A stretch of 64,000 nucleotides of DNA from Utricularia gibba (Eukaryota > Streptophyta > Magnoliopsida > Lamiales > Lentibulariaceae). Positions 1 to 64,000 of the stretch are shown here, in pieces (positions within the stretch are counted from its first letter, which is position 1; the number at the start of each line of letters is the position of its first letter). Under the pieces are notes generated by a model. The model saw only the letters and a list, made by a program, of their open reading frames with translations. It had not been told where the DNA came from and did not search any database. The position numbers and the translations under genes were made by a program. Location: NCBI GenBank assembly GCA_002189035.1, contig NEEC01000002.1:1-64000 (forward strand), written 5' to 3'.

Positions 1-252
1 AAACCCTGAACCCGAAACCCTAAACCCTAAACCCTAAACCCTAAACCCTAAACCCTCAACCCTCAGCCCTCAACCCTCAACCCTCAGCGCTAAACCTCAA
101 CCTTGAACCCTCAACCCTCAACCCTCAACCCTCAGCCCTCAACCCTAAACCATCAGCGCTAAACCCTCAACCTTGAACCCTCAACCCTCAACCTCAGCCC
201 TCAACCCTAAACCATCAGCGCTAAACCTTGAACCTTGAACCCTGAACCCTAA
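1..252. repeat. Telomeric and degenerate telomere-like repeats
   Basis: Perfect AAACCCT units run in tandem from about position 15 to 57. They then give way to variant units such as CCCTCAA, CCCTCAG, CCTTGAA and CATCAGCGCTAAA up to about 252. The C-rich strand read 5' to 3' at the left edge is the orientation expected for a left chromosome terminus. Only about six perfect units are present, so the assembly stops just inside the telomere. A weaker echo of the motif lies at about 464-530. Confidence 0.93.
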
Positions 253-1501
253 ACCATTAAGTCCCGCAAATCCCCCCTATCGAAAGGACCTCCGTGAAAG
301 TCAGTTAATGGAAACGAACTCGAGCATTCTCTGTATTGATCATTATCTTGAAAGCTATGGGCAAAGTGTATTAGAGAATTCATGAGTGTGATAGAATTCT
401 ACACTTTTGGTAAATGAAAGAGAAGACAATTATTCAGATTAAAGATATAAAACATACACATTGAATCATAAACCCGAACCCCTAGATGCTAAACACTTAA
501 TCATAAACTTCAATACCGAACCCTAAACCCCCTTAGCCGTCTCCAACAAATGTGATTTTGCTACTTCCTTGAATGCCGGGATCAGCCACACCTTTGGCAT
601 ACGACATGGGGATATGCAGCACCTAGCTGCATTACTCCATCATCGACGACAGTATACGGGCCGCACGGTTTACCTCGTCAGATCGACATAAACGCTCGCC
701 GCTCTGTTGAATCAACGGCGAGAAGGTACAATGATCCGAACGTGAGTATGGGTGAACGATTCGACGGCTGGCTCCTAGATTGGAAGCGAATGTGGAGGAT
801 GTGTTGAAGAACGGGAGACGCGTAAATACTTAGTCATGCGTGGATCAGGAGGCGGCGGCAACGTTGAGCAATGATGGATATGCGGATCGGAGCCCGGAGG
901 TGATATTTGCTGGGCGATTACGATGGTGCTCGGCGTTGGGAGTGGTTTATAAAATTATGTTTGCTCCCTCTCAAGCTGTATCCCTTCCTCCTTGCACAAC
1001 TTGCTATTTTCAAAGTGTCGAGTAACTCTTCTTTACCCATTGTTTCGTTTTTTATATTCTTGAAACTTTTCCGATCTTATCCATAACGAGGAAAGTGAAA
1101 CCCTCAAACTTCCAACTCAAAAAAAAAAAAAAAGCATTTGAACCGTCCCCAACCCGGTCCTGACCCTGAATTACGTGGCCAATAACTAACAGAGCAACTC
1201 TACTTGAAAATATTTCAGTTTCGAAAAAAAGACAAAATGACAAGCAACTAGCAGCGAAGGAAATGTGTAAAAATGCACAGCCAAAGCAACAACTAGCCCA
1301 AGTATTAATCAAACTCATTCGTCCATTGTGCCAACGCATCCTCATAATATCAGAATGACCTGCCGTAAATGTTGTGCAATACGAACAAACTACTGGTCGC
1401 CCACTTAATGATATGACCATGCATGCTAGCGAGCCCTGTCCAGAATGAAAGAAATGGCCATGAGCTAACAAAAAATAACAGCATCTCAAAGTACAAACAA
1501 T
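253..1501. other. Subtelomeric spacer, no gene seen
   Basis: Single-copy-looking DNA lies between the telomere and the first gene. It holds a second weak patch of CCCTAAA-like units near 464-530 and an A15 tract near 1119. The short open frames at 840-1025 and 1052-1489 show no codon pattern or recognisable motif. The part nearest 1501 is probably the 3' untranslated region of the minus-strand gene that follows. Confidence 0.6.
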
Positions 1502-3849
1502 TCAAGAGGAATCTACTGTTTCATCTACAGTAGACAAATGACTAAAAGCTTGGTACCCCACATGTGCACCATGCAAGGCCTGTATCATCTCGTAAATCAT
1601 ACCTGAACACAGTTTTTGAGTTCCTTTGTCGACTGGGAGTCTGACTTTTAACATGAACAGCCTCGCCAATTCCTTCATGGGTGGCTGATTGAACTCTTTG
1701 TCCATAAGGTTTCTCATCATGTGGAGAAGCAGAACGCGAGTATGATTTTGAATGCGTTAGGAACTGTTTATGAAAGTTGATAGTTCCACCATCCATTGGA
1801 GAAAATGATCTAGATAAAGACCTTGAACGATGAGAAGAATAATGAAAACTCCTTGCTTCATTGGCCCTATCACCATTAAAGATAGATGAAAGCTGGTGAG
1901 ATAATAATAATATGCTAACACAGCTCAACAAAACTACAAAAATACCACACATCAAGAAGATAGGAAACAAAAATCTAAAAAAGGTAAGAAGGTCAGAACA
2001 TCTGATTGCAGAAGTGTGTTACAAGGTGCACTACTCACCAAGGAGCAATCCTTGGGTGTCATGAAAAAGAGAATTCCTCATATCTAATGACTTAAGCACG
2101 ACCTTAACCCGCACCTTTTCAGAATTTCTGGAAAAAACTATATACTTTGATCCACAAATGGTTTAATGCTTTATAGCACTTGTTAACGTACATCACCATC
2201 TGATCACCACACTTCAACCAGTTAACTTCATAGGCTTTGCTTCTTTGAAGAAGAATTCTTTCTTTCGCCAACTATATGCTTTAGATTCTTTCATCGACTG
2301 AATAGCATGCAGCATTAGGAAATCAATTCAGGTATCAATAAAAAGCTCTCTCAGTATCCAATTTAACCATAAGCCATACAAGCCAGACCAAATGAAGCCA
2401 TGATTTCCAGGAGACACTAGAGAGCTTCAGAACTAAAACTATCTAATCTACTTGTTAATACAAGAAAGAGAAAGGAATAATCTCCAAATATGTGAAGATA
2501 TAGAAATTTCAAGGAATTACATGGTTCATTAGAAATAAATGATTAACAGCGAGATGGAAACCAAAGAAGCAGTGAAAAACGACATCCTTTTACCGATAAA
2601 TAGAATATGAAACAAATTAAAACAAGAGATGAAAAACATCATGAAAAAAAGAAAGCTTAGTTTTCATTTGATTATGTACGAACCTTAAGCCATGCTTTGC
2701 AGGAGACAAGGACCTTGAGTTCGCTGCATAGAACAAACCAAAAGAATTGTATAACTACCCATTTTAAATATAACCGAGTTACAAAAAAGATGAGATCAGC
2801 ATGTACGCAAACCATAAACTCAAATAAAACAACTGTCCCTTTATAAAAGAATAAAGTAACGTGCCCCACAGTTCACCAATAAATTCGATAAAAATACTCT
2901 ACTAACAACGACATCTGTACTCAGGTGACCTCCTCCGACGGCTTCCATGAAAGCTACACGTTCAAATCAAAGTAAGACAAAATGAATTGTATTGCATACA
3001 AATAAAGCCGACAACCAAAAATCTATAGACAGAATCAACCTGACATGTGACATTTTGCGCATTTCTTGTGGGGTTTTTCGATTTTCCTCGGCAAAAACAA
3101 TCCTTATTTCACGTCCACCAATAACTGTCCTATCCAAGTGACTTTTTGCATCAGCAGCATCTCCTGGATAACGGAATTTCACAAATCCAAAGCCACGGGG
3201 CTCCCTGATTGTTTGCACGATATTATTATGATGCCATAGGCGGTGCCTTACCTTCTCAAAGATAAGGCATTTACATACCCAGTGTAGTAGTTCTTTGGCA
3301 AATAAACATCTTTCACTGGACCAAATCTCTCAAAAGGAACTCTAAGATCTTCTGGCCTATAAAATATTGAGTTAAATGTGAGCGACTCGATGTGAACTGA
3401 GATGAACTCACAATTATATGCAGGGTGTGTAAATGTGCACATGATGCACGAAGTATCCCTAACAGGAATTGATAATGGCTTGAGAATAAGATCCAAAAAT
3501 ACGAGTCTACAGCAATATAAATAATCCTCGCTTTCACAACACCTTCATGGATAAACTGCACCCCCCCCCCCTCCAATTATCAAGCAAGCGAATTGGGGGG
3601 ATTTCTATATATGTTGTCGGTGTAAACGATAAGCCAATGATCATATTCGAAAAAAAAAAAAAAAAAAACTGATCGCCTCAAATGAACAAAGAATAACGAC
3701 CTAGCGCTCAAAGATATGTTGCGAACTAGAAGACCGGATGGGGCAGGTGACCGCCGGTCGCGTCGGTCATCATCATAACGCTTCGGCCTCACAGGACTAA
3801 CGCTCCGGCTGCGGCCTTGGCCGTGGCCTGTGTTTCCGATCCTTGCCAT
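1502..3849 (-). CDS. SCL28: SC35-like serine/arginine-rich splicing factor, SCL28 type
   Basis: This is a nuclear pre-mRNA splicing factor with one RRM and a short RS-rich tail. Seven exons (3849-3701, 3356-3279, 3204-3040, 2953-2913, 2723-2684, 1866-1603, 1541-1502) join in phase to 777 bases and 258 residues. The N-terminus has an RSRSVSP patch, then the RRM at about residues 40-118 with RNP2 LLVRNI and RNP1 RGFGFVKF. The linker FAEENRKTPQEMR is typical of SCL28. The tail carries scattered RS/SP dipeptides (RSRSLSRSFSP, SYSRSASP) and is less RS-dense than in many SR proteins. The first five exons are certain from similarity; the last small exon, ending SHLSTVDETVDSS, rests only on phase and splice signals. 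A skipped 38-base candidate exon lies in intron 5. The gene faces the hydrolase gene across a 0.5 kb spacer. Confidence 0.88.
2039..2076 (-). other. Candidate cassette (poison) exon in SCL28 intron 5
   Basis: On the minus strand this 38-base stretch is preceded by an AG (...ATATGAG) and followed by a strong GTGAGT donor. It is not used in the phase-consistent SCL28 model. Because 38 is not a multiple of three, including it would shift the downstream frame. This is inference from splice signals only. Confidence 0.35.
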
Positions 3850-4384
3850 AGTGATTGAAATCTAAAGCCTAAGGAATTGGGGGCTTTCTTGAAACCTTTT
3901 GAGTGGTGAGAGAGAGGCACAATTCATCCAGCCTTGGACCAAATTGCTGGGCCATTCACAGAAAACAAAAACGAGGCCAGGCCGGTATTGTTGCGCCTGA
4001 AATTATTTTCTCCTTTCGTTTTGTATGAGGCCCAACAATTCGAAAGAAGTAGGTTCTCTTGCGTTGTCTGTTTTTCTGCCCCTTGTAACTTTCTCGAGCA
4101 GGTTGACATGATTTCCCCTTAACGATCGAATCTTTCGACACGTTTAATGGCTTGTGTTAAACTTAATTGTTTTCTATTCCGTTCTGATTTTCTGGAACTT
4201 TTGTGCTTTACCCTTACACCTCAACCCATGCAAAATGTAAAACACCCAATTTTACCTGCAGATTGCAGCGTGGAAACATTAATTCACATGTTCTATGAAT
4301 ACACATCGCCTCTTATCATCCACGCAAATAGCATCCGCTAGCACTTTCTTGATTTGCGCAGCCGCTACACCCCGTCCACCAAAG
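3850..4384. promoter_or_regulatory. Shared spacer between divergent genes
   Basis: These 535 bases separate the SCL28 start (minus) from the DUF1749 hydrolase start (plus), so both promoters and 5' leaders must lie here. No clear TATA box could be assigned. Short open frames on both strands show no coding character. Confidence 0.5.
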
Positions 4385-6588
4385 ATGTCCAACAGTTCGA
4401 CGGTCCCCGGTGCTGGGGACATTGTAGGAGGAGGCAGCGGCATTATCAACAGAAAGCATCAATTTCGTGGGGTGATGTTCAAGTACGGGCAAAAGCCGAT
4501 TCAGGTTATGTGAAGATTAATCTTGAAAAATACTCGAAGATTGATTATTTTCCCGTTAAGTAGGCGATCCGTTACTTCTTATTCTTGTTCCTCGATCTGA
4601 CTTGTTCATGAAAGGACTCACCTTTGGTACAGGTTGCCTTCAGAACAGGCGATTATAGACGGCAAGTTGTTTTTATTGGCGGCTTGACGGACGGATTCAT
4701 GGCGTCAGAGTACGTTATTCTCCAACGATTGATATACGGTTTAAGGGTTTCACGAAAAAATAGATTTTCTTAATTTTACCAGGTATTTGGAGCCTCTAGC
4801 AATTGCCCTGGACAATGAACAGTGGTCTTTGATTCAATTTCTGCTTTCATCATCATACAGTGGATATGGGACCTCAAGCTTAAAACAAGTAACTTTAGTC
4901 TTTCTACTCCCTTCTCAATTTTGTTAATGATTTAAATGTTGGACTGAGGAGGCGTTGATGGACGTTTATCTTTGTTTTAGGTGTCCGCTTGGGGAAAAAC
5001 GTAAATTTCGCCCTTTGTCATCTTGAAACGCTTGCCTTAAAAACATAGAGACAATAAATCTTAAATCTGAACACCCTCAATCCTTCATAGTCACATAGAA
5101 TGCGATAATAACATGCTTGGGTATTGAATATCTGTTGTGTTTTCAATTTTGCATTTTGTCATGACATATTCGGCTTTTTATTCCTCAATTAGTATGTTTT
5201 TTTGGCTCTCTACAGCCCTCTCGGGTATTTCAGACAATTGAGAATTTGCTCAGCTTTCTGTTGATGATGCGATTTATTTAAATGTTCCATGCTTCCTTAT
5301 ATAGTGATGAGTTTCTTTTTCAAGTGAAGGATGCCTCGGAACTTGATCAGTTAATTAGTTACCTGATCAACAAGGAAGAGTCAGAAGGTGTTGTGCTACT
5401 CGGACACAGTACTGGCTGCCAGGTAACAATAGATATGTCCTTTCATTTACAAGCCATTCAGGTTTCGATGTTCGTCTGGTGAGTGATTGCCAGCTCTTTA
5501 TGTTTGAGCTGATGGAAATATTGTAATTTCTATTGTAGGATATTGTGTATTACATGCGTACCAATGCGGCATGTTCAAGAGCCGTTCGGGCTGCCATATT
5601 GCAGGTGATTTTAGTGCACAGGGACTTGTATTTTACTATAATTCAGCTGAAAGTTACCGTTGTTTCTGTAACTTTTGCTTTATGGGTCAGTTCAGGCACC
5701 ATGCAGTGACCGAGAATCCAGAGCCATTTTCTCAGAAACTGCCGCAATGATTGATTTGGCTACAAGTATGATAAACGAAGATCGGGGATCAGAACTTATG
5801 CCAAGGAAAGCCAATCCAGATTCACCCATCACTGCCTACAGGTTAGACTGAAAAGCATATTAAGATACATTATACCTTCATCTGTTATCAACAGTGAGCC
5901 CCAAGGTTTAAGGATGAACTACTGCATAATCCATCTGTGCTGGCTTCGATGCACGGTCTGTGCTGGCTCCCAAGGTTTAAGAATGAACTACGTACAATGT
6001 GAAATCTACACATTATGTGCAGGTACCATTCTCTCTATGCATACAATGGCGATGATGACCTTTTCAGCTCAGATTTCAGCGACGACCAATTGAGACAAAA
6101 GCTCGGTCACATGTCTAGCATACCAACCTTGGTAATAATTGATTGTCTTTTTGAGAAGGATGTTTTAAGAGTGCTATAGGTATCTACACTTTGAAACAAT
6201 ATTTAGTAGCATGGTTTTCATTTATCCTTTATAGTCTTCCGGGCATGACTGTCGTTTGAGTTTGGCATACTTGCAACTCATTGTTCGTAGGTCATGTTTT
6301 CCATGGCTGATGAATATGTACCCGAATACGTGGACAAGAGGGCTCTGCTTTCCAGGCAAGAAATCTGTGATCATTCCTTCCTGAGTAATCGCAAAAACAG
6401 ACACCACTAAAATTGATGAGTTGTCTGTGATCATGGGCAGACTGTGTAGGGCAATGGGCGGTGCAGAAAAAGTTGAAATTGAGCACGGGAATCATTCACT
6501 CTCCAACAGGACTGAGGAAGCCGTGCAGGCCATCATGGAGTTCATAAAGAGAGACGGACCAAAGGGATGGGATGACCCCTGGAGCTAG
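4385..6588 (+). CDS. DUF1749 (UPF0613) alpha/beta hydrolase
   Basis: Predicted soluble alpha/beta-hydrolase of the DUF1749 family; substrate unknown. Nine exons (4385-4504, 4633-4709, 4783-4888, 5330-5422, 5539-5604, 5696-5841, 6023-6131, 6291-6355, 6441-6588) close in phase to 930 bases, 309 residues. The nucleophile elbow G-H-S-T-G puts the likely catalytic serine at residue 128. The strand before it reads GVVLLG. A C-terminal GNHS supplies the likely catalytic histidine, and MADEYVPEYVDKRALLSR before it may hold the acidic member. Intron 8 (6356-6440) starts with GC in the context AG|GCAAGA, and no GT site gives a valid frame. Intron 6 contains an imperfect direct repeat. The family also occurs in fungi, where function is likewise poorly defined. 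Confidence 0.88.
5899..5991. repeat. Imperfect direct repeat inside hydrolase intron 6
   Basis: The segment CCCAAGGTTTAAGGATGAAC at about 5900 recurs as CCCAAGGTTTAAGAATGAAC at about 5969, a period of about 69 bases. The words 'ctgtgctggct' between them also repeat. It looks like a small local tandem duplication. Confidence 0.7.
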
Positions 6589-7981
6589 AAATTGAGTCCT
6601 CGTTTCTCCTTGTGCGACCTTCCTCGGGTTAGAAAAGTTTCATGGGAAAAGTATCTCTCTCATCGCCCCTCCCAAGTTTTCACCATATGTTCGTGTTCTT
6701 GCTCATTTTATAACGGACGCAGTTCCTTTTCCGGAGTTAGTTAGGTGGATTGAAATGTTTGAACCATTCCCTTACAAATTTCAAATGAATTCAGATCTCT
6801 CGTGAATGAAAAAAAAAAAAGGAACATGTAATCACTGCCAGTTTGGCACCTCGAAATGAGAGCAGAAATGCACCACGATAGTAGCCTCATCATTTTGTGG
6901 CATGGCGCTGTGGAAATCGCTTTATTGTGTGGTTCTAGATTTTAATTCTCTCTTGCGGATAAACAAGCAAAATTGTAGCTAATAAAACTTAATATTATTT
7001 AGTGTGGGAACAGACACTCAGCAGAGACAAAGCAAGGCCACCATGTAGTTTCATTCTGCAACATGATGCCAGCAATTTTTGGCTTCAATACCTACGGCAA
7101 ATTCCAGTATCCGTCTTAGAAGGATTAACAATCACCTGAATAAAAAAATTGTATCAACATCTCCACGCATAAAACCATCAGCTAATGCGTAAACCGACAG
7201 TTTACACAGTTGGCTCAGGCAACGAATTAAATCCATGCGCTGACATGGCAGCGAGCGTTGACGTCCCCATGCTAATCATCCTTTTTGTCACTTCTTGCTG
7301 GCTGAGTTTTCTTTTTGTCACTTATGTTCTTTGCTTTCGCATGCGCAAAGGTGCAGTCTCTGCTTCAAGTGTAATGACTTTGTTGGCAGCCAAAGAAAAA
7401 ACCCATATAGTAACAATGCCAATAATCGTTGATATAGTGTACCTTGGTTTTCTTTTCTTGCGGAATTCAAGAACAAACTCCAACTTTCCAACCTTGGAAA
7501 ATCAAATCAAATAACTTTCGTCCCGAAACTTTGGTATAATTGCTGGGAAAATTTAAAACAACAAATTACAAAAGAGGAGAACGGAAGTTGTATTGTATAA
7601 AGAGTCTCCCCGAACCTAGAGGAGAGGCACCGGCGGCGTCAAAAATGCAGTTGATGCTCCCCTCCCCTCGTCAAAACCTACTGAAACCAATTATTGAAAA
7701 ATATAATACGATAGCATAGAATAGAGTTAGTTGTGTTCTTAGCGGCACAATAATTGGAAGAGAAGTAGAAGGTCTTTTGACTGTCAAGGCAAACCAGTTA
7801 GGCCTGGGCAGTCCCCCACACCACTGGAGATGAAAACGCTACCATGATTATCAAATATCAAGGGTCCTAGAATCACCGCTTTGTTTAATTGGGTGGGGCG
7901 GCATATCCAATTTCTTGACCTCCCTATATAAACCCACCCACATACCACTTTTTCCGCTGTAATCGCCACGCCACTTACTTG
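6589..7981. other. Intergenic spacer
   Basis: This stretch holds the 3' flank of the hydrolase gene and the promoter of the CASP-like gene. The 109-codon open frame at 7185-7514 has hydrophobic but unrecognisable content and no supporting splice or family evidence, so I do not call it a gene. Confidence 0.55.
7925..7932 (+). promoter_or_regulatory. TATA box of the CASP-like gene
   Basis: TATATAAA lies 50 bases upstream of the ATG at 7982, in the context CCCTATATAAACCC. Position and sequence fit a plant core promoter with a short leader. Confidence 0.6.
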
Positions 7982-8700
7982 ATGGAGTCTTCGAGTACTG
8001 CAGGAGCAGAGATGGAGAGAGCGGCTGCTAGGGACAGGGAAAAGCTGCAGCTTCTGGGGGGAGGGAGAGACAGAACAGGAGAAGCGGAAGCAGTGTGTTT
8101 TGTGATCTGTTGCTGAGAGTTATCGCCCTCCTGCTTTCCTTAGGTGCCTTAGTGGTCATTGCCTCAGACCAGGAGACCGAGACTGTCTTCCTCACTCTCG
8201 CTCCCGGGCTGCCTGGATTCACCACCAGAATCACAGTTTATTTCCACGACTTCCCCTCCCTCATGTAACATCTCTCATCAATTATTCTTCAGTCCTGATT
8301 AGAAAACTTCTCAACGTATATTTATTCATAAATTAATCATATGTTTGGTTGGATTTGAAGCTTCTTCATGGTGGCCAACGGTATAGGCGTCCTGTATTCC
8401 ATTTTCTCGTTGGTGATGTCACTCATAAACAGGGGCGGAATGAAGGGTCTGACATTGTTGACGGTCATTCTCGATGCCACCGTGGTGGCCATCCTTTTCA
8501 CCAGCCTAGGAGCCACATTTGACGTCGGAATTATCGCTTACAACGGCCTTCCCCGTGCCCAATGGGAGAAGGTTTGCTACGTCTTTGAGGATTTCTGCAA
8601 CCAGGCCGCCGCCGCACTAGCTGTCTCCGGGGCCGCCTCTTTGATATTCTTTCTCCTCGTAGTCATCGGAGCTACTAATCTGTACCGTAAAATTGTCTAG
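7982..8700 (+). pseudogene. CASP-like four-helix membrane protein, frame-broken
   Basis: CASP-like proteins (DUF588/MARVEL-related) span the plasma membrane four times and relate to Casparian-strip scaffolds. Two exons are seen: 7982-8264 and 8361-8700. The ATG frame (MESSSTAGAEMERAAARDRE) runs into a stop after about 45 codons. The family sequence begins one frame over with CDLLLRVIALLLSLGALVVIAS (helix 1). It continues through the loop VFLTLAPGLPGF, helix 2 (FFMVANGIGVLYSIFSLVMS), helix 3 (LDATVVAILFTSLGA) and helix 4 (AASLIFFLLVVIGATNLY). The exons total 623 bases, one short of a full frame. One additional G in the G6 run at 8056-8061 would reconcile both parts. No in-frame ATG exists for the second part alone because a TAG precedes it. 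It is either a recent pseudogene or a homopolymer error. Confidence 0.75.
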
Positions 8701-10653
8701 ACTTCCCACATTATTATTTATAGCAGGCATGCATCATCCTCGTTCTAGTCAAAACCCAACGCAAACTCAAAATCAATAATATTGGTAGCATGTGTATACA
8801 TTGCGATTTGTAGGAAGGGTTCTTTATTGAGATTTTGCTGTGTGTCTCAAGAAATTGAAATCGGCTAGAGAAATATGAAACACAAACTGAACATGGAAAA
8901 CTCAAAACTACGACTCGTAAATAAAAAGACGCCCCTGTAAATATTAAACACGTCGGCTCTTCACCATCTGGGGGGGGTACTGTGTGTGCAAGGATGGCTG
9001 CTCCACATCCGTTTCCTGTGCAAATTGTATTAGTTCCATTTACTATATATTCTATAGTAAATGTCGTTGGCTTCCTCTATGGTGATGAAGGCAGGGAAGG
9101 GGCGTCGGAGCACGTCGTTTGCCTTGTTTTTGTAGTTCGTAGCCGTTGATTGAAGTTTCTTTCTCATTTTCCGCCCACCAACTGGAAGCAGATATTGGTT
9201 TTCGAGGTTTCCCTTTGGGTCCATCTAAAAATTAATGGGCTTTCATGCTGGCAAACAACAGAAGGTAAAAAAGGTGCGCAGAGACACAGATGAACTGGTT
9301 TATTGGGCCGTTAGGCGTAAGATACGCTGTAGACTGCATTAAAATTGATATAAGGAGCATTGATAGGAGAAAGGATACATTAATATGAATTCTGACCTAT
9401 TTATTTCACTTGTCACTTAAATGTTCACTGTTTTGGTAATGCTACATTCATGGTCTGAAAGTAGTGAAATGTATACTAAAACCAAGAAGAGATATTTTAA
9501 CAGTTTCGTGGATATCTCATCTTATATGCCTGAGCCTGACACATGACCCAGACGTAGCAGCTGGTGAAGAAATCCGAGGAAAAAGCAAGAACACGTGGGG
9601 TGAAGGCAGTGCCCATGCGGATTTCACGTGGGCGGAAAACGACCTTGCTCCAATCATGGACCCCGCACCAAATAAAGAAAACCAAAACCCCATCCAAGGC
9701 CGACCACACTCTCGGAATCCTCATTCGTTCCAATCAGAATTTTAAAAATATATTGAATCCATTTTAATTAATTTTTTTGTATGTTAAATTAAATCGAATT
9801 CAATAATATTTAATTATAGTTTCAAATTGTGTGTTAAAAAATAAAATCTATTATTTCAATAAATTAATCCTATTTTTAATTTAAATGTAAACTTACTTTG
9901 AATTAAAGTTGACTTTAATGAAAATCATAATTTTAAGACACGTGAAACCAAGTATCAAACGTGGATATATTCTTAACAAGTAAATGTAGAAATGAAATCT
10001 CTTATGGTGTGTAAACTTGAAATTGAATCTAAATTCAACTCAAATCAACATCGCTTTTATTTGTATATTTGTAGTAGTCGATTTGAGGAATGCTTTAGAA
10101 TGGTCTACAACAGGATGTCTTCTATAAACGAATGAATTGAGGGTTTTTATTTTTTTTATCACTTACCAAAGACACATGAATGTTAGCATTCAAAGGCTGA
10201 CTAGTAACACTTGGAATTAACAAACACTTGTTGGAGAATGCCTTTCCACACCCCGCATTCAAGGTTTTCACCACACCGAGTTGCCACGAATCAGTTAAGC
10301 ACTTCTAAGGAAATAAACATCTTTGCACTTGAATTCTGTAGCTGACTCCTTTTTTTATTTGTAAAATCCTTTCAACTCAACCAACCCTCGTCCCAGGTTA
10401 AGAATCTCGTGACGCCTTCCTTGATCACTTAGCAGGCTCAGTCAAGTTTGATCAAGTTAAGCGGTGGTAATAACATGGGTATACGATTGACTGAAAATGG
10501 AAGTGAGAACGGGATAGCCTTTTGTGTGCCCCAACGGCAGTTTCAATGTACTGGGATTGTGTTTTTACCTCACGCGACAGATCTTTCTCTCTCCTCCTCC
10601 TACTCTCCCTCCTATTTGGTCCCTAGTGGTATGTAATTTAGAATTAGCAACGG
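8701..10653. other. Long intergenic region upstream of phytochrome B
   Basis: About 2 kb without a supported gene. The minus-strand open frame 9030-9224 (64 codons, MDPKGNLENQYLLPVGG start) has a balanced composition but matches nothing I know. The section 9740-10100 is very AT-rich. The part nearest 10653 contains CT-rich stretches typical of a plant 5' leader and presumably carries the phytochrome promoter; no TATA box is obvious. Confidence 0.5.
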
Positions 10654-13600
10654 ATGGCTACTCCAGGGGGGAGAAGCGACGATCCGAGTTCCCAACAGAT
10701 GGCTGCCTCCGGGAGCAGAAATGATGACAACATCAATTCGCAAGCTGCTTCGCATCGAGCAGCGCGGTATTCCTCTGGGGCAACCAGTTCCACGTTAAAC
10801 AGAGGCGAGTCTACTAGCATGGCTATCGCGCAGTTCAGTGCAGATGCCAGGCTTCACGCCGTCTATGAGCAATCTGGTGAGTCCGGGGGGTCTTTTGATT
10901 ATTCCCAGACATTGATGACCTCCACAAGTCAATCCATTCCGGAGCAACAAATGACTGTCTACTTGTCCAAGATGCAGCGTGGTGGCCTTGTACAACCTTT
11001 TGGTTGCATGATACTCGTTGACGAAGCTAGTTTCAGGGTTATTGGTTACTCAGAAAATGCTCGAGAAATGCTCGGTTTGACTCCTCAGTCCGTCCCGACT
11101 CTTGAAAAATTTGAGATTTTGACAATTGGTACTGATGTTAGAATCCTTTTCAAACCTTCGAGCTCTGCTTTGCTCGAGAGGGCTTTTAGGGCTAGGGAAA
11201 TCACTCTGTTGAATCCTATTTGGGTCCACTCGAAGAGTTCTGGGAAACCCTTTTATGCAATTTTGCATCGGATAGATGTGGGAATTGTAATTGATTTGGA
11301 GCCTGCAAGGGCAGAGGACCCTGCTCTCTCAATTGCTGGTGCTGTCCAATCGCAGAAGCTTGCAGTGAGAGCCATTTCTCGTTTGCAGTCTCTTCCTGGT
11401 GGTGACATTGGCCTTTTATGCGACACAATTGTTCAAAGCGTTAGGGAGCTAACCGGGTACGACCGGGTTATGGTTTATAAGTTCCACGAGGATGAGCACG
11501 GCGAGGTTGTCTCTGAGAACAAGCGACCAGATTTAGAACCTTATCTTGGATTGCACTACCCCGCTACCGACATTCCGCAGGCTTCTAGGTTTTTGTTTAA
11601 GCAGAACAGAGCAAGGATGATCGTGGACTGTCACGCTACGCCTGTTAAGGTTATTCAGGATAGTGCATTGATGCAGCCCCTGTGTTTGGTTGGTTCCACT
11701 TTAAGGGCCCCTCATTGTTGCCACGCTCAGTACATGGCAAATATGGGCTCTATTGCGTCCCTTACACTGGCAGTTGTCACTAACGGAAATGATGAGGAAG
11801 GTGCTAAAAGAAGAGTTTCACAGAGGTTATGGGGCTTGGTTGTTGGTCACCATACGTCTGCCCGATACATCCCTTTTCCTCTTCGTTATGCTTGTGAATT
11901 CCTAATGCAGGCATTTGGTTTGCAACTGAACATGGAATTGCAGTTGGCAGCACAAGTAGCTGAAAAGCGTGTTCTGAAGACTCAAACGCTCTTGTGTGAT
12001 ATGTTGCTCCGAGATTCGCCAACTGGAATTGTTACACAAGACCCCAGTATCATGGACATTGTAAAATGTGATGGAGCCGCTTTGTACTACCAAGACAACT
12101 ATTATCTTCTAGGTGTTACACCTACTGAAGCTCAGATAAAAGATATTGTCGTATGGTTGTCAGAATTCCACGGTGGATCAACGGGGTTGAGTACTGATAG
12201 TTTAGCTGAGGCTGGGTATACAGGAGCAGCCTCCCTAGGAGATTCAGTTTGTGGATTGGCGGTTGCATATATCACAGCAAGGGATATTTTGTTCTGGTTC
12301 CGTTCCCACACCGCAAAAGAGATAAAATGGGGTGGCGCAAAGCATCATCCTCAAGATAAAGATGGCGGTCAGCATATGCATCCCCGTTCCTCATTCAAGG
12401 CATTTTTGGAAGTGGTCAAAAACAGGAGTTTGCCATGGGAAAATGCGGAGATGGATGCTATTCACTCATTGCAGTTAATTTTGAGAGATTCGTTTCGGGA
12501 TGCCTGGGGAAGTAACTCAAAGGCAGTTGTACAAAGCAAGGCCTTGGATTTGGATTTAAAGTTAAAGGGTAGGGATGAACTAAAGTCTGTTGCCAGAGAA
12601 ATGATCAGGTTGATTGAGACTGCCACAGCTCCTATATTCGCAGTAGATGTTGAAGGGCGCATAAATGGTTGGAACTCAAAAGTCGCCGAATTAACTGGAT
12701 TCCCTGTTGAAGAAGCGATAGGAAAGTCATTGGTTCATGATCTTGTTCACAAGGAGTCACAAGAAATTGCATATAAGCTTCTATTTCATGCATTGAGAGG
12801 TGGGAGTCTCCTAATTCGTCATTTACCTTTTCATTCTTCACAGCTTCTTTTAATCATAAACGGTCGATCCATTATTTCCATGGGAATCCAGTATCCTTTT
12901 TTTTTTTTGGTGCTTTTACCGTGAACTTAAAATTTTTTACTTGATTTACCCAGTGAAATAATTGATGTAGGTCAGGAAGATAAGAACGTAGAATTAAGAC
13001 TGAAGACAGTTGGCCCTGAACGAGACGGGGAAGTTGTTTTTGTTTTGGTCAATGCATGCACCAGCAAAGATTGCGCAAGCAATGTTGTTGGTGTCTGCTT
13101 TGTAGGTCAAGATGTTACCGCCGAGAAAGTGGTGATGGATAAGTTTATAAACATTCAAGGTGATTACAGGGCTATTTTGCACAGTCCGAGCCCTCTGATC
13201 CCTCCTATATTTGCATCAGATGAAAATACTTGCTGTTCTGAATGGAACACTGCAATGGAAAAGCTCACTGGATGGAATAGAGCAGAAGTGATGGGAAAAA
13301 TGTTGGTTGGGGAGATATTTGGCAGTTGTTGTCGGCTTAAGGGGCCCGATGCACTGACAAATTTCATGATTGTCTTACACAATGCAATGGGAGGGCAGGA
13401 TTCAGAGAGGATGCCGTTTTCTTTTTTTGACAGAAATGGGAAGTATGTGCAAGGGCTTCTGACAGCGAACCAGAGGTTGAATATGGGTGGCCAGATTACG
13501 GGAGCTTTTTGCTTCTTGCAGATTGCAAGCCCTGAGGTACAACTAGCACTTGAAATGCAGAGGCGGCAGGAGCAAAGGCATGTTTCAAAGATGAAGGAGC

Positions 13601-14604
13601 TGACCTACATTTGCCAGGAAATTAAAAACCCTTTAGGTGGTTTGTGTTTCACCAATTCATTATTGATGGCAACGAAATTGAATGAAGACCAAAAGCGTTT
13701 TCTTGAAACCAGCGCAGCCTGTGAAAAGCAGATTTTGAAGATTATGAAGGATGTTGATTTGGAAAGCATTGAGGATGGGTATGTCGTATCCTAGCCTAGT
13801 TTGAATGCTGGTTAAGATTTAATTATGGGAGGAGGTTTGTCAAACATGAATCATTTCTTTTTTTGATGTTTTGCACGTGTCCGCTGTGTATGTTTTTGCA
13901 CTAATATTGTGGGAGTTGGTAACATGTTGACAGTTCTTTGGAGCTGGAGATGGGGGAATTTGTACTTGGGAGTGTAATAGATGCGGTGGTTAGCCAAGTC
14001 ATGTTTGTGGCGCAAGAAAGAGGTGTGCAGCTGATACGTGAAATACCCAAGAGCATCAAGACGCTCGCTGTGTGTGGCGACCAAGTTAGAATCCAGCAAG
14101 TTGTGGCTGATTTTCTAGTGAACATGGCTCGTTTTTCGCCATCCCCTGGTGGTTGGGTGGAACTTCGACTTATTCCAACCTTCAGGGAAACACCGGGAGG
14201 AGGAAGCGCAGTCCACATGGAGCTGAGGTAGGTACAAGTTGAGGGTGTTTCATTATAGGCGGGCGCGGGGCGGGGGCGGGGCGGGGCAGCGAATCAATGG
14301 AATATGTGCTAGTTGTGCCTTGGTTTTACTTTTAATAGTTCCAATCGAATTTAATTGTGGGATTTGGTTTTGGCCGCGTGGAAGGATGGTGTGTCCAGGA
14401 GAAGGTCTGCCTCCTCAACTAGTACAAGACATGTTCCACGGGAGTCAAAGGGTAACGCAGGAAGGGCTTGGGCTAAGTATATGCCGAAAGATTTTGAAGC
14501 TAATGAAAGGAGAAGTTCAGTACATTAGAGAATCAGAAAGAAGTTATTTCATAATTACTCTTCCCCTTCCTCTTGCATGTTCAAGCCGGGAGCCCATCGT
14601 CTGA
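10654..14604 (+). CDS. PHYB: Phytochrome B photoreceptor
   Basis: Red/far-red photoreceptor that binds phytochromobilin in the cytosol and moves to the nucleus after light activation. Four exons (10654-12799, 12971-13778, 13934-14227, 14385-14604) give 3468 bases, 1155 residues, close to Arabidopsis PHYB. Order: a Gly/Ser/Asn-rich extension of about 90 residues typical of phyB, PAS domain, GAF domain with the DIP motif in [15 protein letters not shown] domain with HPRSSF, two PAS repeats ([14 protein letters not shown] in the second), then a histidine-kinase-related module from [10 protein letters not shown] to [15 protein letters not shown]. The chromophore cysteine is residue 356, but the normally invariant glycine before it is cysteine 355 (RAPHCCHAQ). 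A second change, Tyr for the usual Cys, occurs in [10 protein letters not shown]. The frame is otherwise intact. Intron 3 starts with a dense G-tract. Confidence 0.97.
14258..14286 (+). other. G-quadruplex-like tract in PHYB intron 3
   Basis: Runs of 4, 5, 4 and 4 guanines separated by single cytosines occupy 14267-14286, preceded by further short G runs. They lie on the sense strand about 30 bases after the intron 3 donor. The sequence fits the classical four-run quadruplex rule with one-base loops. Confidence 0.8.
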
Positions 14605-16818
<2,214 letters not shown>

Positions 16819-17080
16819 ACCAAAGCCATGATGAGTCAATCCTAATGCTATTGCTATTGCTATTATTCCTAGAGAGTGATTGACGTATCTCCAGGAGACG
16901 ACAGAAATCAATAAGACAACCGTGCGTAAATTAGGAAGTTTGCATAATCAGGTTAACTGACTTGATTCAGAAGCCAACTTAAGAGCAAATTACGATAAAC
17001 AAAAATGGGTTCATATTTGCACTCCCGCGGATTCTCGATTTCAGTTCTAATATTACAATTGGTCGACTGGCTACCTGGCA

Positions 17081-19805
17081 TCACTCACAGCATTCTGGTG
17101 CGTGCTGTTTTTGCAGCTTCTCCCAAAGGCAAAGAATCTTCCTGGGGTTCTGGTAATGTGCAAGAATGTAATCAGGTTCACAACCAGCATTGCAGAATCT
17201 GTCATCGGTCACATATTCGATTTTGTGCCCGCGTTTCTTCAACTGCTCCACCCATATTCCAACAGCAACATCTTCCAATTTAAACAGCTGAAAAAAAAAT
17301 CACAGATTTCTAGTACAGAATTAAAACATTCAGTCGTTAGTCCTGGATGATTTTTACCATGAGCTTCCGTTTCTTGTGCCCCTGAACTATAAATCTTGCT
17401 ATGTCTTCCGACATAACATATCCTGGACCGTGTGCCCAAGGAGGGTATGACGAATGTGGCCACTCCTGCAACGAAATCAGCCATCCGTAAGTGAATTTAA
17501 AAAAAATGTGGTCACTTAGTTGTTTAGAGAGGAGTAGACCAAGACCTTCTCACTTATGAACCACTTGTTGCTCTCATCCCTCTCAGGAGATGATTTAAAA
17601 GAAATGTGGCCATACAAGAGTCCATTAACGTGCTTTTTCCCGAGGCTTTCCAGAATTTCGTCAATTCTCACAAATGCGTCATCATCCATTTTCATTATAT
17701 ATTTAGCAGAGAGTATATCGATCTGTCAAGAATAACAAAGGCAGTTATTATATTTTGCAGCAACAAAGGTGAATAAATAAAGCATTGATTTATAAAGAAA
17801 TACCCCCATGATGCAAACAGCGATTGTTTTGTAAGTAAGAAGACCATAATAATCGACAAAGGGCATCAGCTGGACATCCCCATAGGCTTTAGCTTCTCTC
17901 CACAGATTAAAGTTCACATCTTTATTCCTGTGCTGCATGTTATTCAGTCCAGCACAACAACCCAGGACCACAATCAGCAAAAAATGATGACTTTAAAGAG
18001 TCTCAAATCACGGGAGCCACCAACTTCTCTGTACAAATAAATAAACTCTCAATTCATAATCAATCACTCACCAGGCCAACGAAGAAGCGCACAGCTACAT
18101 TCCCGGTGCGTACTGCATCAAACTGCATCCAAGTTCTTCTTAGTGCCATGCGCCTCCCAAAATTATTCCCCGAAGAGAAAACTCCTATTAGCAGCAGTAG
18201 TTTTTTCTTAGAAATTGATCCACCTTTGAGATTTCGAGCATCATTGACTAACTCCACATCGTCATTTACTGGAAGGCCTTTTGCTAGCACGGAGAGAACT
18301 GTCAAGCTACCGCTCCATCTGACTCCATTTACCAACCAGGGTTCAAGTCTCTGCAGTTAATGAGGCAGCATAGCTAGGCATCAAACTCTTCATTACTAAC
18401 ATCAAACTCCATTTATTGCATGAAGTTATACCTCTCTATATGGAAATGATACTTCATGCCTTCCATTGACTGTCATATGAAACCCCTCATTACCAGACCA
18501 TATAGTAGCTGTGAATGGGTTACCTTCAAGAAAGTGAAAAGAGGGACTTGCATGGGAAGCCCCTCCTGAAACATTGCCAAGGCTTATGGCATTGTTCTGT
18601 TGGCAATTTTACAAACCAAAAGCTCATGTAAATTTCACTAGTTGACAAAAAATTCACAAATCTTGATCTACGATGAGAAACAGAGAAGATCACAGAACAA
18701 CCTCTAGATTTCCTGAATGACTTCCATTCCGATTAAATCCCTCGGCTCGTCTAGTTGTTTGTGCATTGCATTTTACCAACCCATCAACTGCAAGGCCATT
18801 GATGACAGAATGGAGAATCAGGAGGCAAGATCAACAGTACAAATTTGCACTACTAGGTGCCTTTTAACAACTACGACTCGAGCCAAGTGAACACGTTCGC
18901 CACCCCTAAAATTTCATTCACTAGAAAAGTTGCATGAAGTATTTTGATATGATATGTAAAATAGTGAACCCAGTAGAATCTGGAATACCTAGAAGGAGAT
19001 CAGGTGAACCGTGATCTGGGCATTTTTCTTCCTTGCCCCAGCCAGATTCTAAAGTCCAGGTATTCTGAATACTAACTGGTTCTTTTGTCAAATTCTCCCC
19101 TGGTAAAACAATCTTATATTGTAGAACTATTGGAGGCTTTGTCTGCCCCTCGAGCTGTGAACCAATAAACTCAATTACGAAACTGGCTTCCCGTGAATTA
19201 GGTATCCCAATCAAAGTAACTGATGAATCCTCCACCAGACCACACGGGATTTCAAGAGCACTCCCGTTCCCCAACGAACTAGTATTATATGCAGTTACAA
19301 AGTGTGGACATGGCCTTACTGAAGATTCAGATTCAACAATGTATTTTGAACCATTTTCCTCTTCAGTCGCCGAGAATAAATCTCTCCACATCAAAAGACC
19401 CTCAGTGATCCCTAGGGCCATTTCAGGCAGTGCATCGGTTCTGGGAAATAAAAATTTCATATGACTAGCTGCGAGCAGTATACCGAAGTCTTGCTTGCTA
19501 ATATTTGAGATCAGACCGTACAATTCATCCAGTCCCTCGTAACTTCTATATTGAGCCTTGTACCGGAAAATCCTGGGATTTGATCCGGATTTTATATCAC
19601 TCCTGGCACCAGCAACGTTTTCTGACGTATATCCTTCTTCCGCCGGACGCGGAATGAAGAAGTCGTACGGGGAGTAGTGCTTCTTTGAAGACCCAGATTT
19701 TGCAGTCCAAGTGTAGCTGAAAGCCAAAGCCATGCAAAGGCCTATTATCACCAGTCCTCCAGTCCATTTCTTCATCCCAGACTTACGAGTCACGAATTTC
19801 CTCAT
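17081..19805 (-). CDS. GALT3: Hydroxyproline O-galactosyltransferase, GALT3-like (GT31 + galectin)
   Basis: Golgi type II membrane enzyme that adds galactose to hydroxyproline on arabinogalactan proteins. Eight exons (19805-18989, 18787-18702, 18596-18432, 18350-18072, 17932-17804, 17722-17546, 17465-17358, 17287-17081) close to 1968 bases, 655 residues. A short basic cytosolic tail precedes one signal anchor ([20 protein letters not shown]). Then come a stem, a galectin-type lectin domain (ending near [21 protein letters not shown]) and the GT31 catalytic domain, with [12 protein letters not shown], the metal-binding acidic triplet in KMDDDAF, and the late motif EDVAVGIW. The tail reads [15 protein letters not shown]. 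Assignment to GALT3 rather than GALT2/4/5/6 is supported by the neighbouring EMB2750-like gene, since in Arabidopsis these loci are, from memory, adjacent (At3g06440, At3g06430). Confidence 0.9.
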
Positions 19806-20712
19806 CTAATCTTCCTCCATAGCAGGAAACGAAAGCCTGTTGGACTTGGAATAGTGAGCACATGATTACCTTCCAACGTGTTAATTCTATATCCGCACGT
19901 CTCCAACATATAAAACAGCTACAAATTTACCAGGAATTACTCACTACAAATGTTAGAAGAGAAACGAAAACAGGGATTTCATGAGGGGAACAAAATGAGA
20001 AAAGCAGCGATGGGTTGGAACTTGGCAGTTGGGGAATACGAGCTTACCGTCAGTCTGTTGGAAAAGAACTCCGAGCTCCGAAATAAAAAGAAGTAGAGAG
20101 AAAGGATAAGGATGCGCGGTTGTCGGGCAGGGGAACTACTCAACCCTCTTCCGAATTTCGATCGGTCTCCTGCGGCAGCCTGCATTATGTTACTGTAGTG
20201 CTGGTGTCAGGGCCGGGCTTCATTTGTCTTTGATAATGTGACCCGAAGTCCAAACCGACGAGGACTGATTGAAAGACATTCAATTTCTCTTCAATTTTCC
20301 ATTCCAATTCGTGTTCCAACAGATAATGACCATTAAAAAAGGGACCCATTTTACCAATCCAATCCGCATACTCTATTCACTCTGCTCCAATTGAGTAGTT
20401 TATTTTGATTTTAAATAGAGTAAGACACTGAGTTACCGGGTGTTTTAGTACAATTTACTCCAGAAATCAATTAATAGGGACGGAAAAAGGATATCCAAAC
20501 GGGGGTGTTTTAGTACAAACGTTGCCTTACAAATGTGAAGGTAAGGAATGAAGAATGAAAAAATAACTGTTTTTTTTCTGTTAAGCTTGTTTTTTTTTTC
20601 TTCTTTAAAGTTTAGACAGCCTCCCGTAGCCCCAGAGAGCCGGGGGCAGCCAGGCAGATGGAGCAGAACAGAGCCAATTTCCGCCGGTGAAGCTGGAAGT
20701 TTCTTGTTGGTT

Positions 20713-20735
20713 TCTCTCTCTCTCTCTCTCTCTCC
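20713..20735. repeat. CT dinucleotide microsatellite
   Basis: An almost perfect (TC)n run of 23 bases in the SAM synthase promoter, about 135 bases upstream of its TATA box. CT stretches near transcription starts are common in plants; a regulatory role is not shown. Confidence 0.85.
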
Positions 20736-20867
20736 CTGTGGTGTCGGCTCGCTCTGCTATTCTCACAAACCAATATTGAATTGAATTTGAATGTGGGTTG
20801 GTGAATCCTCTACCGCCCATTGTGAATGTACCCACATATTCCGTCCGGATAAACTTTTTCCTCCTCC

Positions 20868-20875
20868 TATATATT
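20868..20875 (+). promoter_or_regulatory. TATA box of the SAM synthase gene
   Basis: TATATATT in the context CTCCTATATATTCCCGTCC, followed by CT-rich leader sequence. It fits the core promoter of a highly expressed housekeeping gene whose leader includes an intron ending at 21445. Confidence 0.6.
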
Positions 20876-21454
20876 CCCGTCCCCCAAAATCCCTGCCTCT
20901 CGCCTCTTGCCTCTTGCCTCGCCTCGCCTCCTCGCCTTCTACGACGCTCTTCCGCTTGCCTGGCTCACTTACGGTGTAACCTCCATCCATCCTCTCTCAT
21001 TCTTCTCTTCTTCTTACGGCGTCGTTGCTTACAGATCTCTGTGTAATTATTTGTTTGGCGAACGAACAAGAGACCCAACTCTTCTCTTGCTCGACCCCTG
21101 AATGCGTCCTCCTGCAAGCCTAATGTCTTGTTGGATCATCCGTTCAGCGTTTTGAAATTAAACTTTAAACAGTTTCCATTTCTAAGTCCAGGAGTTTATG
21201 TTGTTCCTTGGACTTCGATGTTGTCACCGCCCTTGTCTGTTCTACATTTATCCCGGATTTTCCGCTTTTCTCCACAAATCTCGGTTTCAAATCGCATGGT
21301 TTTATGGCATTTAGTTAGATTTTAACAAGTTTAGTCCTTTTTGGTTAGATTTCATTTTCGAGTTTGAATCTTTGTGTTCGAATGACCATCTCATCGTACC
21401 TTGATGAATGGAAACTAAAGCTTTGTCGGAATTTTCCTTCTGCAGCTTTGAGAA

Positions 21455-22636
21455 ATGGAGACCTTCTTGTTCACGTCCGAGTCTGTGAATGAGGGTCACC
21501 CAGACAAGCTTTGCGATCAGATCTCGGATGCTGTTCTCGATGCATGTCTCGCCGGGGATCCAGAAAGCAAAGTTGCATGTGAAACCTGCACCAAAACAAA
21601 CATGGTCATGGTCTTTGGTGAAATCACCACCAAGGCCAACGTTGAGTATGAGAAAATTGTCCGAGATACCTGTCGTGCCATTGGATTCGTATCAGCCGAT
21701 GTTGGCTTGGATGCAGACAACTGCAAGGTGCTTGTCAACATAGAGCAGCAGAGTCCTGATATCGCTCAGGGCGTACATGGCCATCTGACAAAGAGGCCTG
21801 AGGAGATTGGTGCTGGTGATCAGGGGCACATGTTTGGATACGCCACGGATGAGACTCCTGAATTGATGCCTCTGAGCCATGTTCTAGCCACTAAGCTCGG
21901 TGCTCGTCTCACAGAGGTTCGCAAGAATGGAACTTGCCCCTGGCTGAGGCCTGATGGTAAGACACAGGTGACTGTTGAGTATTACAAGGACAATGGTGCA
22001 ATGGTTCCTGTTCGTGTGCACACGGTTCTCATCTCAACACAGCATGATGAGACTGTAACCAATGACGAGATCGCTGCTGATCTGAAGGAGTATGTCATCA
22101 AGCCCGTGATTCCAGACAAGTACCTTGATGAGAAGACCATATTTCACTTGAATCCCTCTGGCCGGTTCGTCATCGGCGGTCCTCATGGTGATGCAGGTCT
22201 AACCGGTCGCAAGATAATCGTCGACACATATGGTGGATGGGGGGCTCATGGTGGTGGTGCTTTCTCAGGGAAGGATCCAACCAAGGTTGACCGAAGTGGT
22301 GCATACATTGTGAGGCAAGCTGCAAAAAGCGTCGTTGCTGCGGGACTGGCCAGAAGGTGCCTCGTTCAGGTATCGTATGCCATTGGTGTCCCTGAACCCT
22401 TGTCGGTGTTCATAGACACCTATGGTACCGGAAAGATCCCAGAGAAGGAAATTCTGCAGATTGTGAAGGAAAACTTTGATTTCAGGCCCGGCATGATTTC
22501 CATCAACCTCGACCTGAAGAGGGGAAATGGAAACAGGTTCTTGAAGACTGCTGCATATGGGCATTTTGGAAGGGATGACCCTGATTTTACTTGGGAAGTG
22601 GTGAAGCCCCTCAAGTGGGAGAAGCCGGAAGCTTGA
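21455..22636 (+). CDS. SAMS: S-adenosylmethionine synthase (methionine adenosyltransferase)
   Basis: Cytosolic and nuclear enzyme making S-adenosylmethionine from methionine and ATP, for methylation, ethylene and polyamine synthesis. The coding region is one uninterrupted exon of 393 residues, the usual plant length. Hallmarks are [13 protein letters not shown] at the N-terminus, the ATP-site motif [12 protein letters not shown], and the phosphate-binding loop GGGAFSGKD. These are followed by the conserved [16 protein letters not shown] stretch and the C-terminal [14 protein letters not shown]. Nothing is missing. A consensus AATAAA lies at 22867-22872. The neighbouring PTI1-like kinase and NPSN relic recall the Arabidopsis order At3g17390-At3g17410-At3g17440 (from memory), which would make this the SAMS3/MTO3 relative. 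Confidence 0.97.
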
Positions 22637-23267
22637 TAATCATTGCCTTGCCCGTTCATTCAACTTCTACATAGCTGTTCTATTCCTACGCCTACCTATC
22701 ATATGACACATGTCACGAGTTTTCCTTCATCCTTCAACAACTACTAGCAATGTTACCACTGTTGCTTAGTCGTCATCACAGTAAATGGCCATACCCCAGG
22801 ATCTAGTATTGTTGTATTTGTTTCACGGTTGATTTAACTTTTCTTGCATAAAATCTTCTGAAATCTAATAAATGCATGCTAAGAAATAACTGTACCAGCA
22901 CATGATTTAATAGGCGCTGGGCGCACAAATTGTCAACAAAAACTTGCACATGAAACACCAAGGGTGGAATACCGAATACAGCAGAAATATTTCGAACGAA
23001 CTCCAGCCATTACTGGCGCGACATACACGCAGAACCACACACGAAGCTTTTGCCAGAGATTGCAGTAATTACGTCTTCCACCTACCTTCCACCACGGTAT
23101 CCCACGCCGAAGTTGAGAGCCTGAAAGTTGCTTACACTTCCAGACTCCTAACAGTCCTAATCTCTGACTTACACTTAACTCCGTTGGACCACCATGATAG
23201 TAGGGGAGAGCCTCTGCTAAAGAAAAATGTCACGTTGTGTGGAGGATTCGAATTTCCACTCACCAGT
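22637..23267. other. Tail-to-tail 3' flanks
   Basis: This spacer lies between the stop codons of SAM synthase (plus) and the PPR gene (minus). It contains the SAM synthase polyadenylation signal AATAAA at 22867. The 128-codon plus-strand frame at 22944-23330 runs antisense into the PPR gene and has no family motif. Confidence 0.55.
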
Positions 23268-24957
23268 TTATATGTAGGATCCAACATTGTTTTCAGTTTC
23301 ACTCTCACCCAACAGAAGAGCTTCGTTTGACCCATCATCTGTGCTTTCCATGACAACATCGAGAGTCCCCGTCTCCTGTTCTCGCTTAAGATCATAAACC
23401 TTGTCCCTCATACCCTGCTTATTATACGCATCAACCATTATACAGTACGTTGTGGAGTCTGGTTGGCACAGCTTGCCCTTCATTCTCTTAAAAACCCGTT
23501 CCATCTCCATTAAATCCTCTGCCTTGGCGCAAGCATATAAAACTGCATTGAAAAATGCGGCATTTTCGGGAATTTCTAACCTGCTGGCCAATTTGACACT
23601 GCTTTTCACTTTGTCAAAGAGCCCTGCATTAGCATAGCCTCTGATTAGGCAACAGAAGGTTTTCGTGTCTCCCTGCATCCCTTCAGCACGCATCTGATCA
23701 AATGAATACTCCATGTGTTTAGCATCCCCCACATCTGAGAAGGCTTCGATTACATTGTTGTAAGTTGAGGTCGTCCATGGAAATGCAAGCTTACGCATGT
23801 ACTCCATTACAGAAGACATCTTCTCATACATCTTCTTCTTCCCATAAGCACCAATAAGAATGTTGAAAGTGCGTGTCTCTGGTTCTATTCCAAAATCTCG
23901 AAACTTCTCATACCATCTTTCCATCATTTCTATTTGTCCCTTGTTTCCAAACAAGCTGATTATCGAGTTCATGGTCCAAACATCAGGTTTGCTGATTTCA
24001 CTTGCAAGCATCATAGAAATGATCTTCTCCATCTCTTCATACTTTCCAGCCTTTCCATAGCCACTCAGTACTGTGTTGTGTGTAACAGTATTAGGGGATA
24101 TTGACCTTTCGGCCATATCTTGATACAGGGTCTCAACAAGTTCAAAACGAGAAGCATCAGCACATGCCTTGATAAGTATGCTGTACGTATGGATATCCGG
24201 TTGACAAAGAGGAAAAGATTTCATCTTTTCGAGAATGGTAAAAGCTTTGTCGATCAAATTGCTTCTGCAACATGCTGCAAGCAAAGCGGTGTAGAGCTGG
24301 GCAGTGGGTTCCAATCCTTCCTGAAGCATTTCATCGAAAAGTTGGGAGGCCTGCCCAGGTTGTCCGCATCTTCCTAGAAGAACCAGCAGTTTCATGTATG
24401 TCCCTTCTTTGGGCACGTAAAAAGGCTGCAACTTCAGCACTTCAAATATCTGTAAAGTTGAAATTCAATTCAAGAGTCCAACACCAAGTTTCAGAACTTG
24501 GAACAAGTTTATCTCCCTTTCTAACAATAAAAACGAGAAAGAAAGAATTCAACCGACAAAAAATCCCAGAAAGAGCACAAGAAACCTCGAGTGCGCGAGA
24601 CCATTGCTTTTTGTCGATGGCATCAGCTAGAGCTTCAGTGACGGTATTTGCCCATGCTCTGGCACTGTTCTTCCGGTCAACCTTTTTTTTGATGTTCTTG
24701 ATCGGGGTTCTTCTCTTATTAAAATTAGCAAACTCAGGGACGGAGCTCTCAATGAGACCAGGGTATTCCCCTCTTTTCCAGTGTTTTTTCGTTGGCTCGT
24801 TCAGCGATGGAATGATGGCTGCGCATGTGGTAGGAGATCTCCGGTGTGAAATCCGAGATTCCGCCAACGGCCCAATCCACAGGGGAGAAGTGAGGAAGGA
24901 GGAGGGGAGTGAGAGTAGAGAAGTGACCTCCATTGATACCGCCAATTTGCACTCCAA
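23268..24957 (-). CDS. EMB2750: P-class pentatricopeptide repeat protein, EMB2750 (At3g06430)-like
   Basis: Organelle RNA-binding protein of the P class, with no E or DYW tail; the Arabidopsis relative is plastid-targeted and needed for embryo development. Two exons (24957-24586, 24449-23268) give 1554 bases, 517 residues. The N-terminus is serine- and basic-rich with few acids, like a transit peptide, followed by KKHWKRGEYPGL and IKNIKKKVDRKNSARAW, typical of this orthogroup. About ten 35-residue PPR units follow from GTYMKLLVLLGR to DSTTYCIMVDAYNKQG. The block GIEPETRTFNILIGAYGKKKMYEKMSSVMEYMR carries characteristic residues of the family. A second ATG eight codons downstream (24933) is an alternative start. 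Confidence 0.9.
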
Positions 24958-25973
24958 CTCGCTGCTATGGACCAGAAGGGGTAGGGGCTAAGGTATGCAC
25001 TCCTGCAGATCTCAAATATTTGTGACTGGCGAAAATGGTCTGAGAAGGAAGTCGTTATTACACACATGCCATTGATGACCAAACATGAAAAAGAGAGTAA
25101 AAACGATGGAAGGTTCGAAACCTCACCCGTTATTTTTGACGCAGTGCTGCGTGGTTTAGGTTGCTTCATTGGTGTAGCCGGCGGCGGCGCAAAAGTCTAA
25201 AAAAAAAAAAATGCCGCTGATGCGTTTCTCTAGTTGGGGCGCAATTTTGAGAAATGCTATCACCTAATGTTTTTCTTTTTTTTTTGGGTGGTTTGGTGTT
25301 AGAAGAAGATCCGGGCATTGATGGCGGGAGGTTAAATAAGTGATTTACTCGCTGTCTCGTCCCACGTTTTGACTGTAGCTATAGTCTCCCAAAGCATTTT
25401 CCACAGTCAAACTCACCTTCGATTAATTCTCTTCAGGTCAAGCTTTCGCCCTTGTCCCTCTATACACGCGGATTTCTTTCTCGGTTTTCCACAGCGTCCT
25501 TCTTGCTCTTAAAGGTGAATTACTGTTATCATCCTAAATCACATTAGATCTTCTGGTTCTTTTTTGCTTCGCGTTTTCCGTGGATTTCCTCCTCTTAACG
25601 GTAAATTCAAATGAATTTTGTTTTCGCTCGCAATTAGGGATGTCGGATTTTTTGTTGATGTCACTTTTGAAGATTCTCCTTCCCGAGTCATCCATGATGC
25701 CGTATACCGTCGAATCTGTTGGGAGTTACAATGATTGAAACACTTGAAAGATTTTTGTTTGACTGACCATGTTATGAATGCAGTAGCGTTACTTCTGTAA
25801 CTCTTCGAATTATTCAAGTGCCTTCAATGTTTGTCAAATTTCCCATATAAAGAAGCGCCTTCTGGATAAATGTATTTCTTTTTCAAGAAAATATTATGAA
25901 TCGTGGGGGATCATCTTCTGACAGTTTTTTTTTTTCATTTATGCTGCGGATGTTTTTAATCCAGCAGCAAATC
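24958..25973. promoter_or_regulatory. Divergent promoter region of the PPR and PTI1-like genes
   Basis: A head-to-head spacer of about 1 kb. It holds A and T homopolymers near 25200 and 25272 and a pyrimidine-rich stretch at 25395-25510 that looks like a leader of the kinase gene. CATATAAA at 25844-25851 is a weak TATA candidate for a late start. No coding sequence is supported. Confidence 0.45.
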
Positions 25974-27651
25974 ATGAGTTGCTTCGGCTGTTGTGATGAT
26001 GGTGACACACATAGGGCTCCTGGTAATCTATCCTATCAGACAAACTATTCTGCTGGTGAGCTATGCATATTTCTTGTCAGGTTTCTTTTCTTGTTAGGAT
26101 GTTTTTGTCTTCGTTAAGCTGAGCAGAGTGTGTATATAGGCAACCCTGCAGGTTATCGAGCCAAGGAGACGGTCCATGAGGATATGCAAGCTATTAACTT
26201 ACAGCCTATTGATGTTCCAGCGCTTTCAGTGGAGGAACTTAAGGATATAACAGATAATTTTGGCCAAGGTTCTTTGATTGGTGAGGGGTCCTATGGGAGG
26301 GTCTATCGTGGTACATTGAAAAGTGGACAGGATGCAGCAATAAAGAAGTTGGATTCTAGCAAGCAGCCAGATCAAGAATTTTTAACACAAGTTTGTCCGC
26401 GCCATTGCCTAAAAATCCTCTGATGATTGAATATTTCAAACCTACTTTGATGATTTTTCCTGACACCGTCTTTCAGGTATCTATGATGTCCCGGATAAGG
26501 TGTGAAAATGTAGTTCAGCTTCTTGGCTATTGTATTGACAGTGGTCTTCGAGTTTTGGCTTATGAGTTTGCTCCAAGAGGGTCTCTGCATGACATGCTGC
26601 ATGGTGGGTCTTTCTCTCTAGTTGGACCTCGGAAATGCTTTCCGTCCTAAATCTTTTTTGGGGAAGAAAATCAGAGTCAAATGTGTAGGCATGCCGGGGG
26701 ATATTGTATGCATAGATTGGTAATCTTTTTTGGGAATGCACAGGACGGAAAGGTGATAAAACCGCAACGCCAGGTCCTGCTTTATCATGGTCCCAAAGAG
26801 TTAAAATTGCTATTGGAGCTGCTAAAGGGCTGGAGTACTTGCATGAAAAGGCACAGCCCCCTAGAATTCATCGTGGCATCAAGTCAAGCAACATCTTACT
26901 TTTCGATGAGGATGTTGCTAAGATTGCAGATTTTGATCTGTCAAACCAAGCCCCCGACATGGCAGCACGACTTCATTCAACTCGTGTTCTTGGGACTTTT
27001 GGCTACCATGCCCCAGAGTATGCTATCCAATATTTTTTTTCATGGCTCTTATCTTTTAGGATAAGCAGTGAAATGTCATGCAGATAAGGTTCTCTTTTTT
27101 CTCTATAAATTGTTTGATTCTTCATTTTGGTCGCAGGTATGCAATGACAGGCCAACTAAGCTTAAAGAGTGATGTCTACAGCTTTGGCGTTGTGCTGCTA
27201 GAACTCTTGACCGGCCGTAAGCCAGTGGATCATACACTGCCGAGGGGACAGCAGAGCCTTGTAACATGGGTAAATAAATCAACCACTTTTGCAAAACGTT
27301 TTCTCTATTTCTTTCTAGCCAACGTTCTGAACAAAAGAGAGCAATTATTAGGCAACCCCTAAGCTGAGTGAGGACAAGGTAAAGCAGTGCGTGGATGCTA
27401 GACTCAATGGAAATTACCCTCCCAAGGCAGTTGCGAAGGCAAGCAGAATTTATTTTCGTTTCATATCGGAATAAGAATTAGGTATTTTTGACTGCGCATT
27501 ATGCATATTCTGAATTGGTTGAGACATAAAACAGATGGCTGCAGTTGCTGCTTTGTGTGTGCAATATGAGGCTGATTTTCGCCCCAACATCAGCATTATA
27601 GTGAATACACTGCAGCCTCTACTGAATACTCGGACCACCCCGCCCAGCTAA
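25974..27651 (+). CDS. PTI1-like receptor-like cytoplasmic kinase lacking the HRD aspartate
   Basis: PTI1-type RLCK-VIII Ser/Thr kinases act below OXI1 and Pto-like kinases and are anchored by N-terminal cysteines. Seven exons (25974-26055, 26140-26390, 26477-26603, 26744-27017, 27137-27269, 27352-27438, 27535-27651) give 356 residues. Start MSCFGCC fits S-acylation. Seen in order: glycine loop [17 protein letters not shown] lysine, Pti1-typical activation-loop DFD in [23 protein letters not shown], and the usual C-lobe [18 protein letters not shown]. The catalytic loop is IHRGIKSSN, so the proton-acceptor aspartate of HRD is glycine; a single A-to-G change at 26876 explains it. Intron 6 (27439-27534) has a GC donor (AAG|GCAAGC). 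By sequence this is a predicted pseudokinase, unless that base is a sequencing error. Confidence 0.92.
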
Positions 27652-28561
27652 ACGGCATTCCTACTTAAATGTAATGAACATGGGTGAAAGCAGAAGGCTG
27701 GCTCTTCAGGATATTCCGTGCGGTGTGATTTGTGTTCCTGCATATCTTTATTTACCCGTGGTGTTCGAAATTGAGCGCTCGTTCTTTAATGGACCATGGG
27801 GGACCAGGTGGAGTTGCCATATTTCATGTCTGTAAGGCATAGTGCCCTCTACATCATATCTCTTTCATTGAGCGATAAAAGATGTGAACCCCCACGAAAA
27901 CGCTTCATATTCATCAAATTTTATGTGCTCACTGCACTGAAGCCAACCCAACCACAGAATCAGTTGCGCCCATATTTATGGTTAAAAAACACAGTTGTGT
28001 CAGTCTCATGATGTTTCTACGTTCGGCTGTAGCCTGGCTGAGACTGAACAATGATTGAGCGAACTTCTTTGAGAACAAACGTTCACTATGGATATAGTGA
28101 AGCAGTCTTTCAATACAGTAACCTCCTTGTCGTCTGAGTAGGAGTCAATCCAGGGATACCCCAATATTTCGAGTATTAGGATTCCCTATCTATCATAACA
28201 TGTAATAATAAGAGAAGAAGAAAAAAAGTCACAGACCATGCAAGTAAAAAATTAAAACTTTGAAGATCATATTGATTTAGGGAAAATGGAAAGATGTAAA
28301 ATTTGGGATTCCAAAGTCGTACAGTCAAATAAAGTTGGGATCCACGAAAACTAAACTGGATCCAAAAGCCACAGAAGAAATATGACAACGTGTAGCTGAA
28401 TGCTATAAAAACGTCAGCATAAGAGACTGAGTGATTCACAATGGCTATTCGAGATTCTAATTTTGCTTTCAAACTATGAAGACATTCGCAAGCTTCCAGG
28501 AGTACTTTTATTTTTGCCCCGGTAGGACACGGTCTCATATGGTTTTTGGCAACTGACGTAC
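27652..28561. other. Intergenic spacer and decayed end of the SNARE relic
   Basis: This is the 3' flank of the kinase gene plus the place where the last exon of the minus-strand NPSN relic should lie. I searched for the conserved membrane anchor of NPSN proteins and did not find it. The 120-codon minus frame at 28176-28538 matches nothing. Confidence 0.5.
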
Positions 28562-29862
28562 CTGCCTATAGATTTCCCTCACAAGCTGATGCCTTTTTAA
28601 GGGAAAACAGCATAGTGTCCAAGTCATTCACGATACAACGCATTCGCTCTGTCTACAGTGAATTGGAATAAATAAAACACCAATTAGTAGAAATGGAATA
28701 TCAGAAGACACTACGGTGAAGCTAGCACACATCAAGATGGTTTGTGACTCCATTCCAATGGTCAACTATCCAATCATTCAAGTATGTCTAGTAGGGGAAC
28801 CCGGTTATAATATATAAAAAAAAAGAAAATTTACAGGATATAACCTGATGCCACCTTAACATTCTCATCAGCAATTGGCTCTGAAGCACCATTAACCACA
28901 TCAAACATTTCAACCCTTTTATTTCCAAGCGTGCTTATATAGCTTCACCACCAAATGAGAGAACATGCAACTACGTGAAAAGAGAAAACAAACCAAGAAG
29001 CAAAAATAAATAAAAAATAAAGATGAGAAGGATGTAGTTAGAGTAAAGAATTATCCGCATTCTAATTTAGAGTTATTCATCCAATAAATCAGCGACATCA
29101 GAAAACACAAAGATAGGGAAAATGAAATCATTTGTGTTTCATTATATGCATTCTCCTTGCTAACAAAAGAAATGGAGAAACAAACTTACGTTTTCCTTAA
29201 GCTAACATACGAATTCAACTCTTTGATCTGCACAAGAGAACTGCATCATGACGACGTAGAAGATAAAACAAGGTGCTGGTTAAGATGCATCTCCTACCCT
29301 TCGAGAGTTATGCCACAAAGAAATTAATCATATAATATTGACACAACTAAATATATCAAAACTCCAACAAGTCAATAGAAGGTTGCAACCCTAAGTCAAT
29401 TCATTGAACATTGTCCATTACCAGTGCTCTTAGGCGAAGGGGGTTTAACCAGCAAAACATATTTTCATACTCCAGAAACACTCCAAGCCCTTACTTCTTG
29501 GTAGGCTATGTTAATAATGCAGAATTATGAGAACTGCAGATATAATTGTTTTCTTTGAGAAACTCAAAAAGGAATAAGAAAGACGAGTTCATCGAGACAT
29601 TTCATCATAATAAAGGGACAAACCAATGTATGCACACACTAGATGAATCATTAATGAAAATTAAAATTTTTTGAACAAAATCTATTATCTTCTGGATCTC
29701 TGAGGAGCGCCGTTTCTTGATACACGCAACTACTTGAAAAAGCAATATTACAAGTTTTCAAGTTTTCCATAGAATCTTTTTCCTCATTTAGCAGCTTGTT
29801 AACCTCCGGAGGGTACCTAGTCTCCCTAGTCCCTAATTTCAGAATCGGAATCCTTGGTCAAT
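28562..29862 (-). pseudogene. NPSN: Novel plant SNARE (NPSN11/13-like) pseudogene
   Basis: NPSN proteins are plant Qb-SNAREs acting in membrane fusion and cell-plate formation. Four decayed exons remain. At 29862-29768 the stretch around PPEVNKLLNEEKDSM carries two TAG stops and an indel upstream of it, and its donor reads GA instead of GT. At 29227-29190 IKELNSYVSLRKT is intact with a GTAAGT donor. At 28942-28845 YISTLGNKRVEMFD through ENVKVAS is intact. At about 28648-28562 IVNDLDTMLFSLKKAS is followed by a two-base deletion before LVREIYRQ. The first exons, the SNARE exon between the third and fourth blocks and the membrane anchor were not found. Retained introns show it is not a processed copy. 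It sits just downstream of the PTI1-like gene, where Arabidopsis order predicts an NPSN gene. Confidence 0.88.
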
Positions 29863-30876
29863 CTGCAAACTTTGACATCAGAATCCATCAAAGGTATCTA
29901 AATTACGAAAAAAAGAATAGGCTTTAGAAAATGGCATCTAAAGGAAGGAGTTAATCCTAAAAGAAACAAGCATATCATCAGTACCAACACCAAATCTGAG
30001 TCATGATTTCCCAGCACCGAGTCAGTGTAGAATCAAAAGGAAGAGGAATTCAGTAGAAGCGATAAGAGAGATCCACCAGTGAGACGTAATGCAAAACTAA
30101 ATCAGCTCGTTAAGAAATGTAAATCCTCACTTTAAGATGAAACAGAAACGGATGAACAATAGCGATAAAGAATTCCAATTAGCTAATCCACAGAAAAAGC
30201 ATAGGGAAGTATGTTGAAAAGTCATAGCAACCTCCCAGCCGGGCATCCCGTAGGTCGTCGCTTCTCCTTCCATATATAAGGATTGAGAAGAAAGCGGCGC
30301 CGGCAGAAGAAAAGATGTCGCTCACAGAACGGCGCATGAAAGAATTTGATGCAGTTGCCCCTCGCCAAAGACATAAGAAACAAACAACAGGATCCAACCA
30401 AGCGACAGCCCCTGTGAAGAAGAGGAATGCCGGAAAATGAGATCAGATATATCGAGGGAAAGCGAAGGCTGAGATTTGGAATTTGGCGGTCGGAGATACG
30501 AGGGAGGGAGGCAGGGAAGTGTCCGCGGACAGTACAATTTAATTATATTTTATTAAAGTGATTCTCGAAGAGTCGAAATTTTTCGTTGAAGTCGTGTTCA
30601 AAGTGTGCATTTAATAAGAATGCGCGACGTTTATTGGGATGCGTGGGCCCCTTCGTCTAGTCTAGTTTTTTTTCTTTTTCTTTTTTTGAATAATTTTGTT
30701 TGCCATAATGAGGAGGTTCGCCTGGTTCTGGTCTGGTGGCGAGAAGCTAGTTAGAGAGGCACGCCCGCCCGATGACATAGCGTCGCCGCCAGTTGCAGCG
30801 TTGCTAAAAATTCTCTCTGGGTCTTGAGTTGACTTACTACGCTGCGATTGCTTCACGTTGCCTTACCTGAACGTCA
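29863..30876. other. Intergenic spacer
   Basis: It lies between the SNARE relic (minus) and PDK (plus) and may contain the former promoter and first exon of the relic, though no coding match could be found. GT-rich and T-rich stretches near 30660 precede the PDK leader. The minus frames at 30179-30537 and a 41-codon plus frame at 30315 look accidental. Confidence 0.5.
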
Positions 30877-32352
30877 ATGGCGGCTGCAAAGAGGAGCGCT
30901 ATGTTGGGGCTTATGGAGGAAATCCACAAATGGGGCGCCATGAAGCCGAACGGCGTGACCCTTCGCTCTATGTTAGAATTCGGTGGCTCACCGCATCTCC
31001 TCCACTCCTCACACTTCCTTCACCATGAGCTGCCGATAAGGATCGCTCGCCGTGTTATCGAACTCGACTCCCTTCCTTACGGCTTGGATCGTAAATCCCC
31101 CGTCCTAAGGGTCGTACTCTCTCCTCTCTTTCGCTTTTCATTCATCCTAGTGAATGACTGGAGAATACTCTTGTGTTTCTAGGTGAAGGACTGGTACTTG
31201 GAATCTTTCCGTGACCTTAGATCCTTTCCTCTTGTTAAAGATGACGCTGACGAGCTGGAGTTCACACAGATGATTAAGCGCCTTAAAGTTAGAAGCAACA
31301 ACGTCGTACCCATGATGGCTCTGGGAGTACACCAGTTGAAGAAGGATCTGAATTGTATGCATGTCTATGAGGAATTGGGTGAAATTCACGAGTTTTTAGA
31401 TCGATTTTGTATATCTAGGATTGGGATTTGCATGCTCATTGGTAAGTGATCAAGTCCCCCTATCTCTCTCAACTTCATTAATATGCCGCTTTAATCTGTA
31501 TGTGTGTTGATTCACGGGAGCTCAGGGCAGCATCTGGCCTTGCACGATCCAAATCCGCCTCCTGATTCTGTAGGCTGTATTCATACAAAGATGTCACCTG
31601 TAGAGGTTGCAAAATGTGCTGCCGAAGATGCCCGTGCTATTTGCTTCCGTCACTATGGCACTTCACCCGACATTAGTATACACGGCAATCCTGGGTTCAC
31701 ATTTCCGTAAGTGACAATTTTGTTTTTCTTAGACAACAATCCCTTGTACCTCCGTGGCACACGCATTCTTTAATGGTCGCAGTTATGTATCTTCACACTT
31801 GCATTTGATGGTCTATGAATTGGTAAAGAATTCGCTGCGAGCTGTTCAAGAGAAATTCATGGACTCTGAAAAGGTTCCTCCTCCTGTCAACATAGTAGTA
31901 GCAGATGGACTGGAGGATGTCACCATAAAGGCTGGTTTTCGCTTTTCAAGCAGCTTCTGTTTTACACGTCTGTGTGATGGCATCTAATTACAAACCCTCC
32001 ATCTTTCATAGATATCTGATGAAGGCGGTGGCATACCTAGAAGCGGCCTTCCTAGACTCTTCACTTACCTCTACACTACAGCAAACAGCCCCCTGCATGA
32101 GCAGTCTGAATGTGATGTTGGAACATCACCAATCATGGCTGGATATGGGTTTGGCCTCCCTACAATACGCTTGTACGCAAGATATTTCGGTGGAGATCTG
32201 CAGATTATATCCATGGAAGGATACGGTAAATTCTTAGCCTATTGATAAATGGGCTCTGCATTTCGACAAGCGCTCATGTTTCTCCTGTTACAGGTACAGA
32301 TGCGTACCTTCACTTGTCCCGGCTGGGAGATGCACAGGAGCCACTTCCTTGA
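30877..32352 (+). CDS. PDK: Mitochondrial pyruvate dehydrogenase kinase
   Basis: Phosphorylates and inactivates the E1-alpha subunit of the mitochondrial pyruvate dehydrogenase complex. It has a histidine-kinase-like fold but modifies serine. Six exons (30877-31110, 31183-31441, 31526-31706, 31783-31930, 32012-32225, 32294-32352) close to 1095 bases, 364 residues, the normal plant length. The regulatory helical domain includes RDLRSFP and [12 protein letters not shown]. The GHKL ATP site shows the N box [14 protein letters not shown], the G1 box [12 protein letters not shown] and the G2 box [21 protein letters not shown], followed by the C-terminal [13 protein letters not shown]. Intron 4 (31931-32011) must start with GC (AAG|GCTGGT) to keep frame; this donor is weaker than the other GC donors in the window. 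Confidence 0.95.
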
Positions 32353-32698
32353 TAACTAATGCTACTGAAAAACTAGCAAATCAAGGAAAAAAAACCTTCA
32401 TTTTCGTCCTACGCCAGAAGAAATATACTGCAGAATTACACTGCAAGGAATGTATTGTATAGATAAACTTATTCAGATCAACAGTGCATATAAAAACCCA
32501 ACTTCACATGGCTCGAAAACAAACAAGTGATCTAATTTTTACCATTAAGGCAGCTTTGAAGTGCTAGCAAAACCGAATGGATGACCAGTAAAATTACAAA
32601 AAGCATGCGAAGCACAGATCCTACGAAGATACGAGTGCAGCTGGTTCATTTCAAATCTTATATGGTGTCACGATGTAAAAGCTGAAGGTCCAGCAACT
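32353..32698. other. Tail-to-tail 3' flanks
   Basis: 346 bases between the stop codons of PDK (plus) and FCF2 (minus), AT-rich and without coding features. Both genes must end transcription here, so their 3' ends may overlap. Confidence 0.6.
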
Positions 32699-34009
32699 TC
32701 AGCGACTTCTCTTTTTTCCACGTTTCATTGGCTTTTTTACCTTCCACTTAGCCACCCCAGCAGGACGGTTCTTTTCTTCGATCTCTTGAACCTTGCGCTT
32801 CCTGCATATAGAAAACATGCAATGCTCAGCCACCATACCAATCATTGCTGAGTGTCATCATTGCTTAGACTGAACAGAAACTTTGAGACATTCTTTCCAC
32901 CTTACATACCTATATTCATAAAGCATACGATCAGAAAGCAGCTCATCGGCAAGTGTAGTTCTCCTCTCCTTCTTAGTAAGTCGGGCAGAGTAGAAGTCTG
33001 CTGCAGACTCTATGACAGTACCCACCTGAAAAATATCAAACTTGAAGGTTATTTTCTAAGAACATAAAACTAGAAAATTGTGGGTTAGTTTTTACCTGGA
33101 AATACTTCGGAAGCGCCTTCGACTTAGAATCTCCCTTCTTATAATGTCGTTTTGGATCTATGACGCTTCTCAACTGTAAAATGTATCAAGAAGACTTAGA
33201 ATTAACAGCCACAATAAATTAAATAAGCTGAGCTAACAAGCTTCACCATAACAAGAAATGCCAATACTCATTAAAAGGCCTTTCAAATATCAGACTGCCA
33301 TTTCAAGAACACCCACACGCATGAATGGCTAAAGGAAATGTCATCATCAAAATCATTGGACAGTGTTCAAATGTGCAAACCTTAATGACTCAGAAGTACT
33401 AAAATAATATATTCAAATATGTTTATCATCGGTTCGCGAACTTCCATGCATTAAACAAAAACAAAACTGAGTTTCCGTTGGTGCACAGAGAAAAGAAAAC
33501 TCTTTCAATGCAACGAAAGTTGTCACAAGAAGCACCAATGAACCATATTCATCCCTATTGAAAAAAACGGCCAGGTAACTGTTGCAACATAGAAATTTTC
33601 AATCTCTTAGCACGCGTATCAAGAGGACCTTCAAGAGCTCGAGATCTTTTTTCAGTTCGGGTGTGATCGTTTGGGCAGGCATATCAAACCTACAGCAAGA
33701 AAGCGTACTTTCAGGCTTTTAGCCGATCAAACCAATACTCAACACGCAAACAAAAACCAATACCCTGAACCCTAAAAAAGATTACCAATTCTTGCCGGAA
33801 GTGTCTTTGACTTGTTTCTTCATATATTTGTTCAGTTTCTTGGGTTCATTGGGGGGTAGAAACAGGCCTTCGACGAGCTCTGTACTAGGTCTATAAAGCA
33901 AAGAGTTTTCCCCTTTGCCAGCGGCACGATGGTTCTCCTTGGTGGGAGGAAAAAGGTCCAATTTCGGTTTCCAGAAAAGAAGCGTATTATCCTCCTTGCT
34001 CTCCGGCAT
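32699..34009 (-). CDS. FCF2: FCF2-type pre-rRNA processing protein
   Basis: Nucleolar factor of the Fcf2 domain family (yeast Fcf2, animal DNTTIP2), needed for early pre-18S rRNA cleavage in the small-subunit processome. Five exons (34009-33786, 33689-33629, 33173-33096, 33025-32910, 32801-32699) give 582 bases, 193 residues. The Fcf2 domain covers roughly residues 70-170 and includes WFDMPAQTITPELKKDLELL, RSVIDPKRHYKKGD and LPKYFQVGTVIESAADFYSARLTKKERR. It ends with ADELLSDRMLYEYRKRKVQEIEE. The C-terminus is very basic (KWKVKKPMKRGKKRSR), fitting a nucleolar signal. Frame and splice sites are intact. Confidence 0.93.
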
Positions 34010-34946
34010 CGTTTGTAAACCAGAATTCTACCCAATTCCTGAATCCCGATGCCCCTATGACGACGAACGGAGAGTGGTGTCGGCTGTGCTCCGGCCCAGA
34101 ACTGGGGGTTCCGTGGATATATAGAAGCACATGGATATATAAATGTAATTGATAAAGGGTGAAATAGTAAATACCCCCAAAAGATTTTCTGTATACAGAT
34201 TACAGAATTGTGCCCTCAAATGCTGAAAAATTATAAAATGCCTATAAATTTTACGAAAATGTGCAAGTGGCCCATAGTGGGGTCCGTTCAGCAGCAATGC
34301 ATGATGGCCAAGGATTGCACCATACACTTGTGTCAATTTATACCCTTTCTTGGAATTAATTCTCTGTCGTAAAAGAAAACCTCATTTGAATAATAAAACT
34401 ACACCCATTTTATAAAATCTTCAACCCAGTCTTTTTACGTGTGACGAGCTATGTTAAACAAAATAGAGTCAGTGGTTAGTAATAATAATGATTATGTTGA
34501 CACATATTTTATTTAGGGACATCGTTCTTCTGGGGCGTGGTGCGAGATTGGCTACTCATGCCCCAAAACGTGACTGGACTCGACTGCCCTCGAGTTATTC
34601 TATTGCTCTTCATTTCCCTCTTTTTTTGGGGTATACGGCAGAGACTTACACCTCGGTGGGGCGCACATACGAAGTCTCTCTATTACCACCACCACCGCCC
34701 ACAACCCAAAACGCTGCTTCCATTCTCCAAAGTTGTACATACCGGAGGGGGGGGTTTGCTGCTTCTCCATAATCGGCGGTCGGCTTGTCTTCTAAACCCT
34801 AGGGAAACTCCCGACGGGAAAATTAACTACAGCTGCCTATTGAGGGGGCGGGGCCTATCGTTTTTCCGTAGGGTTCTGATATCCGCACCATTGGGGATTT
34901 TATTTTTTCAGGGTCATAGGATTAAGGGGGTTAGGAATCTTGTAAC
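34010..34946. promoter_or_regulatory. Divergent promoter region of FCF2 and the HUA2-like gene
   Basis: About 0.9 kb between gene starts pointing apart. The last 300 bases are G-rich and hold a G9 run at 34745-34753. The frames at 34488-35001 overlap the leader of the HUA2-like gene and show no family resemblance. Confidence 0.45.
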
Positions 34947-37900
34947 ATGGCTCCAGGCCGGAGGCGTGGAGCGAGGGGGTCTGGAACGAAGAGGGAATTA
35001 AGTTTGGGGATCTTGTGCTCGCCAAAGTCAAGGGTTTTCCTGCTTGGCCGGCAAGGGTATCTTTTTAGTTGCTTAAATTCAATTGTTTCAGTTTCCGTTT
35101 GTAATCGGCATTCTTTCAACCGATTTTTTCATGCGGACAATCTGTTCGTCTCATATTTTTTCATCTAGATGACCTGCAATTTTCGGAACATCATTCAGTT
35201 TCTCGTTTGGTTGTAGTTCTGAGAATCATTCAGTTTTATTTTATATTGTTTAAATCTGTGTGTGCCTTGATTATGTTATGTTCTGCTCAGTGCTATTGAA
35301 TTATGGGTCTAGAATCATTTTCATCTCTGTCTCCTGAGTATTGAGAGTGATAATCTTTCATGCATTGTGAAGTTAATATATAACCGTATACGTTTTTCCA
35401 TGGATGAAAGCTGAATTTTGTGGTTTTCTCTCCTGGGTTATCTTCGTTGCATATCTGATATCTCAAGTTATCTGATTGACCCAATGATCACCTCCTGTTG
35501 CATAATACCGTGAATAATTATTTTTCTCTAGATTAGTAGACCTGAAGACTGGGAGAAAACCCCCGATCCTAAAAAGCACTTTGTGTATTTCTTCGGAACA
35601 CAAGAAATGTAAGCAGTTCCACCCTTTCTATTCCACATAGGCTATCATTCCTGTCCCTGTTACACATTGTTTGACATGCTATGTCTTGCCTAAAAAGAAA
35701 AAAAATCTATATCCTACTTTGGGTTTACTCATTATATTTCTTTTGGTACTAGAATACTTGTATCCGTACAAGAACGATTAGATTGTTATAGATTTTGTTC
35801 TTATTTTCTTTTTTTCTCCAGAGGTTTTGTGGCCCCGGCAGACATTCAGGAATTCACCCATGAAGTTAAAAATAAGTTGTGTGATCGAGGCAAGGTTAAA
35901 ACTGCAAAATACTTTGACCAAGCGTTAAGGCAAATATGCGAGGAATTTGAGAAATTGCATCCTCCAAATTTGAGAAACGGGAGAAATTCTGGTTCTTCAC
36001 AGATTCCTGCGTCAGATGCAGATTCTGTTGATCAAGCAATGAATAAGGATAATGTAGTCGTTGAACAGAATGGAGGTGATGTTCAAGGACTAAACCTAGT
36101 TGAAGAAGTATCACAATCTATGGATCTGGCTTCTGCATTGGAAAATTCCTCCCAAAATCAATGTGTGGAGACAGAAGATTCTGATAAGAATGTGGATGGA
36201 TCTCCTGTTGATGCAGTAGGTGAAAAGAAGAATGGCCAGAAGTCTGTGATGGCCAAAAATAAAAAAGGGAAAACCAAAGGGGAAAAGAGCCGAAATATGA
36301 GTCCCACTGCTTCTGGGAAAATTTTGCGAAAAAAGGCTTCTCCTGCAAAATCTTATGCAAATGCTAGTAATGATAAAACTGAAGATAAGTTGGTGGCTGG
36401 TGATATTCGAGGGACTGCCAGTGAGGAGTATAAGGTCATGACGAGGAGGAAGATGAACTCAAAGGTTCCCAAATCAGATGATATAAAGGATCAAGTCCGC
36501 ATGAGCAGGGCTACAAATGCCGTTGATGAGAAAATGGCTAGCACAGATTCTAAAACCTCAATTTCTGTGAAACTCCATTTGTCGTCTGTGGAGACAAGTG
36601 CCTATGATTCGAAGGGTTCTATTAATGAAGGTAATCTCCCACCTGCGAAACGCCATCATCATGTAATGGAGGCAGCACCGAGTGCTGTTGAGAGTTCTGG
36701 TATGAAATCTGTGACATCAGCAGTGCCTAAAGTTAACCTAATGCATCCTGAGAAGGTTCAATCTCCAGTTTTTCAGTTGCCAAAAAAACGTAGGGCAGTA
36801 CGTTTGTGTGACACAGATGATGATGAATTACCTAAAACCCCAGTTCATGGAGGTTCAACAGGCAAAAGTATGTCTCAGGCATCAGATCCAAAACACAAAA
36901 AAGTTAGGCACCTTGAAAATTCTTCTCATCCTCATGTGGTCTCTAGAAAATCAGAAACTATTTCCTTTGGGGCAAGAGAACAGACCCGGTCTCGTGATGT
37001 TTTTAATCACCGATTATCCCCAGCTGGTCAGCGTGCTGCTGAGAAAAAGAGTAAAGAGTCATCAGTTTCAGTGATGCAGTTAGAAAAAAAAACCCCTGTA
37101 GATGCCAAAGAAGTTGTTTCTTCCAAGTTGTCTTCCCCTCAGTCCCTTGGAGTAACAATGCAATGTGAGGAACAGAAGATAAAAAGTTCTGATATGCCAC
37201 TTGATAATATTTCTCAAAAGGGGACTCCTGGAAAAGATGACAGTGGGCATGCAAAGAGCCAAGTACCAGCTTCGATTGATAACCAGTCTCACATTAAAAA
37301 GGATAGGCCATCTTATTTGAGTGATCCCATAATCTCATTAGGTGAAAGGTAACCTGCACAAATTTATCAGGATGGAATGATGATTTGAATTTATCTATGA
37401 TACCGTTTCTGACATTAGATCTTGTCCTTTCTCAGGTTTGGAGATCCCAAAGATGTCAAAACAAGGTATATGACTGGTTCACAAATATCAGACTCTGTCA
37501 TGTCCATGAAGCATTTAATTGCTGCAGCTCAGGAAAGAAAGAGACAAGCACGCACCCTGAACTCTTATGGATACCCATTTCTGTTATTCCCTGATCCTGA
37601 GATGGCCAGAAATAGCCCTAGCTCTTCACCTGCAATCCAAGCAACCGAGCCTGGGTGTATATCACAGCATAACATTCAAGGGCCCATTCCAGCATTTCCA
37701 GAATGTGATGTGCAGCAGTACTCATCCACTGATCAAAATGTTAATGAAGAGCTTGATGACAAGAGAATCAACTCAGGGAACCATGGTACGGGAAGTACTC
37801 TAAGTGGTGATACCGAGGCTTCAGTTGCGCGTGATGCTTTTGAAGGTATGATTGAGACTCTCTCAAGGACCAAGGAAAGTATTGGGCGTGCAACTCGTCA

Positions 37901-40900
37901 TGCAATTGATTGTGCCAAGTATGGGATTGCAAGTGAGGTAGGCAATTCGCATACACTATTATCTATGCTACCACTCTAAATGGATTTTATTTTCACACTC
38001 AATGAAACAATCTCATTTCGATGAAGCCATGTTCTTTTATAATTTTATTTTGTTCTGCTGAATCTCGGAAGCATGTAGACACTGCCAAATGTTTTCTATT
38101 GAGGTCGTTTGTAAATAAGTAGGCATGATGATCTAGTTGCTCGCTGGTTCAGTTTCATCCAAATCCCCTGTTCAGTTATGATTGATTCCTGTTGTCTAAT
38201 GATATCTGCTTGTCTGGGCATTTAGGCATAGGCGATGTGTATCAATGTTCAGTTTTGTGATCTCTGTCTTTCAACTGGGGCCGTCCTTTTTTCAGCCTCT
38301 TTGTGTGAATTGTAGATCCAACATATTCAACAGAACTTGTTGCTATTCTCTCTGCTGGATTTCATTAGTTTTGCGCTCTTCTCAGCAATCAAGCTCACAT
38401 AGGACTCAATTTCTCAGGTCTTAGAACTTCTCATTCGGAAATTGGAAAGTGAACCAAGTTTGCATCGGAAGGTGGACCTTTTCTTCCTAGTTGACTCAAT
38501 TACCCAGTGCTCTCATGGCCAAAGAGGTACTAGGTGTTCAGAATTTTCCATCACGTATTTATTACTGGAATTTATTTATCTTTACTCTCTGTGTCATTAT
38601 CAGCTGAATGGTCTCTGATACTAGTGCTTGCTCAATATATTACAGGCATTGCAGGGGAATCTTTCATTCCTGTAGTTAAGTCAGCATTACCTCGTCTTGT
38701 TGGAGCTGCTGCACCTTCTGGGACAGGTGCTAAGGAAAATCGCCGTCAGTGTCTTAAGGTCAGGGATAACAACTTACCTGCATAGCCTTTGCGTTTCTTT
38801 AAAATTGCTGAAAATCAGTCATTTAGGTATTACGCTGTGGCTTGAGAGAAAAATATTGCCCGAATCTGTTCTCCGTGCCTGCATTGATCAGATAGGACAA
38901 GTACAAGAAGATTCTTCTAATGGGCATTCTCAGAGGCGCCCCTCACGGTCTGAGCGTGCTATTGATGATCCTATCAGAGAAATGGAAGGCATTGTTGTTG
39001 ATGAGTATGGAAGGTATATGACTTCTTGTTGCCGAATTAAGTACAAATATGCCTCCATGGGGGCACTCAGTTCGATCATCTGATGTGTATTTTATTGTGA
39101 AATGTTTCAGCAATGCCACATTTCAGTTACCAGGTTTGTTGTCTGGTCATGCTTTTGAAGAAGATGAGGAGTATGAGCAATCTATACCAGCAATTGGCAT
39201 GGAAGTCGATGGTACACCCTCAAAAGACAGTCCCTCTACAAGCAAAGGTCATGGAAGTCATGCTTTAACTCCTAGTGAACGGCGGCATTGCATTCTAGAG
39301 GATGTTGATGGTGAGCTAGAAATGGAAGATGTATCTGGAAACCAACGGGATGAAAAAATTACTTCTACTGATGCTTCTGTCCTTGTTTCCGTGCCAAGTG
39401 CTGAGGACAATGTTAGATCAGGGTCTAGCAACTCATCTGATTCCGAATATTCTCCCAAGGGTCCTCCTCCTTTGCCATCTAATTCTCCTCCTCCTAGTCC
39501 TCCTCTGCCAACATCCCCACCTCCTGCTCTTTATTTACCGCTCTCACCACCACCTCTTCCAGCTTCATCACCCTCACCTCCACCTCCACTCCCACCTCCA
39601 CCGTGTGTGGCTAAAACAAACCCATTACCTGTAGTATCTCTCCCCCTCCTCTCCCAACTGTTAGTGCTCCTCACCCAACTAGGTGTACTCCACCTCTTGT
39701 GGCTCCACCTCCTCCATCCAGTGCACCCCCACTGGTACCTGCTCCTCCTTTTGAACCTTCTCCTTGGCCCCAGTTGCGTCCCAATTCTCTACCACCCATG
39801 CCATTTGGACCTCCAGCACAAGGGCTCCCACCACCAGTTGCTCCACCTTCACATGTTGGACATCCCCAACCAGGTGCTTCTCATATGCAAGTCATTTCCC
39901 AGCCAACATTTGGACATCCTCCAATTCGTCCCCAGCATATGCCTCAAAATCCTTCAGCATTATCTCATACCCCGCAGTTGGCTTATCAACCACCCCGATT
40001 ACCACATGAAATTGGTGGTTTCCCAGCTGTAAGTGTATTGCTAATTGATTCTCTTTTTCAGTTTCTTTTGACTATCAAATTTGTTTCCCTTCTTTTACAT
40101 TAAAAATTCTAAACTTTTGCTTCATCTTCAGGTAAATCAGTCGATGCATGACTCTTCCATGAGAAGTGAAGTAATGGCCCAGCAGCCATCATGCTTTCCT
40201 TCTTCTGGAATCAATGCTCCAGTAGAGCCAGTTGGATATCCTTCTCGGCCACATAGTGATGCGTACATGAATCCCCAAGTCCCAAAACAATGGCAACATT
40301 TCCCCCCTGGTGGCGTCAACTTTGCTCAAGGGCCTGTGCATCCCGAAGTTCGGCCTGTACGTGCGCCTGGTCATTTTTCATATCTCAACACTTCCCACTC
40401 AAGTCAACACCCTCGTCACTCATCAACAAACATCTCTGATGGGCCAAACAGCGGATGGATTCCGGGAGGACGACCACATTCAGGTCTGTAACCATCTCTT
40501 GAAAATCTGCATAGTGTTTTTTTTTCAACTTTCTATCAATTAGTAGCAAGCTAGGAGTTGTTTAAGCATATTGGTGATTCGTCTTATGAATTTATAGTCC
40601 ATTGAGTTTTTTATGTCACTACATGCTCTTAATTTCTTATTATTCATGAATAGATCCGCATTTTGGTGTGGCATTCTCACTGATGAAAAATGAAACCGGA
40701 GTATGAATTAGGCTAGCCCAGGGCAGCAGAGTGGCTCCATTACTTAACGTGGATTTACTCCCTTAATTGGATGATGTGTTAGAATCAAGCATTTTAACAT
40801 CATGTAATGTGAATTTTCTTTCTGGGGTGATTTGTTCATTTCTTTTCCCGTTTCTTTCTTTAATGTTTTTTTTTCCTTTATTCTTGTTTACCTCGTCATG

Positions 40901-41237
40901 CTGTTACTCTTTGCTTGCTCATTTCATGGGTACGCCTATGCATCCATGGTGATTGGGATGCCAAGATGAGTATCAAAAATCTTTAAGAGTTAACTGTTCT
41001 CTATTGAAGGGTACTTTGGACCTACATTTGAGAGGCCTCCAGCTTTTCATCATCTTGCCTCAAATACTTTGCCTTCGTCTAGCCAAATCCCAGGTATGTT
41101 TTGTATGTCAAAATATCTGTGATGACTAGTGTTTTTTGGTGTTCAAACAACTTAATAATATCTTGATTGCAGCCCATGGTGGTTCTGCGATGCCATACAG
41201 AGCAGATTCCTCAAGCATCAATTGGAGACCATCCTAG
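34947..41237 (+). pseudogene. HUA2: HUA2-like PWWP transcription/RNA-processing regulator with three frame breaks
   Basis: HUA2 family proteins are nuclear regulators of flowering (AGAMOUS and FLC transcript processing). Eleven exons: 34947-35056, 35532-35608, 35822-37348, 37436-37937, 38418-38526, 38645-38758, 38827-39013, 39111-40028, 40133-40483, 41010-41093, 41173-41237. The N-terminal PWWP domain (GFPAWPARISRPEDW, FVYFFGTQEI) is followed by a long Lys/Ser-rich part, the CID-like RPR region (FEGMIETLSRTKESIGRATRHAIDCAKYGIASE, LELLIRKLESEPSLHRKVDLFFLVDSITQ), a proline-rich tract and a C-terminus ending INWRPS. Frame is lost by a net -1 at 35006-35009 (G4 where LSLG-DLVL needs G5), again at about 38833 (VLR-LWLE), and again at about 39640 in the Pro tract. 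Splice sites are otherwise good, so decay is recent or the bases are assembly errors. Corrected length would be about 1348 residues. Confidence 0.85.
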
Positions 41238-42889
41238 TGTTTCCTGCTGAGGTTTTTCAATTAAATACGCGAACCTTTGGCTTTTCACTTGTTTTTAGTC
41301 AGACGTCTTAGCGTTTGAGTGATTGAAGCCAATTATTTTGATGTAGTGATATTTTGATGTAAAAAATGCGTAGCCTCTTTTTTGGTTTTTTTAGCGAAGT
41401 CTCCTCGCATTGTTATCGCTGCCTCACCTCAGAATTGAAAATCCATACAAGTTAATGGGTGTAACCACAACACCTTCATCCAAGTCGTAAATGGTTACAA
41501 ATTTGCGAATCCAAACATCTGCCCATTCTCAATGGCAGTACTTGTATACCCTCTTGATAGTTTTGTAGTTGGAGAAAGAAGCCAGTGCCTATGATGTTAT
41601 CCAGCTGGCTGAAATACCTGAATACCTTAGTTGAATGCATGAATCCGGAGTTGCACTCAAAAACAGGATGTTTTTAGGAATGTTGATGAAAATGGATCGT
41701 TTTGTTTGCTTTTATGAAGAAATGAAATATGGAATGTTCGTCTGTGTATAGTGTTGATCATCTGATGAATTACTTGTACTCTGGTGGACGGTGGCTTACC
41801 CTGAAATGATTATTTGGGTTGCTATTTGCAGATTTTAGACGGCAGCTCAAAATGTCTGGGGCCGAAATGTGACTCCAAGAGTCATTGGATGATCATGGAT
41901 GCCCTTGGAGAACTGTAAACAGAATGTTTCATAACCAACAGATTTCTGGCGGGATCTTCTGGAAGTGTAAGCTCTTTCAGCCGCTCAAATAGATGCTTTG
42001 TAATCATGGCGCTAACTTAAAGTTTAGATTGCATTTTATGATCTGCTAACATTTTTGTTGTTGGAAAACCTCCTAAATTAAATTCGCTTTCCTTGGGTGG
42101 TATATAAATTATTTCTGTTTGGTGATAAGCTTTGGAGGCTTGAGATTTATATGTGTGAGTTTTTTGAGTGTAAATTTACACTGGGTCATTTAACTATTGT
42201 ATTGACGGTTGCTGAGATTCCGTTTTAAGATATCTGTTATATATTCAGTGTTGGCGAGATGGGTACATATGCATGATAAACAAAAAGGAACTACGGACGA
42301 TCTGTACATTTTGTTAGGGAAATCGTGGATGTTATTGCTCATGCTCGTGCCTCTTTCTCTGTTGCGACTGCTTCTGATCTTTTAAAATCTGGGGCCGTGA
42401 TGTGTATGCAATGACAACGCCCCATAAATTTGGGTAAAACTAGAATCTTTCTCCTTTTTTTTTTTTTTTACTATGTCTTGTTTACATTTGTTTGAGGACA
42501 AAACAACTTGTCTGATTTCGGGAAATTTCGAGCTTACATTTTTCTCTTCTTTTTGTAAACGCGGAATGAGATTCCATGTTTCACTTAACGTCGATTACAT
42601 TGCGACTCTTTTAGCAATTGGTAATTCAGGTGACGCTTTCTTTCCCAAGGGAGGGCGAAGGGATGGATCCGCCCGGTATATGATGAATGGATCCATCCAC
42701 CATCAGGCAAAGTTATCAAGTCGAATCGCTTCCCGTATTTATTCAGGAGAAGGTGACCCAATGATTAGGCCCCGAGATTGGATGCGTAGGCAGTGCCACA
42801 TATATCGATGTATCTGCCTGCAACCCTAGCGGCATTCTCGATTCGCTCTCAATCGATGATTCCTGGGTTTCATTTTGATTTCTGGGGAT
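41238..42889. other. Intergenic spacer
   Basis: About 1.65 kb holding the 3' flank of the HUA2-like gene and the promoter and leader of the LysM gene. It is AT-rich with T-runs near 42462. The 118-codon frame at 42473-42829 shows no similarity or codon signal. Confidence 0.5.
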
Positions 42890-44441
42890 ATGCAGAGAGG
42901 GAGAAGATCGCTTGGTGAGGATGCGCAGACGGTTGGATCGCCGCCGGCATCGTCTCCACCTTCAATTGCACTTCTTCCCGGTTTTGACGGCGGGGTTAAT
43001 TGCATTTTGCATCCTGTGTCCAGGTTCGATACCCTCGCCGGAGTTGCCATCATATACAGGCTTGAGGTCTGGGTTGTGCCGATTTTTTTGTCCGATGGTA
43101 TCCTTTGATTAGTTCATACCTAGGCATCTTGCCGGTAGATGCCATAACAGAAAAAAAAAAAAAAAAAATCTTGCCTTCCCTTTATTATGTTGGCATTTCT
43201 TGTTTCACCTAACCTTACGCAGCTTTTTCCCCCTCGTCCTCCTGCTGTAATCTCGCTGATGCGTCCTCAAATTCTTGTCAGGTGGCGGATGTTACGAGGT
43301 TGAACGGCTTGTCCTCCGATCTTCAAAAGTTTGCTCTAAGACTCTTCGAATACCTTCCCTGGGGAGGTGCTTTCGCCTGGCTTTTTATTCTAAAGTATAA
43401 ACGCAACTCTTCGGAAAAGTGCATTTTTATTCACAGAGATTGAATTCAGTTTTACGTATGTGGAGGATTGCGTGGTATGATATTTGGCGCATGAAACACT
43501 ATGGTCAGGTGGTGGTATTTTTTTGTCGCCAAATGTATTTCTGAGCGCATGAATTGTTCAATAACGATCCTTTTCTCTTGCATCAGGGATCGAAGTGTGA
43601 CCTTTAATGTCACTTGCAGGCGAAGCAGTGTTGGGAGGAGCCCTCCCAAGCGCCGTCTGAATGATACATTTCATTCACTTGCGTCACTGGGGTCAGCATT
43701 GCTTTTGGTGACGGAAGTTTCTCCAGAGATGAGCAGGTTGCAAGATTATTATGGGACTACGGAAGCACATAACAAAGCGGCCATGGAAGGGTTCCGAGCA
43801 ACACATCAGCTTCATGATGGACCAATTTCATCTCCTCCAGCACTCCCTAATTCGCCATCGCCCCGTAGTAGGAAATCGGAAAGTGTTGCTAAATAGCCTT
43901 GTGTCAGCTAATGTTAGCGTCCACGATCCTATTTTGTCACGTGGAGGTGAATGCAGTAGGGGCACTGATGAATGGACTCTGAAGCCGCTAAGAAGGCGAC
44001 AGAATGATTTTTCGACTTTCCCTGCCAGCAAGCTTATGGAGGAGGGAATCGGTGATGGCGGCAGCGGCAGCAGCAGCAGCAGCACCATACAGGAGGGTTG
44101 GCTCCAAGGCCAGCTACGTCTTCCAACCGAACAACTGTTGATGCCGAACTGGGACTCCCAAGCCCTACAACCGTGGTGTCGGGTGATACTCATGTGACGG
44201 ATACGATGAGCATTGCAAGGAAGTCATCAAGCACGCCAAGTCGGCAAGATGCAGATAGTGGAGCATTTTCTTCTATCTGGTTATCATCGAAATGGAGCTT
44301 AAAACCAGATTTTCAGGGTCTTCCTTCAGAGCGATCGGGAAGAAGAACAAAACAGCGTTGGACAAATCCACAAAAATTCCTTGCGGTCTCCCTGCCATGA
44401 GGGACAGACGGTTTAGTACTAAGAATGCTTCCGGTTGGTGA
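42890..44441 (+). pseudogene. LysM-domain protein (At5g23130-like), frame-broken
   Basis: Relative of an intracellular plant LysM-domain family of unknown role. Exon 1 (42890-43066) encodes HPVSRFDTLAGVAIIYRLE, the first half of a LysM domain. Exon 2 (43282-43366) encodes VADVTRLNGLSSDLQKFALR and then shifts by one base before LRIPSLG. Exon 3 starts at about 43620 and carries family blocks in different frames: PEMSRLQDYYG (frame 1), KPLRRRQNDFS (frame 2), GLAPRPATSSNRT through SSIWLSSKWSLKPDF (frame 1), then TALDKSTKIPCGLPA (frame 3) to the TGA at 44439. So one shift in exon 2 and three in exon 3 (near 43893, 44040-44090 and 44349-44352) break the frame. It lies between the HUA2-like gene and HCF136, as I recall for Arabidopsis. 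Confidence 0.78.
44061..44083. repeat. AGC trinucleotide repeat in the LysM gene
   Basis: A run of GCAGCGGCAGCAGCAGC type units codes for serine (GSGSSSSS) in one frame. It lies at one of the frame changes of the LysM gene, so slippage here is one possible cause. Confidence 0.75.
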
Positions 44442-45012
44442 TGCCGAAATTGCTTGTGGATGATATCGTGTGGAGTGGAGAGAACGCATGATTGTCAACA
44501 CATGCTTCATTTATTTAATTTGCGTCATCCGTGGTCATTCTTTGAGGCGACCGACGAACCAGAGCAGTTAGTGTTTACTGGCGCCCTCATTCTGTTCCTT
44601 CATTCATTACTCGTAATCCATGCATTTGCCACCGCTTGATCACTGTGCTGGGGTGGGTTTCCAATGGCACTTGTCGATAGTAAAGATGGACCGAATTGTG
44701 CAACATTTTCCGGTCGCACTTTGGATTAATCGAACCGTTTGCCTGTTGTGAGGAGGAATAATCATTTTATTTCGGTGCAAGCAGACCGGGAGAGGTGTGA
44801 ATGGGTGTAGTAGATTTATTGGTGGAAAACTTGACACCTCTTCCTCCCTAATCTTAGAGCCAGAGGTGCCCCAACCCCAACCCAATTGTTGAGATAAGAG
44901 CAGTAGACCGAGTAGAGAGGCGTTGCAGTTGCACCCGCCACAGCTTTTAGGGCCTCGCCACCGTGTTTGTATGATAGCATTGTTGCAGTAGTGTATACTG
45001 CAGTGCGATCGT
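44442..45012. other. Spacer between LysM gene and HCF136
   Basis: 571 bases holding the 3' flank of the LysM gene and the HCF136 promoter. The 186-codon minus frame at 44640-45200 is antisense to HCF136 exon 1 and is a composition artefact. Confidence 0.55.
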
Positions 45013-47454
45013 ATGGCCGCTTCCTCTTCCATTCTTTCTGGCTTGCCGCTGCGGCTCCACGCCCGTCCCAACACCCGGCCCCACCGGCGCCTGCTTCCCC
45101 TTGCCACCGCTGCCCAGCCGTCACCTTCTAATGATAATCGACTCGCCATTTCCCGCCGCCGGGAGTTGATCGGTGCGGCCGCCGTTGCGTTGACAGCCAC
45201 TTCATTTTCACCCTTCGCGCGGGCGGCAGACGATGCACTCTCTGAGTGGGACAGAGTTTACCTCCCCATTGACCCTGGCGTTGTTCTCCTCGATATTGCT
45301 TTTGTTCCCGATGACCCCTCTCACGGTTCGCTCGACATTTTTCAGTTCTCTCGCTTTCTTTCCTCCTGCCTGCTCACCATTCGTATGCTAGGCTGGATAT
45401 TCTTCCAATGTTACTACTTACCTGCACATTGAAATATAGTCCCTGATTTTGTGGTTAGATTCGGGCGGTTCATCCGATGTCAGGCAACCAGAGATCTTAT
45501 GAACTTTGGTAACTTCATTCTGGTTGGTCTTTCAGGATTCTTGCTTGGTACTAGACAAACTATTTTGGAGACCAAAGATGGAGGGAGCTCCTGGGCTCCA
45601 CGCTCGATAGCTTCTGCAGAGGAGGAGGACTTCAATTATCGATTCAACTCCATAAGCTTCATAGGGAAGGAAGGTTGGATTATAGGTAAGCCAGCCATCC
45701 TGTTGTACACTGCGGATGCAGGTGAAAACTGGCTACGCATACCCCTCAGTGCTCAACTTCCTGGTGATATGGTAAAGCATTCCGAGTGGCTACTTTATGA
45801 CATGGAAAATTGTGTATCTATATTGTACCACATTGGTGTTATTTCAGGTTTATATAAAGGCTACTGGGGAAAAATCAGCTGAGATGGTGACTGATCAAGG
45901 TGCCATATATGTAACAGCAAATGGAGGCTACAACTGGAAGGCTGCTGTGCAAGAGACTGTTTCAGCGACATTAAACAGGTTATTTTCTTCTGGACATGTC
46001 ACGCCTTTATTGTAAAACGTTTGCATGCAAGTGTGTCCAGACTAAAGCCCTCCTGGGCACTAATGTTAAGCTTGTGGTTGCCTCATTGCTCCAAAAGATC
46101 ACCAGCGAAACTCATTAACTAGTCTTTTGTTCGTGTATTCATTTGTTTGTGTAAACCAAGTATTGTTCGTGTATTCATTTGTTTGTGCATCGACGACTGT
46201 TGCAGAACAGTATCTAGTGGTATCAGCGGTGCCAGCTACTATACAGGCACTTTTAGCAGCGTTAATCGCTCACCTGAAGGAAATTACGTTGCGGTTTCAA
46301 GTCGTGGTAACTTTTATATGACATGGGAACCAGGTCAGGTGAGGTTCTCCTGCGGGACTTGAAGTTTTATATATGTGTATTTTGATTTTTTAGGTGGTTT
46401 TATTTTCATTTGAAAAAAAAAGTGTTCATTTCTGTTTTTTTTTTTTTTTTTTTTTGTATCAGTAACACGGGTAAAATTACTGGAATTCCTTTATAAAAAG
46501 TCATGTTGATATTAACCTATATACAATATCCAGGCATTTTGGCAACCACATAATAGAGCTGTTGCAAGAAGAATACAAAACATGGGCTGGAGAGCAGATG
46601 GTGGTCTTTGGCTTTTGGTGCGTGGTGGGGGGCTTTATCTAAGCAAGGGCACAGGGGTAAGCCGGTTCCACCTCTGCACACGTGCTAGACATTGTGATTT
46701 ACTTTGTTCAAGTATGAGATCTGTAGAAAAACTTGGATGATCAATATATTCTTGGTTTAGTAAGGAAACTTACACTTGTCTAGTTCTTTTGTTATGTTGG
46801 ATATTATCATGTATACGACTTGTGTCCATGACCATTCACCATTTTTCCATCTTTGTTACTTTCACAGATAAGTGAAGATTTTGAGGAGGTTCCAGTTCAG
46901 AGTCGTGGATTTGGCATTCTGGATGTTGGATTCAGATCATCGGTATGTTTAAGCCTTGTAAGATTTGATTTCGCCTTTGCATTATAAGGAGCTCACGGAG
47001 CCATATCGAATCCGAACACTGGAAAAGTTACTAAAAGGTTCTTGTTTGATAAAATGTAATTCCTCGCAAATGCAACTCACAGGATGAGGCTTGGGCAGCT
47101 GGTGGCAGTGGTATTTTGCTGAAATCCAGAAACAGCGGAAAGTCCTGGACTCGTGACAAAGCTGCAGACAACATCGCTGCCAATCTGTACTCTGTAAAGT
47201 GAGTGTCAGAATCTAAGTTCCTTCTGTAAAAGAATAGTGAGGGTACCCAAAGTGTAAAGTGTTTCCATGATAGTGGGGAGTGGAGAAATGGCATGTAGGA
47301 GTAACACAGCATAAAGGCAACGGTATTTTTAAATGTATCCTTTTATTATTATTTTTCTTCTGAAGATGGTATTTGAATTGTTTTCAGGTTTATAAACGAG
47401 GGTCAAGGTTTCGTGCTAGGGAACGATGGAGTGCTGTTGAAGTATCTAGGCTGA
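45013..47454 (+). CDS. HCF136: Photosystem II assembly factor HCF136 (Ycf48 family)
   Basis: Thylakoid-lumen seven-bladed beta-propeller that binds newly made D1 and is required for photosystem II reaction-centre assembly. Eight exons (45013-45325, 45536-45771, 45848-45978, 46206-46338, 46534-46656, 46868-46942, 47083-47198, 47388-47454) give 1194 bases, 397 residues. The N-terminus is a two-part transit sequence: a Ser/Arg/Pro-rich stromal part, then a twin-arginine motif in [18 protein letters not shown] and an ARA-ADD cleavage-like site, fitting Tat transport. Propeller blades show the repeated G-W/T pattern ([52 protein letters not shown]). The end [14 protein letters not shown] is typical. 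No frame breaks, unlike the two genes upstream. Confidence 0.96.
46127..46187. repeat. 25-base direct repeat in HCF136 intron 3
   Basis: The 25 bases at 46127-46151 recur without change at 46163-46187, a period of 36 bases, 19 bases before the intron 3 acceptor. The core reads TTGTTCGTGTATTCATTTG. It looks like a simple local duplication. Confidence 0.9.
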
Positions 47455-48095
47455 CGTTGAATCACTAAAAAAACATTCTGGTAATGCTACAGATGAAGCC
47501 CCTTGTTGCCTGTGATAATGGGTAGCCATTGGAGTGAGTTTGATGGCGAATGAATGTGGTTACTGCAGAATCAACAGCTGCTGCCGACGAAACGAGTTTT
47601 GGTAACGCCTTTTTGCGTAAATCATTTACAAGTACATGTTTCTTTCGTCCTGTTACAAGCTTTCAACTATACGAATGAATTTCAATGTGATTCATCCCAC
47701 TATGGTGCAGTTGGTTGCAGAACGAGAAAAAAATTTAAAGGGTATTTTGATACAAATTAGTTCACCAGTTGGAGGTGTCACCATTCGTCGAACTGAATAA
47801 TTTTAGTGGGCAAAGTGAAACCAACAATGCGATGGAGGGGCTCGTTAACATTGAGCATCATTAAAAACAGAACGAGATTGAAAGACTCATCCGTCCAGCC
47901 CCATGGTTTAATATTCCTTGCGCTGCGCAGATAACTGATTTTCAGATTCTGGATTTAAGAAGTCAGTTATTTGATGGATCCAGTAAATAGAACAGTAATA
48001 CATGATCAAAAGCCAAATCAGTTATTTGATGAAACCCAAATCACAAACAGCTTCGAATTTGTCATGATTTCTCAGACACTGCAGAAAGAAGGTGC
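47455..48095. other. Tail-to-tail 3' flanks
   Basis: 641 bases between the stop codons of HCF136 (plus) and transaldolase (minus). Two copies of CAGTTATTTGATG occur near 47963 and 48018. No coding sequence is supported. Confidence 0.55.
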
Positions 48096-50225
48096 TTATC
48101 CACGGAGGGAGGGATACAGCGAGGTGGCTTTCACTTGCAAAGAATCCAGCAAGCTGTCAAAGCTCTTCTTGAAGGACTCCACCCCTTCTACCTCCAGCTG
48201 TGAGCCCACGAAGCTCCAGTCTATCCCCACCTTCGCTAGTGCATTGTAGATGCCTTCAGCTTCCGGCACGTTCGAGTCGATGGTTCGTCCCACAGTGCCA
48301 TGGTCCAGGAACGCTTGGAGTGCTTGATCCGGCATAGTGGAGACCTGTGATGCCAAAATTCATGTCAATCACACGGTGGGACGTTAGAATGGAAAACTTG
48401 GATGAACCCCACCCAGTTGAGTTGGAAGGTCCGATTATTAGGAAATAGAAAAAAAAAAAAAAAAAGAAGATGAGTGGCTCACAGTGTCTGGTCCAATGAG
48501 AGGAGCCACATAAAGAGTGTCTGGATAAGCAGGGTTCTTGACGCTAGTTGAGGCCCATAGAAGCCTCTGCTTTTTGGCTCCTTTCTTCACCAGAGCTTCC
48601 CATCTTGGTCCAGAGAATTTCTTCTGATAAAGCTGGTATGCAAGCACCGCTTGAGCATTTGCAGCCTGCCGCACAAAGACACACAGGCTTTTATTTCCAG
48701 GCTGACTTTAATGTTTGGATTCATTTATTTTAGTTACCTTTCCACGGAGATCAAGTGCCTCTGATGTCCCAATCTTCTCGAGCATCTTATCGACGAGGGT
48801 ATCAACACGACTAACAAAAAAAGAAGCCACACTTGTGACTCTGGAGAGGTCACTCAGCGCAGATGCCTCAAGACCATCCAGGTAAGCATCTATAACTGCT
48901 TCATATCTAGCAATTGAGAAGATCAGCTGCAAAGAGCGATAATTTGAACATCAGCACCACAGTCCAAGTTCATCAGTTTATAGAACAAGGCTGTGGATGG
49001 CTCTTCTGCTTCTTGTGAAGCAATTTACAGACCTACCTATATGAACTTTCTTTCAGTAGAAAGTCAAAAAGAACAGTCAAACCCCCATTTCTTAACAAAA
49101 AAAATTACGGCAATCATCTCACCGTGACATTAACACTAATCCCGTGAGCAATTACTTCCTTGATGGAAGGGATGCAAGGAAAAGTAGCTGGGATTTTGAT
49201 GTAGACGTTTGGACGATTCACCCATTTATGCAGCCACTTTGCAGCCTCTATGGTGTTTTCAGTATCATCTGCAAGTCTAGGAGAAACTTCTACTGAAACA
49301 TATCCATCTCCTCCATCAGTTTCATTGTAGATTGGCTCAAAAAGTTTGCATGCATCTTGAATATCTTTCACCACTAGTTCCCAGTACGCACTTTCAATGT
49401 CTTTTCCTGACTGCACAAGTTCCCTGCAATTGTGATTACAAGGCGGTGGAAGAATTAGCCTCTTCATATGACCCTCCCCTCTTTTTTAGGTTACGTTCCT
49501 ATTCCTCTTAATCATTTAACCCAGAGGGATATCATGGCCAAAAAATAAAGAATCTATAAGCGGCTCAACTGATATGAGCCCAGGATTCTACCTGAACTGA
49601 TCATTGTATGCGCTCGAAGTTGAAATAGCTTTCTGGAAAATCTGCATTTGTAAGAGTAAAACAAGAGTTCTTTAAATCTGGAACATCAACAAGCCGGAGC
49701 ATCGTATGAACCCATCTACGGAGATCCTTACCGCTGGGTTGCTAGTTACACCTCTGACTCCACTTTGAATCAATGGTATAAGATCAGTGACTGGTCGGCA
49801 TAGATTATCATACCACGGGCTTTGTCCTTCCTTGTTATACAGTTGATGAAGAGTGGTTTTCTTGTCGCCGCTTCCATTTCCGTGGTCGTTGGAGCATCTG
49901 ACACTAATCACCAAATTTACATTCAGGAAATTAAGTATAGTTTGCAGGCTTAGAGCGGTGTTCATAATTTCAAGTTAACAAACCATGTATGTTTCCAGGA
50001 TAACCTAGAGGAAACAGGATCCACAATGCCTAATCCGTGAACTTACATCAAAGAAGGCAAGACCAAACGAGCACCCATCTTGGAAAAAGAAAGGGGAATA
50101 TCAAAGGCAGCGACTTTTGGGCGAGGACGAACAGCAACGCAGGAGATGAGCGATCCGGCGCGAGGCTTGAATTCAGCAGCTACGAAAGCTGAACCTGAGA
50201 TCGATAGCTTGGAAACGGAAGCCAT
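48096..50225 (-). CDS. TRA2: Plastid transaldolase
   Basis: Class I aldolase-type TIM barrel enzyme of the pentose phosphate pathway, moving a dihydroxyacetone unit between sugar phosphates through a Schiff-base lysine. Seven exons (50225-50047, 49903-49732, 49641-49592, 49423-49123, 48926-48738, 48665-48483, 48344-48096) close to 1323 bases, 440 residues. A Ser/Ala/Arg-rich transit peptide of about 60 residues precedes the enzyme. Landmarks are [46 protein letters not shown] and the active-site region VYIKIPAT, whose lysine forms the Schiff base. [16 protein letters not shown] and [21 protein letters not shown] follow. The subtype is the plant/bacterial long form. Frame and splice sites are intact. 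From memory, the Arabidopsis copy At5g13420 adjoins Rieske genes, as here. Confidence 0.95.
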
Positions 50226-50619
50226 GGCAAATGTTTTCTCCTGTGGTGGGTGGAGAGAGGCGATACAGCCGAGGTGGTAGGAAAAACCGGAATCGCTGAA
50301 CGCCAACTCGGGGCCGGAGATGAAGAATAGTTTTAGGTGTAAGGTAATGACTTTTGCGAGTTGTTGGTGGCGTGAAGGGACGCGCAATTCAACTCAATAA
50401 AACCAAATTTCATGGGAATTTTCTATGCCGCGCGGCGACCAGTCAATACTCTCCCGAAGCATGTGATTGGTGAGGCAACTTTGTTTATGAGGAAGGAAAC
50501 AAAACTGGAATCAACTGAAACGATGGCGCTGTAGCAGTACATAATTCCGTTCATCGCTTCAAAAGTACTACTACTGCTACTACAGATATGACGTGAAGGA
50601 AGGATCCTCACGCTGGCGG
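50226..50619. other. Spacer between transaldolase and IRX10-type gene
   Basis: 394 bases upstream of the transaldolase ATG and downstream of the IRX10-type stop, both minus strand. It must hold the transaldolase promoter and the IRX10 3' end. No clear TATA box could be assigned. Confidence 0.5.
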
Positions 50620-52340
50620 CTACCAGGGCTTGTGATCCCCGTTTGGGCCAGCACTCCAGTTGAGAACACTCTCCCCTGGTTTCAGGAATACCGTATCGTC
50701 ATGCGGTAGCTTACGTGCGAGCCCGTTTAAGATTTGGTGGAACGCATCCCCTGGTTGAGCAGGCTGCGGGAAAAGCATGGCCTGTTTCATTGAAGGATTG
50801 GCCAGTAGCCTCTGCTTCCTCAGAATAACTTCAACCGGGATGGATGTGAGTATCGTGTCCAAGTACGGGACATCTTGCTCGGCGACATGGACCCCAATTT
50901 CTTCCCATGGTATTGCATCAGCAAATGGCAGTACGATGTCATCTGCTATGATCACTGGGAGACACCCAAAAATCACAGCTTCCACAAGTCTTGGACTCCA
51001 TGGCGCCCAACCTAAGGGGCATAAACAGAAAATGGCCCGCTGCATATCCTCGTAGTAGGTGGTTGGTCGGTCCGTCGAGATGTCAAACAGAGGATTGTTC
51101 TTGAAGTTCTCCCAAATTGATGCTCTTGCTCCTCTGCACATCAAGGAGATATGGTAAAAGAACCATCCATTATTCTGCGTTTAGCAGTGAAATCATTTCG
51201 AGAAAGCCAAGTACTAACCTTGCATAGTAACCACCTTCAGGGTCATTGTTCTCGTCATAAAAGAGACCTCGAAAGTACACAAATATGGATCGTGGGGTGT
51301 CGGGAGGAATCAAATGGGATTGCATTTTCTCCGGTGGTGCATACGGAGGTATTGTTATCGATCCCTTGTTCAAGCAAACATGGTTTCGTTGTCCAAAAGT
51401 CTGTACCAACGTTGCACGCTGAAGTAAAGGGAGAATGCCCCTTTTTATTGCTTTCTCTTCCTACACAAGAGAAGCAGCCCATGAGCCACAGCAGCTCAAG
51501 AATCCACAAGTTATGAGGGCGTAAAGCTTAGTCATACCTGATAATGAAAGCAGGCGCCAAAATCATGAGGAACAAGAAAGAAGTGATCACCACCCTCCGA
51601 TCTGTTCCAGTAACGCCATTGCATCGAAACAAGCTGTATGGCGCTTCTCATGATCCTAGGAGCTTTAAAAGGCAGTGGCAGTCCATTGGGTGCAAGATCG
51701 CAGGTCGTGTAAACAGGAATATAAAACCAATCGGCTTCATCGGGATTGAGGGTTCGAACAGGACTGGATAGCAGAAATTGGTGCATGAATATCTCAGCAG
51801 CAAACATGTGAGTTAGGCAGCGTGCGTCCTTCTGCAGGATTTTCTTATTGTATTTACTTGGAAGTTCATATACATACACTTTCAATCTTCCCACCGGGTT
51901 GTCCTCGAGGACATCACCAGCACTTCCTGCGTTATTTTACAGACAGAAATGTTGGTTTCAAGGTGCAAATCCTCAGCAACTTGCAGCACTCTTTATGACA
52001 GATGTGAACGGGCAAATTAGCTCCCATTCAAATTCTCAAGAAACAAACCAGATAACTCCAAATGATTGCATGATACTAATTACCATGACCCACAGCTAGA
52101 AATGAGGAGCCGAAAAACCAGAAAAAAACAGGCATTACAAAATGCGACTCTCAAAGCCGTCCTAAAAGACAGTAGTTTCCAACTAATACCTGAAATCCTT
52201 TCAGTACGTGCGGAGTTTTGATGAATAATCCCAGAAACATGAATAGCGCCCAGAAACAATGAAGGAATGATCAAGAGTAGGACAACCCGTGTGCAGAGCC
52301 GCATCATTCCTCGTCTCAAAAACCAGCAAAACACATTCAT
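50620..52340 (-). CDS. IRX10: Xylan beta-1,4-xylosyltransferase, IRX10/IRX10-L type (GT47)
   Basis: Golgi GT47 exostosin-family enzyme that extends the xylan backbone of secondary or primary cell walls. Four exons (52340-52190, 51926-51538, 51460-51219, 51133-50620) close to 1296 bases, 431 residues. A hydrophobic N-terminal stretch (VVLLLIIPSLFLGAIHV) acts as signal or anchor. The GT47 core begins GRLKVYVYELPSKYNKK and continues with DEADWFYIPVYTTCDL, HFFLVPHDFGACFHYQEEKAI, PRSIFVYFRGLFYD, and the nucleotide-sugar region CLCPLGWAPWSPRLVEAVIFGCLPVIIADDIVLPFADAIPW. The end, NWSAGPNGDHKPW, is the IRX10 signature tail. The ATG at 52307 gives a slightly shorter alternative start. Frame intact. 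Confidence 0.94.
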
Positions 52341-52912
52341 TTCTTGGTTTGATGGAGAATCAATAAAATGGGCACTTTCAGAAGCGGTTGGAGAGTCACA
52401 TTTGGAAGTTGTTCGCGAGTTCCCTTCATGACTCCAATTCTTGCAATTAAAGGATCCAGTTAGATGCGGAAAGAAATCGTCATTTTCATGGCATTATCGA
52501 AGTATTTCATTTACCAGCCCACAGTATTCAATATTCAATATGCTCCAGAGTCCAGACCATCATACTTTCCAACGATGGCCAAAACGAAACCGCCCATGCA
52601 GTATGCTGCAAAAACGGACGTCTGGACGAAGAAAGAAACCTCCCTCCCTCTCACGGGATTTGGCAAAAAAGGAAACCTCTGGATGTCAGCATTATTACAT
52701 AAGCAGCCCCTAAATTTTCTCAAATTTCGATTTATGTAACTCTGCAACAAAAACAAAATCTTATTTGAAGACTACCAACAGCATCGACCCAACGGGAGGA
52801 AAAAGAATACGTTCATAACGACACCAGAATTATTAACAACAGTAAACTGAAGGATCAATCGAGCAGAGTAAACAACGTCTCCAGAAAGTTTGTTCAGGCA
52901 TTGCTAAGAGGA
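52341..52912. other. Spacer between IRX10-type gene and Rieske relic
   Basis: 572 bases, presumably the IRX10 promoter and leader. Open frames at 52441-52756 on both strands have no similarity. Confidence 0.5.
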
Positions 52913-54130
52913 CTATCCTCCGATCAACAGTTTCTTCTCATCCAGGAAAGTGTAAGTAGGTACCTCCAGATTGTACGGGGCAGGCCCTTTGCGAATCCTG
53001 CCGGAGATGTCGTACCACCCACCAAAAACACCAGCATTTGGCAACGGGATGCAGCCAAGATGAGTGCAAACACCGACCACCACAGCCTCACAGCATCCTC
53101 CTGGGGATCTCCTAATGAGGAAACATCAATTCTGTTGGCCAACTTGATTTCATCTTCAGTTCGACTCCTAATGAACACTGGCTTCCCATGCCACTTCACT
53201 GTGACTGTTGACCCAGGCTCGATGCTCGACAGGTTCACTTCAAGGATACAAGAGCAAGGACATCCTTACTGGCAGATATGCTCAAAACGAACCTAAGTAT
53301 AAGGAGACGGGCCAATGATGCATACACAAAAGCGAGTTTGCTTGGATCAACAGCAAGGTAGCGCTACTGATTGTGCTCATCATAAACAATATTTGCACTG
53401 GGATTCTTCATAGCAGCAACTGTAGCAGGGATTCCTGGAATCCACCCTGCTTCGCGTTCCTGTGCTAACCCTGTTACTAGCCCTGGAGCAATAGTACCAG
53501 AACAAAACCTTAGAACAGTAAAATGAAAAAAAAAATTGATAAGGCAACATGAGTCTCTAACTCAAAAGGGAATCAAAGAAAGATGAAATAACGGGAAGCA
53601 AAAAGCATGGATCCCATAGCGAGAACTGTAATATGCTGGAACACATACTGCTGAATTCTCCAATAATACTGGACGCTTGCAAGAGGCAGTAGTCCATAAA
53701 CATTGAAAAAACGATAACTCTTTTATGCATCTGGAGGGCGGAATCCAAGCAGCCAAGCAAGCATCAGATCCCAAAAGGAAGCCCCGAAACGAGAGACGGA
53801 AACCACCCAGTAAAAAATCAGTGAAACCACATAAAGGAAAGCCAGTTCTCTATCACATTTTGATCAAGAGATCCATTTTTACTGACTCAGGAATAGATGG
53901 CAAGAGAAAAAAGGCCTTCTTCACGTATTCTACGCTTCAATCAAGAAAAGGGGTTTAAAAGATATACAGAAGAAACCCAGAGACCTCTGTGAGAATAGGA
54001 AACACGATTATCCGGAGAGAGAGCTCCATAGTGTCCGGCGCTAAAAGGGCTTGTGTAAATGAAAGCCGCAGAGGGAGCACTAGCAGAATTCCATGTGGGG
54101 AGGACGATCTCCGCCAGGTACCCTCAGCAT
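52913..54130 (-). pseudogene. UCR1: Mitochondrial Rieske iron-sulfur protein (complex III) pseudogene
   Basis: Decayed copy of the nuclear gene for the Rieske subunit of cytochrome bc1. The start MLRV lies at 54130 and is followed, one frame over, by a presequence-like FIYTSPFSAGHYGALSPDN. After an intron come GIPATVAAMKNPSANIVYDEHN, then a TAG, then DPSKLAF joined directly to VYASLARLL, so about ten residues of the hinge and membrane segment are lost. [13 protein letters not shown] runs into TGA after a one-base loss before [23 protein letters not shown]. Cluster box 1 survives as CTHLGC, but an in-frame gap joins GGW to YDISGR, removing box 2 with its Cys and His ligands. The tail EKKLLIGG with TAG ends at 52913. 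The retained intron shows an unprocessed duplicate. It cannot bind a Rieske cluster. Confidence 0.9.
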
Positions 54131-55062
54131 CTTCTAAACTTCAATCTGAATGATTTGCCAAAGTGCCAACAAAGTTGCCGGGGCTTTTGAGCGTCTCGAA
54201 CCCGGTGGATCGAAAATTTCTGCAATTTTCACGGAGGATTCCAGGCTTCGTATTCGCTCGAGGAGGAAAATTGCTCTTGGATTTTCTGTTCGGCCCATTT
54301 GAAATTGTTCTGGGCTTTTCGTGATTCCTAAAACAATATTATTTATCCGTATTTCAGTCGGACCCATATAGATCCGCAAGCCCCATCGATCCGTTTAACA
54401 TTGAATAATTGATGACGACTCACTGTTGCCGTTGGGATACTCGTCGAGAATCTCTTGCGTCATCGTCTCCTCGCCATTTCCCTTTTGTAGCTTTCGTTTG
54501 TTTTCATTTTCTTTTATTGGTACAGTTTTCTTTCGATGTTATGCCTTTGGATTCTACTCGGGTACTCTCGTGTCCGAGTCGATTATGTTGAGCGCTTACA
54601 CGTTTTTTTTTTTTTTGGAATGAATTCCTCACTGGATCTGTGAATGCGCTGATCAGCGAAAAGATAGAAAACTTGGGTCATTTTAGAGATTTCTTGAGTG
54701 CTTTCACTTGGTATAGCATCTACGTGGTTTATTATAAAGACCGTTCTGACTATAGAATTGGCTGCTGGCCGTAATTCTAGCTAGTAGGTTTGTTATCTTT
54801 GAACTGTATATATGATTACTGGTTCGTAAAATCAACAGAGCGTGCCTTGTACGGTTTTTTTCTTTTTTCTTTTTTTTTTACAGGAAAGATGGAAAGGTTT
54901 TATTGCATGAACTCGATATATTCATCATTTCTTACACACTATTTGGGCTGCTGATTCACATCCATGGTGTGTTTTTTTGGTTTTCAGACTTGATCTGAGT
55001 AGTACTTGGCGCTGGTCTGCTGCGATTATTGTGCCCCATCACCTTTGATCACTGGTGTAAGA
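54131..55062. other. Divergent spacer upstream of the otubain-like gene
   Basis: This holds the former promoter of the Rieske relic and the leader of the otubain-like gene. T-rich tracts occur at 54604 and 54857. The minus frame 54134-54379 lacks any family match. An alternative in-frame ATG for the otubain-like gene lies at 55006. Confidence 0.5.
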
Positions 55063-56997
55063 ATGGAAAATCAAGATGCGACTGCTGAAGAGTTTGAAGT
55101 AAGTAGCAAGCCTACTATACAGCCTGAAGAAACTGATAGCTGGGAGAATTTCAAGGATGGCGACATAATGCAACAAAAGTATGCTATCCAAGCTGAGGAA
55201 GCCGCGAAAATTCCATTCATTGGCGACAAGGTGATCATGAAGGAAGAGATTTTGTCTGGGGCATTTGTCTCTGTTCATTAACATTATAATCTTTTTCATA
55301 CAAAACTTCCATGGCTTCAGGGGGTTCTTTTTTAATCTTTTATCCATTTATCGTAAGTAATCATGTTCCTTTCTCTGTTTCCATATTGACATCAGAATGT
55401 CTGGTTTTCTCCTTCAATCTATCTTGCTATGGGATATTTTAGGAGCCTCTGTCATCATTAGAAGCTGAATACAAGTTGGGAAACCCTGTATTTGTAACAA
55501 AGATCAAGGTCTGTTTTCTTATTAAATAATCCACCTGTTTTAAGTTTTCCCCGTGTGGCTATTGATTTTTGATATGCATTTAGGCTCTAGCACAGCAATA
55601 TGATTCCATCAGGAGAACCAGGGGAGATGGGAATTGTTTCTTTCGAGGCTTCATGTTTGCATACCTTGTACGTCTTCTTGAGTATCTAGAGATTCTTCAT
55701 CATGGTTTCTCCTTTTCAGCTGGGATCATGGTCTCTAAAAATTAGTAAGTTCCCTGCTCAGGAGCACATCCTCATAACACAAGATCGTGCAGAATTTGAT
55801 CGCGTCAAATTCAATGTGGAGCAATGTAGAAGAACACTTCTCGATTTGGGCTATGCAGAATTTACTTTTGAAGATTTTTTCTCGGTATGGATTATTTATC
55901 TCCCAAACTATCCTTCCCATGTTTCAATCAGATTGCTAATCCTGCTTGTATGGGCAACTTCGTTCATCGGTGCATAATGTTCTGGGAGTTTATGTCTTAC
56001 CATTCAACAAATGTTATCAGCTTGTCATGAGAGATGCTACATCGATTGACTTGCTGCTCACTCTGTGGTAGTAGCTATGCTGAGATGCACAATTACTACA
56101 TTACCTGACCATAATAAATCTCTTCATAATTTTAGGGAAGCTTTATTTTACAATTGATTTTTATATTCACTCGGTTCACTTTTAGCCTACTTTGTTTTCA
56201 GTTTTTCCTTGAACAACTTGAGATTGTCCTTGGGACTGGTGATTCCATAAGGTTTATTAACTGACATTTATTTCCCTTTGTAGTTGACCTTCGTCCTTGC
56301 TTATCCAGTGGCAACACGCTAACGCTTGTATTCTATGTACAGTCATGATGAGCTCGTGAAAAGATGCAGAGATCATTCAGTATCTGACTACGGTAAGTGG
56401 GGGTTATCATAGATCTTGTGCTTACTCACGTTCTTGTTCCTTACCAACGTCCATTAAACGGGAGCTTTTGGTCAGTGGTAATGTTCTTCAGGTTTATTAC
56501 ATCTGGCGAAATAAGAAAGCGCACAGAGTTTTATGAACCATTTGTTCAAGGTTTAACAAATTCCTCAGTGGACCAGGTAAATTCTCTAAACCTTAAAGCA
56601 TTATGTTAGTTACCCAGCTCTTCGTTCATGTCTGTTGATGCATTAGGATCCACGATGCCTGCGATTTATAAAACACTTTGCACAACAAAATCTAATTGCT
56701 CCATGACCTCCCTCCTCCTGTGTCTTTTTTTGTTTGGAAAAGTTCTGCAAGTCCTCTGTGGAGCCAATGGGAGAAGAGAGTGATCACGTGCACATCACAG
56801 CCTTGTCCGATGCATTGGGTGTGCCAATTCGAGTAGTATATCTTGACCGAAGTTGTGATGACAGAGGCAATGCGATAGTTAACCACCATGACTTTACCCC
56901 CGCCCAAAGCAATGTCACTGATGCGTCTGAGCCGCTCAAGCCATTCATAAACTTGCTGTATCGTCCCGGCCACTATGATATTCTGTACCCAAAATGA
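55063..56997 (+). CDS. OTU1: Otubain-like deubiquitinase (OTUB1 family)
   Basis: Cysteine protease of the OTU family that cleaves ubiquitin chains, cytosolic or nuclear. Eight exons (55063-55230, 55443-55508, 55584-55667, 55762-55884, 56202-56251, 56343-56392, 56476-56576, 56743-56997) give 897 bases, 298 residues. The catalytic loop is RRTRGDGNCFFRGFMFAYL, with aspartate 93 and cysteine 96. The catalytic histidine is in RPGHYDILYP near the C-terminus. Between them are the otubain blocks EFTFEDFFSFFLEQLE, SVSDYVVMFFRFITSGEIR, DQFCKSSVEPMGEESDHVHITALSDALGVPIRVVYLDR. The acidic N-terminus holds PFIGDKEPLSSLEAEY. The start at 55063 (MENQDATAEE) matches family length; 55006 would add 19 residues. 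No frame breaks. Confidence 0.94.
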
Positions 56998-57377
56998 GCG
57001 TAAGCCATAAACTTGGGGTGGCTTCTTCTCGTATGTTGAACAATGTATCGTCTAATCTGACCCTTACAACAGCCTCTACGTTATGTACTCGAGGAAGAAT
57101 AATCTCCGCAGAGTGCATATTTCGAGGTTTGATTCCAGACATTTTGCTACTTGTTCACTACATACGTGAAGTTAGAAATCCAGGAGGTTGACTTCTTCAT
57201 TCATCATTTGAGTAGTGGACCCTGAAGTACAAGATGTTGGAGTGCTATGGAGTAGTTGGCAGATTCCCCGCTGGTATCATCATCATCCTTGGGAAAATAT
57301 CTCTTGAGTATGTATGATCCGTATTCACCCCCTTCTGTACAACATACTGTACACATCAGCACTTGCTGCTAAATGGA
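56998..57377. other. Tail-to-tail 3' flanks
   Basis: 380 bases between the stop codons of the otubain-like gene (plus) and the small P-loop gene (minus). No coding features seen. Confidence 0.55.
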
Positions 57378-58278
57378 TCAAATCTGGAAAGAAACAGGGG
57401 AGATGAAAAAAAGCCCACCGTTGATGCAGTAAATACTCGAGACCCATCTCTTGTAAATGTACAGCAGCCTTGGCGAGTCACCGTTGTGAGTGTCTGACAG
57501 AAGAAGTTCACAGGGGCCTTTCTCCCTGTGAATAACAATGGATTGAGAAAAAAGAAAAAAAAAAAAAAAAAGGTATCCAAAGATGAGCACATGCATACTT
57601 GGCATGGTGAATGGCGTTGTGACAAAGTGATAGAACACGGGTCATTGCCATGTCTCTTCCTCTAGGGTTGTTGTACCTCTCCTGGCATTTCCTTCAAGAA
57701 ATCAGAATGGGAAGTTTGAGCTCTATGATCTGAGTGAACGGATGATATGAAGAAAAGATTCTTACTTGTCGTGAAAATGATCCACGAAATCATCAATGAT
57801 GATTAGTTTCGGCATATTATCATGCAGGTGGAATGCAGCGAAGTACTTCTTGATTCCTTCATCATCCTCTACATATCTTCAGGTAAATTGGACCAAATAT
57901 CTCAGAGACGCTGCATCTCTAAAATATGAAGATATATGTGGTTGCTTACTTCATTTGAATCCGCTGGAAAATCTCCGAAGATGGAGCAACACCCTGGGAA
58001 AGGAGGGGAGGGTTCATTTCTAGCCTCCGTTTATTGCAAAGGATCACTATAGCGCCATTTCCTTCGGGCCCAGAATTGAATGCGAATTGGAAGAGCAACG
58101 AGGTTTTACCACTTCAAACAAAAACTTCGGAAATCAGCTAAGTAAAATCAAATGAAAGGAAGTTAAGTAGATAGGAGGATCAGTACGAGGAAGGCGGCCC
58201 CGAGAGAAGAACAATTGGCTTCGCCTTAACCGGAAGCTCGTGATTTGTCGCCTGCCTGAAAAAAAATCTCTCCACCAT
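57378..58278 (-). CDS. Small P-loop ATPase-like protein (SWSAP1-like, tentative)
   Basis: Small RecA-like ATPase candidate. Five exons (58278-58187, 58111-57950, 57876-57766, 57691-57599, 57525-57378) close exactly to 606 bases, 201 residues, which strongly supports the model even though no frame exceeds 90 codons. A Walker A motif GPPSSGKTS spans the exon 1/2 junction. A hydrophobic strand ending in aspartates (MPKLIIIDDFVDHF) fits Walker B. Then come KCQERYNNPRGRDMAM, LCHNAIHHAK and CELLLSDTHNGDSPRLLYIYKRW. I recognise the sequence type as a conserved, mostly uncharacterised plant family resembling SWSAP1-like RecA proteins. That name is an inference; the domain order is what I see. The ATG lies only 104 bases from the divergent RARE1-like gene. 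Confidence 0.78.
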
Positions 58279-58382
58279 TTGCTTCCCGGATTTTGTGATT
58301 ATCAGTTTTTCGCGCACTAACTCTTTATTTGGTCGTCCGTCGCTGTGCGGTTACCCATTTGAAGCTGCTGCAATAGTAGTCA
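58279..58382. promoter_or_regulatory. Compact bidirectional promoter
   Basis: Only 104 bases separate the start codons of the P-loop gene (minus) and the RARE1-like PPR gene (plus). Both core promoters, or at least both leaders, must share this space or extend into each other's coding region. No TATA box is visible. Confidence 0.6.
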
Positions 58383-60644
58383 ATGGGGAGTCTGCAATTA
58401 ATCAGCTCGAGTATCTCGCAAGCTTCGCTTCTCCACTCAAGAACAGCGAACTACGCTCAAAACCCATCTTGGGCATCTCTCAAGACTAAAAGATTCTCTC
58501 TCAAAATCTCTGGTGGACAGCAGAGCGGAGAGCTCGCAAATGTGCATTTGGTTTATCTTTGCAAACAGAATAAACTTGAGGACGCCCATGAATTCCTTTT
58601 GGAAATGGACAGGAATCAGATTCATATTTCCCCTCAATCTTACGTACAATTCCTCAAAGCATGCTCGCGGTTAAAATCCGTGAATATCGGGAAGTTGGTG
58701 CGCCGCAGGTTGAAGAATCTGCCGGGCTTTCCAGTTCATCATCTTATCCAAATGTTTTGCGAATGTGGTTGCCTATCGGATGCTCAGGAGGTGTTCGATG
58801 AAATGACTGAAAGAACTCTGACATCCGGGGCAATACTTATTTCAGCATATGCAGACAGAGGGATGACTTTGGAGGCTTTGGAAACTTTTCAGAAAGTTTT
58901 GGATTCAAATTGTAGGCTGAAAGCTTCTGTTTTTCTTTGCGTCTTGAAGTCTTTTGTTGGTTCCTCCCATCTGGAGGTTGGGAAACAGATCCATTGTCAA
59001 GTTATTAAGGCTGGATTCACAAACAGTGTTGTCATGGGCACTGCAATATGTAATATGTACGCTAAATGCAGGCATTTGGAGTTCGCTGAGATGTATTTTA
59101 GTCGGATGCTTGAAAAGAATACTGTCTCTTGGACAACAATGATGGTTGGCTATACACTAGCCGATCGGCACGAGGATGCATTGAGATGCTTGCTTAGGAT
59201 GGTAGTTCAAAATTTTGATTTGGACGAGTTTGTGTTTTCAATTAGTTTGAAGGCTTGTGCAGCTCTGTCTGATCACAGGATGGGAAAGCAAATTCATGGG
59301 TGGATTGTGAAGCTTGGAATGGAAGCTGAAGTTTCCGTTGGCACACCTCTTGTAGACTTTTACGTTAAATCTCAAGATATGGAATCTGCTTGTAGAACAT
59401 TTGAGAAGATAAGTGAACCAAATGATGTATCTTGGAGTGCTATATTAAGTGGCTACTCGCAATTAGGTGAATTCGAAAAGTGTGCAAAATTTTTCAAGCG
59501 GTTGAGGATTGAAGGTGCTCTCTTAAACGAGTGCATGTTCACCAGTATTTTTCAGCTATGTTCGGCATTCACAGACCTCAGTTTTGGTTCTCAAGCTCAT
59601 GGAGATGCCATAAAAAGAGCGCTGGTTTCACGGCCTCGTGGAGAGAGTGCCATGATCACTATGTACGCAAAATGTGGAAGATTAGACTACGCTCTTCAAA
59701 TGTTTCATTCAATTGACGAACCTGACACAGTTGCTTGGACTGCTATCGTTTGCGCTTTTGCTTATCATGGTAATGCACTTGAAGCTCTAAAATTTTACAA
59801 AGAAATGCAAGCTTCAGGGGTCAGGGCGAATGCGGTTACATTTGTGGCAGTTCTTACTGCTTGTAGCCATGCTGGTCTAGTTCAAGAAGCAAGGCAGTGC
59901 TTGGAAACAATGAGCAGTGAATATGGTGTAGAGCCAAATCTAGACCACTACAATTGCATGGTTGATGTATATTCCCGGGCTGGCTTGTTGGAACAGGCAC
60001 TTCACTTGATAAAGACCATGCCATTCGAACCAGACGCAATGAGTTGGAAAAGCTTACTCGGAGGATGTACCATCCACAAGGATAATAATATTGGGAAAGA
60101 TGCTGCTGAGAAGCTACTTCACCTTGATCCCCAAGACACAGCTGCTTATATTCTCCTGTTCAATTTGCATGCTTCATCTGGGAACTGGGAAGAAGCTGGT
60201 CGCGTCAGGAAGCTTATGGTTGAGAGGGAGTTGAGTAAAGAGGTTGGGTGTAGCTGGATCACTGTAAAAGGAAAGATTCACCGTTTCGTTGTTGGCGATC
60301 GACACCATGATCAGACGGAGGAGATTTACTCAAAGCTTGAAGAACTAAACTTTTCCAGCAAAGGAAATGAGCTTCTGACTGACGATGACAGTGTATCAAA
60401 CATTGCGATTGCGAGAAGAGAGCAATCCCTCGTCCACAGTGAGAGGCTTGCGATTGCATTTGGGCTCATCTCAACGCAAGCCAACTGCCCAATCTTGGTG
60501 TTCAAGAATCTGAGGGCCTGCAGAGACTGCCATGAATTTTGCAAATACGTGTCGATGGCTACTGGGAGAACAATCGTTGTTAGAGATTCGAATCGATTTC
60601 ATCACTTTACTTCCGGGGATTGTTCCTGTGGGGACTATTGGTGA
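58383..60644 (+). CDS. RARE1: DYW-class PPR RNA editing factor, RARE1 (At5g13270)-like
   Basis: Plastid RNA-binding PPR protein with a C-terminal cytidine-deaminase-like DYW domain; the Arabidopsis relative edits a site in accD. One exon, 753 residues. A Ser-rich transit-like N-terminus leads to ANVHLVYLCKQNKLEDAHEFLLEMD, typical of this orthogroup, and then PLS repeats to about residue 560. The E/E+ motifs follow, with CSWITVKGKIHRFVVGDRHHDQTEEIY. The DYW domain holds the deaminase HSERLAIAFG (His and Glu), CRDCH, and the zinc-binding C-terminal GDCSCGDYW. All catalytic and zinc residues seem present. It lies tail-to-tail with a second DYW gene whose Arabidopsis relative is, from memory, a few loci away from RARE1. 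Confidence 0.9.
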   Translation: MGSLQLISSSISQASLLHSRTANYAQNPSWASLKTKRFSLKISGGQQSGELANVHLVYLCKQNKLEDAHEFLLEMDRNQIHISPQSYVQFLKACSRLKSVNIGKLVRRRLKNLPGFPVHHLIQMFCECGCLSDAQEVFDEMTERTLTSGAILISAYADRGMTLEALETFQKVLDSNCRLKASVFLCVLKSFVGSSHLEVGKQIHCQVIKAGFTNSVVMGTAICNMYAKCRHLEFAEMYFSRMLEKNTVSWTTMMVGYTLADRHEDALRCLLRMVVQNFDLDEFVFSISLKACAALSDHRMGKQIHGWIVKLGMEAEVSVGTPLVDFYVKSQDMESACRTFEKISEPNDVSWSAILSGYSQLGEFEKCAKFFKRLRIEGALLNECMFTSIFQLCSAFTDLSFGSQAHGDAIKRALVSRPRGESAMITMYAKCGRLDYALQMFHSIDEPDTVAWTAIVCAFAYHGNALEALKFYKEMQASGVRANAVTFVAVLTACSHAGLVQEARQCLETMSSEYGVEPNLDHYNCMVDVYSRAGLLEQALHLIKTMPFEPDAMSWKSLLGGCTIHKDNNIGKDAAEKLLHLDPQDTAAYILLFNLHASSGNWEEAGRVRKLMVERELSKEVGCSWITVKGKIHRFVVGDRHHDQTEEIYSKLEELNFSSKGNELLTDDDSVSNIAIARREQSLVHSERLAIAFGLISTQANCPILVFKNLRACRDCHEFCKYVSMATGRTIVVRDSNRFHHFTSGDCSCGDYW

Positions 60645-61150
60645 TACTTGTAAGTGCCCAGATAAATGAAAAGGATTAGTATATTCCAACCACCAATCAC
60701 TGAATCATTGTTGCATCGCAATTTAAGCACACAACATCAAACCAGCTGAGCTTCATCTTCAGGTGAGGTCGGTTAGTGGTGCCACATCACCCAAAATCTA
60801 AACCACTACCGACTTAGAGAAGTGTTCCGATAGAGGCTTGCCTCTCCAAAAAGGCCTTGGAAGGCACCAATACCTCTCTGGCTGCGAAAATGGTGCTCAG
60901 GGAAAGCCCCTTGGAAGGTGGCGAAGGAGACGATGTTATGTACGGTACGCCCCTGTCGACCCCCGCCCGCCTGAAAGCTACACTGAAATGCTCCGGCATC
61001 TTTGATCCATTTCCTTGTCAACAAAGAAAACCTTCTTCATTCCAATGGAGGAGCGGACACCAAACGTTCTTCAGTCCAGAACATGTTGGCGTGCTGTGTG
61101 CCCACCAGAGCATTCCCTTGGCTTTTCGTCCGTCTCTTCAACAAAAGCCA
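60645..61150. other. Tail-to-tail 3' flanks of two DYW genes
   Basis: 506 bases between the stop codons of the two PPR genes. The frame 60857-61342 is antisense to the end of the second PPR gene and is not a gene. Confidence 0.55.
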
Positions 61151-63673
61151 TCACCAGTAATCATTACAAGAGCAAGCGCCGTCGTGGATGTGATGGAACC
61201 TGTTTATATCCCTCACGATTATTTCCCTGTCCACGATCCTAGATGCGAACTTCATTGCAACATGGCAGTCCGCACAAATACGGAGATTCTTAATTATGTG
61301 GATGGGGCTTCCAGGTGGCAGTCTGAGAATGGCAAAAGCTAAAGCTATTCTTTCGCTATGTTGCCACAACAGAGGAGCCTTGTCATCTTCTTCCACGTCA
61401 AGCAACACAGTGGCATTGTTAGGAGTATAACCTGCTGCTCTGGTTTTAAGGTTGAGCCATTCGAGCATGCCACGAATTAACTTGATGTCTTGGTGCGAGT
61501 CATCTCCAACGGCAAAATAATGAACAATACCCTGGTTTTCCACCCAACTAAGTCCCGGTTCCTTCTTCACACGTTCCTTCTTCATTCTTTTGCGGACAAC
61601 AGCTACCTTATCAAATTTCTTCGCTGTGGCATATATGTTAGACAGTAGCACATAAGTGGATTCATCTTGAGTATCTAACTCAAGCACACGATCAGCTGCA
61701 AACGTACCAAGCTCAACATTGTTATGCGCAGCACAAGCCCCGAGTAGAGCACGCCACAGCATGAGACTTGGCTCTTCAGGAATTTCTTCTATTAACTGAA
61801 CAGCCTTGTCAAGATGCCCCAATCTCCCAAATAAGGATACCATGCAAGTGTAGTGTTCCATGCAAGGCTTAATGCCAAAATCCTCTCTCATGGACGTGAA
61901 ATAATATTGCCCTTGATCTAAAAATCCTGTGTTGCTGCAAGCTGAGAGCACAGCAACAAAGGTCAAGTGGTTCGGAATAACATCAGATTTCTGCATATTT
62001 TCAAACATTTCCAAAGCCTCAGCACCAAGACCATGCATTGAGTAGGCAGACACTATCGAGTTCCATGAAACAACATCTCTCTCGTTCATTGTATTGAAAA
62101 TATTTCGAGCTTCCTTGATTCGTCCGCACTTTGCATACATGTCCACAAGCGCATTGCTCACAGCCCCATCATCATCATATGATTCCTTGATAGTCATTGT
62201 ATGTATTTGAACACCAGCTTCCAAGGCAGCCAAACTTGCAGAAGCACGAAGTAAGCTTGAATATGTTACTTCGGTTGGCCTGACTTGATCTTGTTGCATT
62301 GCGATGAACAGTCCAAAGGCACTCTCAGCTTCTCCTAGCTGAACGTATCCAACTAGCATTGTGTTCCACGAGACCTCATTTTTGTTTCTCGAATGCAAAA
62401 AGAGGTTAGCTGAAGCTTCCATTTTCCCACACTTAGCATACACATCCATCAGAGCATTAAAGGAAAATACATTCAAGTCGAGACCCGCTTTTACCATGTG
62501 GCAGTGTACTTGTGTCCCCAATTGCAGGTTACTCATGGTAGCGCAAGCTTGAAGCACACTAGCTAAAGTGAACTGGTTGGGGCGCACTAATGCATTCAGC
62601 ATGCCATGGAACATACCCAAAGCCTCCTCGCAATGATTGCTTTGTGAGTATCTTGCGATCATAAAACTCCAAGGAACAACATCGTCCTTTGGAATCTCTT
62701 CAAAGACACTCCTAGCATCCTCAAGGTTCCCGATACTGGTGTACAAGTCAAGCAAAGAAACGCCTACATATGGATCCACTTCATAACAAGCCTTTAGAAT
62801 ACAGCCGTGAATACTCATTCCCAAGCCATCATATTCGAGTCCAATGCAAGCCTTAATCACGCTTGCAAAGGTAAAGTTATTGGGCAGGTATCCTTCCCTC
62901 CTCATTTGACTGAAGAGTTCCAATGCCTCTTTGAAGCAACCATTCTCAGCATGACTGGCCACCAACCCAGTCCAGCAAACCATGTCCTTCCCAACGACCC
63001 CTTTGAAAACTTCCATCGCAGAGGATAGAGACCCAGAAACCGAATACGCATCAATCAGAGCTGTACCAACATAGGAGTCAGAATCATGACCAAGCTTATG
63101 GACACAAGCATGTATGCTACAAACCAGTCCCCTCCAATCCAAGGTGATAATCAACTTTAAAATAGTGGTAAAAACAAAGGGATTCAGCTCGATACCCTCT
63201 CTGTGCAACCTGCGGATCAAGTCAACAGCTTTACCGTATTCTTCAAAATTCATATACCCCTGGATCATAGTAACAAATGAGACGACGTTTCTCTCCAGCA
63301 TTTCGTCGAACAGCGTAGCACCTTCCAACAAACGCCCCGTTTTCGTGTAGAGATTTAATAAAATGTTCCAAGAAAACAAGTCCAAACAGTTTCCCCTCTT
63401 CAGAATATTGCAATGGATGCTTTCTCCTCCAACGGGGTGGCCGTTCTTTATGCAATCTTGCAGCATTTCCGCGCATAGCCTGGAATCGAGTGTGTAGCTT
63501 AATGAGGATAGTTCTTGCTTGCTCGCCCCTTGCTGCAGCCGTCCAATAGAAGAGAAACGATGGTGCAAAAAAGAGAGGGCGTAGTTGGGAGAACGCTGCG
63601 CTGCCAACCTCCATTGCTGTAGGAGTCTCCCGCCTCTTGGGACAACCATCCGTTGCCCCAACTTCAAGGCCAA
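61151..63673 (-). CDS. DYW-class PPR protein, At5g13230-like
   Basis: Predicted organellar (probably mitochondrial) RNA editing PPR protein. One exon, 840 residues. The N-terminus is basic and hydroxylated with few acids, as in a targeting peptide, then SRLCAEMLQDCIKNGHPVGGESIHCNILKRGNCLDLF, characteristic of this orthogroup. PLS-type repeats continue to about residue 640 (many GIELNPFVFTTILK and DVYAKCGKMEAS type units), followed by E/E+ (GLSWVENQGIVHYFAVGDDSHQ) and DYW. The deaminase motif is HSERIALAFAI, the zinc motifs are CADCH and GACSCNDYW. All look complete. The specific editing target cannot be told from sequence alone. An upstream minus frame (63773) partly overlaps the N-terminus in another phase and is ignored. 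Confidence 0.9.
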   Translation of the reverse strand: MALKLGQRMVVPRGGRLLQQWRLAAQRSPNYALSFLHHRFSSIGRLQQGASKQELSSLSYTLDSRLCAEMLQDCIKNGHPVGGESIHCNILKRGNCLDLFSWNILLNLYTKTGRLLEGATLFDEMLERNVVSFVTMIQGYMNFEEYGKAVDLIRRLHREGIELNPFVFTTILKLIITLDWRGLVCSIHACVHKLGHDSDSYVGTALIDAYSVSGSLSSAMEVFKGVVGKDMVCWTGLVASHAENGCFKEALELFSQMRREGYLPNNFTFASVIKACIGLEYDGLGMSIHGCILKACYEVDPYVGVSLLDLYTSIGNLEDARSVFEEIPKDDVVPWSFMIARYSQSNHCEEALGMFHGMLNALVRPNQFTLASVLQACATMSNLQLGTQVHCHMVKAGLDLNVFSFNALMDVYAKCGKMEASANLFLHSRNKNEVSWNTMLVGYVQLGEAESAFGLFIAMQQDQVRPTEVTYSSLLRASASLAALEAGVQIHTMTIKESYDDDGAVSNALVDMYAKCGRIKEARNIFNTMNERDVVSWNSIVSAYSMHGLGAEALEMFENMQKSDVIPNHLTFVAVLSACSNTGFLDQGQYYFTSMREDFGIKPCMEHYTCMVSLFGRLGHLDKAVQLIEEIPEEPSLMLWRALLGACAAHNNVELGTFAADRVLELDTQDESTYVLLSNIYATAKKFDKVAVVRKRMKKERVKKEPGLSWVENQGIVHYFAVGDDSHQDIKLIRGMLEWLNLKTRAAGYTPNNATVLLDVEEDDKAPLLWQHSERIALAFAILRLPPGSPIHIIKNLRICADCHVAMKFASRIVDREIIVRDINRFHHIHDGACSCNDYW

Positions 63674-64000
63674 ACAAAAACACCGTTGGATGGCAAAACG
63701 GGTGTGTTGCTAATGGGCCGAGAGTGAAGCCCCGGCCCGATCTCCCCTGTCTGCAGTGACAGGCGCAGCTCATGTTTTCTTGGTATATTACTTCTTAATT
63801 TGGATCCACTTTTTATGATTTTCTTACCAAAAGAAAAAAAATGGAAAAAAAGCGACGCGAAGATATTTTTGGCCAGGGAAATGACAAGTACAACGGCATA
63901 TGCTGCATCAGCTCCCGGTCAACGAGGATTAGCTAAAACGCACCCCCTGACCACGGAGCGTGCGCCGCCGTGGCTTGGCGTGCAGAACGAGCGAGAGAGA
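63674..64000. other. Promoter side of the last PPR gene, window edge
   Basis: 327 bases upstream of the minus-strand PPR start up to the window edge. It contains an A-rich stretch near 63830 and GC-rich sequence near the end, with no visible gene start. Confidence 0.5.

Follow-up and report, generated by a model that had tools for sequence, protein, structure and literature searches.

The phytochrome B gene (PHYB) in the window, the 64,000-nucleotide stretch of Utricularia gibba DNA analysed here, carries two neighbouring cysteines at the chromophore attachment site, with the motif reading RAPHCCH (Cys355-Cys356). This tandem cysteine is real in the assembly, where base 11716 is T and positions 11716–11721 read TGT TGC in the reading frame that opens with ATG at 10654. 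The explanation that we favour, with a probability of about three in four, is that the gene encodes a functional red/far-red PHYB paralogue with a private G355C substitution, in which the bilin is carried by Cys356 and the effect of Cys355 is none or slight.

Gene model analysis revealed a complete PHYB copy at positions 10654–14604 of the window, with four exons, a product of 1155 amino acids, no internal stops, and three introns, all of the GT-AG type (Table 1). Its Pfam domains were PAS_2, GAF, PHY, two PAS, HisKA, and HATPase_c, which is the architecture of plant phytochrome B. Exon 1 showed 76% identity to Arabidopsis PHYB (AtPHYB), compared with 56% identity to the PHYA copies of the genome, placing the gene nearer phyB than phyA, and the closest solved structures were phyB from Arabidopsis and soybean. 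Judged by its architecture, its identity, and the chromophore cysteine in RAPHxCH, the gene is a plant PHYB, and the domain order and the identity to AtPHYB agree with the assignment made in an earlier note on this DNA. That note had also described a double cysteine in which Cys355 stands in place of a glycine directly before the chromophore-attaching Cys356, and the assembly confirmed each part of this description: the two codons lie in frame inside the complete gene, Cys356 aligns to AtPHYB C357, and the other PHYBs compared have glycine where this copy has Cys355. A G-quadruplex-like run (GGGCGCGGGGCGGGGGCGGGGCGGGG) was observed in intron 3, at positions 14261–14286 of the window.

Table 1. 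Features of the PHYB gene (positions in the window)
Feature	Position	Strand	Basis
Exon 1 (N-terminal extension, PAS, GAF, PHY, start of first PAS repeat)	10654..12799	+	Open frame; Pfam PAS_2, GAF, PHY
TGT, Cys355, at the position of AtPHYB G356	11716..11718	+	Paralogous PHYBs have GGT/GGC, both PHYAs AGC
TGC, Cys356, canonical chromophore cysteine, equivalent to AtPHYB C357	11719..11721	+	Aligned to solved phyB chains
TAC, Tyr405 of TSARYIPF, equivalent to AtPHYB C409	11866..11868	+	Tyr in 3/3 PHYB copies, Phe in both PHYAs
Exon 2 (PAS repeats, HisKA)	12971..13778	+	GT-AG intron, frame kept
Exon 3	13934..14227	+	GT-AG intron, frame kept
Exon 4, end of HATPase_c, stop codon	14385..14604	+	Frame runs to TGA

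A search of the assembly (100.09 Mb, 516 contigs) for the PHY domain gave exactly five matches, comprising three PHYB and two PHYA genes. The number of other PHYB copies, which the earlier note had proposed to count, is therefore two, located at C2:4.597 Mb and C451:0.534 Mb. PHYC and PHYE, which are usual in related plants, were not found in the assembly by this domain search. The two other PHYBs were separated from each other by a dS of approximately 0.40 and the two PHYAs by a dS of 0.41, while the window copy differed from both other PHYBs by a dS of approximately 1.0, indicating an earlier split. The U. gibba genome is approximately 100 Mb in size and has undergone two recent whole-genome duplications (PMC8333044). 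The window copy (C451:10654) and the copy at C451:534101 lie on one contig, approximately 523 kb apart; despite this shared contig, the more similar pair is formed by C451:534101 and the C2 copy. In the C2 copy (L006:3612-3652), the reading frame of exon 2 breaks by one base after GQDVT, reflecting either a genuine frameshift or an indel introduced by assembly at a G run. An HY2-type bilin reductase locus was present in the assembly, suggesting that the chromophore can probably be made.

Comparison of the residue before the chromophore cysteine revealed distinct patterns across phytochrome families. Both other PHYBs of the genome read RAPHGCH (codons GGT and GGC), and the solved phyBs of Arabidopsis, soybean, and sorghum also have glycine at this position. 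Both PHYAs of the genome read RAPHSCH (codon AGC), with serine likewise found in Arabidopsis and maize phyA, while Cph1 has histidine. Among nine bacterial phytochromes, all bacteriophytochromes without the GAF cysteine taken from a bacterial genome scan, the aligned residue was proline in eight and leucine in one. The glycine that the earlier note called near-invariant is thus typical of PHYB, where the description stands; across the superfamily the residue varies, with serine in phyA, histidine in Cph1, and proline in most bacteriophytochromes. Among the five PHYB and PHYA genes of the genome, Cys355 is private to the window copy. Glycine, shared by AtPHYB and both sister copies, is the ancestral state, and cysteine arose in the lineage of the window copy itself; a change from GGT to TGT takes a single base, G to T. 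Literature searches on the motif and on G356 in phyB returned nothing relevant.

The surroundings of the substitution were otherwise those of a conventional phyB. When 47 pocket and nearby positions were checked, the key bilin contacts were all kept, including (AtPHYB numbering) Y276, D307 of the DIP motif, R322, R352, H355, C357, H358, Y361, and H403, among others. Besides Cys355, the departures from AtPHYB were at A372, C402, S407, and C409, and all four were common to the sister copies. The predicted structure of the photosensory module matched solved phyB structures with TM-scores of approximately 0.8, and in it the Cys356-bearing helix begins with Cys355. Compared with the phyB structures of Arabidopsis and soybean (4our, 7rzw, 6tl4), the window PHYB has the same domain order, chromophore cysteine, and key pocket residues; it differs in having cysteine for the glycine before the chromophore cysteine, as well as glycine for C402 and tyrosine for C409, the latter two as in the other PHYBs of the genome. 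In the sister PHYBs (C2:4.597 Mb and C451:0.534 Mb), histidine replaces AtPHYB Y270 in a conserved stretch near the chromophore pocket, whereas the window copy keeps tyrosine.

The earlier note had pointed to the tyrosine of TSARYIPF as a second unusual change in the same photosensory module. This tyrosine is real (residue 405), but it is not a companion of Cys355, a reading that we rejected on finding it in all three PHYB copies. The glycine of VVGHH (AtPHYB C402) was also found in all three PHYB copies, with cysteine in PHYA. Both residues, being common to all three PHYBs, were in place before the copies diverged, and neither is specially linked to Cys355.

Substitution patterns showed no sign of weakened selection on the window copy. 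In exon 1, dN/dS values between the window copy and the two other PHYBs were 0.116 and 0.108, and in the GAF domain the value against the paralogues was 0.094. Tajima counts with AtPHYB as the outgroup (window copy:sister) were 46:46 and 46:48 for exon 1, and 13:12 and 12:11 for the GAF domain only. At sites otherwise invariant among six PHYA and PHYB sequences, the window copy showed 15 changes and AtPHYB, which likewise stands alone on a long branch in this count, showed 14; the two sister PHYBs showed 1 and 3 such changes, each being shielded by the other. With a dN/dS of approximately 0.11 and rates equal to those of the sister copies, the window PHYB appears to be under normal purifying selection. 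The suggestion in the earlier note that Cys355 marks relaxed constraint was not upheld, given these values and the otherwise intact pocket. That the gene is decaying would be compatible with the redundancy offered by three PHYB copies, but the low dN/dS, the sister-equal rates, and the intact frame and splice sites argue against it, and we consider decay the least probable of the explanations weighed here.

That the T at base 11716 is an assembly error was also weighed. The broken exon 2 frame of the C2 copy, which may be an assembly indel, could be taken to favour such an error; the window PHYB, however, keeps its frame over 1155 codons, and long-read errors are mostly indels. This open frame, together with approximately 46 further amino acid changes private to this lineage in the photosensory exon, makes a real substitution far likelier than a random error at this exact base. 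A DNA search of the assembly for a second allele or haplotig of the window PHYB found none, with only the other PHYB and PHYA loci matching. An error at this base is unlikely, with a chance that we put as very small.

The remaining explanations give Cys355 a function of its own. It may act as a working second cysteine, forming a reversible or partial second thioether (e.g., at C10) and yielding a violet- or blue-absorbing fraction, in the manner of dual-cysteine bilin photoreceptors. To our knowledge, second-cysteine photocycles have so far been associated with cyanobacteria and algae; algal examples of second-cysteine phytochromes exist, and the tandem-cysteine phytochromes reportedly have violet or blue dark states and belong to a separate cyanobacterial lineage. 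Tandem-cysteine phytochromes are on record from cyanobacteria (Song et al. 2020, cited in PMC12420706, which also notes violet-responding phytochromes). They provide a precedent for this idea and for the alternative thioether or spectral tuning raised in the earlier note. Cys355 likewise adjoins Cys356. A further precedent is the cyanobacteriochrome Tlr0924, whose blue-shifted state arises from a second thioether linkage to C10 of the bilin (PMC4067208), but its second cysteine sits in a separate DXCF motif. With tandem- and dual-cysteine photoreceptors the window PHYB shares a pair of adjacent cysteines where the bilin binds; for the tandem-cysteine phytochromes this likeness is judged by their name. 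Descent from the tandem-cysteine lineage was rejected: the gene is a plant PHYB, and because its two paralogues and AtPHYB all carry glycine, Cys355 is a private gain. No cyanobacterial tandem-cysteine sequence was present among the plasmid search matches listed. Like the window PHYB, the dual-cysteine cyanobacterial phytochrome FiDCB (9jry) adopts the phytochrome fold and carries the canonical GAF cysteine, but the residue before that cysteine is proline, so FiDCB is not a tandem-cysteine case. The DIP motif and the key red/far-red pocket residues of the window PHYB are unchanged, no other private change points to a functional shift, and nothing in the gene besides Cys355 suggests a second-cysteine photocycle. 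A working second cysteine thus seems quite improbable, and a shade less credible still is the fuller proposal of a land-plant phyB with an independently gained tandem cysteine, a second, light-labile bilin linkage, and an added blue or violet response. Alternatively, Cys355 may have a redox or regulatory role apart from bilin attachment, or may measurably change the ligation rate and thermal reversion. Its predicted position, adjoining the ligating residue at the start of the helix, is consistent with such a role, but adjacent cysteines rarely form a disulfide, and Cys356 is already occupied by the bilin. This role is doubtful, although we rate it above a second thioether.

A tolerated substitution in a functional phyB accommodates these observations best. 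Cys356 would hold the bilin by the A-ring, as usual, and Cys355 would contribute an uncharged side chain about as small as the serine found there in phyA. Photochemistry would be near-neutral, with at most a slightly altered assembly rate, spectrum, or thermal reversion. The plant phyAs compared (Arabidopsis, maize, and the two genome copies) likewise have a small non-glycine residue before the chromophore cysteine, although this residue is serine rather than cysteine and overall identity to the window PHYB is approximately 56%. The serine in PHYA of U. gibba, Arabidopsis, and maize shows that this position can accommodate a small side chain, and the histidine of Cph1 and the proline of bacteriophytochromes show even greater latitude. 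Against a mild effect, cysteine is chemically more reactive than serine, and the pKa of a thiol can drop at the start of a helix. If Cys355 is inert in bilin chemistry, the gene would be a natural example of a phyB that is subject to purifying selection and yet tolerates a cysteine beside the ligating one. If it instead joins that chemistry, the window PHYB would be a natural plant second-cysteine phytochrome and could inform efforts to tune light sensing in plants.
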